From assembly GCF_008124865.1 (NCBI RefSeq), contig NZ_VNHY01000001.1, forward strand, positions 248,001 through 312,000: a stretch of DNA of 64,000 nucleotides. The letters run 5' to 3'. Below the pieces are notes generated by a model. It saw only the letters and a list, made by a program, of their open reading frames with translations. It was not told where the DNA came from and searched no databases. Made by a program: the position numbers and the translations under genes. The DNA comes from Fodinibius salinus (lineage in GTDB: Bacteria; Bacteroidota; Rhodothermia; Balneolales; Balneolaceae). Shown in pieces: positions 1-64,000 of this stretch (positions are counted from its first letter, which is position 1; every line of letters starts with the position of its first letter).

Positions 1-183
1 AACCCATCTCTTGTAGCCTTTTGCTCAATCCGTGTAGTGAATAAATTATCGTAATTCCTGTAAAATTTTAACATGCCTGTCTGTTACCTAGTTAGGTTGA
101 TTAATATTTAAAAATAGTCCTTCATTCCGTTTAAGCATGATTATCGTTATTTCCTGAACGGCTCCGAAGTTTTTGTAAATAGG

Positions 184-240
184 GGTGACATAACGGTGTC
201 ACATCGGCTAATTATATTATGATTGAACAATAATTAACCG
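184..240 (+). promoter_or_regulatory. Two inverted repeats in the leader of the small unknown gene
   Basis: Two hairpins lie back to back before the ATG at 254. The first pairs GTGACA (185-190) with TGTCAC (197-202). The second pairs CGGcTAATTAT (205-215) with ATAATTAaCCG (230-240), 10 of 11 positions matching. This is seen directly; a role as operator or mRNA leader structure is inferred. The rest of bases 1-253 shows no gene I can support. Confidence 0.35.
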
Positions 241-253
241 ACAAACATCAATT

Positions 254-583
254 ATGAATACTGCAAAGACGTTTTCTCCTCAACAACAGACAAAAAACTT
301 AGAACCTGTCCTTCGTAAAGTATTAAAAGAGGCAAAACAAGAACATCAGGAACTGCAAGAGATGTTTGAACTTATGGGATGGAGTGAATTGCCGGACGCA
401 CTAAAAATAGAAATTAAAGACGATGTTTCGGCTATGGCTGATGAACTTAAAGGGCAGTATTCCAGTTGCGATCCGCATATAGCCCGCCGCCGGGAGCGCG
501 TTGTACATTGGGTGAACAGTTATTTGGATGGAATTTGCTCACTGGAAACGGCTATTGAGGTGCTTCGGGTAAACAAGTTGTAA
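254..583 (+). CDS. Small protein of unknown function (109 aa)
   Basis: I do not recognise this protein. It is soluble, with no signal peptide or membrane segment. It is mostly helical and charged, rich in Glu and Lys at residues 15-70, followed by a basic patch (ARRRERVVHW, about residues 77-86) and a short conserved-looking C-terminal helix. Two cysteines are present, in SSCDPH and DGICSL. It stands alone, about 200 bases before guaB, and is preceded by two inverted repeats that could serve regulation. ATG is the natural start, just after AT-rich sequence. The gene could be real or lineage-specific; coding is supported by the length, a balanced amino-acid composition and the lack of any competing frame. 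Confidence 0.6.
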   Translation: MNTAKTFSPQQQTKNLEPVLRKVLKEAKQEHQELQEMFELMGWSELPDALKIEIKDDVSAMADELKGQYSSCDPHIARRRERVVHWVNSYLDGICSLETAIEVLRVNKL

Positions 584-735
584 TAGTTTTAGTGCTACTT
601 TAGTTGGTATCTGTATATGTTTAAAGTCGTTATTTCAATTTGGCAATAGGTAAGAATGTTGTAGAATAGCAGAAAGGCGTAAGAAAAATAGCCTTATTTT
701 AACAAAATATGCTACATAGTTCGCTTACATTTTTT

Positions 736-743
736 TATCTTTG
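736..743 (+). promoter_or_regulatory. -7 promoter box of guaB (Bacteroidota type)
   Basis: TATCTTTG matches the Bacteroidota primary-sigma -7 consensus TAnnTTTG exactly. It sits 38 bases before the guaB ATG, giving a predicted leader of about 30 bases. No clear -33 TTG is found at 17-23 bases upstream. Confidence 0.55.
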
Positions 744-781
744 CCCAAATCAGAAAAAGAAAACGTGCAGACTTTTTTACC

Positions 782-2257
782 ATGTCAGATTCCTCTCCTT
801 TTGATCGAGTTACGCGCCAAGGCTTAACTTATGATGATGTACTACTTGTACCGGCCCATTCCGAAACTCTTCCCCGTAATGCTAATACAAGTGTACAGCT
901 GACACCTAACTTACAGCTCAATACACCGGTGATGAGTGCAGCAATGGATACGGTCTCGGAATATCGACTAGCTATTGCTTTGGCCCGGGAGGGAGGTATT
1001 GCTATGCTACATAAAAATATGTCTATCGAAGATCAGGCTGACCAAGTGCGTATGGTAAAGCGCAGTGAAAGCGGCATGATTGTAGATCCGGTGACATTGG
1101 ATAAAGATGCAACCGTTCTTAAGGCCCGTGGCCTTATGAAAAAGCATAAAATTGGTGGTATTCCCATTGTTGAAGAGGACAATACGCTTGTCGGGATTGT
1201 TACGAATCGTGACTTGCGTTTTGAGCACTCTGTGGATAAAAAGCTGAGCACTATTATGACGACAGAGAATTTGGTAACGGCACGGGAAGGCACCACTCTT
1301 GATGAAGCTGAGAAAATTCTTCAGGAACATAAAATTGAAAAGCTACCTATCGTAGATGATGGTATGCAGCTGGTGGGACTCATTACCGTTAAGGATATTG
1401 AAAAGAGGAAGAATTTTCCCAATGCCTGCAAAGATGAGATGGGACGTTTGCGTGTTGGAGCTGCGGTGGGTATTACATCAAATACCCTTGATCGAGTTGA
1501 GGCATTGGTTAATTCTGGAGTAGATATTATTACTGTTGATACTGCTCACGGACATTCATCGGGTGTGCTGGATATGATTAAGGATATCCGAAACGAGTAT
1601 CCCGAATTGGATATTATTGCAGGAAATATAGCTACAAAATCTGCTGCAAAAGCGCTGGTTGATGCTGGAGCTGATGTATTGAAAGTAGGGGTAGGACCGG
1701 GATCTATTTGTACCACACGGATAGTGACCGGCGTAGGTGTTCCTCAGCTAAGTGCTGTTATGGAAGTCGCAAATTATACCAAAGAGGCTAATGTGGGGCT
1801 TATTGCTGATGGCGGTATCAAACAAACGGGAGATATACCGAAAGCCATAGCTGGTGGGGCGGATGCAGTAATGATGGGGTCGATGTTTGCGGGTGTTGAT
1901 GAAAGTCCTGGTGAAACTATTATTTACGAGTCACGGAAGTATAAATCGTACCGTGGTATGGGCAGTTTAAGTGCCATGGAGCAGGGGTCCAAAGATCGTT
2001 ATTTTCAAGATGTGGAAGATAATATTAATAAACTTGTTCCCGAAGGTATCGAGGGACGTGTACCCTACAAAGGATATCTCAGTGAAGTTGTTCACCAAAT
2101 GACGGGCGGACTTCGAGCTGCTATGGGATATGTTGGTGCCAAAAATATCGGAGACCTTCAACAAGCAGAATTTGTTCAAATTTCACCGGCTGCCTATCAG
2201 GAAAGTCATCCACATTCGGTAGAAATTACTAAAGAGGCTCCCAACTATTCGGTATAG
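782..2257 (+). CDS. guaB: Inosine-5'-monophosphate dehydrogenase
   Basis: Oxidises IMP to XMP with NAD+, the committed step of guanine nucleotide synthesis, in the cytosol. At 491 residues it is the normal family length. The TIM barrel is interrupted by two CBS domains (about residues 95-150 and 155-210). The catalytic loop GSICTTR carries Cys310, and the flap motif [10 protein letters not shown] follows later. The N-terminal [14 protein letters not shown] is typical of bacterial IMPDH. It is transcribed from its own -7 box (736-743) and converges on lptG with only 9 bases between the stops. Nothing suggests degradation, and the identification is secure. Confidence 0.98.
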
Positions 2258-2266
2258 TTAAGGGTA

Positions 2267-3349
2267 TTATTTTCGAGTATTAATCAAGATGCCCAATCCA
2301 ACTAACAGAAAAAATAAATGTGGGATAAGAGCAGCCAGAAGTGGGGGTATTTCGCCCTTTCCGCCAAATGGCTCAATGACTTTCATTAATACAAGATATA
2401 AAAAGCTAACTGCAAGCCCGGCCGCGATGTAGAATCCCTTTCCACCTTCTCGCCGCACAGATGCCAGCGCAAATCCCACAATAGTTACTACAATAATAGA
2501 AAATGGATAGGCATAGCGGCTGTAAAGCTGCACTTTTGGAAGCTCAATATTTCCCGCACCGCTGCGTTCGATGGACTGGATATAATTTTCTGCTTCGGGA
2601 TAGGTGAGCTGATAAATATCTGATGTTTTTCGGGCTAAGTCTCGAGGATAAATGTTAAGTGTAGTGTCCATAGAATCGATATGGGTATAGTCATATCCCA
2701 ACTCAGTAAATTCACGCTTATCGATATCTTCGAACTTCCAATGGCTACTGTCAGGCTGCCAGATCATCCGTTGAACATGGAACATTTCACTAACGCTGTC
2801 TCCTTTAAAGTTAGTAATATCTACACGGTAACCGATCTGTTCTTTGTTATTAAAATAGTTAATTTTGAAAATAGAATTTTCTGATTCCTGTCTGAAAATT
2901 TTATTATTGTCTACGTTATCCGATTTGCCCTGCAGATACTTTGCTTCAAAGGCGATACGCTTTTCATTGGCATCGGGGATGACGAATCCGTCGAGATAAC
3001 TGATAGACATCGACATAACAGTGGCAAAGATCAAATAGGGTACAAATAGCCGATAAAGACTTATACCCGCTGCTTTTAGGGCCGTAATTTCAAGACGTTC
3101 GGACATTTGACCCGTAAGGTAAAGACATGCTACAAAGGCAGCTACGGGAATGATAAGCCGGATCATCTCGGGAATATAGTTCAAGTAATATGTGCCGAAA
3201 ATTTGAATAAATGTGGCTCCTTTATCCGTAAAATCTTCGCTGTTTTCTGAAAAATCGATAACGATAAAGATGAAGACCAGCACCAGCATCACAAACAGTG
3301 TGATTGTTAGCAATCGAAAGAAAATATATCGGTCTATTTTTTTAGTCAC
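2267..3349 (-). CDS. lptG: LptG-type YjgP/YjgQ permease of LPS export
   Basis: Membrane subunit of the LptB2FG ABC transporter, which extracts lipopolysaccharide from the inner membrane. The 360 residues show three N-terminal membrane helices (about 12-32, 47-75, 98-118), a periplasmic beta-rich domain of about 160 residues, and three C-terminal helices (about 280-355), as expected for the YjgP/YjgQ family. The motif MSERLEITALKAAGIS after helix 2 is the coupling region that contacts LptB. Its start overlaps the end of the upstream lptF gene by 8 bases, so the two are co-transcribed. Assignment as G rather than F rests on length and order, and could be swapped. LptB is not in this window. Confidence 0.88.
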   Translation of the reverse strand: MTKKIDRYIFFRLLTITLFVMLVLVFIFIVIDFSENSEDFTDKGATFIQIFGTYYLNYIPEMIRLIIPVAAFVACLYLTGQMSERLEITALKAAGISLYRLFVPYLIFATVMSMSISYLDGFVIPDANEKRIAFEAKYLQGKSDNVDNNKIFRQESENSIFKINYFNNKEQIGYRVDITNFKGDSVSEMFHVQRMIWQPDSSHWKFEDIDKREFTELGYDYTHIDSMDTTLNIYPRDLARKTSDIYQLTYPEAENYIQSIERSGAGNIELPKVQLYSRYAYPFSIIVVTIVGFALASVRREGGKGFYIAAGLAVSFLYLVLMKVIEPFGGKGEIPPLLAALIPHLFFLLVGLGILINTRK

Positions 3350-4769
3350 GGTTTTTCCAGAAATTTGAAATTTTAAACGAGCTGCAAATGCGAATAGTAA
3401 GGTACGTACCTATAAGTCCCAGTACAATGTTGGAAAGCCACATGCCGGTAAAGGGCGTAATAAAAAGCCGATCGGCAAGTTTTTCTCCCTGGATGATAGA
3501 AATCCAGTAGATAGTTAAAAATACGGTGCCGATGAGTGCAGCATATCCTAGATTTCCTTTTCGGGTGTACATACCGATGGGGGCTCCCAACAAGACAAAA
3601 ACGATACACGCAAAGGGAATGGAAAACTTTTTATGAATCTCAACGAGATATCGCGCAATTTTCTCGATACGCCAATCTGTGTTAGTGATTAGCTCGTTTA
3701 GTGAGGTTCTGTAAGTTCTTAAACTTGATAATGTAATAGACTTAATCCGTTCTTGTTTCGTCTTTGACGTTAGATGTTTCAATCCAACCCAATCGGTTTT
3801 GACAGGAGGTTGAATCTCTTGCTCGTTCCGATACTCAAGTTCTCGTTTAAATACTTTAGAGGTGTCTGAAGTAATTGAGAAACTGTGCTTGGTATAAAGT
3901 TTTTGTTTTTTTTCTTTAATCTGTTGATCCAGCGAATCAACCAGGCTGGCCATAGCCTGTATATTCATAGTACGGTCATTTCGCGAACGATCTTGCGGAT
4001 TGGAACGAGAAAAAGCTAGTTCTGAAAGATCAAAGCTAATGCGGTATCGGTCAAATGATGTTGTTTCATAGACATCCACCTGTTGCCGACCTTTATTCCG
4101 TTCTAACTTCCTGAGGATTGAGCCGTTCTCAAGAAAAAGAGTGAGAGTTTGCCCGTTTTCCTTACTGCTGAGTGCTCCTTTCTGGGCTTTGATAAGTGCC
4201 TTATTCTTGTTTTTGGTAGGATCTTGGAAAATGGTGACATCATGCAAAGAGTCAGATTCGTTGGTAATGCGGTCTACCAGAAAGGTATAATTATCAATAC
4301 CGTCGTAAAATTCATCTTCTTTGAGATCAAAGCCAGGTTTTTTTAGTCGAATATCGATAAATAGTGATCGTGCTCGTTGATTAGCATCGGGCAAAACATC
4401 ATTCGAAAACCATACCAAAAAAATTGTTAGCAAGATGCCCGATGTTAGTACTGGACTTATAACATGAAAGGGATTAACACCGGCAGCACGGATAGCGGTA
4501 AGTTCGTTGAGTTCCGTAAATTTCCCATACGCCATCAGGCAGGCTACTAGTACGGCCATGGGCATGGCCAAAACTACCATAGAGGCTAAGTTGGTGACGA
4601 TAAGTTCAATAATGACGCCCAGCGGTAATCCTTTACCTACCAACAGGTCGATATAAAGGATCAGAAACTGCATAAGCAGTAAAAACATGAGGGTGAAGAA
4701 GCAAAATATGAAGGGGCCCACATGCCTTCGCAGTATATCAAGTTGTAATTTATTGGGTAATAGATTCAT
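3342..4769 (-). CDS. lptF: LptF-type YjgP/YjgQ permease of LPS export
   Basis: Partner permease of the lipopolysaccharide export ABC transporter in the inner membrane. The 475 residues have the same layout as the neighbour: membrane helices at about 15-40, 50-75 and 105-125, the coupling motif FTELNELTAIRAAGVN, a long periplasmic domain, and three C-terminal helices. The periplasmic part is about 110 residues longer than in the E. coli protein and includes a charged, coiled-coil-like stretch near residues 265-300 (SLDQQIKEKKQKLY). From memory, longer forms are usual in Bacteroidota. It is first gene of the lptF-lptG unit, has a well-formed promoter at 4794-4824, and is divergent from sprA. 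Confidence 0.87.
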   Translation of the reverse strand: MNLLPNKLQLDILRRHVGPFIFCFFTLMFLLLMQFLILYIDLLVGKGLPLGVIIELIVTNLASMVVLAMPMAVLVACLMAYGKFTELNELTAIRAAGVNPFHVISPVLTSGILLTIFLVWFSNDVLPDANQRARSLFIDIRLKKPGFDLKEDEFYDGIDNYTFLVDRITNESDSLHDVTIFQDPTKNKNKALIKAQKGALSSKENGQTLTLFLENGSILRKLERNKGRQQVDVYETTSFDRYRISFDLSELAFSRSNPQDRSRNDRTMNIQAMASLVDSLDQQIKEKKQKLYTKHSFSITSDTSKVFKRELEYRNEQEIQPPVKTDWVGLKHLTSKTKQERIKSITLSSLRTYRTSLNELITNTDWRIEKIARYLVEIHKKFSIPFACIVFVLLGAPIGMYTRKGNLGYAALIGTVFLTIYWISIIQGEKLADRLFITPFTGMWLSNIVLGLIGTYLTIRICSSFKISNFWKNRD

Positions 4770-4793
4770 TATCTGAAACTTTTTGAAAGAACC

Positions 4794-4824
4794 TAAAATT
4801 AGGTCTATACTGCTAGATTACAAA
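4794..4824 (-). promoter_or_regulatory. Promoter of lptF-lptG (Bacteroidota -33/-7)
   Basis: On the minus strand TTTG (4824-4821) is followed by a 19-base spacer and TAATTTTA (4801-4794). This fits the Bacteroidota layout TTTG-N19-TAnnTTTG with one mismatch in the last base. It predicts a transcript start near 4788 and a leader of roughly 20 bases before the lptF ATG at 4769. Confidence 0.55.
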
Positions 4825-5007
4825 ATGGCATTATATTATGACTACAAGTCAAGAGTTTATACTTTTAAGAAAAGAAATTATCTGTTATAATTCTCCGAAC
4901 TGCCTCTGGGGTTTCACAAATCATAATTAAAAAGAACTGTCTATAGGATAAAGCTACCAGCAATTTATTGATGTTTTCAACATGTAAATTATTCTACAAC
5001 AGTTTTC

Positions 5008-8000
5008 GTGCAACTCAGAGTTTATACTTTAATTTTAGGTTTCATATTATGTTTGATGGGCGTTGGGGGTCTATCTGTGGGGGTGGTACAGGCCCAGGAC
5101 ACGACGGATATTGCTTTTCCTACTGCTACTGATTCGCTGCCCAGGCTTGAGCGCCCATCTACGATATCTTATCCCTACCCAATTAATCTGCCCAAGTTAT
5201 TTTATATTCGTCTTTCTGAAGAGCAAACGATCGTAGAGCGTGATTCCACCGGACAGTATATAAGTTATCGTTTACTGTTTGGGCTGCCGGTAGCCCAGCC
5301 GTATGTAATGGACTTCAAAGAGTATAAGAATCGAAGCCGAAGTAATGCTCTCCAGGACAACTGGGATCAACTTATTCGGGAACAGCAAACCTCGGAAACT
5401 GACCGAACGGGTTTGCTCGATTTTAAACTGGATTTACCGGCCGCCGAAGAATCTGCCTTTTCTACTATATTTGGCAAGCCCGAGGTAAACCTGAGCATTA
5501 ACGGTACAGCTAATATGAATGTGGGGGCAACGATACAAAAGACTGAGAATACCGAAATTCCTGAGGACCAGCGTACACAGGTAGATCCTACCTTTGAGCA
5601 AAGTTTAAAGTTAAATATACAAGGGACAATCGGTGATAAGTTGTCGATACAAACCGATTGGGATACTGAGCGTGATTTCGACTTTATGAATCGCCTGAAT
5701 ATTGTGTATGACGGTTATGACGATGAAATCCTGCAACGTCTGGAATTGGGTAACGTATCAATGCAAACAGGCAATTCACTGGTTAGGGGTGGGAGTGCAC
5801 TTTTTGGAGTAAAATCAGTAGCTCAAATAGGTTCGCTGGAGCTAACATCGGTGCTTTCGCAACAGGAGGGAGAAGGGAAGACGGAAACTATTACCGGCGG
5901 TGCACAGGAGAAAAATATTTCAATTCGTCCCGGTGATTATGAATCAGACCGTCACTTCTTTCTTGACTTTTTTACACGCCAGCAATTTGAGGAAAATGTA
6001 TCTGATCCTCAGCAAACAGGTCAGGCCCTGCAGCTTACAGAAGTGAATGTTTGGGCACTTCGGGAATCATCCCAATCGGTAGAAGGAGAGCGCCAGGCTA
6101 TTGCACTTGGTGGGCTGGGAGTTTCTCAAAATCCCGATAGTACCTACAATAGGCCCAACGAGAACAATGACAACATTAGTGAGCCTGTACTCGATCAGTT
6201 TCGGGACCCTTCGCTGGGAGCTTCGGCTTCAGACTTTGGCGTAAATCCGTCACAGTTTGTAGAAGGATATTTTGTGCCTTTGCAAGAAGGTGTTGATTAT
6301 TCCCTACGCCCCAATTTGGGATATATTTCCCTGAAAAGGAATCTTGGTTCTCGGCAGGCATTAGCCATATCGTTCAAATATCGCAATCCCCAGACTGGTC
6401 AGTCAATTAGTGTAGGTGATGTGAGCCCGGGAGGTGGTAACCGAATTTATTTAAAGCTAATTCGCCCGCAGACGGTTACGACAAGTAATCAATTGTGGGA
6501 TCTTATGATGAAAAATGTCTATTCCATGGGCGTTTCCAATATCACGCAGGATGGACTGGAATTTGATATCAAGTATACTGAGCAAAACGTGCCCAGCAGT
6601 TCGTTGCCCGGTCGTAATACCGTCTTGCTGCAGGATTTGGGACTCGATCGTGTAGACCAGCAGGGTTCGTTAAGCCCCGATAATAATCTCGATTTTAGTA
6701 CGACGGTATTAAACCCCGCCGCGGGACTCATAGTATTTCCGTATTTACAACCGTTTGGAGACCGGATTGAAGAACTGCTAGCCCAGGCTGGGGCGGGCAG
6801 TGAAGAAATTTTTTCACTTTCGTTTACAGAACTATATAACGAGAAAAAGGTAAATGCTAACCAAGAGTCAAAAAACAACTTTTACTTAATGGAGGGGACC
6901 TCCAAAGGCAGTGTCTCATCAAGCTATTCGCTAGGGTACTCACTAGTAGAGGGATCAGTCACGGTGCTGGCGAATGGACGCGAGCTACAAGAGGGTACCG
7001 ATTATGCTGTTGATTATTCTATTGGTAGCATTACGATTCTAAATGATCAGTATTTGAAGAAGGGGCAAGAGATAAAAATTGAGTACGAAAACAATCAGCT
7101 TACTCAAATTGGGCAAAAGAGTTTTACAGGGGTACGAGCTGAGTATCAGTTCAGTGATAATATTACCTTGGGCAGTACTTATTTTCGACTCAAAGAGAAG
7201 CCGCTGCAAGATAAAATCCGAATCGGCGATGAACCCATCAATAATTCTGTAATTGGTTTTGATGCTAATGCCCAATTCGATACGCCGTGGCTTACACGCT
7301 TGGTTGATAAAGTTCCGCTGCTTCAGACAAAGGCACGGTCGAGTATGTCATTTAGCGGTGAATTTGCTCGGCTAAAGCCTGGAATTTCGCAGACAGGTGC
7401 AGTAGAAGATGCAATTGAACAAAATCGCTTGTTTGAAGATGAAGAAAATGGACTTTCATTTATTGATGATTTTGAAGGATCCGACATTGGATTAAGCTTT
7501 CTAAGTCCATCACGATGGTCTTTGGCTGCTGCGCCTGCGGCCGTTCCCGGCTATGCCCCTGATGCCATGTATTTTGATGATAACCCGCCTCAAAATCCAA
7601 TGACAAGTATTGCTGATAAAGCAGCAAGGTCGGACTTACGCAGTCAATTTGCGTGGTATACCATCCCACAAAATATTGATCAGATTTTGGGAGGCGTAGA
7701 ATTTACTCCCGAATCAGAGCCGGTGCAGGTAACAGAGGTATTTCCGAATCGTGATGTTCTTACAGAAGAAAACTTTATTAACACACTGGATGTCCATTAC
7801 AACCCTACTGAGCGTGGCCCCTACAACTATAATAACAATTTGCGAACACTACTTGAGGATGAACCGGAACGTACCTGGGGCGGAATGACGACAACGCTTC
7901 CTTCTGGACAAGAAGATTTAACTCAAAATAACATCGAGTTTTTAGAATTTTGGGTGCAGTCGGTACTGCCGGGAGGAAAGGTCCCTACAGCAAAGGATCT

Positions 8001-11000
8001 GCAAGACTATGACGGTAAAATTTATATTGATGTGGGAGTTGTTTCGGAAGATGTGGTACCAAATTTTAAGACGAATACCGAGGATGGATTAGTCCGCAGA
8101 CCTGATGACCTCCAACGGGATAATATTGGCGTGGATTCACGGTCTTATTTGCCCATACCACCACCGGCACCCGAAGGGCAATTTTCTAATGAGACACAGT
8201 TACAGGCTGATGTAGGACTTGACGGAGCACCCAATACCAATGGTATTGATAATAAAAACGAGCAAAACTTATTCTCCGATTTCATTAATGTGATCAAGTC
8301 CCAGTACGGCAACGCCAGTACTATGGCCAGTGATGTACAGAATGATCCCTCGAATGATGACTATACGTATTATGGGGAAAGTGAAGTTGAGGGACGCCCT
8401 TTACACCAGCGCTTCCATCGTATGTACGGCTATCATGAAGGTAACTCTCCGTCAAACAGCGGCGAAAAGCGAGCAGTAACGAATGAACCGGATACCGAGG
8501 GATTAATTACGCAATCCATTGTAGAACAAAATAATGCTTACTTTCAATATGAGATTGACTGGAACCCTGCCAACCTAGATAACATAAATCCGGGCAGTGA
8601 CAGTACGTTTGTTGTTGATATGGTGGATAGCCCCAACCAGGAGGATCGGTGGTTTCAGGTACGCGTACCACTAAAAGAATGGGCACGGAAAGTCGGAGGA
8701 ATCGAAAATTTTCAAAATATTTCGTATATCCGTGTGTGGTTATCGGGTTATGAAAAGCCTTTCACACTTCGTTTTGCAACTTTTGAACTCGTGGGCAGTC
8801 AATGGCGACCGGCAGAAAACGTAGATAAAGAACAGGGCACAATGCAGGGTGAATTTAATATCTCATCTGTCAATATAGAGGAAAACAGCCAGCGACAGCC
8901 CATCCCATACCGCAAACCGGAAGGTGCCGTACGTGCCACTGATCGAGGGCGACAGCGCCAGACTGTACAAAATGAGCAGTCTATTGTAATGAACCTGCAA
9001 AATTTAGCTGGGGGAGAGTTGAAAATGATGAAGCGTGTTTATCCCGGTGGATTAAATATGATCAATTATTCGAATGTACGAATGTTCGTACACGGTGAGG
9101 GGTATGATAATCGGAGTGATGCCGAGCTGGTTATGCGTTTCGGTACGGATCTTACAAATAATTACTATGAATACCGCCAGCCTATTACACCTACCGACGA
9201 AAAATTCCCGTTCAGTAATAAATTGACCAGCGAATTAGATGATCCAACCCGCCTCACCGAAGCCGAGGAGGTGTGGTTATATGACGAAAACAGTATGAAT
9301 ATTCTGCTTCGGGCTTTTAACGAGCTTAAACAGCTACGCGATCAGCAGGGGGGAGATCCAAGTACAAAATTTGAGCGCAGTGATCTCCTGGAAAATGCAC
9401 CGTCCGGTACCCGTATTGCCGTAAAAGGGAATCCCTCGCTGGACAGAGTTGGGGAGATTGGAATGGGAATTCATAATCCGTTTGATCCCCAGAATCCTTC
9501 GGAAGGGGGTGTTTCATCATTAAGCGGCCAGTTTTGGTTTAATGAACTACGAGTGTCGGGCTATGATAATCAATCAGGATGGGCTGCTACGGCGAAAGGT
9601 AATATCGAATTTGCTGACTTTGCCTCTGTTAGTGCAAATGTTAACCGTGAGACGGATGGTTTTGGTTCCCTTGATTCTGGATTGGGACAACGCCGAATGT
9701 CTGATCTTTTTGCTTATGATGTGAATACTACGCTGAATCTACACAAATTTATTCCCGAACGGTATGGATGGAATATCCCTGTTACATTATCGACGCGTCA
9801 GTCCTCCTCAACGCCGCGATATTTGCCCAATCAGGGTGATGTGCGACTGTCGGAATTTAAGAGTGCTGTCCATGCGCGGGATGATATTGATGAGGAACAG
9901 AAAGACCAAATTATTGACCAGCGGATTAGGCAAAGTCAGACTGTGAGTGAGAGTTATTCTATTAATGTTTCGAATGTATCAAAGTCGGGCTCCAATTCTA
10001 CATTGGCACAATATACGTTAGATAAAACAACCCTTAACTATGTATATAATACGACCGAGCGTCGTAATCCCGAATATTCTATGCAGGATAACTGGAATTA
10101 CAGCGGGTCACTGCGATACGATGTTAATTTCCAGAATACGCTGTTGTTTCGCCCTTTAGGGTTTTTAGGTAATATTCCAATTTTACACCCACTGGCAGGA
10201 CTTCAACTTGGGTATACCCCGGCATCCATCAACGCATCGGTGGGTATAGACCGGGAGTATGACGAGCGGTTGCGTCGATTTACAGCCGGAGAGGAAGCTA
10301 CGCTACAGCAATCACATAGTTTTACCTATAATACCGAGTTTGGCTTTGGTTATAATTTAACCCCATCCATTAAAACTACCTTTCGCAGTCGTTCCGTTTT
10401 TGACCTTTCTCAAGCAGGAGTCACCGGTGATACGCCCGGCAATCCAATGGCCGACAGTACCGAGTTTAGAGTACAACCTTCATTTGATGTGCTCAGAGAT
10501 GTAGCTTTTGATACGGTTTCTGCCCGCCGCAGTAATTATCAGGAAGCCTATACCGCGAGTTGGCAGCCCCGTCTTAATACGATTGATGCCGTTAGCTGGG
10601 TCAATTATTCGGCTAACTACAGCGGTGGATACCAGTGGCGTAACAGTCCGCGGGGATCGCAGCTGGGGGCAACAGTTTCAAATAATTTTAGTTTAAATCA
10701 GACACTTGATTTTGATCTCCGCAGTTTGTTAAACCGGATGGATTGGTATAGCAACTTACAAAATGAAGAAACTGACTCACGCCCTTCATCCGCTCCACAG
10801 GATACAACGTCGGGCTATTCCGAAGAGCAGCTGGGAGAAGATTTGGCCAATATAGGCAAGAAAAGTTTAGCTGCTATATTGAGTCTGCAATCTCTGGATG
10901 TGTCTTTCAATATTTCCAAAAGTGCATTACAGAACGGTTATTCCGGTGGTTCTACTTTATTTGATATGTTTAATTCAAGCCCCGGTGATTTTTCTCCCCC

Positions 11001-12228
11001 TTTTTCTTACCGTACTGGTGTTACGGATAATATCGGGCGAAGTCGCCTTATTGATAATCCCAACGATAATACCAGCTTGCAGTTGCCATCTAATCGTAAT
11101 CTTACCGACGATATTACTGTGGGTGCACGCTTTGCACCTTTTGATAATTTTACAATTGATCTAACCTGGAATACCGAATGGAAACGAAATCGTACCAAAT
11201 CAATTACCATTGATCCCAATCAAAGTATCAGCTCGGTGAGTAACCAGAATGGGATGATAGGTTCCAGCGTATGGGCTTTTGGCGGGGGATATTCCAGTCT
11301 TTTCCGCGAGCAGCTCAGTACGGCCTTTGAGGATATTAACAACGGAAGTACGGTGATTAACGATAGCCAGGGAAATAATGATGGAGAATCTGTACTGGGA
11401 CGCAAGACATTGCAGAATGATTTCCGAAGAGCTTATTTAGGAGCTGGAAAAGGAGCTATTGGCAATCGTAGTTTTACGCCTTTTCCTATGCCCAACTGGC
11501 GCATTACATGGACGGGCATAGAATCTTTCTTCCCCTTGATAGGTGATGCTATGTCCCGTGCATCCATCACCCATAATTACAAAGGTCAGTACCGCTTGGG
11601 ATGGGTTTTTAATTCGGATACCAGCTTGCTGCCTGATTTCTCGGTGGGCGCTTATTCTGTTTCAAATCCTCGGCCCGAATTTGATCCTAACAGCATCAGC
11701 GTAGAAAAGAAATTTAGTCCGCTACTGGGATTGAATATTACATGGAATTCGGGATTTCGGACCAATTTTCAGTACGAATACAGCCAAATTACAAGTCTGG
11801 CACTGTCGAACTCAACTGTAATTGAGCGATTGTCGAAAGGTATAAAGCTCTCTTTTGCTTATACACTTCGTGATTTTAAGATTCCACTTTTTCCCCGAGT
11901 GCGCAATGCTATTGATATCACTATTAACGGCAGTTTGCTTGAAGATAAGGAGACAAAATACGAACTTGATTCCGATCTCGGAAAAGCGTTGAGTGCTGGT
12001 CCCAGCGTTATCAAAAAAGATGTATCGAATGCTGATTTCTCGGGTACGACTACTGGAGGACAAAAACGTATTAACGGATCTGCAATTATTGGATATCAGT
12101 TTTCGCAAACGGTCAAAGCCAATTTTGAGTATAACTACAACCGCTTAATACCCAAAACATCGGGTGTTTTTGGTCGTACCGATCACGACATTCGGTTTAA
12201 TATTGTAGTCTCTATTCGATCTAATTAG
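5008..12228 (+). CDS. sprA: SprA, giant outer-membrane translocon of the type IX secretion system
   Basis: SprA (Sov) forms the very large outer-membrane beta barrel through which type IX secretion substrates leave the cell, and is needed for gliding where that occurs. The product is 2406 residues, the normal size class for this family. A signal peptide (residues 1-30, ending VVQAQD) is followed by SprA N-terminal blocks such as GDKLSIQTDWDTERDFDFMNRLN and by long alternating beta-strand sequence to the C-terminus (RFNIVVSIRSN). The start is GTG: the in-frame stop at 4969 and the absence of an in-frame ATG before the signal peptide leave little choice. Its end overlaps the convergent lnt gene by 8 bases. 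No other type IX core gene (porK, L, M, N, V) is in the window. Confidence 0.95.
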   Translation: MQLRVYTLILGFILCLMGVGGLSVGVVQAQDTTDIAFPTATDSLPRLERPSTISYPYPINLPKLFYIRLSEEQTIVERDSTGQYISYRLLFGLPVAQPYVMDFKEYKNRSRSNALQDNWDQLIREQQTSETDRTGLLDFKLDLPAAEESAFSTIFGKPEVNLSINGTANMNVGATIQKTENTEIPEDQRTQVDPTFEQSLKLNIQGTIGDKLSIQTDWDTERDFDFMNRLNIVYDGYDDEILQRLELGNVSMQTGNSLVRGGSALFGVKSVAQIGSLELTSVLSQQEGEGKTETITGGAQEKNISIRPGDYESDRHFFLDFFTRQQFEENVSDPQQTGQALQLTEVNVWALRESSQSVEGERQAIALGGLGVSQNPDSTYNRPNENNDNISEPVLDQFRDPSLGASASDFGVNPSQFVEGYFVPLQEGVDYSLRPNLGYISLKRNLGSRQALAISFKYRNPQTGQSISVGDVSPGGGNRIYLKLIRPQTVTTSNQLWDLMMKNVYSMGVSNITQDGLEFDIKYTEQNVPSSSLPGRNTVLLQDLGLDRVDQQGSLSPDNNLDFSTTVLNPAAGLIVFPYLQPFGDRIEELLAQAGAGSEEIFSLSFTELYNEKKVNANQESKNNFYLMEGTSKGSVSSSYSLGYSLVEGSVTVLANGRELQEGTDYAVDYSIGSITILNDQYLKKGQEIKIEYENNQLTQIGQKSFTGVRAEYQFSDNITLGSTYFRLKEKPLQDKIRIGDEPINNSVIGFDANAQFDTPWLTRLVDKVPLLQTKARSSMSFSGEFARLKPGISQTGAVEDAIEQNRLFEDEENGLSFIDDFEGSDIGLSFLSPSRWSLAAAPAAVPGYAPDAMYFDDNPPQNPMTSIADKAARSDLRSQFAWYTIPQNIDQILGGVEFTPESEPVQVTEVFPNRDVLTEENFINTLDVHYNPTERGPYNYNNNLRTLLEDEPERTWGGMTTTLPSGQEDLTQNNIEFLEFWVQSVLPGGKVPTAKDLQDYDGKIYIDVGVVSEDVVPNFKTNTEDGLVRRPDDLQRDNIGVDSRSYLPIPPPAPEGQFSNETQLQADVGLDGAPNTNGIDNKNEQNLFSDFINVIKSQYGNASTMASDVQNDPSNDDYTYYGESEVEGRPLHQRFHRMYGYHEGNSPSNSGEKRAVTNEPDTEGLITQSIVEQNNAYFQYEIDWNPANLDNINPGSDSTFVVDMVDSPNQEDRWFQVRVPLKEWARKVGGIENFQNISYIRVWLSGYEKPFTLRFATFELVGSQWRPAENVDKEQGTMQGEFNISSVNIEENSQRQPIPYRKPEGAVRATDRGRQRQTVQNEQSIVMNLQNLAGGELKMMKRVYPGGLNMINYSNVRMFVHGEGYDNRSDAELVMRFGTDLTNNYYEYRQPITPTDEKFPFSNKLTSELDDPTRLTEAEEVWLYDENSMNILLRAFNELKQLRDQQGGDPSTKFERSDLLENAPSGTRIAVKGNPSLDRVGEIGMGIHNPFDPQNPSEGGVSSLSGQFWFNELRVSGYDNQSGWAATAKGNIEFADFASVSANVNRETDGFGSLDSGLGQRRMSDLFAYDVNTTLNLHKFIPERYGWNIPVTLSTRQSSSTPRYLPNQGDVRLSEFKSAVHARDDIDEEQKDQIIDQRIRQSQTVSESYSINVSNVSKSGSNSTLAQYTLDKTTLNYVYNTTERRNPEYSMQDNWNYSGSLRYDVNFQNTLLFRPLGFLGNIPILHPLAGLQLGYTPASINASVGIDREYDERLRRFTAGEEATLQQSHSFTYNTEFGFGYNLTPSIKTTFRSRSVFDLSQAGVTGDTPGNPMADSTEFRVQPSFDVLRDVAFDTVSARRSNYQEAYTASWQPRLNTIDAVSWVNYSANYSGGYQWRNSPRGSQLGATVSNNFSLNQTLDFDLRSLLNRMDWYSNLQNEETDSRPSSAPQDTTSGYSEEQLGEDLANIGKKSLAAILSLQSLDVSFNISKSALQNGYSGGSTLFDMFNSSPGDFSPPFSYRTGVTDNIGRSRLIDNPNDNTSLQLPSNRNLTDDITVGARFAPFDNFTIDLTWNTEWKRNRTKSITIDPNQSISSVSNQNGMIGSSVWAFGGGYSSLFREQLSTAFEDINNGSTVINDSQGNNDGESVLGRKTLQNDFRRAYLGAGKGAIGNRSFTPFPMPNWRITWTGIESFFPLIGDAMSRASITHNYKGQYRLGWVFNSDTSLLPDFSVGAYSVSNPRPEFDPNSISVEKKFSPLLGLNITWNSGFRTNFQYEYSQITSLALSNSTVIERLSKGIKLSFAYTLRDFKIPLFPRVRNAIDITINGSLLEDKETKYELDSDLGKALSAGPSVIKKDVSNADFSGTTTGGQKRINGSAIIGYQFSQTVKANFEYNYNRLIPKTSGVFGRTDHDIRFNIVVSIRSN

Positions 12229-13822
12229 TGCCGTTATCTTTTGAATTTCGGTATCCCACCCAACCGATGCCGAGTGCCGAAAATATAAGCATCAGAATGG
12301 GGAGCCAGTCTCCAAAACGTGCATAAAGGGTTTGGGTATTTAGTACAGGAACCTGGTAGTTAAAAGCCGTTTGTTCCCAATAGGGTGTTTCTTTTTTGAT
12401 AGATCCATTGGGAGCAATAATGCCCGAAATACCATTATTGGCACTACGCACTACCCAACGTCCAAACTCTATGGCTCGCAGCCGGGCATAAGCATAATGC
12501 TGTTCATGTCCGCTAGTATTACCCCACCAGCCGTCATTGGTGATAATAGTAAGATAGCCTGCTCCATCATTAACGTATTTTCGTACCCAGCTTGGATAAA
12601 CCGAATCGTAACAAATAAGTGCGGGTGTTTGGGTATTTCCAACTGAAAACTGATTGGCTTGGTGTCCTTTACCGTATCCCTGGTTTTGGTTCCAGCTGAT
12701 CCAGTTGAAAACATCAGCCGCATTTAAAAAGTGTATAAAGGGAACCCGCTCTACAATAGGTACCAAATTATGCTTGCGATACACGTCGATGGATGAGTCG
12801 CCCAGGGAGGCAGTATCAGAATGAAAGCCCAATGCTGCGTTGAACGGTAAGTATGCTCCGCGGTTGGATTTGTAGGGTAGAGATGGGGTTTCATCTGAAT
12901 CATAGTATTCATAATAAGTAGCGCCGGCGATGAATGTAGTATTCCATTCCCGGGCCTTTTGTTTGAGCAGTTGTTTAGTGCTATTGGAGCCCTTGCTGAT
13001 ATTTCTGCGGTTATAGATAGATGATTGAATAGCATTTTCGGGCCAAACGATGAGGTCCGTTTTCGACGTGCGTACCGAATCGGAAAGCTGTAGCAAGTGT
13101 TGGTTCGCCTTTTGGGGTGAATCCAGCCCTCCATACTGCAAATAGGAATCAAAATTTGGCTGTACAACGACGACTTCTTGTGTGTTTACTACTTTTTTGG
13201 TCGGATTTATTGATCCACTTACCAGCGACCAGAGGGGGAATGCAAAAAGAACGCATACCAACGTTATTTTCAATGATCGGCTTGGTTTTTTAATGATTCG
13301 ATAAGCTAATGCGCTGCTAAAGAGCACCCAGAAAGAGATTCCCCAGAAACCGGTAACCGAAATATATTGTACCAGCTGAGGCACGTTGGACCATGCATTA
13401 GCTATGGTAAGCCAAGGCCAGGCCAGATCCCACTGGTGATGCAGGTATTCAAAGCTGAGCCAAAAAGCAGTTTGAAAAAGGGCGATCAGCCAGCCGGGTA
13501 GTTTTAGTTCTTGTACTTTGTATTGCCCCATTACCGGCAGTGTCATAACTACAGCATTTGCCAGTATGGCCGCTACCCCTCCTGCCACGGTAGCCATGAC
13601 CAGCCAGTAGGTGGTGATAATATTCCATATCAGAAATGCAGGATACGTCCAGTAGGCAGCGGCGCGGGCGGAATCGGCAAGATCAGTAATGCGGAAAATA
13701 AGAACAAAGGCCGGGAAGACCAGAAAAGGCAGGGGTATAGGGGGCCAGCTTAGTCCCAATAGCAATCCCGCAGACAATGTTAAAGCCCATTTGTTATCCC
13801 AAAAAGCAGATAGTTTATTCAT
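12221..13822 (-). CDS. lnt: Apolipoprotein N-acyltransferase
   Basis: Transfers an acyl chain from phospholipid to the N-terminal cysteine of lipoproteins, the last step of lipoprotein maturation, in the inner membrane. The N-terminal half holds about six to eight membrane helices. The C-terminal half is a nitrilase-like periplasmic domain (about residues 215-495) with the Glu-Lys-Cys triad visible: E262 in VWPEN, K350 in RKHNLVP and C404 in LICYDS. A final membrane helix follows. At 533 residues the length is normal. Its ATG overlaps the stop of the upstream rsmI by 4 bases, so it is translationally coupled. The 3' end overlaps sprA, which runs the other way. Confidence 0.95.
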   Translation of the reverse strand: MNKLSAFWDNKWALTLSAGLLLGLSWPPIPLPFLVFPAFVLIFRITDLADSARAAAYWTYPAFLIWNIITTYWLVMATVAGGVAAILANAVVMTLPVMGQYKVQELKLPGWLIALFQTAFWLSFEYLHHQWDLAWPWLTIANAWSNVPQLVQYISVTGFWGISFWVLFSSALAYRIIKKPSRSLKITLVCVLFAFPLWSLVSGSINPTKKVVNTQEVVVVQPNFDSYLQYGGLDSPQKANQHLLQLSDSVRTSKTDLIVWPENAIQSSIYNRRNISKGSNSTKQLLKQKAREWNTTFIAGATYYEYYDSDETPSLPYKSNRGAYLPFNAALGFHSDTASLGDSSIDVYRKHNLVPIVERVPFIHFLNAADVFNWISWNQNQGYGKGHQANQFSVGNTQTPALICYDSVYPSWVRKYVNDGAGYLTIITNDGWWGNTSGHEQHYAYARLRAIEFGRWVVRSANNGISGIIAPNGSIKKETPYWEQTAFNYQVPVLNTQTLYARFGDWLPILMLIFSALGIGWVGYRNSKDNGTN

Positions 13823-14502
13823 TCGCTGTAATCTTTTGGAGCAATTACAATAGCAATTTCGCCTTTAATCTCATCCCTCAGAGCAAAGGTATCGGCCACA
13901 GATTTTAGAGAGCCACGGACGACTTCCTCAAATTTTTTCGTCAGCTCACGGCAAACAGCAGCCATACGTCGGTCGCCCATATACTTGCGCAACTCTTCCA
14001 GCAGTTTGTGCAGTCGATAGGGACTTTCATAGAGTACGACTGACCGATCTTCTTCAGCCAGTTTTTTAAGTCGTTTTTGGCGCCCCTTTTTTTGAGGCAG
14101 GAATCCCTCATATACATATTTTTCACAGGGCAGTCCGCTGGCAACTAAGGCTGTTGTGGCAGCATCAGGGCCGGGAATAACAGAAACGGAATGTCCTGCC
14201 TGGTGAGCAGCGCGCACTGCCAGAAAGCCCGGATCTGAAATGCCCGGCATGCCTGCATCGGAGATCAGGGCCACTGGTTGCCGCCCATCCAGCATATTGA
14301 TAAGATGTTCCACTTTTTGGTGTTCGTTATGCTGGTGAAAGGCAAAAGTTTTAGTATCAATGCCCAGATGGTTAAGTAGTATACCCGATGTTCGAGTATC
14401 TTCACAGCCAATGGCCGCGACGGATTCCAGCACCTCTTGTGCACGGGAAGAAATATCATCCAGATTCCCAATGGGTGTTGCTACGATATAGAGCGTACTC
14501 AA
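13819..14502 (-). CDS. rsmI: 16S rRNA (cytidine-1402 2'-O)-methyltransferase
   Basis: SAM-dependent enzyme that 2'-O-methylates C1402 in the decoding centre of 16S rRNA. The tetrapyrrole-methylase fold is clear: LYIVATPIGNLDDIS at the N-terminus, then CEDTRTSG, then the SAM loop ALISDAGMPGISDPG, then a C-terminal REL/ EVVRG block. The 227 residues are shorter than the 286 of E. coli because the C-terminal extension is missing, which is common in Bacteroidota. It is the first gene of a two-gene unit with lnt (4-base overlap) and is divergent from the VOC gene. Confidence 0.95.
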   Translation of the reverse strand: MSTLYIVATPIGNLDDISSRAQEVLESVAAIGCEDTRTSGILLNHLGIDTKTFAFHQHNEHQKVEHLINMLDGRQPVALISDAGMPGISDPGFLAVRAAHQAGHSVSVIPGPDAATTALVASGLPCEKYVYEGFLPQKKGRQKRLKKLAEEDRSVVLYESPYRLHKLLEELRKYMGDRRMAAVCRELTKKFEEVVRGSLKSVADTFALRDEIKGEIAIVIAPKDYSE

Positions 14503-14610
14503 AATTTCTTAGTTTTGAATGACTGTTTGATTTCAACTAAACCTCACAAAAACTAATAAAAATGAAGCAACTATTTGGGTTAATTATTCGTTTCTAATAA
14601 TCTGAAATTG

Positions 14611-14632
14611 CGCTTTTAAAAGCGTATCTTTA
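14611..14632 (+). promoter_or_regulatory. Palindrome abutting a -7-like box before the VOC gene
   Basis: CGCTTTTAAAAGCG (14611-14624) is a perfect 14-base palindrome. It is followed at once by TATCTTTA (14625-14632), one base off TAnnTTTG. It lies in the divergent gap between rsmI and the VOC gene. A repressor site overlapping the promoter is a reasonable inference, but a chance AT-rich palindrome is possible. Confidence 0.35.
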
Positions 14633-14712
14633 GTAGCCTTGAAAGCAGATAGCTGGTATCAAGTATATTCTGTCAATTATTCTAAAAACAAACCATAAAA
14701 TCCTACTATTTC

Positions 14713-15105
14713 ATGGCTGATTTTACACCATCCGGTATTAATCACATGACCATCCGCGTGAATGATATTGAACGTGCTGAAGAGTTTTATGGCGATGTCT
14801 TGGGGTTTGACCTGATTCGAAAAATGGGAAAAAGTATGTCGGTGTATCAAATTGGAGATGAAGATACGCTAGTACTTGTGGAGGCGGAAACCAGTTATGA
14901 TACCTCATCAAGTGATTATCGGGTAGATCATTTTGGGTTTTATCTGGATTCAGAAGAAGAAGTCGATGAAATGGCCGAATATTTGCGCGATCAGGAGGTA
15001 ACAATTTTAAGCGGTCCTGCCAATCGAAAGCGCGGACGGTTTGTGTTTATCTCGGATCCTGATGGCAATATGATTGAACTTTTTTATGAAGAGGATGAAG
15101 AATAG
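14713..15105 (+). CDS. VOC (glyoxalase/bleomycin-resistance fold) protein
   Basis: A 130-residue single vicinal-oxygen-chelate protein. The paired beta-alpha-beta-beta-beta modules are visible: INHMTIRVNDIERAEEFYGDVLGF at the N-terminus and VDHFGFYLDSEEEVDEM in the middle, ending GNMIELFYEE. The likely metal ligands are the His in NHMTI, the His in VDHFG and the Glu in IELFY. Members include glyoxalase I, dioxygenases and thiol-transferase resistance proteins, so the substrate cannot be read from sequence. It stands alone between rsmI (divergent) and grpE. The palindrome at 14611-14624 may control it. Confidence 0.85.
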   Translation: MADFTPSGINHMTIRVNDIERAEEFYGDVLGFDLIRKMGKSMSVYQIGDEDTLVLVEAETSYDTSSSDYRVDHFGFYLDSEEEVDEMAEYLRDQEVTILSGPANRKRGRFVFISDPDGNMIELFYEEDEE

Positions 15106-15153
15106 CAGATGGTCATATTTTTATAGTCGGACTGACACTCTGAAGTTTAGTTA

Positions 15154-15175
15154 GCCGACAGGTTTATTTGTCGGC
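15154..15175. promoter_or_regulatory. Inverted repeat upstream of grpE: possible activator site or VOC terminator
   Basis: GCCGACA (15154-15160) and TGTCGGC (15169-15175) form a 7-base stem with an 8-base loop. No run of T follows, which argues against an intrinsic terminator of the VOC gene. It is centred about 70 bases before the predicted sigma-54 start, where enhancer-binding activators usually bind. Function is inferred. Confidence 0.35.
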
Positions 15176-15208
15176 AACTTTGTCACGAGATACCCCCTCA
15201 TTTTTTGA

Positions 15209-15224
15209 TGGCATGCTATTTGCA
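15209..15224 (+). promoter_or_regulatory. Putative sigma-54 (RpoN) promoter of grpE-dnaJ
   Basis: TGGCATG-CTAT-TTGCA has GG and GC separated by exactly 10 bases, the invariant -24/-12 spacing, and matches the consensus TGGCAYG-N4-TTGCW at every specified position. The predicted start is near 15235, leaving a leader of about 37 bases to the grpE ATG at 15272. No good Bacteroidota -33/-7 pair is seen in the same gap. A match by chance remains possible, and rpoN must exist in the genome. Confidence 0.5.
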
Positions 15225-15271
15225 TTTCAAGATAAACAAGAATGACAGTATTTAACCTTTAGATTGATAAC

Positions 15272-15874
15272 ATGAGCGAATCGAAGAAAGAAGTTTCTGA
15301 ACAAGAAGCGGCTGAAATTGAAGAGCAGGAACAAGAAGTATCTGAGGAACAGTCGGAAGAAGAATTACCGTATCAGAATTTTAATGAAGATGAGCTGCGG
15401 GAAATGCTTGTTGCCCGTGAGGAAGAGCTTTCTGAACTGGAACAAGAAGTGAACGAGTTAAAAGACGATCGATTGCGCAAAGTAGCAGAGCTTGAAAACT
15501 ATAGAAAGCGTGTAAAGCGAGAGCGTTCCCAGGTGTATGAGACAGCTAAAGCCAGAGCGCTCGAAGATTTTTTGGAAATCAATGATGACATCCAGCGAAC
15601 ATTAGGTGCGGCTGAAGAGCTTGATGTGAATGAGACCTTTTTTGATGGGGTACAGATGGTAGCCAAAAAACTTCAGGAAATTTTGCGAAAGAATGATGTG
15701 CAGCGCATTGATCAAGAGGGGGTTCCTTTTGATGTAGATTTGCATGATGCTATGATGCGCCGCAAGCCCGAAGATGACAGCATTGAAAGTGATATAGTTT
15801 TAAATGTCGTGGAAAGCGGTTATCGTATGGGAGATCGTACTATTCGTCATGCCAAAGTAATTGTAAGTGAATAA
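15272..15874 (+). CDS. grpE: Nucleotide exchange factor GrpE
   Basis: Cochaperone that releases ADP from DnaK. The 200 residues begin with a very acidic, low-complexity stretch (residues 1-50), then a long coiled coil (about 50-95) with the typical RLRKVAELENYRKRVKRER segment, then the four-helix region and the C-terminal beta wing (YRMGDRTIRHAKVIVSE). Length is normal. It lies 24 bases before dnaJ and shares its transcript; dnaK is not in the window. A putative sigma-54 promoter precedes it. No CIRCE element is seen in the leader, so HrcA control is not supported here. Confidence 0.96.
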   Translation: MSESKKEVSEQEAAEIEEQEQEVSEEQSEEELPYQNFNEDELREMLVAREEELSELEQEVNELKDDRLRKVAELENYRKRVKRERSQVYETAKARALEDFLEINDDIQRTLGAAEELDVNETFFDGVQMVAKKLQEILRKNDVQRIDQEGVPFDVDLHDAMMRRKPEDDSIESDIVLNVVESGYRMGDRTIRHAKVIVSE

Positions 15875-15898
15875 TTAAGTTTTAAGAAAATCTAATTC

Positions 15899-17053
15899 AT
15901 GTCTAAACGCGATTATTACGAAGTATTAGGTGTTAGCAAAAATGCATCTGAATCGGAAATCAAAAAAGCCTATCGTAAGAAGGCCATGAAGTTTCACCCG
16001 GATCGCAATGAGGAAGATCCGGAGGCCGAGAAGAAATTTAAGGAGGCTTCAGAGGCATACGAAGTTCTTAGTGATGAGCAAAAGCGTCAGCGTTATGATC
16101 AGTTTGGTCACCGAGGAGTTAATAACGGTGCCAATGGTTTTGGCGGTCGCGGCGGTGCAGGCTTTGATAATTTTGAGGATATCTTTAGTCAATTTAGCGA
16201 TATATTTGGCAGTGAATTTGGCGGGGGTGGCCGTTCTCGGCGGCGTCGATCGTCAGGGCGGAAAGGTTCCGATATGAAACTGCGTATTGACCTGGAGCTT
16301 GAGGAAATTGCTTTTGGCACTGAGAAGAAGCTGAAGGTAAAGAAGTATATTACTTGTGATGAATGCGATGGCACCGGGGCCGAGACGAAAAACGATTTTG
16401 AGACCTGCAGTACCTGTAGCGGTACCGGTGAAGTTCGCCAAGTGCGTAAAACGATGTTGGGACAGATGGTGAATGTACAGCCTTGTCCCGAATGTAATGG
16501 TGAAGGGCGCATTATCCGTAATAAGTGTTCAAAGTGTAGCGGCGAAGGGCGTTACAAAGGGAAAGAAACCGTGAAGGTGAACGTGCCTTCCGGTGTATCA
16601 GAAGGAAATTATATTACGCTTCGCGGTAAGGGGAACGCCGGCAAACGCGGCGGTGAGGCTGGTGCTCTCGTTGTCCTGATTGAAGAGAAAGAGCATGAGC
16701 ACTTTGAGCGTGATGGCAATGATATTTATTACGATCTGGTACTCAGCGTGCCTGATGCTATTCTGGGAACCGAAGTAAAAGTGCCTACGCTTAAAGGTAA
16801 GGCAAAAATAAAGGTTGAAGAAGGAGTGCAGCCAGGTAAATTGTTGCGAATGAGTGACAAGGGTATTCATGGCTTAAAACGGTCGGGTATCGGCGACCAG
16901 TATGTGCGGGTAAACGTATATATTCCTGATGATCTGGATGAGGAAGAGCGCAAGCACATCGAATCGCTTCGGGGCAGTGAACGGTTTAATGCCTCCAATA
17001 AAGAAGATGATGGCAAGGGCTTCTTCTCTAAAATTAGGGATGTATTTGCTTAA
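15899..17053 (+). CDS. dnaJ: Chaperone DnaJ
   Basis: Hsp40 cochaperone that stimulates DnaK ATPase and delivers unfolded clients. Full type I architecture over 384 residues: J domain (1-70) with the HPD motif in KFHPDRN, a Gly/Phe-rich linker with an Arg-rich tail (about 75-130), four zinc-binding CxxCxGxG-type repeats ([32 protein letters not shown]), then the substrate-binding C-terminal domains. It follows grpE by 24 bases. An AT-rich hairpin just downstream probably ends the operon. Confidence 0.97.
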
Positions 17054-17133
17054 AAGGCATACATTTGAGTGGAAAGTATTTAGTATTAAAGTCTTTTATG
17101 CTTCACTTGCCATTATGATTGTGGCCTTGGTAT

Positions 17134-17163
17134 AGTATAGAGTTATCATAACTTTATACTTTC
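17134..17163. terminator. Hairpin between convergent dnaJ and the ATP-grasp gene
   Basis: AGTATAGAGTTAT and ATAACTTTATACT form a near-perfect 13-base AT-rich stem around a single C, with one G-T wobble, followed by TTTC. It lies between two convergent genes and could act in both directions, though the stem is weak in GC. Confidence 0.4.
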
Positions 17164-17165
17164 TA

Positions 17166-18044
17166 CTAAGGCTTCAACCATTCGTCAAAAACTCTGGCAA
17201 ATCGTTTGGGAGATTCCGGATCCATATTGAAATAAAGGGACGGCTCGATGAGTTCCAGCTCCATCAAAGCAAATGTATTTTGGTCGGTACGCACATAATC
17301 GGCGCGCGTATATAGGGGCAGGGGCGAAATGTTATTACGTGTTTTTTGGGCTGTTGCAAGCAACTTCTTTTCAGGTTCTACCGGTGTAAGTTTTCCCCCA
17401 TGTTCTTCCTGTACGCGAAAGTCATTGGGTTTTGGAGTTTTAAGGACGGTGTGGCTATAAGAATCTCCAAAGAAAAAGACCGAGAATTCTCCTTCTTCGA
17501 TAATATTATCCATAAAGGGTTGTACCAAGAAGGGGCGATCGTTAAAGGTATTGGTCAATAGTTGTACATACTCGGAATGTTCAGTGTGTTTAATACGAAA
17601 AGTGTTATCAGCTGCAGCACTTACAGTAGGTTTGATAACTATTTCATCGCTCTGTAATTCACTAAAAAAAGTTGGTAGCAATGAGGGCTCAAATTGCTGA
17701 TACCACAGGCTGGGTACAATCTCAATTCCCTGTTGTTGTAGGTCTTGCAGGTAAGTTTTGTCGATATTCCATTTTACAAGCTCAAGGCTGTTTTCAAGAG
17801 TGGCAGTTGAAGATTCAATATTTTCTAAAACATTCAGAAAATCTTTAGGATCGTTCTGGTAATCCCATGGACTTCTGATAATTACTGCATCAAACTGATT
17901 CCAATTAATATTTGTATTACGCCATGAAACCTCTTCGGCTGTCCACCCCATTTTTTTCAGCGGTTTATGCAGCAGATGATCATAGGATTCAAATTCAGCA
18001 AGGCTATCCATCGACAAAAAAGCGCAGCGTTTCACAGGTTTCAA
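17166..18044 (-). CDS. ATP-grasp ligase of the RimK/glutathione-synthetase type
   Basis: Predicted ATP-dependent carboxylate-amine ligase of unknown substrate, 292 residues. Seen: an N-terminal pre-ATP-grasp part with RSPWDYQN, the linker motif KWNIDKTYLQDLQQQGIEIVP, the ATP-binding lysine in DEIVIKPTVSAAADNTFR, the loop QPFMDNIIEEGEFSVFFF, and the metal-binding LMELELIEPSLYF near the C-terminus. These elements are those of the COG0189 group of uncharacterised ATP-grasp enzymes rather than RimK or GshB proper. It is the last gene of a minus-strand series, 74 bases after the P-type ATPase, and may or may not belong to that unit. Confidence 0.8.
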   Translation of the reverse strand: MKPVKRCAFLSMDSLAEFESYDHLLHKPLKKMGWTAEEVSWRNTNINWNQFDAVIIRSPWDYQNDPKDFLNVLENIESSTATLENSLELVKWNIDKTYLQDLQQQGIEIVPSLWYQQFEPSLLPTFFSELQSDEIVIKPTVSAAADNTFRIKHTEHSEYVQLLTNTFNDRPFLVQPFMDNIIEEGEFSVFFFGDSYSHTVLKTPKPNDFRVQEEHGGKLTPVEPEKKLLATAQKTRNNISPLPLYTRADYVRTDQNTFALMELELIEPSLYFNMDPESPKRFARVFDEWLKP

Positions 18045-18118
18045 TAGTTAATTTGGAATTTTCGAAATCTAAAATACTACCTCTCTATTGAAGTGCCAAA
18101 AGAAAGCCTCTTATTATT

Positions 18119-20059
18119 CTAGCAACAGTCTGTAAGTACCGAGTCGCTTTCTTCAGAATGGTGAGTTTTATTTGTTTTGCGGAGGCTAAATGACGCGTTG
18201 GAATAGCTTTTTTGAATTCTGATGGCATTGGCAATGGCGATAAGAGCTACTCCGACATCCGCAAAAATAGCCTCCCACATAGTGGCTATACCAACAACGG
18301 CCAGAACCATAACCAGTATCTTAATTCCCAGCGCAAAGCCGATATTTTGCCATACTACACGATGCGTAAAGTTAGCAATGTCAATAGCCAACGGTATTTT
18401 GGAGGGCTGGTCGGTTTGAATAACTATATCTGCTGTTTCAATGGTAGCATCCGAACCGATGCCGCCCATGGCAATCCCGACATCGGCCAGTGTAATAACT
18501 GGAGCATCATTAATACCATCTCCAATAAATCCTATTGTTTGGGATGGTTTTAGCGCTTGTTTAACGTGATGATATTTTTCATCAGGCAGAAGGCCTCCAT
18601 ACGCTCTGTCCAAGCTTAACTTTCGGGATACATGATCAACGACCTCTTGGTTATCTCCGGAAAGCATCACTATTTCGTTGACCCCATGTTTTCGAAGATC
18701 ACCTATAGCCTGCTTACTGTCCTCTTTAATTTGATCCGCAATGCTAATGGTACCAACATGGGTTCCATCCTCCGCTACATGCACATAGGTGTAAGGGTCA
18801 TTAAAGTCGCTTGATGAAATATTAATACCCTGCTGTTCTATCAAGTCACTATTTCCGACGACAATTGTTTTTCCGTTAATAGTTCCCTTCAATCCTTTGC
18901 CAGAAATTTCCTGCTGATTTTCTACGGTATGTAACGGTTGTCCATTGATACGGTTGAGGATTGCTTTTGCTATCGGATGGGTGGAGTCTTGTTCGAGGGA
19001 AGCAGCCAAGGCAAGCAGTTCATCCTGGCTATATCCATTAACAGGATGGATTTTCCGTACCTCAAAATTACCCTCTGTCATAGTGCCCGTTTTGTCCATG
19101 TACAGTGTTTCCATTTTTCGTAGTTGGTCAAGGAAATCTGAACCTTTGAACAGAATACCGTTGCGGGAGGCTGCTCCGATCCCGCCGAAATAACCAAGGG
19201 GTATAGAAATGACTAACCCGCATGGACAAGAGACAACAAGAAAAATAAGAGCGCGATAAAACCAGTCCTGAAAGACGTAGTTTTCAACCACAAGATAGGG
19301 GACGAGCGTAAGTGCTACTGCCAGCCAAACGACAATAGGGGTGTAAATGCTGGCAAACTTTGTCATAAACCGTTGTGTCGGGGCTTTTCGCTTGGTGGCT
19401 TCCTGCACCATCGTTAAAATGTTAGATAGCTTGGTATCCTCATATCCACTAGTCACTTTAATGCGAACAGGTCGGTCCTGATTAATAGAACCGGCCCAAA
19501 CTTCGTCGCCTAAATCCCGGCTCATGGGTTTTGACTCACCGGTCAAGGCTGCTGTATTAAAAGAGGCTGTTTCGGTAAGAAGTTTTCCATCCAGCGGGAC
19601 TTTTTCACCTGGTTTTACCTGGATTATTTCGCCTATCCCCACCTCGGAGGGGTGGACGTTTTTTGTTGTCCCCTTATGCTCTACTGTGGCCGTATCCGGC
19701 TGTTGATCTATTAGCGTTTTGATGGATTGTTTTGCTCGTTGAACGGCATTCCCTTGGGCATATTCGCCCACCATATAGAAGAGCATTACGGCTACGCCCT
19801 CGGCGTATTCGCCAATGGCAAAAGCACCGACGGTGGCAATACCCATTAGCATAAATTCGCTGAATATGGTGCCGTTTTTAATCGATTTGAACGCTTTTAT
19901 CCAGACCGGTCCGCCGACAGTTATATATGAAAGTCCATATAGTGGTAAATACACATAGGCCTGACCGGCAAATGAAAATCCGTGTTCAACAATTAGTGCT
20001 GCAGCTAAAAATAGTGCACTGGCTACGGCTTCTTTATATTTTTTAAAGAATGTCATCAT
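18119..20059 (-). CDS. Heavy-metal P1B-type ATPase, Zn/Cd/Pb-like exporter
   Basis: Inner-membrane pump that probably exports Zn2+, Cd2+ or Pb2+ at the cost of ATP. Seen: the transmembrane CPC metal site (Cys278-Pro-Cys280), the phosphorylation motif DKTGTMTEG (Asp322; Met replaces the usual Leu), THPIAKAI of the nucleotide domain, and GDGINDAP. The last helices carry a Lys (GIKILVMVL) and an Asp (IFADVG) as in ZntA/CadA, which is why I favour Zn/Cd over Cu. There is no N-terminal HMA domain; the protein starts directly before the first helix. It ends in Cys-Cys (VLTDCC), a possible extra metal site. It starts 3 bases after the SpoIIAA-like gene, so the two are co-translated. At 646 residues the length fits an HMA-less form. 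Confidence 0.9.
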   Translation of the reverse strand: MMTFFKKYKEAVASALFLAAALIVEHGFSFAGQAYVYLPLYGLSYITVGGPVWIKAFKSIKNGTIFSEFMLMGIATVGAFAIGEYAEGVAVMLFYMVGEYAQGNAVQRAKQSIKTLIDQQPDTATVEHKGTTKNVHPSEVGIGEIIQVKPGEKVPLDGKLLTETASFNTAALTGESKPMSRDLGDEVWAGSINQDRPVRIKVTSGYEDTKLSNILTMVQEATKRKAPTQRFMTKFASIYTPIVVWLAVALTLVPYLVVENYVFQDWFYRALIFLVVSCPCGLVISIPLGYFGGIGAASRNGILFKGSDFLDQLRKMETLYMDKTGTMTEGNFEVRKIHPVNGYSQDELLALAASLEQDSTHPIAKAILNRINGQPLHTVENQQEISGKGLKGTINGKTIVVGNSDLIEQQGINISSSDFNDPYTYVHVAEDGTHVGTISIADQIKEDSKQAIGDLRKHGVNEIVMLSGDNQEVVDHVSRKLSLDRAYGGLLPDEKYHHVKQALKPSQTIGFIGDGINDAPVITLADVGIAMGGIGSDATIETADIVIQTDQPSKIPLAIDIANFTHRVVWQNIGFALGIKILVMVLAVVGIATMWEAIFADVGVALIAIANAIRIQKSYSNASFSLRKTNKTHHSEESDSVLTDCC

Positions 20060-20062
20060 TAT

Positions 20063-20431
20063 TCAGTTATGATTTTGTTTGAGCCATTCCCTTGCGTTCC
20101 CGGCTTGGTCAATAGAAAAAAATTGCATCTCTTCTTTGGTAATAGGGTCGACGAGCTTAGTACCCCATTTTTGCCACTTCTTTTCTCCAACTACAGCAAT
20201 TCGATCAAAATATCCGATGTATTCGACATCAAGCTGCAGATCTTTCCAAAGCGCTGCGGTATCCTGCCACCCCTCAAAATCTTCAAGTATCATAATTAAA
20301 TGGGGATCATCAGATGCAGTTGTAAACTTGTTTAAAGCCGGTTCGAGGTGATCCAAGTCTTCTTTCGAAAGTTTCCCGGATGCTTTGATGGCAAGAATAT
20401 CGTCATCAGTATGATCATTCACTTCAATCAT
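20063..20431 (-). CDS. SpoIIAA-like (STAS/SEC14-type) small protein
   Basis: A 122-residue cytosolic protein resembling the SpoIIAA-like family (DUF3478-type). Typical features are the N-terminal strand-turn DILAIKASGKLSKEDLDHLEPAL, the central strand LIMILEDFEGW, and FDRIAVVGEKKWQKWGTKL followed by a short acidic strand and the terminal helix AREWLKQN. Family function is poorly known; members are thought to bind lipids or act as regulatory partners. The 3-base gap to the metal ATPase implies co-expression, so a role in membrane association or control of the pump is a fair guess, not shown. Confidence 0.78.
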   Translation of the reverse strand: MIEVNDHTDDDILAIKASGKLSKEDLDHLEPALNKFTTASDDPHLIMILEDFEGWQDTAALWKDLQLDVEYIGYFDRIAVVGEKKWQKWGTKLVDPITKEEMQFFSIDQAGNAREWLKQNHN

Positions 20432-20543
20432 ATTGCTCCGTGTTTTTCTTCTACTTTCAATTTCTGTTCCTAAAATAAGCGTCGAACAGTCGCAGTTCTT
20501 GCATCTTTGTGTAAATCTTGTGCAGAAATTTGTGATTAACCGC

Positions 20544-21200
20544 TTAAACTACACCAGCAGCCACATATACTGCTCCAAAATAAAATTCTTGCATATAGAA
20601 CTTCTGAAAATCTTTTTGCATAGATACCCAGGGCGTTTGTTTGGTATGTTCGTAGCGGACTCCATAAGATTGTAAGAGATTGATCATAGCTTTAACCAAC
20701 CATTCAGGCCATTTCTTGGGCCGTTTTAACTCGAAAATAGCCATTCGTTTCCCTGCTTGTAATCTATGAGCCGCCCGTTTAATTATGCGATCATAATCCG
20801 GTGACATAGATATCGCCAATGTTGATAAAACGCCATCAGAATCAGAAGGGATATTATACTCAGACATATCAGCCTGTACCAACTTAACATTATCCAATCC
20901 TAAGTTTTGTATTCGATTCTCTGCCTGCTGTAGCATTGATTCAGATAGATCTACTCCAATAATAGTGCCTTTCCTTCCAATTTGCTTGCTGAGTAACGGA
21001 AAATTGAGTCCCGTCCCGCATCCCAGATCAACTATGGTGTCGCCCGATTTAAGTTTGAGGCTTTGAATAGCTTTTTCCCGATAAGTTTTAACCCTGAGGC
21101 CCAACATACGCAATAACAAAAGGGAAAGGTCATAATTTGTGGCCAAACTATTGCCATAGATTTCTTGGATTTCATCCAGGCTAAAAATCTGCTTTTCCAT
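20544..21200 (-). CDS. Class I SAM-dependent methyltransferase (UbiE-like)
   Basis: A 218-residue methyltransferase. SAM-binding motif I is IVDLGCGTGLNFPLL, the acidic residue after beta 2 is in IIGVDLSESMLQQA, motif II is near VKLVQADMSEY, and motif III is LQAGKRMAIFELKRP. The C-terminal FYFGAVYVAAG resembles UbiE/COQ5-like enzymes and small methylases of hydrophobic substrates. Substrate is unknown. It lies between the HMA-AraC regulator (97 bases upstream) and the SpoIIAA-like protein (113 bases downstream), all on the minus strand. It may be part of the metal unit, but the gaps allow separate promoters. Confidence 0.82.
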   Translation of the reverse strand: MEKQIFSLDEIQEIYGNSLATNYDLSLLLLRMLGLRVKTYREKAIQSLKLKSGDTIVDLGCGTGLNFPLLSKQIGRKGTIIGVDLSESMLQQAENRIQNLGLDNVKLVQADMSEYNIPSDSDGVLSTLAISMSPDYDRIIKRAAHRLQAGKRMAIFELKRPKKWPEWLVKAMINLLQSYGVRYEHTKQTPWVSMQKDFQKFYMQEFYFGAVYVAAGVV

Positions 21201-21296
21201 CTCCGTCCAATTTGATTAATGATTGTTCAAAATTAAGATGGATAGAGCAGATAAATTTATCTTGTATTTTTATGTGATTATCGTGCAGAATTATGT

Positions 21297-21863
21297 TTAG
21301 AGCTGATCAATAGAAGTGCGCTTATTCTCTTTGATCTCTTTGAAATGTGATGGTGCAAGTCCGGTTTCCTTTTTGAATTGCCTGGAGAAATGTTGTTGGC
21401 TGCTGTAATCAAGTTCCAAGGCAATTTGGCTCAGCGTTTTCTCATCATAGACGATAAGTTCCTTGGCCCGCTCGATCTTTTGGAGGATAAAGTAACGCTC
21501 TATTGATTTACCTTCTACGGCCGAAAACAGGCGGCTCAGCTGCTGATAATCTTTATGGATTTTTTCTGAAAGATAATCCGATAGATTCTTTTTGAGCGGT
21601 CGCCCCGACCGAACCTGTTGTATAATAAGCTGCTTTACCTGTTCAACAATACGGCTGTTTTCATCATCAATGATATCAAAACCATTATCCCGGATGATCG
21701 TAACCAAGCGGGCATAGTTGCTTTCACTAATAGTTTCTGCCAAATGCAGTTCCCCGAGTTCTATTTTTTGTATTTTGAAATCGGCATTTGTGAGCTTTTC
21801 CTCGAGCACTTCGGCACAGTGGCTGCACACCATGTTTTTGATATGGAAATGTTTATTTTTCAT
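21297..21863 (-). CDS. AraC-type regulator with N-terminal HMA-like metal domain
   Basis: A 188-residue transcription factor with two parts. Residues 1-75 look like a heavy-metal-associated fold, with the metal motif M11-V-C13-S-H-C16 and a GFDIIDDE element where HMA domains have their last strand. Residues about 85-180 form an AraC/XylS double helix-turn-helix (ERYFILQKIERAKELI, LSQIALELDYSSQQHFSRQF, GLAPSHFKEIKE). Such proteins are common in Bacteroidota and their ligand is generally unproven. It is the first gene of a minus-strand series leading to the P1B ATPase, which itself has no HMA domain. The simplest inference is that it senses a soft metal ion and controls the series. Confidence 0.85.
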   Translation of the reverse strand: MKNKHFHIKNMVCSHCAEVLEEKLTNADFKIQKIELGELHLAETISESNYARLVTIIRDNGFDIIDDENSRIVEQVKQLIIQQVRSGRPLKKNLSDYLSEKIHKDYQQLSRLFSAVEGKSIERYFILQKIERAKELIVYDEKTLSQIALELDYSSQQHFSRQFKKETGLAPSHFKEIKENKRTSIDQL

Positions 21864-22065
21864 AATTTCAAAGGTAAAAAATTTTTTCGAAGCTGTAATT
21901 TCAAAAGAATGTACTGAGTACTGAGATGGTGTTTCGCATTCTTAAGTCATTAAAGTTGGTAAGAATGGTGGTGGCTCGACCAGCGTTAACAGGTAATTAA
22001 AGTAGCCCGTGAGCTTGAAGTAATGGTGATGCTCAGCGTCGGGTCCATTTTATGTATTGTTTAAG
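21864..22065. other. Gene-free gap between the HMA-AraC and GNAT genes
   Basis: About 200 bases with no reading frame of note and no clear hairpin. It must hold the promoter of the minus-strand regulator gene, but I cannot point to a convincing -33/-7 pair. Confidence 0.4.
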
Positions 22066-22554
22066 TCACAGTTTTTTAAACATATACAGATGATCCCGAA
22101 ACTCATCCTGATAGTGGATAGCATCGGGGATACGCCCACCTTCAGTAAAGTCAAATTTCTGGAGCAGGGACATGCTGGGCGTGTTTTTGTTCATTAATAT
22201 GGCTACCATTATGCGATAGCCAGCTGTGCGGCAAAAGTTGAGTGCCTTTTCCATCAGTTTTGTAGCAATGCCTTTACCGTGATGGTTGTAATCTACATAG
22301 TAGCTTATTTCTACAACTTCGTTGAGGGCTTGTCGATCGGATTTATACGGTGAAACAGAAAGCCAGCCAAGTACATCTTGATCTTGTTGGTAGATAAAAA
22401 CCGGAAAATTATCCTTATCGTAATTCTGGAACCATAGCGCCCTTTGGCTTAAGGTCATCGGCTGGGTGTGAGCCGTCCGAAATCCCTCTTCTACAGCCTG
22501 ATTGTAGATATCATTTATTGCTTTTAAATGTCTTGATTCTGCAATAGTAATCAT
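22066..22554 (-). CDS. GNAT N-acetyltransferase, phosphinothricin-acetyltransferase-like
   Basis: A 162-residue acetyl-CoA-dependent N-acetyltransferase. The N-terminal AESRHLKAINDIYNQAVE, the strand EISYYVDYNHHGKGIATKLMEKAL with the acetyl-CoA pyrophosphate loop (HHGKGIA), and the C-terminal FDFTEGGRIPD place it near the PAT/YncA subgroup. These act on phosphinothricin, methionine analogues or unknown amines; substrate is not decidable here. It lies 62 bases downstream of the Fur-family gene on the same strand and might be read through from it. Confidence 0.85.
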   Translation of the reverse strand: MITIAESRHLKAINDIYNQAVEEGFRTAHTQPMTLSQRALWFQNYDKDNFPVFIYQQDQDVLGWLSVSPYKSDRQALNEVVEISYYVDYNHHGKGIATKLMEKALNFCRTAGYRIMVAILMNKNTPSMSLLQKFDFTEGGRIPDAIHYQDEFRDHLYMFKKL

Positions 22555-22615
22555 AGCAGGATGATATGTGGATGGGCAATCCTGTCTTTAAGTAGATAAA
22601 AAATGGTGGATTCAG

Positions 22616-23110
22616 CTACGACTCCTTTTTGTCCTTAATTTCCTGGCGGCGGGTGCAAGAATCTATGTCATCACAAGCACCGAAGAAATGCAATGAATGT
22701 CCCGAAATATTAAAATCGTGCATCTTTTCCATCATTGTTTTTATTTCCTGAATACGTGGATCACAAAATTCCAATACGGCACCACACTCTTTGCAGATAA
22801 TGTGGTCGTGTTGCTGATAGGCATAAGCACGCTCATAATAGTATTGGTTTTTCCCAAACTGATGGCGTTGTACTAGTCCACATTCTACCAGTAGGTCGAG
22901 GGTGTTATACACCGTAGCTCGGGAGACGCGTGTGCCTCCGTCTTTCATATTAAAAAAGATGTCATCAGCGTCGAAGTGCCCGTCGGCCTCATATATTTGT
23001 TTGAGAACCATAAACCGCTCGGGGGTCTGTCGCTGATTATGTTCTTTTAGGTAGGAGCTGAAAATCTCCTTTACCAAATCAATTGTTTCTTCTTTTGCCG
23101 GATGTGCCAT
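22616..23110 (-). CDS. Fur/PerR-family metalloregulator
   Basis: DNA-binding repressor that senses iron, peroxide, zinc or similar. The 164 residues show an N-terminal winged helix (RQTPERFMVLKQIYEADGHFDADDIF, RVSRATVYNTLDLLVECGLV) and a C-terminal dimerisation domain with metal ligands: the His cluster in QQHDHIICKECG, a structural zinc CxxC (CKEC), a second Cys in LEFCDP, and further cysteines near the end (CDDIDSC). The two Cys pairs suggest a zinc-stabilised dimer. Whether it is Fur, PerR or Zur cannot be told from sequence alone. Divergent from fadD across 168 bases. Confidence 0.93.
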   Translation of the reverse strand: MAHPAKEETIDLVKEIFSSYLKEHNQRQTPERFMVLKQIYEADGHFDADDIFFNMKDGGTRVSRATVYNTLDLLVECGLVQRHQFGKNQYYYERAYAYQQHDHIICKECGAVLEFCDPRIQEIKTMMEKMHDFNISGHSLHFFGACDDIDSCTRRQEIKDKKES

Positions 23111-23246
23111 GTAGTTAATTTTTCTTTTAATATAAGCATTTGGGATTCGTAAAAAAACACGAAGCCCGGGACTTGCGTTATCACAATTACTGAATTTCTG
23201 TTTCAGAATGTTATATTCGGGCTGTGTTGTTAAATTAGGATCAGCG

Positions 23247-23274
23247 TTTGTAATATAAGGGTAAACTAACTTTA
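23247..23274 (+). promoter_or_regulatory. Possible promoter of the acyl-CoA ligase gene
   Basis: TTTG (23247-23250), a 16-base spacer, then TAACTTTA (23267-23274), close to TTTG-N17-23-TAnnTTTG. The start codon at 23279 is so near that the transcript would be almost leaderless. This makes the call uncertain. Confidence 0.25.
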
Positions 23275-23278
23275 CATT

Positions 23279-25153
23279 ATGCCAACAGTTGTAGCTTTTG
23301 AAACGTTGCCGGAGTTATTTTTAAATATCAAGAATAAATATGAGGATACTTCAAAAACGGCCTTTGCACGAAAACCGGCCACCGATGAACCGTACGAAGA
23401 AATAGGGTGGGGAGAGGTTTCGGAAGATGTACATACACTGGCCGCATATTTGGTGGAGCAGGGAGTAGAGGTTGGTGACCGGGTAGCTATACTCAGTGAA
23501 AACCGATATGAATGGGCAATTGTTGATTTAGCACTACAGCTTATTGGTGCGATTAATGTTTCGCTATATACTACGCTGCCGGCTCCAAAATGTGAGTATA
23601 TTCTGCAGAATTCTGAGGCTAAATTCTTTTTTGTATCTACGGGTATACAGCTTAAAAAGGCGCGCCAGGTGTTTGATAATTGTGGTCATCTGCAGCAGGT
23701 GATTGCTTTTGACGAGCCGAATATTGAAAGTTATTTGGATGAGGATTACGTTTCCCTTTTTGAAGAAGCAATGGCTGAGGGCCTAAAAATCTATCCTGAA
23801 CTGGAAGACGAAATTCATCGACGTAGTAAAAGTCGCTCACCGGAAGATATGGCTACCCTTATTTACACTTCAGGCACTACCGGCCAACCAAAGGGAGCTA
23901 TGCTGACCCATCGTAATATTGTAAGTAATATAAAAGCGGCTCATCAGCGTATTAATATTACAGCAGATGATCGCTGCCTTTCGTTTTTACCGCTTTGCCA
24001 TTCTTTTGAACGCACAGCCGGATACTATGCCATGTTGGCTGCCGGGGCAGAAATTTATTATACCGAAAGCGTGGATACGGTGGCGAAGAATATGACGGAG
24101 GCACGTCCAACTATTATTATTAGTGTACCCCGACTTTTTGAAAAAATTTATAACTTGGTGACTAAAAGCGTAGAAGAAGGCACCGCTGTAAAGAAGAAAA
24201 TTTTTCAATGGGCACAGAATGTAGGTCGTAAATATGCCGAGGGTAAACGCGGATTGGTAACTCTTCAAAAGAAGCTGGCTGATAAGTTGGTTTTTGATAA
24301 ACTAAAAGAACGAACCGGTGGACGTATTCGCTTTTTTGTTTCCGGCGGGGCGGCACTGCCCGCTGAAATTGGTCACTTTTTTATGGGGGCCGGTCTACAT
24401 ATTATTGAAGGATATGGACTTACCGAAACATCACCGGTGATGTGTTGCAATACCTATGGTGATGAACAAATGGGTACGGTGGGCAAGGTACTGCCCGGTG
24501 TGACGGTGGCTATCCAGCGGCTGGAGGATAATGAAATTATAGCGTCGCTTTGTGGAGAAGATTATCCGATTGATCATTCCTCAGAGCAGGGCGAAATCTT
24601 GTGCAAAGGTCCTAATGTAATGAAGGGATATTGGAAAAATGACGAGGCAACAAAAGAAATGATCGATGATGAAGGTTATTTGCATACCGGAGATGTTGGA
24701 AGATTTGTGGATGGGAAGCTTCAGATCACTGACCGCATCAAGCATATGATTGTAAATGCCGGCGGTAAAAACATTTATCCGGGCCCCATTGAGGACTTGT
24801 TTAAAACCAGTAAATGGATTGATCAACTAATGGTGGTTGGTGAAAATCAGGCGTATATGGCAGGGCTCATTGTGCCTGATTTTGAAGTGATCGAAGATTA
24901 TGCCACCCAGAACGATATTACATACGATTCTATAGAGGATTTAATTCAGCAGGAGGAAATACAGAATATATTCCGCAAAGAAATTCGCAGCTATTCCCGT
25001 GAGTTGGCTTCACACGAAAAGGTCAGAGATTTCCGGTTGCTGGCCAATGAATTTACTGTTGAATCGGGAGAGTTAACACCTACTCTTAAGATCAAGCGGC
25101 GTATTGTCAAAGACAAATATGGTGATCTTATTGAGGATATATTTGCTGATTAA
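23279..25153 (+). CDS. fadD: Long-chain fatty acid-CoA ligase (AMP-forming)
   Basis: Activates long-chain fatty acids to acyl-CoA through an acyl-adenylate. The 624 residues carry the AMP-binding P-loop TLIYTSGTTGQPKGAMLTH, the long FadD/ACSL-type insert with RFFVSGGAALPAEIGHFF, IIEGYGLTETSPVM, GYLHTGDVGRF, and the C-terminal hinge ITDRIKHMIVNAGGKNIYP. The form matches the bacterial FAA1-like long-chain synthetases of about 600 residues. It is a single gene, divergent from the Fur-family regulator. The gene symbol is by function; paralogues elsewhere are likely. Confidence 0.93.
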   Translation: MPTVVAFETLPELFLNIKNKYEDTSKTAFARKPATDEPYEEIGWGEVSEDVHTLAAYLVEQGVEVGDRVAILSENRYEWAIVDLALQLIGAINVSLYTTLPAPKCEYILQNSEAKFFFVSTGIQLKKARQVFDNCGHLQQVIAFDEPNIESYLDEDYVSLFEEAMAEGLKIYPELEDEIHRRSKSRSPEDMATLIYTSGTTGQPKGAMLTHRNIVSNIKAAHQRINITADDRCLSFLPLCHSFERTAGYYAMLAAGAEIYYTESVDTVAKNMTEARPTIIISVPRLFEKIYNLVTKSVEEGTAVKKKIFQWAQNVGRKYAEGKRGLVTLQKKLADKLVFDKLKERTGGRIRFFVSGGAALPAEIGHFFMGAGLHIIEGYGLTETSPVMCCNTYGDEQMGTVGKVLPGVTVAIQRLEDNEIIASLCGEDYPIDHSSEQGEILCKGPNVMKGYWKNDEATKEMIDDEGYLHTGDVGRFVDGKLQITDRIKHMIVNAGGKNIYPGPIEDLFKTSKWIDQLMVVGENQAYMAGLIVPDFEVIEDYATQNDITYDSIEDLIQQEEIQNIFRKEIRSYSRELASHEKVRDFRLLANEFTVESGELTPTLKIKRRIVKDKYGDLIEDIFAD

Positions 25154-25268
25154 CATATGGAAGGCTTTAACTTATTACAGTTTTTCTTGGTTTAACAAAG
25201 TTCCGCTTTAAAATTAGACTGTAAATATAATATTTCGATGAAAGAAATATGAAGCAGTTATTACAATT

Positions 25269-25763
25269 TTGAACTTTTCTTCTGCTCAAATGTATGATGT
25301 ATTCTTTTGGCTGCATATTATTTCATACTTCTGCTGGCTATCGGCTTTTGCGGGTAGCTTGTTTTATGGATTAAAAGTTTGGCAGGAAAATGATCTTCAG
25401 CCACAACAAAATTTTATGCATTTTGAACGATTGGTAACCAGTATAGGTGGACATATTGGAGCTTTGGGAATTTTAATTTCCGGTGTGGCACTGACGTCAA
25501 TGGGTCCATATCATTGGGGATGGTTTCGTGTTCAGTTGTATCCCTGGCTGGCCGCAAAGCAGGTTTTGTTCATTATTATCTTGGTGTTAATTCCTTTTTC
25601 GATTAAGCGAAGTATGGATTTCAAAAACAAACTACAAAACGAAGAGCTATCCGATAGTGCTAAGGCAGAGTCATGGCGAAAAGCATACCGGATGTCGTTG
25701 GTGGTGTATTTTTTAGTAGTTGTTGATACTATATTGGGACTAACCAAGCCCGGATTGGGATAA
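25269..25763 (+). CDS. Small four-helix membrane protein, possibly DUF2269-like
   Basis: A 164-residue integral membrane protein of unknown function. Four hydrophobic segments are visible (about residues 12-32, 55-75, 90-110 and 138-158), with conserved-looking His and Trp residues (FFWLHIISYFCWLSAFAGS, GGHIGALG, PYHWGW). This resembles the DUF2269/CopD-like group of small membrane proteins, but I am not certain. The open frame begins at a TTG (25269); an in-frame ATG at 25290 starts MYDVFFWLH and is the better start, since it sits directly before the first helix. No clear ribosome site favours either. It follows the acyl-CoA ligase by 115 bases. Confidence 0.72.
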   Translation: MNFSSAQMYDVFFWLHIISYFCWLSAFAGSLFYGLKVWQENDLQPQQNFMHFERLVTSIGGHIGALGILISGVALTSMGPYHWGWFRVQLYPWLAAKQVLFIIILVLIPFSIKRSMDFKNKLQNEELSDSAKAESWRKAYRMSLVVYFLVVVDTILGLTKPGLG

Positions 25764-25876
25764 AAGGGTTACAAAACAAAAAAGTGAATGTTAAGCAGTT
25801 GTTTTGATCCCGATTGAAGTTGAAAAAAAATATGGAAGTCAATGATATTACTTCGTTGCCAATGTTCTTAACAGTT

Positions 25877-26284
25877 TTATAAATGGTCAGTAAGATTTTT
25901 GAGAAACCGTTGTACTCTCCGTCTGTTAACTCCCAAATCGGTTTCTCCTACACGGCTTGCACTGCGCATATGGATGTAGCTTAAAGATGAATTTCGTTTG
26001 GAAAGTTTGAGGATCATATCATCCCGAAAAACAACAACCCTAAAAACAGTTTTTATTTTATAGTCTTTTTTAGCAATCGTAATCTTTTCTGGTCCCATTT
26101 TTTTAATTGCCTGGACAGAGGCATTAAAAAGAGTATCGATTGGGGTTTTAAATTGTTTTGTTATGCGGATGCAGTTGGGGGAATTGGGACAGGGGGGTAG
26201 TGGATTTTCTACGGTTCCGTGATCAGAAAAGTCAGAAGACCGGGAGCCGGATAGAACAGAAAAAGAAAATCCCCAAATGGACAT
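25877..26284 (-). CDS. DUF1499 family protein
   Basis: A 135-residue protein of the uncharacterised DUF1499 family. The family signature PPCPNSPNCIR lies at about residues 30-40, followed by the alpha-beta domain with FRVVVFRDDMILKL and the C-terminal MRSASRVGETDLGVNRRRVQRFL, which is the most conserved part of the family. The first 25 residues are weakly hydrophobic and may be a poor signal sequence. It ends the cysteine desulfurase/LOG unit, 15 bases after the LOG gene. No biochemical role is established. Confidence 0.85.
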   Translation of the reverse strand: MSIWGFSFSVLSGSRSSDFSDHGTVENPLPPCPNSPNCIRITKQFKTPIDTLFNASVQAIKKMGPEKITIAKKDYKIKTVFRVVVFRDDMILKLSKRNSSLSYIHMRSASRVGETDLGVNRRRVQRFLKNLTDHL

Positions 26285-26299
26285 AGGTAGCGTCAGTGA

Positions 26300-26851
26300 T
26301 TATTCATAAAAGGGAAGGTGCTCAAAGCATTCATCAACATTGCTAGCAACCTTTAGAAACTTGCGTTTGTCGCTGCTGATAAAACCGTTTTCCACGGCAT
26401 GATCGATAAAATCGATAAGTTTATTGTAGTAGCCATCTATATTGAATAAAATAACAGCCTTATCGTGAATATGTAGCTGCCGCCAAGTAATGGCTTCCAT
26501 CAATTCTTCAAAGGTGCCAAAACCACCGGGCAGGGCAATAAAAGCATCTGAAAGTTCAGCCATCATTTCTTTACGCTCGTGCATACTGCCAGTAATATGC
26601 AGGGCTGTAAGCTGTTCATGGGCAACTTCCAGTTCATACAGGTGTTGGGGAATTACGCCATGAACCTGTCCGCCGTGGGAAAGTGCCGCATTGGCTACTT
26701 CATTCATTAGTCCGATAGAGCCTCCGCCATAGACAAGCCCAACGTCCTTAGATGCGAGCTTAACTCCCAGGTTGTTGGCTAGGTCGGCAAAAGCGGGATT
26801 ATTGCCGGTCCGCGATCCGCAATAAACGCAAACTCTGTTTTTGTTGCTCAT
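26300..26851 (-). CDS. LOG-family nucleotide 5'-monophosphate phosphoribohydrolase
   Basis: A 183-residue lysine-decarboxylase-like/LOG protein (TIGR00730). It probably cleaves nucleoside 5'-monophosphates to base and ribose 5-phosphate; plant relatives activate cytokinins. The Rossmann fold shows VCVYCGSRTGNNP, GLVYGGGSIGLMNEVANAA and the diagnostic PGGFGTFEELMEAITWRQL motif. The start overlaps the stop of the cysteine desulfurase gene by 4 bases, so the pair is translationally coupled. The older name lysine decarboxylase is a misannotation for this family. Confidence 0.92.
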   Translation of the reverse strand: MSNKNRVCVYCGSRTGNNPAFADLANNLGVKLASKDVGLVYGGGSIGLMNEVANAALSHGGQVHGVIPQHLYELEVAHEQLTALHITGSMHERKEMMAELSDAFIALPGGFGTFEELMEAITWRQLHIHDKAVILFNIDGYYNKLIDFIDHAVENGFISSDKRKFLKVASNVDECFEHLPFYE

Positions 26852-28035
26852 GCTTCGGCTGTTGACATCATGCGATTTACAACCACTTCTATTTTGTCGA
26901 GGAAGTAATCGATTTCTTCAGCTGTATTATCTTTGCCAAGGCTTATGCGGATACTTGAGTTGGCAGTCTTTTCATCGAGACCGATACCGTCCAATACGTG
27001 TGATGGTTCCATAGCACCGGAGGTACAGGCCGATCCGTTAGATACGCAAATACCTTCTACATCCAAGTTTAGGAGCAGCATTTCACCATCCAGTCCTTCT
27101 CCGGCTGGGTCAATAAAAGAAATATTAATGATGTGTGGTACGCGCTGTTCCGAATCTCCGTTAATCTGACAGCGATCGCCAAACTTTTCTTCCAGTCCAT
27201 TGACCAGTCGACTTCTCAGTTTCTCAAACTTCTTCCGATGGTCATCCATCTGATCTACAACAAGTTCCATTGCTTTTGCTAGGCCAATAATGCCGGGCAC
27301 GTTCAGTGTTCCTCCGCGCCGACGTCGTTCTTGGGAGCCGCCATGCATCCAGGGTAACCAGGGCGTACCATGACGCATGTAAAGTACCCCTATACCTTTG
27401 GGGCCGTATATTTTGTGTCCACTGATACTCAAAAAGTCAATACCCAGTTCATCCACATCAACCGGAATCTTGCCAACACTTTGCACAGTATCAGAATGAA
27501 AGGGGACTTTATATTCAGTACAAATTTCTCCAATTTCTTTGATTGGGTTAATGGTTCCGATTTCATTATTAACGTGCATCAGTGAAACGAGGGCCGTATC
27601 AGCGTTGATAGCTTCTTTGACCTGTTCGGGCTTGATAATGCCGTCAGAATCTGCCTCTATATAGCGAGGACGAACACCGTTACGTTTAACAGCTTCTGCA
27701 GTATGCAAAACAGCGTGATGTTCCAGTGGAGAGGTGATGATATCACTCTTGCCCGTAGCGTTAACTGCTCCCTTGATGGCGGTATTATCACTTTCTGTTC
27801 CGCCGCTGGTAAAAATAATTTCTGCGGGTGCGGCCCCAATAATTTCGGCAATAGTTTCGCGTGCTTCTTCTACGGCTACTTTAGCATTATTACCGGATTG
27901 ATGTGGAGAGTTTGCATTGCCATAATGTTCGGTAAAGTAAGGCGTCATTGCTTCAAGTACACGCTCATCTACTGGAGTAGTAGCAGCATGGTCGAAATAT
28001 ACGGTGTCCATAGCTCCTTTTTGATTGGAATTCAA
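26848..28035 (-). CDS. Cysteine desulfurase (NifS/IscS type)
   Basis: PLP enzyme that takes sulfur from cysteine for Fe-S clusters and thiolated tRNA. The 395 residues begin with VYFDHAATTPVDERVLEAM. The PLP lysine is K208 in SGHKIYGPKG, and the persulfide cysteine is C337 in NGSACTSGAMEPSHVL, the loop type of NifS/IscS group I. ERRRRGGTLNVPGIIGLAKA lies between them. The ATG is at 28035, 162 bases from the divergent outer-membrane gene. Downstream are LOG and DUF1499 genes rather than iscU, so its partner scaffold is not evident here. It may serve tRNA thiolation instead. Confidence 0.94.
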   Translation of the reverse strand: MNSNQKGAMDTVYFDHAATTPVDERVLEAMTPYFTEHYGNANSPHQSGNNAKVAVEEARETIAEIIGAAPAEIIFTSGGTESDNTAIKGAVNATGKSDIITSPLEHHAVLHTAEAVKRNGVRPRYIEADSDGIIKPEQVKEAINADTALVSLMHVNNEIGTINPIKEIGEICTEYKVPFHSDTVQSVGKIPVDVDELGIDFLSISGHKIYGPKGIGVLYMRHGTPWLPWMHGGSQERRRRGGTLNVPGIIGLAKAMELVVDQMDDHRKKFEKLRSRLVNGLEEKFGDRCQINGDSEQRVPHIINISFIDPAGEGLDGEMLLLNLDVEGICVSNGSACTSGAMEPSHVLDGIGLDEKTANSSIRISLGKDNTAEEIDYFLDKIEVVVNRMMSTAEA

Positions 28036-28197
28036 TGCGTAAAATATACTGAAAAGGATAAAGAAAAAACAGTTAGCTCTACTGGTTGTTGAATTGATTT
28101 AGGTTGTTATACTTTAGTTATTGTTTTTTGCAAGAATCGTTTTTCAAACTATATTCTGTGTTTTAATAATTATCTCATTAGCAGCTTTATTGGAGTA

Positions 28198-29667
28198 ATG
28201 AATTTATTGTACCAGTCAGGAAAGTCGCTAGCTCTTCTTTTTTCTTTTATTGTATTTTTATTTCCAACTGAAATAGTTGCGCAAGATTCAACCTCTCATG
28301 CTACCCTGCAGGGCTGGGAACAGCGTACCTTAAATTTTATGCTCGATCGCAGTCATAATTTTGGAGGCACTAATTTTAACCGCGGACTATTTCGATATAA
28401 TATTAATTTAATGAGTCCTGAGCATGAAATTGACCTGCTGACTTATCGATATACACTTATTGACGATTATAAATGGATGGCGACAGATCAGGGATATCGT
28501 TCAACTTTTGGGAGCCTGAATGCAACTAATTTTGCAGTAGAGAACAAGGTTAAAACTACTTATCACATTAATGATAAAAATACTTTACTTATAAGCGGTA
28601 CTCATGAAGAAAATTTAAGAGCCAGTCGTTTTTTGTTTCGACTGGGATACGAGCATCAGCTTGCAACCAACCACTATGTTGGTATAGAGCCAACACTCAG
28701 TAATGACAAAAGTGACTTGGACCTTACAGCCTATTACCGGTACGGAAATCCAGGAAAAGGGATGATTTATGTGGGGATTACCAAATTGGATTTGGCGGCC
28801 AATATAGTGCAGGGATTGGCTGATGACAGTGAAAACAAATATAACAAGACCTATGATGAGACTTTCCAGTATAAGACGAGTCCCGGTTTAATAAATGTAC
28901 GGCTTGAAAGTCCACAGTGGCATAATTTTAGAGCGGAACTGCGAGCCGGTTATCAAACCTATTCACGTAAAAGAGTCAATCCTTCGGCAGACACATTAGA
29001 TTATTTTGATGAAGAATGGGCTCACTTTGTAGGTGCATTATTGGAGTACAACCATCCTCTGGGAGTAGTAGGGGTGACATATCAACGACGATTTTCAAAG
29101 TTGAGGAGACAGCCGGCACCAAACTCGGATTTTACAAATGATTTTACCAATAGACAATTTTCTGACAGTGGCGGTTTTTTTATAACTGGCACCGTTGATA
29201 AGTTACACTTAGAGCATTGGATGTGGCTGGAACGAAATGTTGATCGATTAAAAGGCGCCAATGTCCCGCAAAATTTGGGTCCGAACTATTCGCCAAATAA
29301 TGGACGGTCATTTAACTTTGTTGAACATCGGTTAAAAATTAAAAGCGAACTTTCATACGGCTCTCGTATAAAAGGGTTACAGGCTGGACTTGCCTATCAC
29401 GCTGATTACCGTCATCCCCAAGGTGAAAAAGGTCCTAATCGTGGAGTACGGAATTTTGATTATCGGTCGGTTTATCCTACAGTAAGAGATCGCAGTGATC
29501 GACTAACCTTTACTATAGGGTATCGTTTAAACAAAAATTTTTTATTTGAAGGGGGACTCTCATATGACATGGACAAAGATCGTCAATCAGGTATTGGCGT
29601 CCCTCGTGTAACCGGAGAGCAAACGTGGTTTGACGGTGGTTTTGGACGTTTGTCACTACAGTGGTAA
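28198..29667 (+). CDS. Predicted outer-membrane beta-barrel protein of unknown function
   Basis: I do not recognise a named family. The 489-residue product starts with a signal peptide (residues 1-28, SFIVFLFPTEIVAQ) and then shows alternating polar/aromatic strands throughout (for example TTYHINDKNTLLISGTHEE, NFRAELRAGYQTYSRK, KGLQAGLAYHADYRH, RLTFTIGYRLNKNFLFEGGLSYDM). It ends in an aromatic residue (GRLSLQW), as outer-membrane barrels do. It may have about 20 strands. It lies upstream of pgk by 31 bases, but the functional link is unclear. Confidence 0.78.
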   Translation: MNLLYQSGKSLALLFSFIVFLFPTEIVAQDSTSHATLQGWEQRTLNFMLDRSHNFGGTNFNRGLFRYNINLMSPEHEIDLLTYRYTLIDDYKWMATDQGYRSTFGSLNATNFAVENKVKTTYHINDKNTLLISGTHEENLRASRFLFRLGYEHQLATNHYVGIEPTLSNDKSDLDLTAYYRYGNPGKGMIYVGITKLDLAANIVQGLADDSENKYNKTYDETFQYKTSPGLINVRLESPQWHNFRAELRAGYQTYSRKRVNPSADTLDYFDEEWAHFVGALLEYNHPLGVVGVTYQRRFSKLRRQPAPNSDFTNDFTNRQFSDSGGFFITGTVDKLHLEHWMWLERNVDRLKGANVPQNLGPNYSPNNGRSFNFVEHRLKIKSELSYGSRIKGLQAGLAYHADYRHPQGEKGPNRGVRNFDYRSVYPTVRDRSDRLTFTIGYRLNKNFLFEGGLSYDMDKDRQSGIGVPRVTGEQTWFDGGFGRLSLQW

Positions 29668-29698
29668 ATAATTTTTTAAACTAGATGAGAAGATATTT

Positions 29699-30892
29699 AT
29701 GGATAAAATGACACTAAATGATGTAGATGTTGAAGGCAAGAATGTACTAATGCGCGTAGATTTTAATGTGCCTATTGAGAACAGGAAAATTGAAGATGAT
29801 AATCGCATCAAACAGGCATTGCCGTCGATTAATCATGTCATTGAACAGGGCGGTAAATTGATTCTTATGAGCCACCTAGGCCGTCCCGGTGGAGAAGTAG
29901 ATAAAACGCTGAGTCTAAAACCGGTAGCTGAACACTTGCGAACGCTAGTTGATGCTACCGTATATTTTGCGGAAGATTGTATAGGGGAAGAGGCTTCATC
30001 AGTGATCGATCAGGCCGAAGCGGGAGAGATTGTATTGCTCGAAAATGTGCGCTTTCATCCGGGGGAAAAGGGGAATGATGAATCCTTTTGCAAAAAATTA
30101 TCTGATCACGCCGAGCTGTTTTGTAATGATGCTTTCGGAAGCAGCCACCGCGCGCATGCATCTGTTGCAGGGGTTACACGTTATTTACAGCCGGCAGTTT
30201 CAGGATTTTTGCTTGAGAAAGAGATTAGATACTTGAGCGGATCCGTCAATAATCCCGACCGCCCGTTTGTAGCTATTTTAGGCGGTGCCAAAGTATCTGA
30301 TAAAATTGATGTGATTGAGAACCTACTTGAGAAAGTGGATACCATCATTGTCGGGGGCGGTATGACCTATACATTTTATAAGGCCAAAGAATTACCCGTT
30401 GGTGATTCGCTGGTTGAAGAAGAAAAAGTTGGTTTGGCAAGCGAATTAATGGAAAAGGCTGATGAGAAAAATGTGACCTTTGTATTACCCATGGATTCGG
30501 TAATTGCTAAAGAATTTAAGAATGAAGCCGAACACAAAGTCGTCGAAGAAGATGGTATTGAGGATGATTGGATGGCGGTAGATATTGGCCCACAGTCATC
30601 CATAGCATTTGGTAATATCATCAAAAATGCACAAACGGTTGCTTGGAATGGCCCCATGGGTGTTTTTGAAATGCCTAATTTTGCTGATGGCACAAATGCC
30701 GTTGCACAGGCGCTGGCCGAGGCCACAGAAATGGGAGCTACTACAATTATCGGCGGCGGTGATTCGGCATCAGCTATCAAACAAGCGGGGCTGGAAGACG
30801 CCGTTTCGCACGTTTCCACCGGTGGTGGTGCTAGCCTTATGTTCCTGGAAGGCAAAGAATTGCCAGGTGTTGTTGCGCTTACGGACAAGTAA
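29699..30892 (+). CDS. pgk: Phosphoglycerate kinase
   Basis: Interconverts 1,3-bisphosphoglycerate + ADP and 3-phosphoglycerate + ATP in glycolysis and gluconeogenesis. The 397 residues have the substrate motifs VLMRVDFNVPIENRKIEDDNRI and MSHLGRPGG, LENVRFHPGEKGND, the hinge ILGGAKVSDKIDVI, VAWNGPMGVFEMPNF and the nucleotide loop GGGDSASAI with the C-terminal VSTGGGASLMFLEGK. All is as expected. It is followed by a palindromic element and a strong terminator. Confidence 0.98.
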   Translation: MDKMTLNDVDVEGKNVLMRVDFNVPIENRKIEDDNRIKQALPSINHVIEQGGKLILMSHLGRPGGEVDKTLSLKPVAEHLRTLVDATVYFAEDCIGEEASSVIDQAEAGEIVLLENVRFHPGEKGNDESFCKKLSDHAELFCNDAFGSSHRAHASVAGVTRYLQPAVSGFLLEKEIRYLSGSVNNPDRPFVAILGGAKVSDKIDVIENLLEKVDTIIVGGGMTYTFYKAKELPVGDSLVEEEKVGLASELMEKADEKNVTFVLPMDSVIAKEFKNEAEHKVVEEDGIEDDWMAVDIGPQSSIAFGNIIKNAQTVAWNGPMGVFEMPNFADGTNAVAQALAEATEMGATTIIGGGDSASAIKQAGLEDAVSHVSTGGGASLMFLEGKELPGVVALTDK

Positions 30893-30912
30893 AAACTTAG
30901 AAAAATTACCGT

Positions 30913-30970
30913 GCCATCCTGACCTGTGCTACGAAGCTTTAGCGCAGTAGTACTTGTTACAGGATCTGGC
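30913..30970 (+). repeat. Palindromic intergenic element after pgk
   Basis: GCCATCCTG (30913-30921) and CAGGATctGGC (30960-30970) form outer arms. Inside, CTGTGCTA (30924-30931) pairs with TAGCGCAG (30940-30947) in an 8-base stem. The ends resemble the ATCCTGA...AGGATCT palindromes scattered through many bacterial genomes, so this may be one copy of a dispersed repeat. Only one clear copy is in this window. Confidence 0.45.
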
Positions 30971-30980
30971 TTTTAATGTT

Positions 30981-31010
30981 AAGGGCGGGATGATTTCCCG
31001 TCCTTTTTTT
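30981..31010 (+). terminator. Rho-independent terminator of pgk
   Basis: AAGGGCGGGA (30981-30990) pairs with TCCCGTCCTT, with one G-T wobble, over a 5-base loop, followed by a run of seven T. A textbook intrinsic terminator. Confidence 0.85.
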
Positions 31011-31058
31011 ATTTATACTACTTTATCAGGTTTAAGAACTTAAATAGAGAGGACCATC

Positions 31059-32753
31059 ATGTCGAATCCTAAAAATCAAGTGCTCACCGATGATTATAAA
31101 AACAGCCAAAATTTTTATAAGAGCGATCTTATTTTACGAAATTATGTCAATCGGCATCTCTCTGAGCAAGCGCAGAAATTTCTAACTGACAAATTGGATC
31201 GGCTAGGAAAAATTGCGGCTACTGAAATGGATGAGCTCTCACAGAAAGCCGATAAAAATTCGCCGGTTCTCAAAAAACGTGACAAATTCGGCAACGAGAT
31301 TGATAAAGTTCAGTTTAACCCGGCTTACTGGAAGCTGATGGATATTGCCGCCGAATCAGAGATGTTTTTCTTGAAATATCATCCTGAAAACAGTTCGGAT
31401 GTTGAGGGAGATCGTCATAAGACGGGATTTGCACTCGGACAGTTGTATGCAATGAGCGAGTTAGGGCAATATTGCCCGCATTGTATGACTGATGGTGCTG
31501 CGTATCTGATTGAAAAGTTTGGTAGCAAAGATCAAAAAAAGCGGCTGCTACCGCGACTGGGAGCCAAAAGAGGAGAAGAGTTATTTTCGGGCGCGATGTT
31601 TTTGACCGAAAAGTCCGGCGGATCGGATGTGGGAGCAAATCTTTGCACAGCTGAACAAATTGAAGGCAAAAAATATAAACTCAATGGAGAAAAATGGTTT
31701 TGCAGTAATGTCAATGCTGATGTGATGATGGTGCTGGCACGTACGGGACCGATTGGTGAGGGTACGCGCGGATTGTCACTGTTTCTTGTTGAAAAACAGT
31801 TGTCTGAGGGAGGGCGAAATCCCATGGAAATTATCCGGCTAAAAGAGAAGCTGGGCGTGCGCTCTATGGCTACGGGAGAAGTTAATCTGCATGATACTAT
31901 TGGCCAGCGGCTGGGTGATGAAGGAGAGGGGTTTAAGGTAATGGTGCAGATGATCAATATATCCCGCAATTATAATTCAGTGGCGGCATTGGCTGGCAAT
32001 CGCCGTGCTATTATTGAATCCTGGCAATATTTGAACCACCGTAAAACATTTGGCAAAGTAGCAGTAGAACATGCACTCATTAGAGAAAAGTTTTTTGAAT
32101 TGGGATCTAAATATCTTGCCAACTTTCTGTTGGTCTGGCGTGGTCTGCGGGCCATGGATGCGGCCGAAAGAGGAGACGATACCGAACAGCAGCTGCTCCG
32201 TATTATTACCCCCATGGCCAAGTGGTGGTCAGCCCAGCAGTCGGTGTACGGGGTGCGTGAGTGTATGGAGCTGATGGGTGGAAACGGTTACATCGAAGAT
32301 TTTGTGATGCCCAAACTGCTGCGCGATGTAAATGTGTTACCTATCTGGGAAGGTTCAGGCAATATTATTGTGCTGGATATACTTCGTGCCGCGCAAAAGA
32401 CTGAGGGCCTTTCGATTATGTTTGCGATGATCCAAGAAGCTGCTCATCAGTCGGAGAAATATGATCAGCTAATCACGGGTAAATTAGCTGAAGCAAAATC
32501 TATTTGGAAATCCATCTTAAAAATGGATAACCGTGACAAAATGGAAGCTACTGCTAAGCCATTATTTAAGCAGATAATTATCCTTTTACAGATGGCACTG
32601 TTAATTCGGGAAAAAAATGCCGCTGATTCCAGGCGTTTTGATATAGCACTCCGCTATTTTGCCAAGCAGTTCAAATCATCTTTAACCAAACATCAGCCGT
32701 TAGATCGTGAACAAGTAGAAGACCTCTTGGCTGGATGTATTAGCCGGCACTAG
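31059..32753 (+). CDS. AidB-like acyl-CoA dehydrogenase family protein
   Basis: FAD-dependent dehydrogenase fold, 564 residues, longer than the usual 380-400. The N-terminal 150-residue extension (SQNFYKSDLILRNYVNR..., FNPAYWKLMDIAAE), FLTEKSGGSDVGAN, the flavin segment EKWFCSNVNADVMMV, MGGNGYIEDFVMPKLLRDV, and IWEGSGNIIVLDILRA fit the AidB branch, where WEGSGN replaces the YEGT of standard enzymes. AidB of E. coli binds DNA and protects from alkylation. Here either a true acyl-CoA substrate or an AidB-like role is possible. The stop overlaps the convergent DUF2207 gene by 14 bases. Confidence 0.88.
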   Translation: MSNPKNQVLTDDYKNSQNFYKSDLILRNYVNRHLSEQAQKFLTDKLDRLGKIAATEMDELSQKADKNSPVLKKRDKFGNEIDKVQFNPAYWKLMDIAAESEMFFLKYHPENSSDVEGDRHKTGFALGQLYAMSELGQYCPHCMTDGAAYLIEKFGSKDQKKRLLPRLGAKRGEELFSGAMFLTEKSGGSDVGANLCTAEQIEGKKYKLNGEKWFCSNVNADVMMVLARTGPIGEGTRGLSLFLVEKQLSEGGRNPMEIIRLKEKLGVRSMATGEVNLHDTIGQRLGDEGEGFKVMVQMINISRNYNSVAALAGNRRAIIESWQYLNHRKTFGKVAVEHALIREKFFELGSKYLANFLLVWRGLRAMDAAERGDDTEQQLLRIITPMAKWWSAQQSVYGVRECMELMGGNGYIEDFVMPKLLRDVNVLPIWEGSGNIIVLDILRAAQKTEGLSIMFAMIQEAAHQSEKYDQLITGKLAEAKSIWKSILKMDNRDKMEATAKPLFKQIIILLQMALLIREKNAADSRRFDIALRYFAKQFKSSLTKHQPLDREQVEDLLAGCISRH

Positions 32754-34494
32754 CGGCTGCACCGCCGCCTGCTGTGCTGGCCGAGGCTCCGGCGACTCCT
32801 CCGGCAACACTTCCGAATGAAGCAGTTCCCGTAGCACTTAAGGTAGAAAAAGAGCTGGCAACAGCTGCAGGTGAATTGGTTTGGTTACTAAAGGAAATCC
32901 ATATAAAAGCAGGTATTTCGCCATCGGGATTGGTAACGATATGTTCTATGTGTTCTTCTTCAAGACCAAAGGCTACACCATAGATAAAATGTCGCCCCAG
33001 CTTGTCGGATGAGAGTGAGTAATTACGAGCATTTTCTAATCCCTTTTTATAATTATGCCATTGGTGGTAAGTTTCTTCTCCCTCTGGAGTACGGCGAATC
33101 ATGCCGAATGACAGGATAAAAGCAATGACGCAGGTAATGACACTTATCAACCCAAGTGGTCCCGCAAAAATAACGGAGGCAATAGCCGGACCCAGCAGGA
33201 TGAACTGCAGAGCGATATTCCAATATACACCGGTATAACTTTGGGTGTCTATCCAGCCTTTGTCGTAACAGTAATCTTTAAAATTGTTCTTCCAGGATGT
33301 ATACCATTTCGATAGGTCTGAAGATCCGCCGTCAAACAGTTTGTCCAATTTTTGATCTCCGTCAGCTATTCGCTGTTCAATAAATTTAAGCAGCTGTCGT
33401 TCCCATATTTTAAGCTCATCTTTTTCCGGCTGATCGGTACGTTCAATAGAAAAGGTGGGATTATTATCTGACGAAGATCCCTCTTCGGGAGTTTGTTCCT
33501 GAATGGTGAAATAGCCCCGGCGCGCCAGATCCAGAACAGTACTCATTAGCAAATTGGCGGTGATGCTTCGATTTTGAAGCAGCCATCCCACAGCGGCCGG
33601 TGGTGTATTATCTGGTGCCATAATCGTCTCTTGGGATGAAAATCGTGATGTAGAATGTGGTTTGCCGTATTTATGATACAGGAAGTATAGGATGCCAATA
33701 CTAAGCAGAGCAATAAAATAGTTAAGTGTTCCCCATAGGTCTGCAAGATAGGCCTCCCGTTTTTTCTCTTCTGCCAGTTGTTGTTGATAGTCTTGCTCTT
33801 CCTTTTCTGCTTGTGCAAGCGAAAAGTTGGTGTCGTTAACTGAAATTTTCGATAGGTCGAAGACAACAGTGGGAAATACAGTCCGTACTTTGGCAAAAGT
33901 ATCCTCATCAATATTAGTAACATTAACAGAAAACCTGCCGTCAGCTTGCTTTATATTTATATTTTGACCAAATCCACGTGACCATGCATATAAGGAATCC
34001 GGAGCTACCGTTTGGGGAAGAGAAATAGCAATATCCAGCTGATTTGTTGATTTATCACGGTCGTTGGATAGGTAATTCCAGAAAAATTGCGACCAGTTGG
34101 GGCCAATCGTTATTGCCCCTTTTAGGGTGTAGGATATTGTGAAGGTGCGTTTTTCATCTTTGGCATCATAGTACCATTTGAACCGAATGTGATCTTCGTT
34201 TCGAGCTACGTTGAATGTACCGTTTTCCTCTGTATTTAGATTGATATAGGAAGTGTCACCTTCCGAAATTTGGATATTAGTAATAGCGGTATAGCCTCGT
34301 CTGGGTAGTTTATATTCAGCCCACGAAAATTCCCCGTCAAAGGTATACGTTAAATGTTCGGTGACATGCACATGGCCATTTTCATCAATAGTGACTTCAA
34401 CTTGTATTTTGGGGATTTCGTATGATTTGGCGGATGATTGTGTAAAGCCAACGATGAGTAGTATAATACTTAACACAAAAGATTTGAACCGCAT
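32740..34494 (-). CDS. DUF2207 membrane protein
   Basis: A 584-residue membrane protein of the uncharacterised DUF2207 family. It has a signal peptide (1-22), an extracytoplasmic beta domain (about 25-225: VTIDENGHVHVTEHLTYTFDGEFSWAEY is the family hallmark), a charged coiled segment, a membrane helix (about 258-275), a cytosolic winged-helix-like part (AAVGWLLQNRSITANLLMSTVLDLARRGYFTI), and two more helices near 430-470. The C-terminal tail is almost only Gly, Ala and Ser, as is usual for this family. Function is unknown. It converges on and overlaps the acyl-CoA dehydrogenase gene by 14 bases. Confidence 0.88.
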   Translation of the reverse strand: MRFKSFVLSIILLIVGFTQSSAKSYEIPKIQVEVTIDENGHVHVTEHLTYTFDGEFSWAEYKLPRRGYTAITNIQISEGDTSYINLNTEENGTFNVARNEDHIRFKWYYDAKDEKRTFTISYTLKGAITIGPNWSQFFWNYLSNDRDKSTNQLDIAISLPQTVAPDSLYAWSRGFGQNINIKQADGRFSVNVTNIDEDTFAKVRTVFPTVVFDLSKISVNDTNFSLAQAEKEEQDYQQQLAEEKKREAYLADLWGTLNYFIALLSIGILYFLYHKYGKPHSTSRFSSQETIMAPDNTPPAAVGWLLQNRSITANLLMSTVLDLARRGYFTIQEQTPEEGSSSDNNPTFSIERTDQPEKDELKIWERQLLKFIEQRIADGDQKLDKLFDGGSSDLSKWYTSWKNNFKDYCYDKGWIDTQSYTGVYWNIALQFILLGPAIASVIFAGPLGLISVITCVIAFILSFGMIRRTPEGEETYHQWHNYKKGLENARNYSLSSDKLGRHFIYGVAFGLEEEHIEHIVTNPDGEIPAFIWISFSNQTNSPAAVASSFSTLSATGTASFGSVAGGVAGASASTAGGGAAASAG

Positions 34495-34661
34495 AGCTGA
34501 GAGATTATATGTTCAGGATTAACTACTTTCTACGAGTGATTACTGCGAAAGTTAAGGCATCGGAATTTTAAATGATAATACCTATATTTTTTTTACCTAT
34601 TTATATAGGTAATGGGCTAATCTAAAAATTTTTCTGTAAGGATTTCCTCCAAAATATATCT

Positions 34662-34669
34662 TACCTTTA
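34662..34669 (+). promoter_or_regulatory. -7-like box of ssb
   Basis: TACCTTTA, one base from TAnnTTTG, about 33 bases before the ssb ATG. No clear -33 element. Confidence 0.35.
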
Positions 34670-34702
34670 GAATGAAACGATAAAATAAATAAGGAAAACA
34701 TT

Positions 34703-35146
34703 ATGAGTTCATTAAACAAAGCGATGATTATTGGTCGATTGGGACAAGATCCGGATGTGCGTTACACGCAATCCAATACGGCCGTAGCGAACATGTCAAT
34801 TGCCACATCTGAGCGATATAAAGATAAACAAGGTGAATGGAAAGAACGCACCGAATGGCACCGCGTAGTAGCGTGGGGACGAACAGCTGAAGTTTGCCAA
34901 GAATATCTCAAGAAAGGGTCGCAGGTGTATATCGAGGGTCCTATCCAAACACGTAAGTGGGAAGACAAAGAAGGTCAAACACGCTATACCACTGAAATTA
35001 AAGCTCTAACGATGACTATGCTTGACAGCAAAGGCGACGGAGGCGGAGAAGCTAATGTGCCTAATAAGCCTGAAAGTTCTCAGCCGGTTTCGAGCAGTGC
35101 AGATCTAGATGATATTGACGATATGGATGATGATCTTCCGTTCTAA
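34703..35146 (+). CDS. ssb: Single-stranded DNA-binding protein
   Basis: Binds single-stranded DNA in replication and repair. The OB fold covers residues 1-110 ([55 protein letters not shown]), followed by a short flexible linker and the acidic tip DDMDDDLPF, which recruits partner proteins. The 147-residue length is typical. It is a single-gene unit with its own hairpin terminator. Confidence 0.97.
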
Positions 35147-35164
35147 TCTGCATATGAGATATCT

Positions 35165-35200
35165 AAAGCGGTAAGGTTTTGGCTTTACCGCTTTATATAT
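35165..35200 (+). terminator. Rho-independent terminator of ssb
   Basis: AAAGCGGTAA (35165-35174) pairs perfectly with TTACCGCTTT (35185-35194) over a 10-base loop, followed by TATATATT. It could also act on the minus strand, but no minus-strand gene ends here. Confidence 0.75.
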
Positions 35201-35259
35201 TCTATCATCATATCCAATAAGTGTATAGTTTTAAGAAAAACTAGTTTAATATTACCTCA

Positions 35260-36645
35260 TTGGACGATCCAGGCTGTTTATTTCTTTTAGTTGATTTATT
35301 GTTCCAAAAGGAAATTGTTCTCTTGGCTATTTCTTCGTTTAGTACTATTGTGTTTGCTGTATTAACAGCTTGTATGGTTTTGGGAATTTCGTTCTCTGCT
35401 CTTTTTTCCAGCTCAGAGATCGCATTTCTAACTCTTATTAATCACAATGAACTTTTGTCCGAAGGGAACTCAGCCCAAACATCACACCGCCTTTTGGAAC
35501 GGATGCTCAAGTATCCCAATCGACTGTTAGCTACTTTACAGATTGGGAATACAACAGCAAATATATTTTCTGCTATTCTTGCTGCAGTACTTACCGGTGA
35601 ATTAATTGCCGTGTTTGCGTTGCCTGCTATTCCTGTATATATCATCGAAGTTTTGGTGGTTGTTCTTGTGCTTCTTGTTTTAAGTGAGATTACGCCCAAA
35701 TTAAGCGCCATAGAAAATCCGCTGACTACTGCTCAGCGGAACAGTCTTTTTATTTATCCCTTCTTTGTGATATGTAAACCTCTGGCAATGATTCTTACTA
35801 CTAGTAGGCTAAACCTGGAGGATCGACTGTCAACAACGGACAGTGAAATGACGACCGAAGAGCTGATAACTATGGCAGAGGTAAGCGAATCAGCAGAGCC
35901 AATCAAAAATGAGGAGCGCGAAATTATTGAGAATGTAATTGAATTTGGTAGTACTATTGCCCGCGAAATTATGACCTCCAGGGTTGATATTGCTGCTATT
36001 CCAACCGGTAGTTCGTTAGATGAAGTATTAGAATTGATTCGTGGCGAAGGACTTTCGCGGATGCCTATTTACGAGGATAATCTCGACAATATATTGGGGG
36101 TTATCCATTCAAAGGATGTGCTGCCGTATATTAATTCTGATATTGAGCGTACTACTATCAACTGGCGAAATATTGCCCGGAAGGCATTGTTTGTACCCGC
36201 TACTAAAAAGCTTGATGATCTGCTTCGCGACTTCCAGCAGGAGCGAACACATATTGCCATTGTTGTGGATGAATATGGAGGCACGGAAGGGCTCGTCACG
36301 CTTGACGATATTCTCGAAGAGATTGTAGGTGATATTTCGGATGAATATGATGAAGGCGATGATAAGCTTTATACGCGTTTTAAAAGTGGAGTCTATATTT
36401 TTGAAGCAGCCATCGATCTTGATGATATGGAAGAGGTGTTGGATTGTTCGTTAACCTCTGAAGATGATGAATATGAAACTTTGGGCGGACTTTTATATCA
36501 TCTTACCGAACGATTGCCTAATGTGGGAGAACGTATTAATTATCAGAATTTAGAGTGCACCATCCATTCAGTAGAAAATAATCGCGTCAAAAAAGTTCGG
36601 GTTAAGGTACAAGATCGTCCCGAACGATCACCAGAAAAAGATTAA
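35260..36645 (+). CDS. CorC/HlyC-type CBS transporter, GldE-like
   Basis: A 461-residue inner-membrane protein with an N-terminal DUF21/CNNM membrane domain (three to four helices, residues about 20-185), two CBS domains (about 215-340: IMTSRVDIAAIPTGSSLDEV, VVDEYGGTEGLVTLDDILEEIVGDI), and a C-terminal CorC_HlyC domain. Relatives are linked to Mg2+ or Co2+ efflux; in Bacteroidota a close relative, GldE, is linked to gliding. The start is TTG: the reading MDDPGCLFLLVDLLF matches the GldE-like N-terminus, and the next Met is 38 residues in, past the first hydrophobic stretch. It precedes murB by 24 bases. Confidence 0.9.
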   Translation: MDDPGCLFLLVDLLFQKEIVLLAISSFSTIVFAVLTACMVLGISFSALFSSSEIAFLTLINHNELLSEGNSAQTSHRLLERMLKYPNRLLATLQIGNTTANIFSAILAAVLTGELIAVFALPAIPVYIIEVLVVVLVLLVLSEITPKLSAIENPLTTAQRNSLFIYPFFVICKPLAMILTTSRLNLEDRLSTTDSEMTTEELITMAEVSESAEPIKNEEREIIENVIEFGSTIAREIMTSRVDIAAIPTGSSLDEVLELIRGEGLSRMPIYEDNLDNILGVIHSKDVLPYINSDIERTTINWRNIARKALFVPATKKLDDLLRDFQQERTHIAIVVDEYGGTEGLVTLDDILEEIVGDISDEYDEGDDKLYTRFKSGVYIFEAAIDLDDMEEVLDCSLTSEDDEYETLGGLLYHLTERLPNVGERINYQNLECTIHSVENNRVKKVRVKVQDRPERSPEKD

Positions 36646-36669
36646 TCTAAGTATAGTACTTAATTTTAA

Positions 36670-37707
36670 ATGAGCAACTCTTTTGAATCATTAGTCGAAA
36701 CGGATGTAAACTTAAAGCCTTTTAACACTTTAAATATTTCCGCACGGGCACGTTATTTTGCTTCCATTGAAAATACCGATCAGCTAAAAAAGATATTGAA
36801 TCATCCAGGTTCATTTGGATTGAGTATTCGCATCATAGGAGGGGGCAGTAATATCCTGTTTGCGGATGATTATGACGGCTTGGTATTACATATCGATATA
36901 AAAGGACGAGAGGTTATTGACGAAACGGAGGAGCATGTTTGGCTAAAAGTGGGAGCCGGGGAAAACTGGCATCAGACTGTTCGCTACTGTATTGATAAAG
37001 GGTGGGGAGGCATAGAAAATTTATCACTTATTCCCGGAACAGTAGGAGCCGCACCCATCCAAAATATTGGAGCTTACGGGGTAGAACTGGCGGAAGTATT
37101 TGAGTGGTTAGAAGGTATGGATATTGAAGGCCGCGCTACCCGCAGGTATGAAAGGGAATTTTGTGAATTTGGATATCGTGACAGCATATTCAAGGGAGAG
37201 CTAAAAGGCATTGTTATTGTAACGCAAGTTGTGCTTAAACTTTCCAAAGACCCTGAGCTTAATACTTCGTATGGATCTATTCAATCTGAATTGAAAGATC
37301 GAGGTATTACCGATCCTACTATTGAGGATATTAGTGACATTATTATTGATATTCGAAATAGTAAGCTGCCGGATCCTAATACATTAGGTAATGCAGGCAG
37401 TTTTTTCAAAAATCCTATTGTAGATGAGGCTCGTTATCAGAAAATTACCGAACAATATCCGGATGCACCGGGCTATCCAATGGAGGATGGGAAAGTAAAA
37501 GTTCCGGCGGGCTGGCTGATTGAAGAAGCAGGCTGGAAAGGAAAGGTAGTAGGCAATACCGGAACTTATAAGCAGCAGGCGCTGGTCATTGTCAATCACG
37601 GTGGAGCAACGGGAGATGAAATTCTGCAGCTTGCCGATGATATTCAACAATCGGTAGAGGATCTTTTTGGCATTGCGCTGGTCCCAGAAGTGAATATTAT
37701 TAACTGA
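36670..37707 (+). CDS. murB: UDP-N-acetylenolpyruvoylglucosamine reductase
   Basis: FAD enzyme that makes UDP-N-acetylmuramate in peptidoglycan precursor synthesis. The 345 residues are of the E. coli type I form. FAD-binding IIGGGSNILFADDYDGLVLHI and IPGTVGAAPIQNIGAYG are present, along with YRDSIFK with the catalytic Arg, the proton-donor serine S244 in GNAGSFFKNP, and the final Glu in VPEVNII. It lies between the CorC-like gene (24 bases) and the DUF2779 gene (2 bases), so the three are probably one transcript. Confidence 0.96.
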   Translation: MSNSFESLVETDVNLKPFNTLNISARARYFASIENTDQLKKILNHPGSFGLSIRIIGGGSNILFADDYDGLVLHIDIKGREVIDETEEHVWLKVGAGENWHQTVRYCIDKGWGGIENLSLIPGTVGAAPIQNIGAYGVELAEVFEWLEGMDIEGRATRRYEREFCEFGYRDSIFKGELKGIVIVTQVVLKLSKDPELNTSYGSIQSELKDRGITDPTIEDISDIIIDIRNSKLPDPNTLGNAGSFFKNPIVDEARYQKITEQYPDAPGYPMEDGKVKVPAGWLIEEAGWKGKVVGNTGTYKQQALVIVNHGGATGDEILQLADDIQQSVEDLFGIALVPEVNIIN

Positions 37708-37709
37708 AT

Positions 37710-39605
37710 ATGAGTCAGACTTCTAAGCAGGCTACGTATTTGACAAAACACCTGTTTGGAGCCGGTATTGAATGCCCACAAAAATTATTTTACTACGCTC
37801 GTCAATATCCTCAAAATCAAGGGGCTGTTCCGTTTATTAGACATGCTGTTTTCAACAAACGATTGTTAAAAGCGTTGGTACGGTCGGTCTTTCCTCAAGG
37901 AGTATTTGTGAAAGAGGATTCTGTTTCAGCAGCAAATAGTCAAACGAACAAACTGTTGGAGGAAGGGAATAGGACAATATTTGATGCGGTGTTTGCCTAC
38001 GAAAAAATGATGGCACGCCTTCCCATTGTCCAACGAAAAGATAATGAACTTATCTTATTTCACCTGCAAACCAAAGTTTTCGATTCACAGCATTATAGTC
38101 TGACAAATCAGGAAGGAAAAATAAGAGGGAAATGGCAGGATTATCTACTCGATTTTGCTTATCAAGCGTATTTGGTTCAGCAATGGTGGCCGGATATGCA
38201 GTTACGGACTATATTGGTGCTGCCCGAAAAGCAAGGTCTTGCGAAAGAAAATTATCTTCCCGGAAAACTTTGGCATTCCGATGATAATAACAACACAGCG
38301 GACATTTTACCTGCTAATCAAGAGCTTGTTGCCAAGCAAGATGTAACGGCACTGATTGATAGGGTATGGCATGATGCTTCTTTTGCGGATGAGGTTTTGC
38401 CCCGCCCAACATTTAAGGAGACCCTCTATTTTTTGCGCGATCAGTATTTGGGAGGCGAAAAATCCTCTTTTGATATCGGGATGAAGTGCAAAGATTGTGA
38501 GTTCAGGATTGACCAAAGTCGTATTAATGAGAAGACGAAAAGTGGGTTTGATGAATGCTGGGTTGCGAAAGCTGGGCTCGAAAGTCCTTCCGAACAGCAC
38601 GTGTTTGATCTCATCGGTTCGGGTACTAAACAATGGATCGCCAAAGGACATTACAAACAGCAGCAAATTCCGCCGCATGAAGTTATGAGTGTTAAAGATA
38701 TTACCGGGGAAAATGGTCGTATCAGTCATGCCATGCGTCAGTCACTACAGATACATAAAGCAAAAGGGAATAGCGTTCCCGGAGAAATTATACGCCCACA
38801 GCTTATTGAGGAGGTAAACGGGTGGCAATATCCACTGCATTTTTTGGATTTTGAGGCGGGTAATTATGCTGTGCCAATTCGTTCGGGGCGCTCTCCTTAC
38901 GATTTACTGTTGTTTCAATTTTCATGTCATACGTTGTATAAGGATGGATCATGGAAGCACCATCAGTGGATAGATAACCTGCAAAGTGAGTATGCAAATT
39001 ATGAGCTTATCCGTCAGCTTATGGAAGTACCTGGAATTAATGCAGGAACAATTATACAATATTCAAATTTTGAACGGCATGCTCTTAAAGCTATTCGCCG
39101 TGAGCTGATGCATGAAAGTACTACAATTACAGATGCTGAGAATCTTATCCAGTGGATTGAAGGGATTATCCATCGCAATGATTCATTGCATCATGATCCG
39201 CCGTATATCGCTGATCTGAGCCGGCAGGTCAAGCAATTTTACTACAATTGCGAAATGGGGAGCTCGCTGAGTATCAAAGATGTATTGCAGTCGGTGATGA
39301 GCTACAGCTCGTTTCTCAAAGAGCAATATTCTCAACCATATAGCAGCTCCAATTTTGACCAGTTTATTTGGTGGCAGGATGATGATACTGGCAATATCCG
39401 AAACCCTTATTCATTACTGAGTGAAGCCGGAGATTGGCCCATTCGCCGCGGTGCCGAAGCAATGGTAGTATTTGGGAAACTTATTTCGCGTGAGCTGGCG
39501 CCACCGGAGGAACAAAGCATGCGTGAGGCTCTGCTTAAATATTGTGAGCTAGACACGCTGGCAATGCTGATGATTTATCAGCACTGGAAGCATCAGATCA
39601 ATTAA
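37710..39605 (+). CDS. DUF2779 protein: predicted fused PD-(D/E)XK-like and DEDD exonuclease
   Basis: A 631-residue protein in two parts. The N-terminal part (1-300) has a cysteine pattern like iron-sulfur nucleases of the Cas4/AddB group: C22 (IECPQK), then C260 and C263 (CKDC), then C283. The expected PD-(D/E)XK core seems decayed: where one expects D and E-x-K the sequence reads MARLPIV and LFHLQTKVF, though GKWQDYLLDFAYQAYLV keeps the last helix. The C-terminal part (370-631) is the DUF2779 domain, with D380 and E382 in LDFEAG, NFERH (453-457) and D615 in YCELDT, as in DEDD-type 3'-5' exonucleases. The 2-base gap from murB shows co-transcription. Role unknown: DNA or RNA repair or processing is inferred. 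Confidence 0.8.
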   Translation: MSQTSKQATYLTKHLFGAGIECPQKLFYYARQYPQNQGAVPFIRHAVFNKRLLKALVRSVFPQGVFVKEDSVSAANSQTNKLLEEGNRTIFDAVFAYEKMMARLPIVQRKDNELILFHLQTKVFDSQHYSLTNQEGKIRGKWQDYLLDFAYQAYLVQQWWPDMQLRTILVLPEKQGLAKENYLPGKLWHSDDNNNTADILPANQELVAKQDVTALIDRVWHDASFADEVLPRPTFKETLYFLRDQYLGGEKSSFDIGMKCKDCEFRIDQSRINEKTKSGFDECWVAKAGLESPSEQHVFDLIGSGTKQWIAKGHYKQQQIPPHEVMSVKDITGENGRISHAMRQSLQIHKAKGNSVPGEIIRPQLIEEVNGWQYPLHFLDFEAGNYAVPIRSGRSPYDLLLFQFSCHTLYKDGSWKHHQWIDNLQSEYANYELIRQLMEVPGINAGTIIQYSNFERHALKAIRRELMHESTTITDAENLIQWIEGIIHRNDSLHHDPPYIADLSRQVKQFYYNCEMGSSLSIKDVLQSVMSYSSFLKEQYSQPYSSSNFDQFIWWQDDDTGNIRNPYSLLSEAGDWPIRRGAEAMVVFGKLISRELAPPEEQSMREALLKYCELDTLAMLMIYQHWKHQIN

Positions 39606-39722
39606 TAAAGAAGTATAGAAGTGATATTTGCAAAGATTTGGAAGAAAGGAATAGGATGAAACTTCTTCGTTTTTATTACATTTAATTATCTTTTGCCTGA
39701 TATCCTAACAAAATACGCTACT

Positions 39723-41216
39723 ATGAAAACTACTCATTTGCGAAATATTATACTTTTAGTCGTAGTCGGACTTTTTATCAGTTCTTGCGCCGTACAGAGG
39801 AGTCCCATTACGGGTAATAAACGAGCATATGGATACAGTTGGGAGAAGGAACTCAAAATTGGGGAACAGTCTGACAAGCAAATCCAGCAGCAGTATGGGG
39901 TTTATGGGGATGAGAAGATATCACACTATGTTAATGACATCGGTCAGGAGTTACTTTCTGTTAGCCATATGCGCCGCGAAAATACGTCTGAAAAGTACCG
40001 GCAAACTGAATTTACTTTTCGGGTACTAAATAGCCCCATCACGAATGCTTTTGCACTGCCGGGCGGTTATGTATATGTGACGAGAGGAATGCTGGCTCAT
40101 CTTGAAAATGAAGCACAACTGGCGGTAGTACTGGGACACGAAATTGGTCACGTTGCAGCGCGGCATTCCTCACAGCGTGCCCTAGAGCAGCAAGTGGGAC
40201 AAATCGCACTCATTGGCGGAGCGGTAGCAGGACAGGAATTGTTGGATGTACCCGCCAAAAATATTTTGGGATTAGGAAGTCAAGCAGCACAGTTTTTATT
40301 TCTTAGCTACAGTCGCGATGACGAACGCGAATCGGATCAACTAGGGGTTGAATACGCCGCGATGAAAAATTATGAAGCAGCCAATGGGGCGGGATTTTTT
40401 AGTGCGCTAAAACGTATTTCTGCACAATCGGGACAAAGTATTCCCGACTGGCAATCTTCGCACCCCGATCCTGCTGAACGAGCAAATACCATCCCTGATC
40501 TTGCCCGGGAATGGCGTGAGAAAGGATATAAGCAAAATATTGAGAACACTGATGAATTTATGAATACCATTGATGGGATGATTTATGGGAATAATCCGCG
40601 TAACGGATTTTCTGATGATAACATGTTTTATCATCCCGATCTTGCTTTTCAGTTTAGTGTTCCGTCCAACTGGAAGGTACAAAATCAGCCTTCGCAAGTA
40701 GCTGTTTTTAATGAACAGCAAGATGCTGTAACGGTGATGAAAATCGACGACAAAAGCAGTACACCCAAGGCATCGGTATCCAATGTTATTAACCAAGAGG
40801 AGTTTCGTATGCAGTCACAGAACGAAGTGCGGCATAACGGACTCAATGGATTTGAAGCAACAGCTACCGCCATGACTAAAGACAGTACCCAGTATAAATT
40901 TTATTTGTATGCTGTGTCGTATAATAGCGATATTTATCAGTTTACCTCGTATAGTGTGGCGGATAAATTTTCGAACTATAGCAGGTACTTTCGCCAGACT
41001 AGTAATTCTTTTGCTGAGCTTAACGACCAGCAAATTCTTGATATCAAACCGACACGCTTAGAAGTACGAAAGACTGACCGTTCAGCTCCATTTTCGTCTT
41101 TTTTACCTTCAAATTTTCCGATGGATATTACTGCAGAAGATGTGGCCATTCTTAATCAAGTACAGCTGGATGAGACCATTGAGGCCGGTAGCTGGATTAA
41201 AATTCCGAGACAGTAA
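39723..41216 (+). CDS. M48-family metalloprotease, lipoprotein
   Basis: Zinc endopeptidase of the BepA/LoiP-like group, likely anchored to the outer or periplasmic membrane. The open frame begins with a TTG at 39693, but the ATG at 39723 opens a lipoprotein signal peptide ending FISSC, so I choose it (497 residues). Numbered from there, the zinc site is H139-E140-x-x-H143 in GHEIGHVAARHS, with the third ligand Glu in DDERESDQLG. The middle is a helical scaffold (SGQSIPDWQSSHPDPAERANTI is the usual peptidase signature end). The C-terminal 160 residues form a separate domain ending in a LysM-like motif (LNQVQLDETIEAGSWIKIP). Family members maintain outer-membrane protein quality. Confidence 0.93.
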   Translation: MKTTHLRNIILLVVVGLFISSCAVQRSPITGNKRAYGYSWEKELKIGEQSDKQIQQQYGVYGDEKISHYVNDIGQELLSVSHMRRENTSEKYRQTEFTFRVLNSPITNAFALPGGYVYVTRGMLAHLENEAQLAVVLGHEIGHVAARHSSQRALEQQVGQIALIGGAVAGQELLDVPAKNILGLGSQAAQFLFLSYSRDDERESDQLGVEYAAMKNYEAANGAGFFSALKRISAQSGQSIPDWQSSHPDPAERANTIPDLAREWREKGYKQNIENTDEFMNTIDGMIYGNNPRNGFSDDNMFYHPDLAFQFSVPSNWKVQNQPSQVAVFNEQQDAVTVMKIDDKSSTPKASVSNVINQEEFRMQSQNEVRHNGLNGFEATATAMTKDSTQYKFYLYAVSYNSDIYQFTSYSVADKFSNYSRYFRQTSNSFAELNDQQILDIKPTRLEVRKTDRSAPFSSFLPSNFPMDITAEDVAILNQVQLDETIEAGSWIKIPRQ

Positions 41217-41294
41217 TTTGATGAAGTGAGGGGGCGAGCAATAAAATCAGAACATTTTCACTCATTTACTTCTTACTTTTACAGAAATATGCAA

Positions 41295-41302
41295 TATCTT
41301 TG
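41295..41302 (+). promoter_or_regulatory. -7 promoter box of purB
   Basis: TATCTTTG is an exact TAnnTTTG, 40 bases before the purB ATG, in the same form and context (TATCTTTGGGCAAATC against TATCTTTGCCCAAATC) as the box before guaB. Confidence 0.55.
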
Positions 41303-41341
41303 GGCAAATCTTCCATTTAATAAAATTATAAAAATTATTTC

Positions 41342-42640
41342 ATGATTGAGCGATATTCCCGCAAAGAGATGGCCGATATTTGGTCACTGGAGAATCAATT
41401 TCAGGCTTGGCTTGAGGTAGAACTGGCCGCCTGCAATGCCTGGAGTAAACTGGGTAAAATTCCTAAAGAAGATGTCGAAAAATTATACAAGAAGGCTAAT
41501 TTCGATGTTGATCGTATCAAAGAGATTGAAAAGCAGACACGTCACGATGTTGTAGCCTTTACACGTTCAGTTTCGGAGTCGCTCGGTGAAGAAAAGAAGT
41601 GGGTACATTATGGATTAACCTCTACTGATGTAGTGGATACAGCCAACGGCTATCGTCTGAAGCAGGCCAATAAAATTCTGCGAAAAGAAATCCAGCATAT
41701 TATAGACGTCTTGGCTGAAAAAGCAAAGAAGCACAAGTTTACAGTGATGATGGGACGTACTCACGGTGTGCATGCCGAGCCTACTACTTTTGGACTAAAG
41801 TGTGCGCTATGGTATGCTGAGATGAAGCGTAATCAAGAACGTTTTGAGAAAGCGGCTGACGCTGTTGAGTTTGGCAAAATGAGTGGTTCGGTTGGAACCT
41901 TTGCCAATATACCACCGGAAGTAGAGTCCTCCGTTTGTGAAGAGCTGGGACTAACACCTGCGCCTATATCTACGCAAACTCTCCAGCGCGACCGCCATGC
42001 TGATTACCTTTCCACGTTGGCGCTGATAGGCTCCACGATGGAAAAAATGGCCGTTGAAATTCGACACTTGCAGCGTAGCGAGGTTCGCGAAGCAGAGGAA
42101 TTTTTCCGTGAGGGACAAAAAGGATCCTCCTCGATGCCGCATAAGCGAAATCCGGTAAGCTCGGAAAATATTTCGGGCTGCTCGCGGTTGTTACGTGGCT
42201 ACATGATGTCGGCTTACGAAAATATTCCGCTATGGCATGAACGCGATATTTCGCATTCATCGGTAGAACGGGTGATCCTGCCAGATGCTACTATCTTGTT
42301 AGATTATATGCTGAATCGCTTTTCGGGAGTTGTCGAAAAGCTGACGATCTACGAGGATAATATGGAAGAGAATATTTTTAAAACATATGGACTCACCTTT
42401 TCACAAAGGTTACTGCACATGCTTATTGACGAAGGAGGGATGTCCCGTGAAAAAGCATATGATACTGTCCAACCGTTGGCTATGCAGTCCTGGAATGAAA
42501 AGAAAATGTTCCGTGACCTTGTTGAAGCAGACGAAACGGTACAGGAATACTTGACTAAAGAAAATATTGATGAAGCCTTTGATCTGGATCACCATACGAG
42601 AAACGTCGAGCAGATTTTTGAACGCGTAGGATTAGAATAA
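41342..42640 (+). CDS. purB: Adenylosuccinate lyase
   Basis: Cleaves SAICAR and adenylosuccinate in purine synthesis. The 432 residues start [15 protein letters not shown], typical of the short bacterial form. The fumarase-superfamily signature [11 protein letters not shown] is intact, with the catalytic serine in that loop. [14 protein letters not shown] and [18 protein letters not shown] are further conserved regions. It is a single gene with its own -7 box. Confidence 0.97.
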
Positions 42641-42727
42641 AAGTAGAACACAGCATATTCAGTTACGAATTAACACCAATGGAGCGTTCCCCGTATATTC
42701 GTAGGAATCAGCTTTATCAGTGTTCTT

Positions 42728-43780
42728 ATGGTTAGCGAAACAATGACAAATTGGTCCAATTTTATATTTTCTGATGATATTGTTTTCGAAGAAAAAGTCT
42801 ACCGGCTCTTTAAATACCAGCTCGAGTATAATCCGGTTTATCAGCGATATTATGAGGCATTAGGTCAATTTCCGGATAAAGATTTATGTCATCCTGAATA
42901 TTGTGCTGATTTTAACTCAATATCTCAGAATGACATCACAAAGATACCGCTTTTACCCATTAAGGCTTTTAAAGATACCATCGTTACTACGCAGCCCGAT
43001 CAAGAAGCTGACCTGACTTTCAAAAGTAGTGGTACTTCTGGTATGCAGCGTAGTGTACACAAAGTGGTTGATGAAGAGCTATATAAGCAATCGCTCCTAG
43101 AGGGATTTAAGCAATTTTATGGCTTAGATAATACTGTCATTTGGGGCTATACGCCCGGTTATGCTGATAATTCGCACTCTTCATTGATTTATATGATTCA
43201 GCAGCTTATAAATGAGGATGACAGCGGGCTCAGTTGTTTTTTGCCGCTGGATGAGCCACTGGATAAAGATGCTGTTGAAAAGGTGAGGGAAAGTGGCAGG
43301 CAACTGATTCTCTTTGGAGCTGCTTTTGGACTGCTTGATCTGTTAGAAACCAACAAAGTCACGCTGCCGTCTAACAGTATTGTTATTGAGACCGGGGGTA
43401 TGAAAACACACCGGCGCGAAATATCCAGAAAGCAGATGCATCAGAAACTGTCAGAAGGATTTGGGTTAGATGATAGCCGTATCCACTCGGAATATGGAAT
43501 GGCCGAGCTGCTTAGTCAGGCATACACTACCGGCGGGCAATGGTTTCACACCGTACCCTGGATGCAGGTGCAGATCCGAAATCCCGAAAATCCTGCCGAA
43601 GTGCTGCCCCCACATAAAGAGGGACTTATCGGAATTATTGACTTGGCCAATGTATATAGCTGCCCGTTCTTATTGACGGGTGATAAAGGGTTGAGGGATA
43701 GAAAGGGACGATTCAAAGTGATGGGACGGTGGAATCCCAAAGACTTACGGGGTTGTAACTTTTTAATTTACGAGGATTAA
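42728..43780 (+). CDS. LuxE-like acyl-protein synthetase
   Basis: A 350-residue adenylate-forming enzyme of the LuxE family, which activates a fatty acid as acyl-AMP and loads it onto a protein thiol. Seen: the nucleotide loop FKSSGTSGMQRS, the middle motif IVIETGGMKTHRREISR, and HSEYGMAELLSQAY, the equivalents of the A3-A5 motifs in this family. In luminous bacteria LuxE works with LuxC and LuxD; here it lies 33 bases before a LuxC-like gene but no luxA, luxB or luxD is present. It is therefore likely to supply activated acyl groups for reduction to aldehyde or for another lipid. The alternative start, M6 in the same frame, cannot be excluded. Confidence 0.88.
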   Translation: MVSETMTNWSNFIFSDDIVFEEKVYRLFKYQLEYNPVYQRYYEALGQFPDKDLCHPEYCADFNSISQNDITKIPLLPIKAFKDTIVTTQPDQEADLTFKSSGTSGMQRSVHKVVDEELYKQSLLEGFKQFYGLDNTVIWGYTPGYADNSHSSLIYMIQQLINEDDSGLSCFLPLDEPLDKDAVEKVRESGRQLILFGAAFGLLDLLETNKVTLPSNSIVIETGGMKTHRREISRKQMHQKLSEGFGLDDSRIHSEYGMAELLSQAYTTGGQWFHTVPWMQVQIRNPENPAEVLPPHKEGLIGIIDLANVYSCPFLLTGDKGLRDRKGRFKVMGRWNPKDLRGCNFLIYED

Positions 43781-43813
43781 GAAAATCCGTAGAGTTTAAA
43801 GCGAAAAGATTAG

Positions 43814-44890
43814 TTGATGGAGGAGCTTAAATTACGAATAAATACGCTGCTGAAGGCCACAGAAAACTGGCTTAATGGTGATAATCATTATCTGATGGAT
43901 GCCATCGATCGCACGGTACGAGAAGGATACTTCAGTTTTGAGGATACGCAATATGCTATTCGAGCAATTAAGGAAGGTATCACAAAAAGCAGGATAGAGG
44001 AGTGGTGTGAACGGGCGGAGATCAATGATGGGACAGATGCATCCGGACAAAATGTATTATGTTTGCATGCGGGTAACCTGCCGCTTGTGGGGTTTCAGGA
44101 TGCTTTTGCAACGCTCCTGAGCGGTGCGCGATATACGGGAAAAATTTCGAAGAAAGATCCATATTTGTTGCCTACCTTTTTAAATGAGGTAAAGAAGACA
44201 GAGTTGTGGACGGATATGGATGTGCAGTGGACCCACCGCCTTGATGATTTTGAGGGTATGCGTCACGATGCGATCTTATTTGCAGGGTCAGAATCATCAG
44301 TGCCGAGTGTTAAAAAGGCCATTGAAGAATATAATCTTGCCAAACAGGATGGGCGGTATCTTATCCGTACGGCTCATTTTTCGATAGCCTATCTGGATCA
44401 AAAAGATGATCAGACAATGCAGGATCTGGCAGAAGCAATATTAAGATATGGAGGTAAGGGATGTCGTTCTGCAGCTATTGTAGTTTCTCCTTATGGATTG
44501 GATGAGATGAAGTCTGATCTGGTCGATTTCGCCCGCTCATTTTGGCAAGAAAATCCGCAGCATCTAGAGCCTTCGCCAAAATTGAGGCAGCAGTATGCCT
44601 ATAACGAAGCGGTGGGACGGACGCAGTGCTGGTTTGACTATTTTTTAGTGCAAGAGGATGGGCTGGAACTGGATCAGGACTTTGTGTGCTACTGGGTGCA
44701 GGGTGACGAGCAGACCGTGGCTGATTTGGCCGAGATGTATGGTCAGCAGTTACAAAGTATTTATGTGACACAATCTGATAATAAAATTCCGGACTGGCAA
44801 GAGCGTACAGAATTACTTGCTAATGCTCAGCAGCCGCCCATCCATTGGCAACCGGACAGCGTTGATACTCTGGCGTGGTTAAAAGATTAG
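43814..44890 (+). CDS. LuxC-like acyl-CoA reductase
   Basis: A 358-residue NADPH-dependent acyl reductase of the LuxC family, related to aldehyde dehydrogenases, which turns an acyl thioester into an aldehyde. The catalytic cysteine is C217 in YGGKGCRSAAIVVSP. NVLCLHAGNLPLVGFQDAFATLLSGARYTGKISKKDP is the typical cofactor-binding segment. It is 33 bases downstream of the LuxE-like gene, so they are one unit. The product could be a fatty aldehyde for hydrocarbon, alcohol or unusual lipid synthesis; the true acyl substrate is unknown. Confidence 0.88.
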   Translation: MMEELKLRINTLLKATENWLNGDNHYLMDAIDRTVREGYFSFEDTQYAIRAIKEGITKSRIEEWCERAEINDGTDASGQNVLCLHAGNLPLVGFQDAFATLLSGARYTGKISKKDPYLLPTFLNEVKKTELWTDMDVQWTHRLDDFEGMRHDAILFAGSESSVPSVKKAIEEYNLAKQDGRYLIRTAHFSIAYLDQKDDQTMQDLAEAILRYGGKGCRSAAIVVSPYGLDEMKSDLVDFARSFWQENPQHLEPSPKLRQQYAYNEAVGRTQCWFDYFLVQEDGLELDQDFVCYWVQGDEQTVADLAEMYGQQLQSIYVTQSDNKIPDWQERTELLANAQQPPIHWQPDSVDTLAWLKD

Positions 44891-44912
44891 AAGTTAATAA
44901 TGTGATTGTTAA

Positions 44913-44935
44913 AAATATGCTATTATCGCATATTT
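44913..44935 (+). terminator. Weak hairpin after the LuxC-like gene
   Basis: AAATATGC (44913-44920) pairs with GCATATTT (44928-44935) over a 7-base loop. It is AT-rich and has no T run after it, so it is a weak terminator candidate at best. Confidence 0.25.
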
Positions 44936-45023
44936 GAGACTTCTGGAAAGTCGAGGCTGATGCTATTCATCTTTGGCAATTCTAAGATAGAAGACACAAT
45001 AATTTAAGCTAGATTTTTTTGTC

Positions 45024-47459
45024 ATGACTCAACAGAAAATGATTCTGGATCTCTCAGAGATCAGTTTGGATATGGTAGGAGAAGTCGGTGGAAAAAATGC
45101 TTCACTCGGTGAAATGATCGGAAATTTATCGGATCGTGGTATTAACGTGCCTGACGGTTTTGCGGTTACAGTGCATGCCTATGATCGCTACATGGAAGCC
45201 AACGATCTCACTGAGCGAATTCAGTCATTAATTGATGATCTGAACGTGGATGATCTCGTCCAGTTGCGGAAAACAGGTACTGAAATCCGGCAAATAATTA
45301 TGGACGGGAATTTCCCCGACGACCTGTTGCAGACGATTGAAGATCGTTATGAAGAACTTTCGCTAGAATATGGCAAGGAGGCTACGGATGTAGCAGTTCG
45401 TTCGTCGGCTACCACCGAAGATTTACCTGATGCCTCTTTTGCCGGTCAGCAGGATTCTTTCCTTAATGTCCGCGGACATAATAATGTCATAAACTCTATT
45501 AAGGCATGTTTTGCATCACTCTTTACCGATCGTGCCATATCTTATCGGGAGTCGGCAGGGTTTAATCACATGGAGGCCAAACTTTCAGTGGCGGTCCAAA
45601 AAATGGCACGCTCTGATCTGGGCGCCTCCGGCGTTTCTTTTTCTATTGATCCTGAGAGTGGCTTCGACAATGCGGTAATTATTAATGGTACATTTGGATT
45701 AGGGGAACTGTTGGTGCAGGGAGAAATATCGCCCGACGAATTTATTGTGTTTAAACCTACCTTGGCCGAAGGAAAAGATGCCATTATTGAGAAAAAGCTG
45801 GGTAACAAAACACACAAGCTGGCTTATGGACATAAACCTAATGAGCTTACGAAGAAACTGAGCCTTGAAGAATCACAGCAAAAATCATTTTGTCTGACGG
45901 ATGAGCAAGCCCTGCAGCTTGCCCGTTGGGTAGTCGAAATAGAGGAGTACTATTCTGAGCGAAATGGTCGCTGGACTCCTGTAGATGTGGAATGGGCTTA
46001 TGATGGTCTTTCGGAAGAATTGTTCATTGTTCAGGCTAGGCCAGAGACCGTTCACGCGAATCAAAGTCCAGATACCCTAAAAGAATTTAATATAGCGGAT
46101 GACAATCGCCACGAGCGTCTTATCTTCGAAGGTATTGCCGTGGGAGACCGTATTGGGCTGGGTAAGGTTAATCTGATCCACACCCTGGACGGACGCGACG
46201 GCTCTGCTGATGAAGCTGATTTTGAAGAAGGACAAGTACTTGTTACCGAGATGACGGATCCCGACTGGGAGCCACTAATGAAAAAAGCATCAGCTATTAT
46301 CACTAACAAGGGAGGACGCACTTGCCACGCTGCTATTGTGGCACGTGAACTGGGCATTCCCGCCATTGTGGGCTCCGAACAGGCTACACATATTCTTAGT
46401 GACGAGCAAGAAGTTACTGTTTCATGTGCAGAGGGGAGTACCGGTAAAATTTATGAGGGACTCGTACAATATGAGGAAGTTGACCATCAGATTTCACAGT
46501 TGCCTCAAACAGAGACGCCCATCATGCTGAATGTAGCTTCCCCAGATATGGCCTTTAAATTTAGCAAGGTGCCTAATTCTGGTGTAGGATTGGCACGCGA
46601 AGAGTTTATCATCAATAATTATATTCACGCGCACCCGCTGGCCCTGTTGCATCACCGAGAAATTGGCGACGAAGAGCTGACGGAGCAGATTAATGAGATT
46701 ACCTATGCTTATGATGATGAAGCTGATTTCTTTATTAAAAAACTATCGTATGGTATTGCCCATATTGGTGCAGCTTTTTATCCCAACCGGGTAATTGTGC
46801 GCTTTTCAGATTTTAAATCCAATGAATATAGAAATCTCGTCGGCGGAAAATACTACGAGCCGGAAGAAGAAAACCCTATGATAGGTTGGCGGGGTGCTTC
46901 GCGCTACTACTCGGATAAATACAAAGAGGCCTTTGGTCTTGAGTGCGAAGCTATTAAGCGTGTACGCGATGTGTATGGGCTGACGAACGTTACTGTGATG
47001 ATCCCATTTTGTCGTACAGTCGAAGAGCTACAGAAGGTACTGGCAACTATGGAAGAGTTTGGTCTTAAACGTGGCGAGAATGGGTTGGAAGTGTATCTGA
47101 TGGCCGAAACGCCCTCAAATATTATGTTGGCTGATCAATTTGCCAAATACATTGACGGATTTTCGATAGGATCCAATGATCTTACGCAGCTTACACTCGG
47201 TCTCGATCGGGATTCGTCGCTCGTTTCACACATATATGATGAGCGCAATGATGCAGTTAAACGAATGATTTTATTGTTACTGGAAAAAGCAAAGGCCGCA
47301 GGCGTCAAAGTGGGAATCTGTGGTCAGGGGCCATCTGACTTTCCCGATTTTGCCGAGTTCTTGGTAGCCAACGGCATTGATACTATTTCTGTTACTCCGG
47401 ATTCTATGTTTAAAACGCTACATTCTATTAGTGAGCTGGAAGCATCGATGAAAGAATAA
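45024..47459 (+). CDS. ppsA: Phosphoenolpyruvate synthase
   Basis: Makes PEP from pyruvate and ATP (yielding AMP and phosphate) for gluconeogenesis. The 811 residues show an N-terminal ATP-grasp domain (VGGKNASLGEM, VAVRSSATTEDLPDASFAGQQDSFLN), the swivelling phosphohistidine domain with H435 in GGRTCHAAIVARELGIPAIVG, and the C-terminal PEP-binding barrel (GVGLAREEFIINNYIHAHP, LTLGLDRDSS, GICGQGPSDF). It is the normal length for PpsA rather than pyruvate phosphate dikinase. It pairs logically with pgk and citrate synthase in central carbon flow. A -7-like CATCTTTG lies at 44968-44975. Confidence 0.97.
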   Translation: MTQQKMILDLSEISLDMVGEVGGKNASLGEMIGNLSDRGINVPDGFAVTVHAYDRYMEANDLTERIQSLIDDLNVDDLVQLRKTGTEIRQIIMDGNFPDDLLQTIEDRYEELSLEYGKEATDVAVRSSATTEDLPDASFAGQQDSFLNVRGHNNVINSIKACFASLFTDRAISYRESAGFNHMEAKLSVAVQKMARSDLGASGVSFSIDPESGFDNAVIINGTFGLGELLVQGEISPDEFIVFKPTLAEGKDAIIEKKLGNKTHKLAYGHKPNELTKKLSLEESQQKSFCLTDEQALQLARWVVEIEEYYSERNGRWTPVDVEWAYDGLSEELFIVQARPETVHANQSPDTLKEFNIADDNRHERLIFEGIAVGDRIGLGKVNLIHTLDGRDGSADEADFEEGQVLVTEMTDPDWEPLMKKASAIITNKGGRTCHAAIVARELGIPAIVGSEQATHILSDEQEVTVSCAEGSTGKIYEGLVQYEEVDHQISQLPQTETPIMLNVASPDMAFKFSKVPNSGVGLAREEFIINNYIHAHPLALLHHREIGDEELTEQINEITYAYDDEADFFIKKLSYGIAHIGAAFYPNRVIVRFSDFKSNEYRNLVGGKYYEPEEENPMIGWRGASRYYSDKYKEAFGLECEAIKRVRDVYGLTNVTVMIPFCRTVEELQKVLATMEEFGLKRGENGLEVYLMAETPSNIMLADQFAKYIDGFSIGSNDLTQLTLGLDRDSSLVSHIYDERNDAVKRMILLLLEKAKAAGVKVGICGQGPSDFPDFAEFLVANGIDTISVTPDSMFKTLHSISELEASMKE

Positions 47460-47749
47460 TTATGGGAATGTCTGCGATCGTTAGTATTTAGTCTCAGTTC
47501 TCCTCAATAGGCGATACTGGCAGTCATAAGTTTTTTGCTGGGGGTGATTTATATTTCAGATTTGTTTCAATCCCATTACAATCATCCTACAAACGACCCT
47601 AAATTTTACTTATCTTTGGCAACTTAAATAGAACGCAGATAATGAGGAATAAGCTGATGGTCGCAGAAAAAATCTTCTGTGAAGTTTTTTTCAGTTTCAT
47701 TCGTGTTCTATTATCAGAGTTAACAATAACTAAGTTTAGCAGTAACTGA
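47460..47749. other. Intergenic region between ppsA and leuS
   Basis: Longest gap of the window, 290 bases. It holds the -7 box at 47611-47618 and no reading frame or strong hairpin that I can support. No T-box leader (which would control leuS in Firmicutes) is seen. Confidence 0.5.
47611..47618 (+). promoter_or_regulatory. -7 promoter box upstream of leuS
   Basis: TATCTTTG is an exact TAnnTTTG, about 130 bases before the leuS ATG. This implies a longer untranslated leader than for guaB or purB. Confidence 0.45.
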
Positions 47750-50335
47750 ATGAGCTCGTATAATCCCGATAAAATAGAATCAAAATGGCAGCAGTACTGG
47801 CAAAACAATAAGACATTTAAAACGCCGGAAAATCACGACAAGCCCAAATATTACGCCCTCGATATGTTTCCGTATCCCAGCGGTTCGGGGCTGCATGTGG
47901 GGCATCCGGAAGGATACACAGCTACTGATATTCTGGCTCGCTACAAACGGATGAATGGGTTTAATGTGCTACATCCCATCGGATGGGACGCCTTTGGACT
48001 GCCGGCAGAAAATTATGCCGTTAAAACGGGTACACATCCGCGGGAGACAACCAAAGAAAATATTAATCGATTTCGGGAACAGCTACAGTCGCTGGGCTTC
48101 AGTTACGACTGGGATCGCGAAGTTAATACTACCGATCCGGATTATTATAAATGGACACAATGGATCTTTCTCAAACTCTATGACAAAGGATTGGCCTACG
48201 AAGATGACGTACCCGTAAACTGGTGTCCCGAGCTCGGCACCGTATTGGCCAACGAAGAAGTGATCGACGGCAAAAGCGAAGTAGGAGGACATCCTGTCGT
48301 CAAGAAGCCGATGCGTCAGTGGGTATTGAAGATTACTGAATATGCGGATCGCCTTCTCGAAGGGCTTGAGGACCTCGATTGGCCCGAATCTACCAAGAAA
48401 ATGCAGCGAGACTGGATTGGAAAGTCCATTGGGGCTGATATCGATTTTGAGGTTGCTGGTTATGACCAAGATGTCCGCGTTTTTACCACGCGTCCCGATA
48501 CTATTTTCGGAGCTACCTATATGGTGCTGGCGCCCGAGCACGATCTTGTGGATACCATCACAACTGAAGATCAGAAAGAAGCCGTAGAGGAGTATCAGGA
48601 AGAAGCAGCACGAAAGTCTGATCTCGAGCGTACTGAACTCAGTGATGAAAAGAGTGGGGTATTTACCGGCGCCTATGCTATTAATCCGGTGAATGGCAAA
48701 GAAATTCCCATTTGGGTTGCGGATTATGTGTTGGCAACCTACGGTACGGGGGCGATTATGGCAGTGCCGGGGCAGGACGAGCGCGACTGGGAGTTTGCCG
48801 AAAAGTTTGACCTGGATATTATCCGTACGGTGCAGCCACCCGAAGATTTTGAGGGCAAGGCCTATACCGGCGAAGGGCAGGTGATAAACAGTGATTTTTT
48901 GAATGAATTGAATATAGAAGAAGCCAAAGAAACTATTATCGATTGGCTGGAAGAACATGATGCCGGTAAGGAAGCGGTTAATTACAAGCTCCGGGACTGG
49001 TTGTTTTCTCGTCAGCGGTATTGGGGCGAACCGTTCCCGATTATTCATGTGGATGGTGAACCCAAGCCACTGAGCGAAGATGATTTACCGCTCACACTAC
49101 CTGAAATGGATGATTTTGAACCCACTGATGATGGAAGTCCGCCATTAGCTAAAGCAACTGATTGGGTGAAGACGACTGATCCTGAAACAGGAAAGGAAGC
49201 TCGTCGTGAAACCAATACTATGCCGCAGTGGGCGGGCTCGTGCTGGTATTACCTGCGTTATTGTAGTCCTAATTTTGAGAATGGACCCGTGGATCCCGAA
49301 GAAGATGATTACTGGATGCCGGTGGATATGTACGTAGGCGGGGCCGAGCACAGCGTGTTGCACCTGTTATATGCACGATTTTGGCATAAGGTGTTGTACG
49401 ATTGTGGCGTAGTTTCTACGAAAGAGCCCTTCCAGCGACTGGTACACCAAGGCATGATCTTAGGTGAGATGGAATATACCGGCTATAAAAAAGACGGGGA
49501 ATGGATTTCATCAGACAAAGTTGATGATACTGATGGTTTGAGCCGGCAGAAACTGTCTAAGGATCAGGTAGAAAAGCAGGATGATTATTTTGTGTTACAG
49601 GGTACCGATATTCGCGTGGATGCCAAGGCACATAAGATGTCTAAGTCGCGTGGAAATGTCGTAAATCCGGATGATATTATTGATGAGTATGGCGCTGATT
49701 CCATGCGCTTGTACGAAATGTTTATGGGACCCTTAGAACAGGTGAAACCGTGGAGTACTGATGATGTAGATGGCGTATATCGCTTTTTAGGACGTGTTTG
49801 GCGGCTTATTGTAGATAAAGAAAGTGGTGAACTTAATAATTCTGTGACTGAGGCGGAGCCAACCAGCGAGCAGTTAAAAACACTGCATGAGTGCATCAAA
49901 AAGGTGACGAATGATGTAGAAGGGCTCGATTTTAACACTGCCATTTCGGCTATGATGATTTTCGTGAATGAAGCAAACAAATGGGAGGAACATCCCAAAG
50001 TAGTTCTCAACGACTTTGTGAAATTGCTGTCGCCTTTTGCTCCGCATATTGCGGAAGAACTTTGGCAAAGGCTGGGTCATGATGATAGTATTGCCTATGC
50101 CGATTGGCCGGAGTTTAACGAAGAATTTTTGATTTCTGACACTCAGTTGTATCCCATACAAGTGAATGGTAAAGTGCGAGGAGAAATTCATGTCCCGCGG
50201 GACAAAGCTACTGATAAGGAGCATGTTCTTGCCGAGGCCAAATCCGAAGAAAACGTACAAAAGTATCTGGAAAAAGGGGAGTTGGTAAAAGAAATCTTTG
50301 TACCCGAACGCATTGTAAATCTTGTGGTTAAATAA
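47750..50335 (+). CDS. leuS: Leucyl-tRNA synthetase
   Basis: Class I aminoacyl-tRNA synthetase that charges tRNA-Leu. The 861 residues contain the HIGH-type motif HVGH (H49-H52) in [20 protein letters not shown], the CP1 editing domain (about 225-420, with [19 protein letters not shown] and [16 protein letters not shown]), the KMSKS loop at 629-633, and an anticodon-binding and C-terminal domain. All key motifs are intact and the length is normal. Confidence 0.98.
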
Positions 50336-50461
50336 ATAATCATTAAACAATGTCATTCTGAATCTCCCAAAATTAGAGCCTTGTTCAAGTGTTAGAGGGT
50401 ACTTTATTTTCCTCTTTAATGCAGAATTGCTTTTTTCAAGAAAATAAACTGTAACAATTTT

Positions 50462-51418
50462 TTGCCCATGGTGTATTCCATATTAATTTTATTCATCGGG
50501 TTGCTGCTTGTAGTTTATTTTTCCGAAAAGCTGGTTGAATCAACAGTTGGCACTTCTATGGGGTTTGGTATATCCGCTTTTCTCATCAGCGTGATATTTA
50601 TTGGGTTTGATCCCGAGAATTTGGGTCTGGGTGCTGTGGCATCATACCATGATGTTACCGGTATTGCGATTGGTACTATTATCGGTTCTGCAATGGTTGC
50701 TATTGCACTGGCGCTGGGTATTACAGCTATTATTGTGCCGCTAAAATTTGATGAAGTTCCTGCGCAGATTCCCATTGTACAAGTAGGGGCGGTCATTTTA
50801 TTCGGGATTCTCAGCTTTGATGGAATGGTATCACGCATCGACGGTGCACTATTGCTGGCGGCCTACGGTGGTATTGTTTGGTATCTGATTGATCTCAGTA
50901 AAAGAGGATTAGATATCAGGGCAGCAGGAGAAGTAGCTGAGGAGCTGGAAGAGGGTAGGGGATTTAGCCGTTGGCAGGCACTGGCACTATTGGTTGTATC
51001 GCTGGTCGCCATCCTGATTGGCAGTGAGATGATTATATCCTCATCTAAGGAAATAATGGCAGGTCTGGGGATTTCGGATACGGTGTTTGGGATTACGATT
51101 TTGGCCCTGTTAGTAAGTATAGAAGAACTGGCCCGCGAGCTGCCGGCAGCTTTAAAGGGACGTCCCGATATAACAGTGGGCAATGTAGTAGGATCAGTAC
51201 TGGCTTTTTTTCTTTTCAATACCGGGATCATTGCTCTTGTCAATCCCATCCCCATTAGTGCAGAAGTGTTTAACTTTTACCTGCCCATAAGTTTAGCTGC
51301 GGTATTGTTTATTACTTCACTGATGATTCGCAAATCTATTCCACGGTGGGCGGGTGCACTGTTAGTATTAACCTACATAGGATTTTTTAGCTGGGGATTT
51401 TGGGATATGATACTTTGA
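50462..51418 (+). CDS. Na+/Ca2+ exchanger-family membrane protein
   Basis: A 318-residue inner-membrane antiporter of the CaCA family, with about ten helices in two homologous halves. The two alpha repeats are visible: SVIFIGFDPENLGLGAVASYHDVTGIAIGTIIGSA and LLVSIEELARELPAALKGRPDITVGNVVGSVLAFFLFNTG, with acidic residues at the ion sites. It could exchange Ca2+ or other cations for Na+ or H+. The frame opens with TTG (50462); the ATG at 50468 (MVYSILILF) is an equally good or better start. It stands alone, 126 bases after leuS. Confidence 0.88.
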   Translation: MPMVYSILILFIGLLLVVYFSEKLVESTVGTSMGFGISAFLISVIFIGFDPENLGLGAVASYHDVTGIAIGTIIGSAMVAIALALGITAIIVPLKFDEVPAQIPIVQVGAVILFGILSFDGMVSRIDGALLLAAYGGIVWYLIDLSKRGLDIRAAGEVAEELEEGRGFSRWQALALLVVSLVAILIGSEMIISSSKEIMAGLGISDTVFGITILALLVSIEELARELPAALKGRPDITVGNVVGSVLAFFLFNTGIIALVNPIPISAEVFNFYLPISLAAVLFITSLMIRKSIPRWAGALLVLTYIGFFSWGFWDMIL

Positions 51419-51459
51419 TTTTTTACCACACTCTTTTAATCGTTCGCGGTTGAAATTTT

Positions 51460-52920
51460 TTAAAGCATATCCTTACTAGATACAATTTCTTGAAAGAAAT
51501 TGATGTCTTCTTTATTATCTAGGATAGATGGCAATTTTCCCTGAGCATTGAGCTTGCCGTTTTGCTTTAGCCACTGATTGATCTGCTGTTGAGATATTTG
51601 ATGCACTTCCGGCATATCTAGTGCATCACTTTCTCTGCGGATGGCATAGTGCCGATTCATCGATTGTAGCTTCTTATCAATGTGTTTAGCCAATTGTGTC
51701 AGTCTCTTCGAAGCGTTGTTGCCCTTTACCTGTACAAACCATTGGTGTTTAGGGATTGACTGTGCATCAACTAACAATGAACCTACAGTAAAAGTACCTG
51801 CCTCGATATTGAGATGAGACGAGGCTTGTTGCAGGGCGCGATCTAATTCATAGGCGTGTATCGCTTCCCCATAATCATCAAGAATGCTGCTTACTCGGCC
51901 CATTACCTGAATACGTGGAGGATTTGTTTGAGTGAAGCGGATAATATCATTCAATGGGTAGCGCCACAATCCGGCACTGGTGGTAACGAGCATAGCATAA
52001 GGCGTGTCGATTTCAACTTGCCAAAGGGGTACTGCCTTTTGAATAAAGGCTGAATCTTCATCGGGTAGTGGATTAGGAATAAACTCATAGAAGATGTTAT
52101 TGTCGATGACCAGCTTCATGTCAGAGCGTTGCAGATCATCGGTAAAAGCAAAATAACCCTCTGAAGCACCGTATGTTTCAATAAAATCGACGTCGGTATC
52201 TCCAATTAAAAGCTGCAGCTGATTGTGATAGTGAGCCAGTTTAACGCCTCCACAAACAAGCAGCTGTAAGTTTGGCCAGACCTGCCGGATATCTTGAGCT
52301 CCGGTTTGTTCAAGTACCCGCTGAAAGATGGTTAGTATCCAGCTTGGTGCGGCCGTTATGACCCTAAGATCACTGTTTATAGATTTTTGTACGGCATAAT
52401 CAATCTTTTTGTCGAAGGAGAGGCCAATTAATTCATCAACAGAAATAAGCTGAAACGCCGAAAGCCACCACGGTGTTTTTCGGGCAGTGAAGGAGCTTAT
52501 CTCTCCGATTTCCATATCTCCCTTTTGTTCATTATTGCCCGGCAGGCTCAGATGTTTACCCCAGAGATTAAAAATATTGGGTCGCTGTTTGAGATAGCTT
52601 TGCACCACATTCCGCATAAACTGTTGATCTGCGTCCAGCCGTTTGTTAGTGAGGGGTAGATGTTTACCGGCTCCAGAAGTACCCGCAGAGACAGCAAATT
52701 TATTGACAGCGCCGGGCCAGAGCAGGTCTTTGGCGCCTTTCTTAAGTCGGGTAATCTGGTCAGTGATATTATTATACGAAGAGATAGGTACTTCCCGACG
52801 AAACTCCTCGTACTGCTTTAGCTGTTCAAAGTTGTGGTTTTTGCCGAACTCAGTTACAGCGGCGTCATGTATAAGTTTAAGGAGTTCATTCTCTTGTTTG
52901 GTACGAATACTCAATGGCAA
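51460..52920 (-). CDS. GH3 auxin-responsive-promoter family acyl-adenylate enzyme
   Basis: A 486-residue adenylate-forming enzyme of the GH3 fold, whose plant relatives join amino acids to acyl hormones. Seen: KFAVSAGTSGAGKHLPLT (nucleotide loop), VDFIETYGASEGYFAFTDD and DIIRFTQTNPPRIQVMGRV. Bacterial partners are unknown. The start is TTG, with an in-frame stop three codons upstream and no ATG available. Compared with what I recall of bacterial members, about 25-30 N-terminal residues are missing. Its -7 box (52948-52955) overlaps the end of the gltA terminator. If the start or frame is wrong, the N-terminus could differ. Confidence 0.85.
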   Translation of the reverse strand: MPLSIRTKQENELLKLIHDAAVTEFGKNHNFEQLKQYEEFRREVPISSYNNITDQITRLKKGAKDLLWPGAVNKFAVSAGTSGAGKHLPLTNKRLDADQQFMRNVVQSYLKQRPNIFNLWGKHLSLPGNNEQKGDMEIGEISSFTARKTPWWLSAFQLISVDELIGLSFDKKIDYAVQKSINSDLRVITAAPSWILTIFQRVLEQTGAQDIRQVWPNLQLLVCGGVKLAHYHNQLQLLIGDTDVDFIETYGASEGYFAFTDDLQRSDMKLVIDNNIFYEFIPNPLPDEDSAFIQKAVPLWQVEIDTPYAMLVTTSAGLWRYPLNDIIRFTQTNPPRIQVMGRVSSILDDYGEAIHAYELDRALQQASSHLNIEAGTFTVGSLLVDAQSIPKHQWFVQVKGNNASKRLTQLAKHIDKKLQSMNRHYAIRRESDALDMPEVHQISQQQINQWLKQNGKLNAQGKLPSILDNKEDINFFQEIVSSKDML

Positions 52921-52947
52921 GTAATATTAGAATCAAAAGTTATGACC

Positions 52948-52955
52948 CAAATATA
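52948..52955 (-). promoter_or_regulatory. -7 box of the GH3-family gene inside the gltA terminator tail
   Basis: On the minus strand TATATTTG (52955-52948) fits TAnnTTTG exactly, and lies at the end of the T run of the gltA terminator. It predicts a transcript start near 52942, about 22 bases before the TTG start of the GH3-family gene. Confidence 0.4.
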
Positions 52956-52982
52956 AAAAAGCCCCGAAATAATTCGGGGCTT
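52954..52982 (-). terminator. Rho-independent terminator of gltA
   Basis: On the minus strand AAGCCCCGAA (52982-52973) and TTCGGGGCTT (52968-52959) form a perfect 10-base stem around a 4-base loop, followed by a run of T. A strong intrinsic terminator, 24 bases after the gltA stop. Confidence 0.85.
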
Positions 52983-53006
52983 GGACAAAAATGAATAACA
53001 AAAATA

Positions 53007-54170
53007 TTATCGTTCCTCAAGAGGTACCCAATCGCGGTGTTTGTCACCAATAAACAGGGCACGGGGACGAACAAGGCGGTTATTTTCAGCCTGTTCAATG
53101 TAGTGGCCCGTCCATCCGGAAACGCGACTCATTGAGAATATACAGGTAAATAAATCAGGTTTAATACCCATGGAGTAATAAACAGTAGCCGAGAAGAAAT
53201 CTACATTGGGATCAATATCCTTCTCATCTTTCATAGTTCTTAAGATAGCCTCTGACCATTTATTGAGCTCTTTATGGCCTGTTTCTTCGGAAAGCTTTTT
53301 GGACATGCTGCGCAAGATACGTGCCCGTGGGTCCATGGTTTTATATACCCGGTGACCAAATCCCATAACTTTTTCTTTGCGTTCCAGCCGTCCTTTGACG
53401 TATTCAACAGGGTCAGCATCTTTCTCATCAATATCCAGCAGCATATTCATAACCTGCTGATTGGCTCCGCCATGTAACGGACCTTTGAGAGCGCCGATAG
53501 CTCCAGTAACGGAAGAATACATATCAGATTCAGTAGAGCAAATCGCGCGGTTGGTGAAGGTAGAGGCATTCATGCCGTGCTCTGCGTGTAAGATCAGGCA
53601 AAGATCCATGGTTTTTTCAGCCTGCTCTCCGGGTTCCTCATCATTGAGCATATATAAAAAGTTGTAAGCTGTACTTTTTTCATCAAGAGGCTCAACAATA
53701 TTTTTATCATTACGGCTACGATCAAAGGCGGCAATGATAGTAGGCATTTTTGCAGTGATGGAAATGGCTTTATTAATGCGAAACTCCTCACTGCTATCTG
53801 CTTGTACTTCATGAAAATCACCAAGCATAGAAATAGCCGTTCTGAGAACAGCCATGGGTTCGGCATTTTTGGAGGTGCTTTTTAAGTAGGTAAGTACCGG
53901 TTCTGGCAGTGAACGGCTATTCTGCAGTTTTGTATTAAGCTCATCCAGTTCTGATTGGTTAGGCAGCCGATCATTCCAGAGTAAAAAACATACCTCCTCG
54001 AAGCTGGCTTTTTCAGCCAGTGTATCAATGTCGTATCCGGCATAGATTAGTTCGCCCTTTTGTCCGTCGATAAAACTTTTATTGGTAGTAAAGGCTACAA
54101 TGCCAGCGAGTCCCTTGTTGATATGTGGATATTCATCTAAGTTAATATCTGTATTTACATTCTCAGCCAT
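53007..54170 (-). CDS. gltA: Citrate synthase
   Basis: Condenses acetyl-CoA and oxaloacetate to citrate, the entry step of the TCA cycle. The 387 residues match the short form of bacterial citrate/2-methylcitrate synthases: GLAGIVAFTTNKSFIDGQKGELIYAGYDI at the N-terminus, the first His region LCLILHAEHGMNASTFTNRA, GPLHGGANQQVMNML, and KVMGFGHRVYKTMDPRARIL. The conserved Asp region is near PNVDFFSATVYYSMGI. Short forms cannot be split from 2-methylcitrate synthase by sequence alone, but there are no prpB or prpD neighbours. A strong terminator follows. Confidence 0.95.
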   Translation of the reverse strand: MAENVNTDINLDEYPHINKGLAGIVAFTTNKSFIDGQKGELIYAGYDIDTLAEKASFEEVCFLLWNDRLPNQSELDELNTKLQNSRSLPEPVLTYLKSTSKNAEPMAVLRTAISMLGDFHEVQADSSEEFRINKAISITAKMPTIIAAFDRSRNDKNIVEPLDEKSTAYNFLYMLNDEEPGEQAEKTMDLCLILHAEHGMNASTFTNRAICSTESDMYSSVTGAIGALKGPLHGGANQQVMNMLLDIDEKDADPVEYVKGRLERKEKVMGFGHRVYKTMDPRARILRSMSKKLSEETGHKELNKWSEAILRTMKDEKDIDPNVDFFSATVYYSMGIKPDLFTCIFSMSRVSGWTGHYIEQAENNRLVRPRALFIGDKHRDWVPLEER

Positions 54171-54349
54171 TCTGTACTCCGAAATTTAGATTGGATAAAA
54201 CAATTCATGGGTTTAAATATAATCTATAGCGATAAAAAAATCAGCTTTTGATTTAAAGTTATTTCCCTTTCACTGATTGTGAAACTATGTAACGTAGATT
54301 AGGTTAACAGCGTTTACTTTAATTAAAAAAAGTTCTGTTGTGTTGTTGA

Positions 54350-55129
54350 TTATTTGGAGTGATTTTTGGCAGTATTCCAGTGGTCGTCCATCTCTTCGAG
54401 GGTAGCGTCAGAAATGCTTTTCCCTTGGTCATTAAGCTGTTCTTCAATAAATTGGAATCGCTGAATAAATTTTCTATTAGTTTGGCGTAGGCTGTCTTCG
54501 GCATTTAGGTCAAAAAAGCGTCCCGCATTAACCAGTGAAAAAAGTAGGTCTCCAAATTCTTTTTGGGTTTGCTTTTGATCTCCTTCTTCAAGGGCATCGC
54601 GGAGTTCTTGCAGTTCTTCTTCCAGCTTATCCCATACTTGGTTAAACTCAGGCCAATCAAAACCTACATTAGCGGCTTTTTCCTGCATCCGCTGGGCGCG
54701 AATAAGGCCAGGCAGTTGCTTGGGAATACCGTCAAGAATCGACTCTTTCCCTTCCTTAAGTTTGATATTTTCCCAGTTTTCTGCCACCTGTTCTTCGTCT
54801 TCGGCTTCTTTATCACCAAATACATGCGGGTGTCGCCGGATCAATTTTTCCTGGATAGAATAGATAACATCATCAATTGTGAAAGTGTCCGACTCATCAG
54901 CCATCCGGCTGTGGAAGACCACGTGCAGTAGTACATCACCGAGCTCTTTTTTGAGGTCATTAAAATCGCCGGTGTCAATAGCCTCAACGGCCTCATATGC
55001 TTCTTCAATCAGATTATCCTTAATACTTTCGTGAGTTTGTTTGCGATCCCATGGACATTCTTTGCGCAGGATCTGTACTATATCAACTAGATCTTTAAAT
55101 TCTTTTGTCGGTGTTCTGCTCTTAGCCAT
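54350..55129 (-). CDS. mazG: Nucleoside triphosphate pyrophosphohydrolase MazG
   Basis: Hydrolyses (d)NTPs to NMP and pyrophosphate, a house-cleaning function. The 259 residues carry two MazG-like modules. The first (IVQILRKECPWDRKQTHESIKDNLIEEAYEAVEAI...FNDLKKELGDVLLHVVFHSRMA) has the EExxE and ExxD metal motifs. The second (FNQVWDKLEEELQELRDALEEG...KEFGDLLFSLVNAGRFF) repeats them. The length matches E. coli MazG. It stands alone, 179 bases upstream of gltA on the same strand. Confidence 0.95.
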   Translation of the reverse strand: MAKSRTPTKEFKDLVDIVQILRKECPWDRKQTHESIKDNLIEEAYEAVEAIDTGDFNDLKKELGDVLLHVVFHSRMADESDTFTIDDVIYSIQEKLIRRHPHVFGDKEAEDEEQVAENWENIKLKEGKESILDGIPKQLPGLIRAQRMQEKAANVGFDWPEFNQVWDKLEEELQELRDALEEGDQKQTQKEFGDLLFSLVNAGRFFDLNAEDSLRQTNRKFIQRFQFIEEQLNDQGKSISDATLEEMDDHWNTAKNHSK

Positions 55130-55211
55130 ATTGAATTAAAGATGAAAATTAGGAATTGAGAGTTTTGCTCACTGTTTATTTTAGACTGTTATTGCTAACT
55201 GAGAATCACTT

Positions 55212-56477
55212 TTAAGTTTTTCGTTTTTTCTTTTTTGCAGCAGGAAAGAGAATGTTGTTAAGGATAAGCCGATATCCGGGACTGCTGGGATGGAGACTTA
55301 AATCCGTAGGAGGGTCATTAACGCGATGTGTATAGTCCTCGGGATCATGACCGGCGTAAAAGGTAAAAGTACCGCGCCCGTAGTTGCCGTGGACATATTT
55401 GACCATATCACGACCCGGACTTTCACCCAGAATAACAACCGACTCTTTAACTTTGTCCTTTTGAAAAGCAGTAGTCTGACCGTAGAATCCGCGAATGCTG
55501 CTTACGTGATTTTGGGTAAGCATTGTCGGTACCGGATCCCACTTAGCCGAGAATTCAAAGAGCGTAAAAAAGTCTAGCGATCGGTCCACTTTATCAAGTT
55601 GTATTGGTACATCAATATTTGCGTGTTCATATTCCGATGGATTTTTACTGATGGTAAAGTCTGTGAATGCCAGGGTATTATCAAAGTTGAGCTTTTGCTG
55701 AGCATTTGGATCCATCGGGTCGCCGTCAAAGGGTTGGGGAGCGATATCTACATCTTGTGCAGCAAGGGCTATATCGAAGGTATCGGTGCCCGAACACATT
55801 GAGAACATAAAGCCGCCGTTGGAAATATATTTTTTGATGTTAGCTGCCACAGCTTTCTTTTCATTGCTCACCTTTTGATATCCTAGTTCATGGGCCAGTG
55901 ATTTTGCTTGTTTTACTTGATTAATATACCACGGCTGATTGCGCGATGATCCCCAGAACTTGCCGTATTGACCGGTAAAATCCTCGTGATGCAGATGCAG
56001 CCAGTCGTACTTTGAGAGTTCACCATTAAGTACCTCCGGATCCCAAACTTTGTTATATTCTATCCCGGCATAGTTGAGAACCAGTGTGACTGCATCATCC
56101 CAGGGCATAGCCTGCTTAGGAGTATAGACGGCAATTTTAGGTGCTTTATCTAAATTAATGACCGAAGTATTAGCATCCTGCTGTTGGACATCTGCAATAA
56201 TATCAGCTGCCTGTGAAGCTGATATCGCCTTTGCTTTCACGTTTTTGAGTCGGCACTTTCGCATCAGCTCATCAGAATATGCCGTCATAAAGCTACCTCC
56301 TTGGTAGTTTAATAGCCATTTCGATGAGTTACCGTCCTGTAAATTATTAAAGATGATGCCGTATGCCTTCAAATGGTCGGTTTGGGAGGCATTCATTGGA
56401 ATAAGCAGTTGCTTTTGAGCTACTGCACCAGTGCTAAGTATCAAAGAGAGAAAAAGTAACGTAAGAGTGCGAAACAT
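55212..56477 (-). CDS. Secreted GATase1-like protein (often named asparagine synthetase B)
   Basis: A 421-residue protein with a signal peptide (MFRTLTLLFLSLILSTGAVAQ). The open frame extends 22 codons further upstream (to 56543), but that would lie inside the preceding gene, while the ATG at 56477 is 4 bases after its stop. The core resembles a class I glutamine amidotransferase/ThuA-like fold: KIAVYTPKQAMPWDDAVTLVLNYAGI, WLHLHHEDFTGQYGKF, and the nucleophile-type turn GGFMFSMCSGTDTFDIALA. It ends in a basic Lys/Arg tail (AAKKKKRKT). In Bacteroidota such proteins are often labelled asparagine synthetase B, but no synthetase domain is present, so that name is doubtful. Function unknown. Confidence 0.75.
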   Translation of the reverse strand: MFRTLTLLFLSLILSTGAVAQKQLLIPMNASQTDHLKAYGIIFNNLQDGNSSKWLLNYQGGSFMTAYSDELMRKCRLKNVKAKAISASQAADIIADVQQQDANTSVINLDKAPKIAVYTPKQAMPWDDAVTLVLNYAGIEYNKVWDPEVLNGELSKYDWLHLHHEDFTGQYGKFWGSSRNQPWYINQVKQAKSLAHELGYQKVSNEKKAVAANIKKYISNGGFMFSMCSGTDTFDIALAAQDVDIAPQPFDGDPMDPNAQQKLNFDNTLAFTDFTISKNPSEYEHANIDVPIQLDKVDRSLDFFTLFEFSAKWDPVPTMLTQNHVSSIRGFYGQTTAFQKDKVKESVVILGESPGRDMVKYVHGNYGRGTFTFYAGHDPEDYTHRVNDPPTDLSLHPSSPGYRLILNNILFPAAKKKKRKT

Positions 56478-56481
56478 TATA

Positions 56482-58368
56482 TCAGGTTTGAATATTTTGC
56501 AATTCGTTAATTCGCTGGCGTACAAAAGAAGCGTAAAATCCATCGGGATAATTCAGGATAATATCTTCATAAATATTGATTACTGCATCCACTGACTGTG
56601 GTAGTTGGGAGGAATCATTTTTTGGTACTTCCGGAGATATTGATTCAGTATTGACAAACTGATCTGCAATGCGTGCCTTTTCCCAAAGCAATCGTTCATG
56701 AAGAGGAGAAGCCGCTCCGCGCTGCTTAAGATACGAGGTTAGCTCCTTATAAATAGCTGTGACATTATTACCATTTTTGTGTTTACTCCAAATTAGTAAA
56801 GCATTATCGGCCAGTGGATTTGGGGTCTCAGTGTGAAATACCTCCTGAAGTTTATTTTTGCCAAGCTGATCTTTGCCCTGCGAAAAATATTCCACGGCCT
56901 TGGCAAGAGGCGCCAGTTGTTGACCGGTGCTGTCAGCTTGCAGTCCATCTTGTATCCACATGCGAAGCTGCACGGCATCATTTGCAAAATAGGAAGTATG
57001 TTGGCGTTCCAGGGCGTTAAGCTGAATTTTAGCAAATTCATAATCCCCGGAATAAAAATCAGCTAGTGCGGTATAATAACGACTTTTTTCAGCCAGGGCA
57101 CCAGTTTCTGTTTCTTTGGTACTTTGGGTAAAAGCAATGCGTGCCCGCGTGTGTTCATTGTTATAAAGATGCAGGCGTCCTTTTATAAAATATATTTGAG
57201 CCTGTACCTTTTTACTGGACTGTTTACGCAATTCTTTGAGATATTTCGAAGCTTCTTTTGGCTGATGGAAGACATCTAAAGCCATCTCGGAGAGGGCGAT
57301 TAAGACCTCATTAAGTTGACGATAATTAGGATTCTGTTGCCTAATTTGCAGGAGTTTTTCTCGTGCTTTCTGATAGAGCTCATCTTTTTTAGGAGAGAGT
57401 GAAAGATTATAGTTTTCCAGATAGCTAGCCCATCTCCGATAAACTGAAGCAAGTTCTTCCATACACTGGTACTTCAGAGAGCTATTATTATTTTCGATAT
57501 AATATGAATAGGCACGTTCAGCCAGTGTAAACTCATTAGCCGCTAGCAGTCTGTCGGCTAGGTTGTATAAAATGTATGTTGTTTGGTCAGATTGTGATTC
57601 AACATTCTGCGCCGTCACCAGTGCTCGCTGATACAGCTTGCGTTCCATGAGTAGCCAAACTTCAAGCTGTTGCAAATTTATGGATTGTGGATGGGCAGGA
57701 GAGAGGTCATCCAGGAAATCAGAAATTTCGAGGATAGCCACATCATAAACTTGATTATCGCGGAACCGTAAAAGTTGCCGTTGAACATAAGAAACCGATC
57801 GATTATTCGATTTTACGAGCTGCAGGTATTCATTTATTGCTTTGGAATATTCGCCTGCTTGTAAATATGTATCGGCAAGCTGGGCAGATATAGATGAGGA
57901 TGCAGAAAACTCCCGCCGAATCTTTTGATATACTGCTATTGCTTTTTGATGTTCCTGCCGGTCACTCATGGTGTTGGCCAAGCGTAACAGGGTTTGTTGC
58001 CGGTCAGTTTGTTGTTGCAATTCATTCCAGATGGCAAATGCTTGCTTGCGGTCGCCGCTGATGTGATAAATTTCTCCCAATCGTATGAGGACACGCGGAC
58101 TTTCGTTAGCCTCTTGAGTTATGGTAATAGCTTTTTCATAGTCCTTAAGCTGGATGAGACATTCCGTAGCTTTTTGCAGGTAAGTATAAACAGAGGGTTT
58201 TTCTTGATGTAAGCGATAAAATATTTTATAGGCCTGTTGATATTCTTGCTGGTTAAGTAATTGCTCAGCTTTTGAATAGGCGTTCCCTGTTTGGGCAGCA
58301 GCTGACAGGGGTATTGACAGCGCTACAAAACCGATAATCAAATATGTAGTAAATGGTCGTAGGTTCAT
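56482..58368 (-). CDS. Exported TPR-repeat protein
   Basis: A 628-residue protein with a signal peptide (residues 1-25, ending SIPLSAAAQTG) followed by about ten tetratricopeptide-like repeats (AYSKAEQLLNQQEYQQAYKIFYRLHQ, KAIAVYQKIRREF, EYSKAINEYLQLV, YEFAKIQLNALE). Probably a periplasmic scaffold for protein contacts. Its ATG overlaps the stop of maf in a TAATG junction, and the next gene starts 4 bases after its own stop, so the three form one operon. No enzymatic motif is seen. Confidence 0.82.
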   Translation of the reverse strand: MNLRPFTTYLIIGFVALSIPLSAAAQTGNAYSKAEQLLNQQEYQQAYKIFYRLHQEKPSVYTYLQKATECLIQLKDYEKAITITQEANESPRVLIRLGEIYHISGDRKQAFAIWNELQQQTDRQQTLLRLANTMSDRQEHQKAIAVYQKIRREFSASSSISAQLADTYLQAGEYSKAINEYLQLVKSNNRSVSYVQRQLLRFRDNQVYDVAILEISDFLDDLSPAHPQSINLQQLEVWLLMERKLYQRALVTAQNVESQSDQTTYILYNLADRLLAANEFTLAERAYSYYIENNNSSLKYQCMEELASVYRRWASYLENYNLSLSPKKDELYQKAREKLLQIRQQNPNYRQLNEVLIALSEMALDVFHQPKEASKYLKELRKQSSKKVQAQIYFIKGRLHLYNNEHTRARIAFTQSTKETETGALAEKSRYYTALADFYSGDYEFAKIQLNALERQHTSYFANDAVQLRMWIQDGLQADSTGQQLAPLAKAVEYFSQGKDQLGKNKLQEVFHTETPNPLADNALLIWSKHKNGNNVTAIYKELTSYLKQRGAASPLHERLLWEKARIADQFVNTESISPEVPKNDSSQLPQSVDAVINIYEDIILNYPDGFYASFVRQRINELQNIQT

Positions 58369-58979
58369 TAGGAATCTACTTCTAAGTTGGGAAGTACCCC
58401 AGGTGCAAATGACTTCATTTCAGTATAAAAGCTGTGGAGCGGAAATCCTACCACATTGTAATAGCTACCGCTAATTTTCTTTACGAATAATGCGCCAAAA
58501 TCATCTTGGATTCCATATCCTCCTGCTTTGTCCAGGGGAGCACCGCTCGAAACGTAGCTATCTAGGTATGCAGAATCGATATTTCCAAATGTGACGTCGG
58601 TAATTTCGGCAAATGTGGTAGTATTTGTGATGTTATTGTTTGTTCCCGTTTGGCAGAGCGCAACGCCGGTAATAACTTGGTGAGTGTTATTACTCAGTCG
58701 GTTTAGCATGGCTGTCGCCTCGTCAGCATCTTCCGGTTTTTCCAGAATAGCATCCTCAAAGACTACAACGGTATCAGCCCCGATTATCAGTGATTCTTTA
58801 AATGAGGGAGCTACATCTTTAGCTTTGCGCATAGAAAGTAATCGAACGACATCTCGTCCGGAAAGACCGGAAGAGTATGCTTCACCTACCGAGCTTGGAT
58901 GGACCTGAAACTCTAGGTTGATATGTTCAAGTAGCTGTTTACGGCGTGGACTGCCCGAAGCAAGAATAATATATTGCAC
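58368..58979 (-). CDS. maf: Maf family nucleotide pyrophosphatase
   Basis: Hydrolyses dTTP/UTP or m7GTP-like nucleotides to monophosphates; linked to septum inhibition and to cleaning non-canonical nucleotides. The 203 residues start IILASGSPRRKQLLEHI, with LIIGADTVVVFEDAILEKPED and ITGVALCQ, then the substrate loop SSGAPLDKAGGYGIQDDFGALFVKKISGSYYNVVGFP. QDDFGALF with these residues suggests the dTTP/UTP class (YhdE-like), by memory of the family. First gene of the operon with the TPR gene. Confidence 0.94.
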   Translation of the reverse strand: MQYIILASGSPRRKQLLEHINLEFQVHPSSVGEAYSSGLSGRDVVRLLSMRKAKDVAPSFKESLIIGADTVVVFEDAILEKPEDADEATAMLNRLSNNTHQVITGVALCQTGTNNNITNTTTFAEITDVTFGNIDSAYLDSYVSSGAPLDKAGGYGIQDDFGALFVKKISGSYYNVVGFPLHSFYTEMKSFAPGVLPNLEVDS

Positions 58980-59092
58980 TGTTAATTCTGGATGGTTGCT
59001 TTACATTAATAAATTTGATTGTTTCAATGGTATGAAGAAATCTGCAAAAAATTCATTATAATAAAGAGAAATTACTAAAAATATATTCGCAT

Positions 59093-59344
59093 ATGGCATC
59101 AAAAAAACATCGTAGTAGTGGCAAGAATAGGACAATGATTTTTAGTGCCTGGAATTATAAAATGTTGGCATTGGGTATGTTTTTGGTGCTTGCTGGCTTT
59201 TTGGCCATGTATGCTGAAAATGAGGTCGAAGGTATAATCTCATTATATATTTCACCCATCGTAATTATGGCAGGATATATCTCTGTAATTATCGCCATCC
59301 TTAAACACGACGACGGTTCATCGGCGGCCCAATCAGAATCTTAA
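59093..59344 (+). CDS. DUF3098 small membrane protein
   Basis: An 83-residue protein with a basic N-terminus (MASKKHRSSGKNRTM) and two membrane helices (about 21-41 and 48-68), with the DUF3098-type loop EVEGIISLYISPIVIMAGY. From memory, this family in Bacteroidota is often found near ftsX. Here it precedes a DUF92 gene by 10 bases. Function unknown. Confidence 0.8.
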   Translation: MASKKHRSSGKNRTMIFSAWNYKMLALGMFLVLAGFLAMYAENEVEGIISLYISPIVIMAGYISVIIAILKHDDGSSAAQSES

Positions 59345-59354
59345 TTCTTTTCGC

Positions 59355-60158
59355 GTGGACCGTAAGCTGAATGCACTTTTTATTTTTCTGCTGATTGTAT
59401 TATTTATTTCTGTAGCCTCTGTTTCTCAGCAGTGGAACATTATACTGGGTATAGGACTGGCTATTGTTGTCACATTTCCATCATTTATAGGCGGTAAATT
59501 GACTCTCGATGGTATGTTTGCTGCCATCGTGGTTGGTGTATTTGTGTTTGGTTTTGGGGGATGGGCAGCTGCCGTGCTCTTATTATTGTTTTTTCTAAGC
59601 AGTGCAATTTTGTCTGGTCATTCAGATGTTGAAGCTTTAAAAGGGTCAAGCCGCCGCAATGGGTTACAGGTCTGGGCAAACGGATTATGGGTAGTGTTGT
59701 TCTTTGTGTTTTTCGCGATTTTTGAATCACCTGTGTTAGTGGTTGGGGCCATAGGTGCTCTTGCAGCTGCAGCCGCTGATACTTGGGGTACTGAAATAGG
59801 AGCTATGTTGGCCCGTACAACATACTGCATTACGAATTTTAAAGAAGTAAAGCCCGGTACTGATGGCGGGGTCAGCGTTCCCGGAACGGCAGCATCACTG
59901 GTGGGCAGCGCCCTTATTGCATTTGCCTCGCTATTTATCTTTTCATTTTCACAGCCGGTAGCAATTTGCATATTTTCTGCCGGATTTTTAGGCTCTGTAC
60001 TTGATTCTTATTTTGGAGCGATTTTTCAACGGAATAACGGCACAGTACCACTCCCTTTTACAGAACGGTCATTTTCTTTTGACAATAATGCTGTCAATGT
60101 CATTTCCACCGGAATGGGAGCCATGCTGGCTATAACACTTAAACTGATATTTGTATGA
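59355..60158 (+). CDS. DUF92 membrane protein
   Basis: A 267-residue integral membrane protein of the DUF92 family (TMEM19-like), with about seven helices. The conserved LDGMFAAIVVGVFVFGFGGW, AADTWGTEIGAML and LGSVLDSYFGAIFQ segments are present; the second Asp-rich segments are typical of enzymes acting on prenyl or lipid phosphates. A plant relative acts as phytyl-phosphate kinase, so a lipid kinase is possible but not shown. The start is GTG, right after the DUF3098 stop. The stop overlaps the symporter gene by 4 bases. Confidence 0.88.
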   Translation: MDRKLNALFIFLLIVLFISVASVSQQWNIILGIGLAIVVTFPSFIGGKLTLDGMFAAIVVGVFVFGFGGWAAAVLLLLFFLSSAILSGHSDVEALKGSSRRNGLQVWANGLWVVLFFVFFAIFESPVLVVGAIGALAAAAADTWGTEIGAMLARTTYCITNFKEVKPGTDGGVSVPGTAASLVGSALIAFASLFIFSFSQPVAICIFSAGFLGSVLDSYFGAIFQRNNGTVPLPFTERSFSFDNNAVNVISTGMGAMLAITLKLIFV

Positions 60159-61465
60159 AGAAGTGGTATCAAAAGTTACACTGGCAAATTCTTATTGGTT
60201 TAGTTCTGGGGCTCATTTGGGGGCTGGTTGCAAGCGTGGCCGGTTTTACCTCATTTACAGTTGATTACGTTAAGCCCATAGGTACTATTTTTATTAATCT
60301 GCTTAAGCTTATTGCTGTACCACTGGTGCTTGCTTCGCTGATTGTAGGGGTAACCAGCCTGAATGATATGGCCAAGCTTTCGCGGATGGGCGGTAAAACG
60401 GTGGCTATATATGTTGTAACCACTATTTGTGCTATTACTATTGGATTGACAGTGGTAAACCTCATTCAACCCGGTGACTTTTTACCTGAAGCTACCCAGC
60501 AAGAGCTGATGAGTAGTTACCAGCAAAATATCGAAGGTTCATCGCAGTCGGCCAAGGAAGTGATGGATCGTTCACCGCTTGCTTTTTTAGTAAATATAGT
60601 GCCACAAAACTTTTTCTCTTCTGCATCCGATAATGGAAATATGCTACAGGTAGTTTTTGTTGCCATCCTTCTGGGTATCGGTATTATTCAGATCCCGAAA
60701 GAAAAAGGAGAGCCGCTTATTGCCTTTTTTGATTCTCTTAACGATGTGATTATTAAGATTGTGGACTTTGTGATGCTTATTGCTCCCTATGGGGTCTTTG
60801 CCCTTATGGCCGGTGTTATTGTGGATTTAGCTGGGGATGACCTGGGCCGTGCCCTCGATCTTTTAGGGGCCTTGGGATGGTATAGTTTAGCTGTAATTAT
60901 TGGACTGCTTTTACACGTTTTGATTGTGTACTCCAGCCTATTTCGGTTGTTCAGCAATATGAAATTCAGTGATTTCTTTAAGGCCATTCGCCCCGCGGTA
61001 CTGGTTGGATTTAGTACCAGCTCAAGCTCAGCTACCTTACCCGTCACTATGGAGCGCATGGAAAAAAATGGCGGGGTAGATGAAGAAGTGTCCAGCTTTG
61101 TGTTGCCTATCGGAGCTACTATTAATATGGATGGAACGAGTTTGTACCAAGCCGTAGCAGCGGTCTTTATTTCGCAGGCATTGGGTCTTGACCTGTCTAT
61201 TGCCCAACAGATTACTATTGTACTTACCGCAACTCTGGCCTCCATCGGAACTGCAGGTGTGCCTGGCGCTGGTATTATCATGCTGGTAATTGTACTACAG
61301 GCTATCGAGGTGCCGGTACAAGGTATTGCGCTTATTTTAGGCGTCGATCGTATTCTGGATATGTGTCGTACCGCTGTTAATATTACCGGGGATGCAGCTG
61401 TTTCTGTGGCGGTGGCTCATACCGAGGGATTACTTGGTGAAATGCACCTCGAGGATGAAGAGTAG
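60155..61465 (+). CDS. Dicarboxylate/amino acid:cation symporter (DAACS family)
   Basis: A 436-residue secondary transporter of the GltP/DctA type, bringing in glutamate, aspartate or C4-dicarboxylates with Na+ or H+. Seen: the Ser-rich re-entrant loop FSTSSSSATLPVTMERM, the conserved GATINMDGTSLYQAVAAVF, and the second re-entrant loop ASIGTAGVPGAGIIMLVIVLQA. DRILDMCRTAVNITGDA follows. Exact substrate cannot be fixed. It overlaps the DUF92 gene by 4 bases and has its own terminator. Confidence 0.93.
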   Translation: MKKWYQKLHWQILIGLVLGLIWGLVASVAGFTSFTVDYVKPIGTIFINLLKLIAVPLVLASLIVGVTSLNDMAKLSRMGGKTVAIYVVTTICAITIGLTVVNLIQPGDFLPEATQQELMSSYQQNIEGSSQSAKEVMDRSPLAFLVNIVPQNFFSSASDNGNMLQVVFVAILLGIGIIQIPKEKGEPLIAFFDSLNDVIIKIVDFVMLIAPYGVFALMAGVIVDLAGDDLGRALDLLGALGWYSLAVIIGLLLHVLIVYSSLFRLFSNMKFSDFFKAIRPAVLVGFSTSSSSATLPVTMERMEKNGGVDEEVSSFVLPIGATINMDGTSLYQAVAAVFISQALGLDLSIAQQITIVLTATLASIGTAGVPGAGIIMLVIVLQAIEVPVQGIALILGVDRILDMCRTAVNITGDAAVSVAVAHTEGLLGEMHLEDEE

Positions 61466-61496
61466 AAAACATCTAAAATATCAGTGTTATAGGAGT

Positions 61497-61535
61497 TGCA
61501 CCTGAAATTAATTCAGGTGCATTATTCCTTTTTCT
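61497..61535 (+). terminator. Rho-independent terminator of the symporter operon
   Basis: TGCACCTGAA (61497-61506) pairs perfectly with TTCAGGTGCA (61512-61521) over a 5-base loop, followed by TTATTCCTTTTTC. Confidence 0.8.
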
Positions 61536-61665
61536 GTCTCCGGATTAAAAAGTCGGAACGGACTCTCTACCTTTACCATTGTAACCATCATAGCACTAGC
61601 TGTACATAAAATGTAGGTGGGTCTCCGAACTTGGCCAATCTTGTATTTGACTAACTTATATTAGC

Positions 61666-62577
61666 ATGGCATCCGAAAAATATTACAATTTCCTGATAAT
61701 TATCGCGGTGCTAATGTTTGCAGTACTCAATGTACGGGCAGTACCACAGAAAGTTGGTGAAGATTCCACTACCTATAATCAAAAGTTGGAAAAGGGGATT
61801 GAAGCATTCTATAAAACGAATTGGCAACGGGCAGGAAACATATTTAAAGAACTAAAGTCAGATTATCCGAATAATGCCCAAGCCTATTTTTTCCACTCTA
61901 TGATTCCGTTTTGGGATTATTACTTTGGGGGACGTTCTGAACAGTCCGCTGATCTTTTTTTGAGGAGATCCCAGAAAGCCATAACCGTCAGCCGTAAACA
62001 GCTGCAGCAAAATTCTACCGACACAACAATGGTTTTGATGCTCAGTGGTCTTTATGGATACCGAAGTTTAGTGGCTGCGAGCGAAAAGCGATATCAGACG
62101 GCCGTCGAAAGTGGTATGACCGGTTTCAGATATACACGTCAGCTGTTGGCTCTCAATGCGGATGATCCCCGGGCCATGATTGGCAAAGGCATGTTTTACT
62201 ATATGGCGGGCAGCGTACCCGGCAAGCTAAAATGGGTGACTAATATGATTGGTCTTTCCGGCGATACCGAAAAGGGATTCAAGGCATTGAAAAAAGCAGC
62301 AGAGTCGGATACGTATGTGCGCAACGATGCAAAAATGATACTGGCTTATCTCTATGAGCGTGAAGACCAACTTGAAAATGCTCGCAAGTACCTTCTTGAA
62401 CTTGTCAAAGCATATCCCCAGAACATTATTTTTCAGTACAATTTGGCTCGTATTCAAGAGAAAAGTGGTCAACAGCAGGCTGCGCGACAGAGATATCAAA
62501 AAGTATTAGCATTAGAAAATGTTGATCTACAAATGTTAAGGCAGAAAAGTCGCAAGCAATTAGAGTTGATAGAGTAA
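61666..62577 (+). CDS. Exported TPR-like protein of unknown role
   Basis: A 303-residue protein with a signal peptide or membrane anchor (residues 7-25, FLIIIAVLMFAVLNVRA), then helical repeats: LEKGIEAFYKTNWQRAGNIFKELKSDYPNNAQAYFF, a middle part with FYYMAGSVPGKLKWVTNMIGLSGDTEKG, and a C-terminal TPR pair (ENARKYLLELVKAYPQNIIFQYNLARIQEKSGQQQAARQRYQKVL). No catalytic motif is seen. It starts about 200 bases after the symporter operon and precedes the large secreted protein. Confidence 0.8.
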   Translation: MASEKYYNFLIIIAVLMFAVLNVRAVPQKVGEDSTTYNQKLEKGIEAFYKTNWQRAGNIFKELKSDYPNNAQAYFFHSMIPFWDYYFGGRSEQSADLFLRRSQKAITVSRKQLQQNSTDTTMVLMLSGLYGYRSLVAASEKRYQTAVESGMTGFRYTRQLLALNADDPRAMIGKGMFYYMAGSVPGKLKWVTNMIGLSGDTEKGFKALKKAAESDTYVRNDAKMILAYLYEREDQLENARKYLLELVKAYPQNIIFQYNLARIQEKSGQQQAARQRYQKVLALENVDLQMLRQKSRKQLELIE

Positions 62578-62671
62578 GCTTAGTCAAATTTTAGTGCTTA
62601 TATAATTGAAATTAGTTCAAAAAAAAGATTAATTGTATTCTACTTGGGAGTAATAACTCCAATACTAGTGT

Positions 62672-64000
62672 ATGGGAACAAGGATACGAATTAAACTTTT
62701 AATTTCAGCCATCTGTTGTACGCTTCTTGCTTTAGGCCTAACCGTACAACCTGCTTTAAGCCAGCTCTCTGCCGGGGATGTTGTATTTACAGGGTTTAAT
62801 AGTGATAGCCCGGGAGATGGTTTTGCTGTTGTATTGTTGAGTAGTGTCTCAGGAGGTCAGCAAATACATTTCACAAGCGAAGGATGGAATGGGAGCGACT
62901 TTACTGGGGCTGGCGGTAGTATAACTTGGCAAGCACCGGCTGGAGGTATTACTGCAGGTACTGTGTTGACATTTAGTGATGTCGAAGATGTACCATGGGT
63001 GAACCTAGGAACGGTTACGGACGATACAGATATGGATTTGTCTGGTTCTGGTGACGTGATCTATGCATTTCTAGGGTCCGATAAGGATACTCCTGAAACT
63101 CCTAGTAGTAGTGCATTCCTCGGTACCATATCTTCAGATCTGGCTTTATACAGCCAGCCGGATGGGACTGAGGGAACATTAGCTAATACAGGACTCACCG
63201 AAGATGGCAACGAAGTAATATTGCTCCCGGACAATGTTGATAACGCCGAATACATCGGTGACCGAAATGGCAATACCCCTGATGGTTATCGTACTTTAGT
63301 GAATGATGTCGGAACCAAGGAGGCTACAGATGATAATTGGGATATCTACAATGGCAATGACGTAGCACCCTTTCCATCTTTTAATGATGAGTCTTTTGCT
63401 ATTTTTTCGCCGCCAACAATAGCGTTTACGTCATCAACGGCATCTGGTGATGAAGGAAACTCTGTAAACTTAACGGTTGAGCTTGTGCAGGCTACTAATG
63501 CAGATGTTGATGTCGATGTTGTATTTTTGGGTAGTTCAAGCTCAGCAGTCAGCAGTGATATAAATAATTTTTCTTCCCAGACGGTGCGTTTTAAGGAGGC
63601 ATCTACCGGGGCTACAAAAAACATTTCTATTCCTATAGCCGAGAGTGATGGTTTTGAAAATACTGAAAAAGCTGTATTCCAGGTGCAAAACAATACAGCC
63701 GGCTCTATTATTACTCCGAAGTTACTGACGCTCACGATCAACGATAAAGATGCACCGGATGTGGTTATTAATGAGCTTTTAACAGAGCCACACACAGACG
63801 CTTCTGGAGATGTAAATGGAGATGGAAGTAGAAGTGCCAGTGATGATGAATTTATAGAGATAGTCAATAATGAATCAACGGAAATAGATATTTCAGGCTG
63901 GCAGTTGTCTGCCGATGGGGAGACAAATGTAATTCACACCTTTCCTGATGGAACAGTACTAGGGGCTGGAAAAGCAATAGTAGTTTTTGGAGGAGGAACA
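62672..64000 (+). CDS. Secreted protein with Calx-beta and lamin-tail domains (cut by window end)
   Basis: The open frame continues past the window, so only the first 443 residues are seen. A signal peptide (1-31, ending ALSQ) is followed by a beta-rich domain (about 32-235: AGDVVFTGFNSDSPGDGFAVVLL, ITAGTVLTFSD, AEYIGDRNGNTPDGYRTL), a Calx-beta-type repeat (about 247-362: SGDEGNSVNLTVELVQA...LLTLTINDKD) and the start of a lamin-tail domain (VVINELLTEPHTDASG...DDEFIEIVNNESTEIDISGWQLS), with a calcium-type DVNGDG loop. This kind of protein is usually large and exported, often by type IX secretion, whose C-terminal signal would lie beyond the window. Confidence 0.88.
   Translation, partial: MGTRIRIKLLISAICCTLLALGLTVQPALSQLSAGDVVFTGFNSDSPGDGFAVVLLSSVSGGQQIHFTSEGWNGSDFTGAGGSITWQAPAGGITAGTVLTFSDVEDVPWVNLGTVTDDTDMDLSGSGDVIYAFLGSDKDTPETPSSSAFLGTISSDLALYSQPDGTEGTLANTGLTEDGNEVILLPDNVDNAEYIGDRNGNTPDGYRTLVNDVGTKEATDDNWDIYNGNDVAPFPSFNDESFAIFSPPTIAFTSSTASGDEGNSVNLTVELVQATNADVDVDVVFLGSSSSAVSSDINNFSSQTVRFKEASTGATKNISIPIAESDGFENTEKAVFQVQNNTAGSIITPKLLTLTINDKDAPDVVINELLTEPHTDASGDVNGDGSRSASDDEFIEIVNNESTEIDISGWQLSADGETNVIHTFPDGTVLGAGKAIVVFGGGT

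Follow-up and report, generated by a model that had tools for sequence, protein, structure and literature searches.

Which sigma factor transcribes the grpE-dnaJ chaperone operon of Fodinibius salinus, and what stands there in place of the repressor HrcA? The operon is located in a window of 64,000 nucleotides (the whole stretch of DNA that was analysed), which lies on contig 1 of a 2.86 Mb genome in nine contigs. F. salinus is a member of the Balneolaceae, which NCBI places in the phylum Balneolota. It consists of grpE (15272..15874, + strand; PF01025, E 9.6e-38) and dnaJ (15899..17053, + strand; PF00226, PF00684 and PF01556), and is preceded by a glyoxalase-family gene (14713..15105, + strand; PF00903), which ends upstream of the promoter region. 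A sequence-only reading of the window had proposed that the operon is controlled by sigma-54. We consider it roughly 90% probable that positions 15209-15224 are a working sigma-54 promoter of grpE-dnaJ, which belongs to a set of such promoters in front of chaperone operons and stands where related families have HrcA and its operator CIRCE, the likeliest activator being an enhancer-binding protein (EBP) designated EBP4.

The putative promoter TGGCATGCTATTTGCA (15209..15224, + strand), consisting of a -24 TGGCA and a -12 TTGC box, was assigned by pattern match and conservation, and the ATG of grpE (15272) follows 63 nt downstream. The GG and GC dinucleotides are exactly 10 bases apart, and the sequence agrees with GG-N10-GC within TGGCAY..TTGCW, so that the earlier description of a match to all positions of the RpoN consensus is correct. 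From the usual geometry of sigma-54 promoters, transcription is predicted to begin at position 15235 (+ strand), about 12 nt downstream of the -12 box. When both strands of the window were searched, TGGCAYGNNNNTTGCW had a single exact match, at 15209-15224, where 0.03 matches are expected by chance according to our own arithmetic. With up to two mismatches, 13 matches were found in the window compared to a shuffle mean of 18; since this is no excess, the single match is weak evidence, and the warning that one 16-base match may arise by chance was well placed. Whether the site is real is therefore decided by its conservation across relatives rather than by the single match. As the sequence-only reading had stated, neither of the common heat-shock systems is visible at grpE: region 15106-15271 contains no CIRCE-like sequence (the best match is wrong at 8 of 18 positions) and no promoter resembling that of sigma-32, a proteobacterial factor (consensus CTTGAA..CCCCAT), and no HrcA match was found in the genome. 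Elsewhere in the window, a 2406-aa open frame (5008-12228) resembles, by eye, the giant outer-membrane protein SprA of type IX secretion.

The upstream region of grpE was compared among 58 relatives of the same order, 35 of which belong to the Balneolaceae and 23 to other families. grpE was found in 55 of them, including 33 Balneolaceae, and G013, G019 and G046, in which grpE was not found, were left out. The counts thus cover 33 of the 35 family genomes for grpE and likewise for groES, where G018 and G025 were unusable. TGGYAYN5TTGC is present within 330 nt upstream of grpE in 32 of the 33 family genomes, and was found in none of the 33 on the other strand or in the reversed text. The one exception (L025) has TTGT in place of TTGC. 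The spacing between TGGCA and TTGC is 6 in 32 of the 33 upstream regions, while each of the other spacings between 2 and 11 was seen in none or one of them, and the conserved columns of the alignment are the -24 and -12 boxes.

A search of the genome of F. salinus revealed a complete rpoN gene, whose product has the activator-interacting, core-binding and DNA-binding domains, and four EBPs with scores above 230 bits each for the sigma-54 interaction domain; a ClpB-like protein is one of the weaker matches to this domain. Two checks proposed with the sequence-only reading, one for rpoN and activators in the genome and one for the -24/-12 element in front of grpE in related species, therefore both gave a positive result. 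Together with the absence of detectable HrcA and CIRCE, they support a probable sigma-54 promoter of grpE-dnaJ.

The pattern TGGYAYNNNNNTTGCW has 23 matches in the genome and five in the reversed control. Fifteen of the 23 are located inside predicted genes, one is intergenic without a start nearby, and seven lie within about 150 nt of a start on the same strand. Five of these seven precede chaperone genes, namely grpE (63 nt), groES (about 145 nt, counted from the Cpn10 start), hsp20-dnaK (C5:21314, 51 nt), a second hsp20 gene (77 nt) and a gene for a DnaJ-like protein with J and C-terminal domains (67 nt). The site at C5:21314 is not intragenic, as the open frame that overlaps it is antisense to hsp20. 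The other two sites are found in front of a gene for a zinc dehydrogenase (102 nt, same strand) and a cytochrome c gene (TGGCACGATAGTTGCA, G000:C1:84901-84916, L301; 60 nt), which is followed by a gene encoding a protein with a nitrous-oxide-reductase propeller repeat. In front of clpB, at a distance of 69 nt, there is a near match, CGGTACGGTATTAGC. Several chaperone operons of a single genome carry sigma-54 sites, which would place them among the sigma-54 chaperone regulons of the Bacteroidota. The sites are also kept within the family: groES has one in 33 of 33 Balneolaceae genomes (looser pattern TGGTAYN5TTGY, with TTGT in one of them), and hsp20-dnaK in 21 of 21, the search for dnaK having covered 34 of the 58 relatives, including 21 Balneolaceae. 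In a separate region of the F. salinus genome (G000:C4:192718-201089; L296:2219-10590), hsp20, a gene for a trypsin-PDZ (DegP-like) protease, the DnaJ-like gene and clpB lie together; sigma-54 sites precede hsp20 and the DnaJ-like gene, and the near match precedes clpB.

Sigma-54 promoters depend on an activator, for which a 7-base dyad upstream of the predicted start had been suggested as binding site. The dyad GCCGACA-N8-TGTCGGC does exist (15154..15175), but it is present in only one of 33 genomes, that of F. salinus itself; it was rejected as activator site and is probably not functional. A likelier candidate is the conserved TGTCA at 15181-15185, which is part of the element AACTTTGTCA (15176..15185, + strand) located 23 nt before the -24 box and conserved in grpE promoters. 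YGTCA or TGACA is separated from the -24 box by 20-27 nt in 30 of 32 grpE promoters and in 17 of 21 hsp20-dnaK promoters (shuffle mean 0.7 and maximum 5 in both cases), where the gap window was picked after the alignment had been seen and the sequences are related rather than independent. The same proximal element is found in F. salinus at the second hsp20 gene (gap 23) and the DnaJ-like gene (gap 21), and it is absent from the sites of the cytochrome c and zinc dehydrogenase genes. Since the cytochrome c site lacks TGTCA at 20-27 nt, it is perhaps served by another activator. Among groES promoters, the element occurs at this distance in one of 33, and YGTCA/TGACR pentamers are moderately enriched within 100 nt (26 compared to a shuffle mean of 8.1 and a maximum of 17). 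A possible distal activator element, CTGACACTCTGAA (15132..15144, + strand), was recognized by TGACR matches and contains TGACA at 15133-15137; 12 of 32 grpE promoters, which by eye correspond to the genus of F. salinus, have TGACR separated from the -24 box by 71-72 nt.

The combination of proximal element and promoter is closely linked to grpE. The joined pattern ASTTTGWCA-N16-34-TGGCA-N6-TTGC has 27 matches in 26 of the 58 relatives, all of them Balneolaceae, and none in the reversed control; 25 of the 27 lie at known grpE places, and the two others were found in G014:C2 and G030:C12. A search for AACTTTGTCA-N22/23-TGGCA-N6-TTGCW in 257 Gb of species genomes identified 17 stretches, where about two are expected by chance (own arithmetic). 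Fifteen of them come from genomes assigned to Balneolaceae, Balneola, Fodinibius/Aliifodinibius or Rhodothermia, and in all 15 the gene that follows immediately on the same strand is grpE. No grpE was seen in the remaining two, from Oscillospiraceae and Aurantimicrobium, the Oscillospiraceae stretch covering only 104 nt downstream.

Based on these data, the following mechanism is proposed. Sigma-54 promoters would precede the main chaperone operons, i.e. grpE-dnaJ, groES, hsp20-dnaK, the second hsp20, the DnaJ-like gene and perhaps clpB. The sigma-54 polymerase would wait at these promoters as an inactive closed complex, which would be opened by an ATP-driven EBP bound chiefly at TGTCA/TGACA just upstream. 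Positive control would thereby take the place of the repressor HrcA and its CIRCE operator, which are found in related families. We infer that the promoter is in use and that heat or protein misfolding is the signal.

The distribution of HrcA within the order fits such an exchange. HrcA was found in none of the 35 Balneolaceae genomes and in 15 of the 23 other genomes of the order; none of these 15 HrcA-bearing genomes has a sigma-54 site before grpE. CIRCE precedes groES in 11 of 11 HrcA-bearing genomes examined (11 read of 14 with a groES match), and in 0 of 33 Balneolaceae genomes; a single sigma-54-like match, of the TTGT form and 198 nt away, was found among those 11 groES upstream regions. 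Among the genomes examined, sigma-54 chaperone sites and HrcA/CIRCE are mutually exclusive at grpE and groES in this order. The gene neighbourhood points in the same direction: in 11 of the 13 HrcA-bearing genomes tested (13 of the 15), hrcA is preceded by the end of a glyoxalase-type gene, and such a gene end is found ahead of grpE in 22 of 33 Balneolaceae genomes. As judged from gene order, the predicted sigma-54 promoter occupies the place that hrcA has in HrcA-bearing relatives, between the glyoxalase gene and grpE.

A second HrcA-less group, g24 of family f4, shows the glyoxalase-type gene end upstream of grpE in six of six genomes and carries TGGTATGAWNTTTGC before grpE in five of six, with TTGT in the sixth. 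The strict sigma-54 pattern fails before groES in all four g24 genomes read, in which HrcA was not detected. These groES upstream regions (L181, L182, L183 and L184) all contain TTTGGCACGGTTTTTTCT, in which the -24 half is kept and the GC of the -12 box is lost. G055 (84% complete), in which no HrcA was found, has no sigma-54 site at grpE. In family f5, a sigma-54 site is present in front of hsp20-dnaK in two genomes that still bear HrcA (L234, L241), which suggests that dnaK came first in the switch to sigma-54; the number and order of HrcA losses are inferred. A strict sigma-54 site was also found in one of three HrcA-bearing dnaK regions of family f3 (L236). In more distant families, four groES upstream regions (L279, L280, L281 and L285) contain TGGCA followed, ten bases after GG, by GA rather than GC, near TGTCA-like elements; the GA is perhaps a form of the -12 box peculiar to these lineages.

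EBP4 (G000:C1:614745-616022) is probably the activator of the chaperone promoters, although our confidence in this assignment is only somewhat better than even. The protein starts with the AAA+ domain, ends in a Fis-type helix-turn-helix (HTH) and lacks a receiver domain, whereas the three other EBPs of F. salinus have one (two by domain search, the third by eye). Its sigma-54 interaction domain (PF00158) scores 235.8 bits and has the contact loop GSFTGA; the loop G[AS][FY]TGA is present in 46 and the HTH motif ERTLYRK in 47 of 47 EBP4 rows, some genomes being counted twice in both figures. EBP4 does not reach the curated cut-off of the PspF equivalog TIGR02974, scoring 296.6 bits where 443.55 bits are required. 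A clear ortholog (above 450 bits) is found in 53 of the 58 relatives, and 117 of 118 genomes across the phylum have exactly one match (E 1e-80). In F. salinus, EBP4 lies beside an lptE-like gene, and groES is not its neighbour. The gene order miaB, EBP4, lptE, a TPR gene, secG, groES and groEL was found in four of 20 loci read, which belong to three families; groES and groEL were named by motif and the other genes by eye.

The sigma-54 reading has to be weighed against three alternatives, one of which concerns the sigma factor itself. grpE could be driven by the housekeeping sigma factor of the group, which recognizes -33 TTG and -7 TAnnTTTG, and the GG-N10-GC likeness would then be incidental. 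TAnnTTTG is indeed found within 200 nt of grpE in 18 of 33 relatives, with TTG at the -33 spacing in four, so those relatives may have an additional housekeeping promoter. We nevertheless regard this explanation as highly improbable, since the F. salinus region 15106-15271 has no TAnnTTTG and the conservation of the family promoters falls on the -24/-12 boxes at one exact spacing. A far less remote but still unlikely alternative is that the sigma-54 promoter serves another signal, such as envelope stress or starvation, and that heat shock is regulated otherwise. For the corresponding set of Flavobacterium psychrophilum, the parts of that study considered here describe responses to blood agar, osmotic pressure, plasma and freshwater (PMC9723704), and two F. 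salinus sites precede non-chaperone genes; against this stand the five of seven sites near starts that precede chaperones, and the replacement of HrcA/CIRCE at the same operons.

It is also conceivable, though less probable than control by EBP4, that sigma-54 is correct and the activator is a different one, e.g., one of the three EBPs of the response-regulator type. The presence of these proteins in F. salinus and the near absence of the proximal element from groES promoters would be in line with this. Furthermore, EBP4 does not track the loss of HrcA, because it is also present in HrcA-bearing genomes, and five of the 58 relatives (G018, G044, G047, G050 and G051) have no clear EBP4; G018, which is 71% complete, has kept the grpE site (L028). 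However, EBP4 is the only EBP matched (E 1e-40) in G026 (96% complete) and G031 (90% complete), and both keep sigma-54 sites at grpE and groES (L036, L111, L196 and L197), and the proximity of EBP4 to groES-groEL in the four loci likewise argues for EBP4. At the grpE promoter of G026 (L036), no proximal element was found.

On a larger scale, EBP4 might be the chaperone (heat-shock) activator of the whole Bacteroidota sensu lato including the Balneolota, acting via sigma-54 and TGTCA/TGACA, a proposal that we put forward tentatively and at somewhat less than even odds. According to this proposal, EBP4 would have run hsp20-dnaK while HrcA ran groESL, and would have assumed control of grpE-dnaJ and groESL in lineages that lost hrcA, which probably happened repeatedly in the order. 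Because EBP4 lacks a receiver domain, its activity would be restrained by a partner protein, and the chaperones themselves might play this part. If true, this would name the activator that was left open by the work on F. psychrophilum. In the open-licence literature searched, no paper was found that names EBP4 as a chaperone activator, and a search for Balneolaceae together with sigma54 found nothing; the terms groE, grpE and Bacteroid- do not occur in PMC3162934.

Control of grpE-dnaJ by RpoN had been called unusual for a Bacteroidota-like bacterium, which overstates the case, because such control has been mapped in F. psychrophilum and predicted for the Bacteroidota. In F. psychrophilum, mapped starts with sigma-54 (SM4) motifs were described for groESL, dnaK, grpE-dnaJ, htpG, lon, skp and clpB, and three PF00158 proteins were considered as possible distinct activators (PMC9723704). 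Table 2 of that article lists a sigma-54 regulator and LptE at locus tags 0733-0732 and groESL at 0729-0728, which fits the order EBP4-lptE-groES-groEL of the four loci (PMC9723704). In contrast to the hsp20-dnaK arrangement found here, dnaK stands alone there, and the sections of the article considered here leave the activators open and contain neither an upstream element nor a comparison with HrcA (PMC9723704). For the Bacteroidota, GroEL, GroES, GrpE, DnaJ, DnaK and IbpA were predicted to be under sigma-54, the same chaperones as here; 'Balneol' occurs 0 times in the main text, and the HrcA exchange and an activator are absent from the passages considered (PMC12316311). Chlamydia trachomatis has tandem sigma-66 and sigma-54 promoters in front of hrcA-grpE-dnaK, and thus a sigma-54 promoter before grpE as in F. 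salinus; however, HrcA is kept and a sigma-66 promoter is present there, according to the part of that article used (PMC8762339).

The kind of regulon is therefore known but little studied; what is new is its occurrence in the Balneolaceae, together with the HrcA/CIRCE exchange, the upstream element and the candidate activator. Chaperone switching in this group has received little study and is tied here to sigma-54, a short upstream element and EBP4 as candidate. The HrcA/CIRCE families of the order use repressor and operator at the same operons, grpE-dnaJ and groESL, whereas both are absent in the Balneolaceae; since both arrangements, HrcA/CIRCE and sigma-54, occur at these operons within one order, the order lends itself to a direct study of how a repressor is exchanged for an activator. 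As a minor point, the statement on sigma-54 and GrpE/GroES of B. thetaiotaomicron in PMC12316311 cites, as reference 80, a paper on Blattabacterium, which in the passage considered is maybe misplaced.
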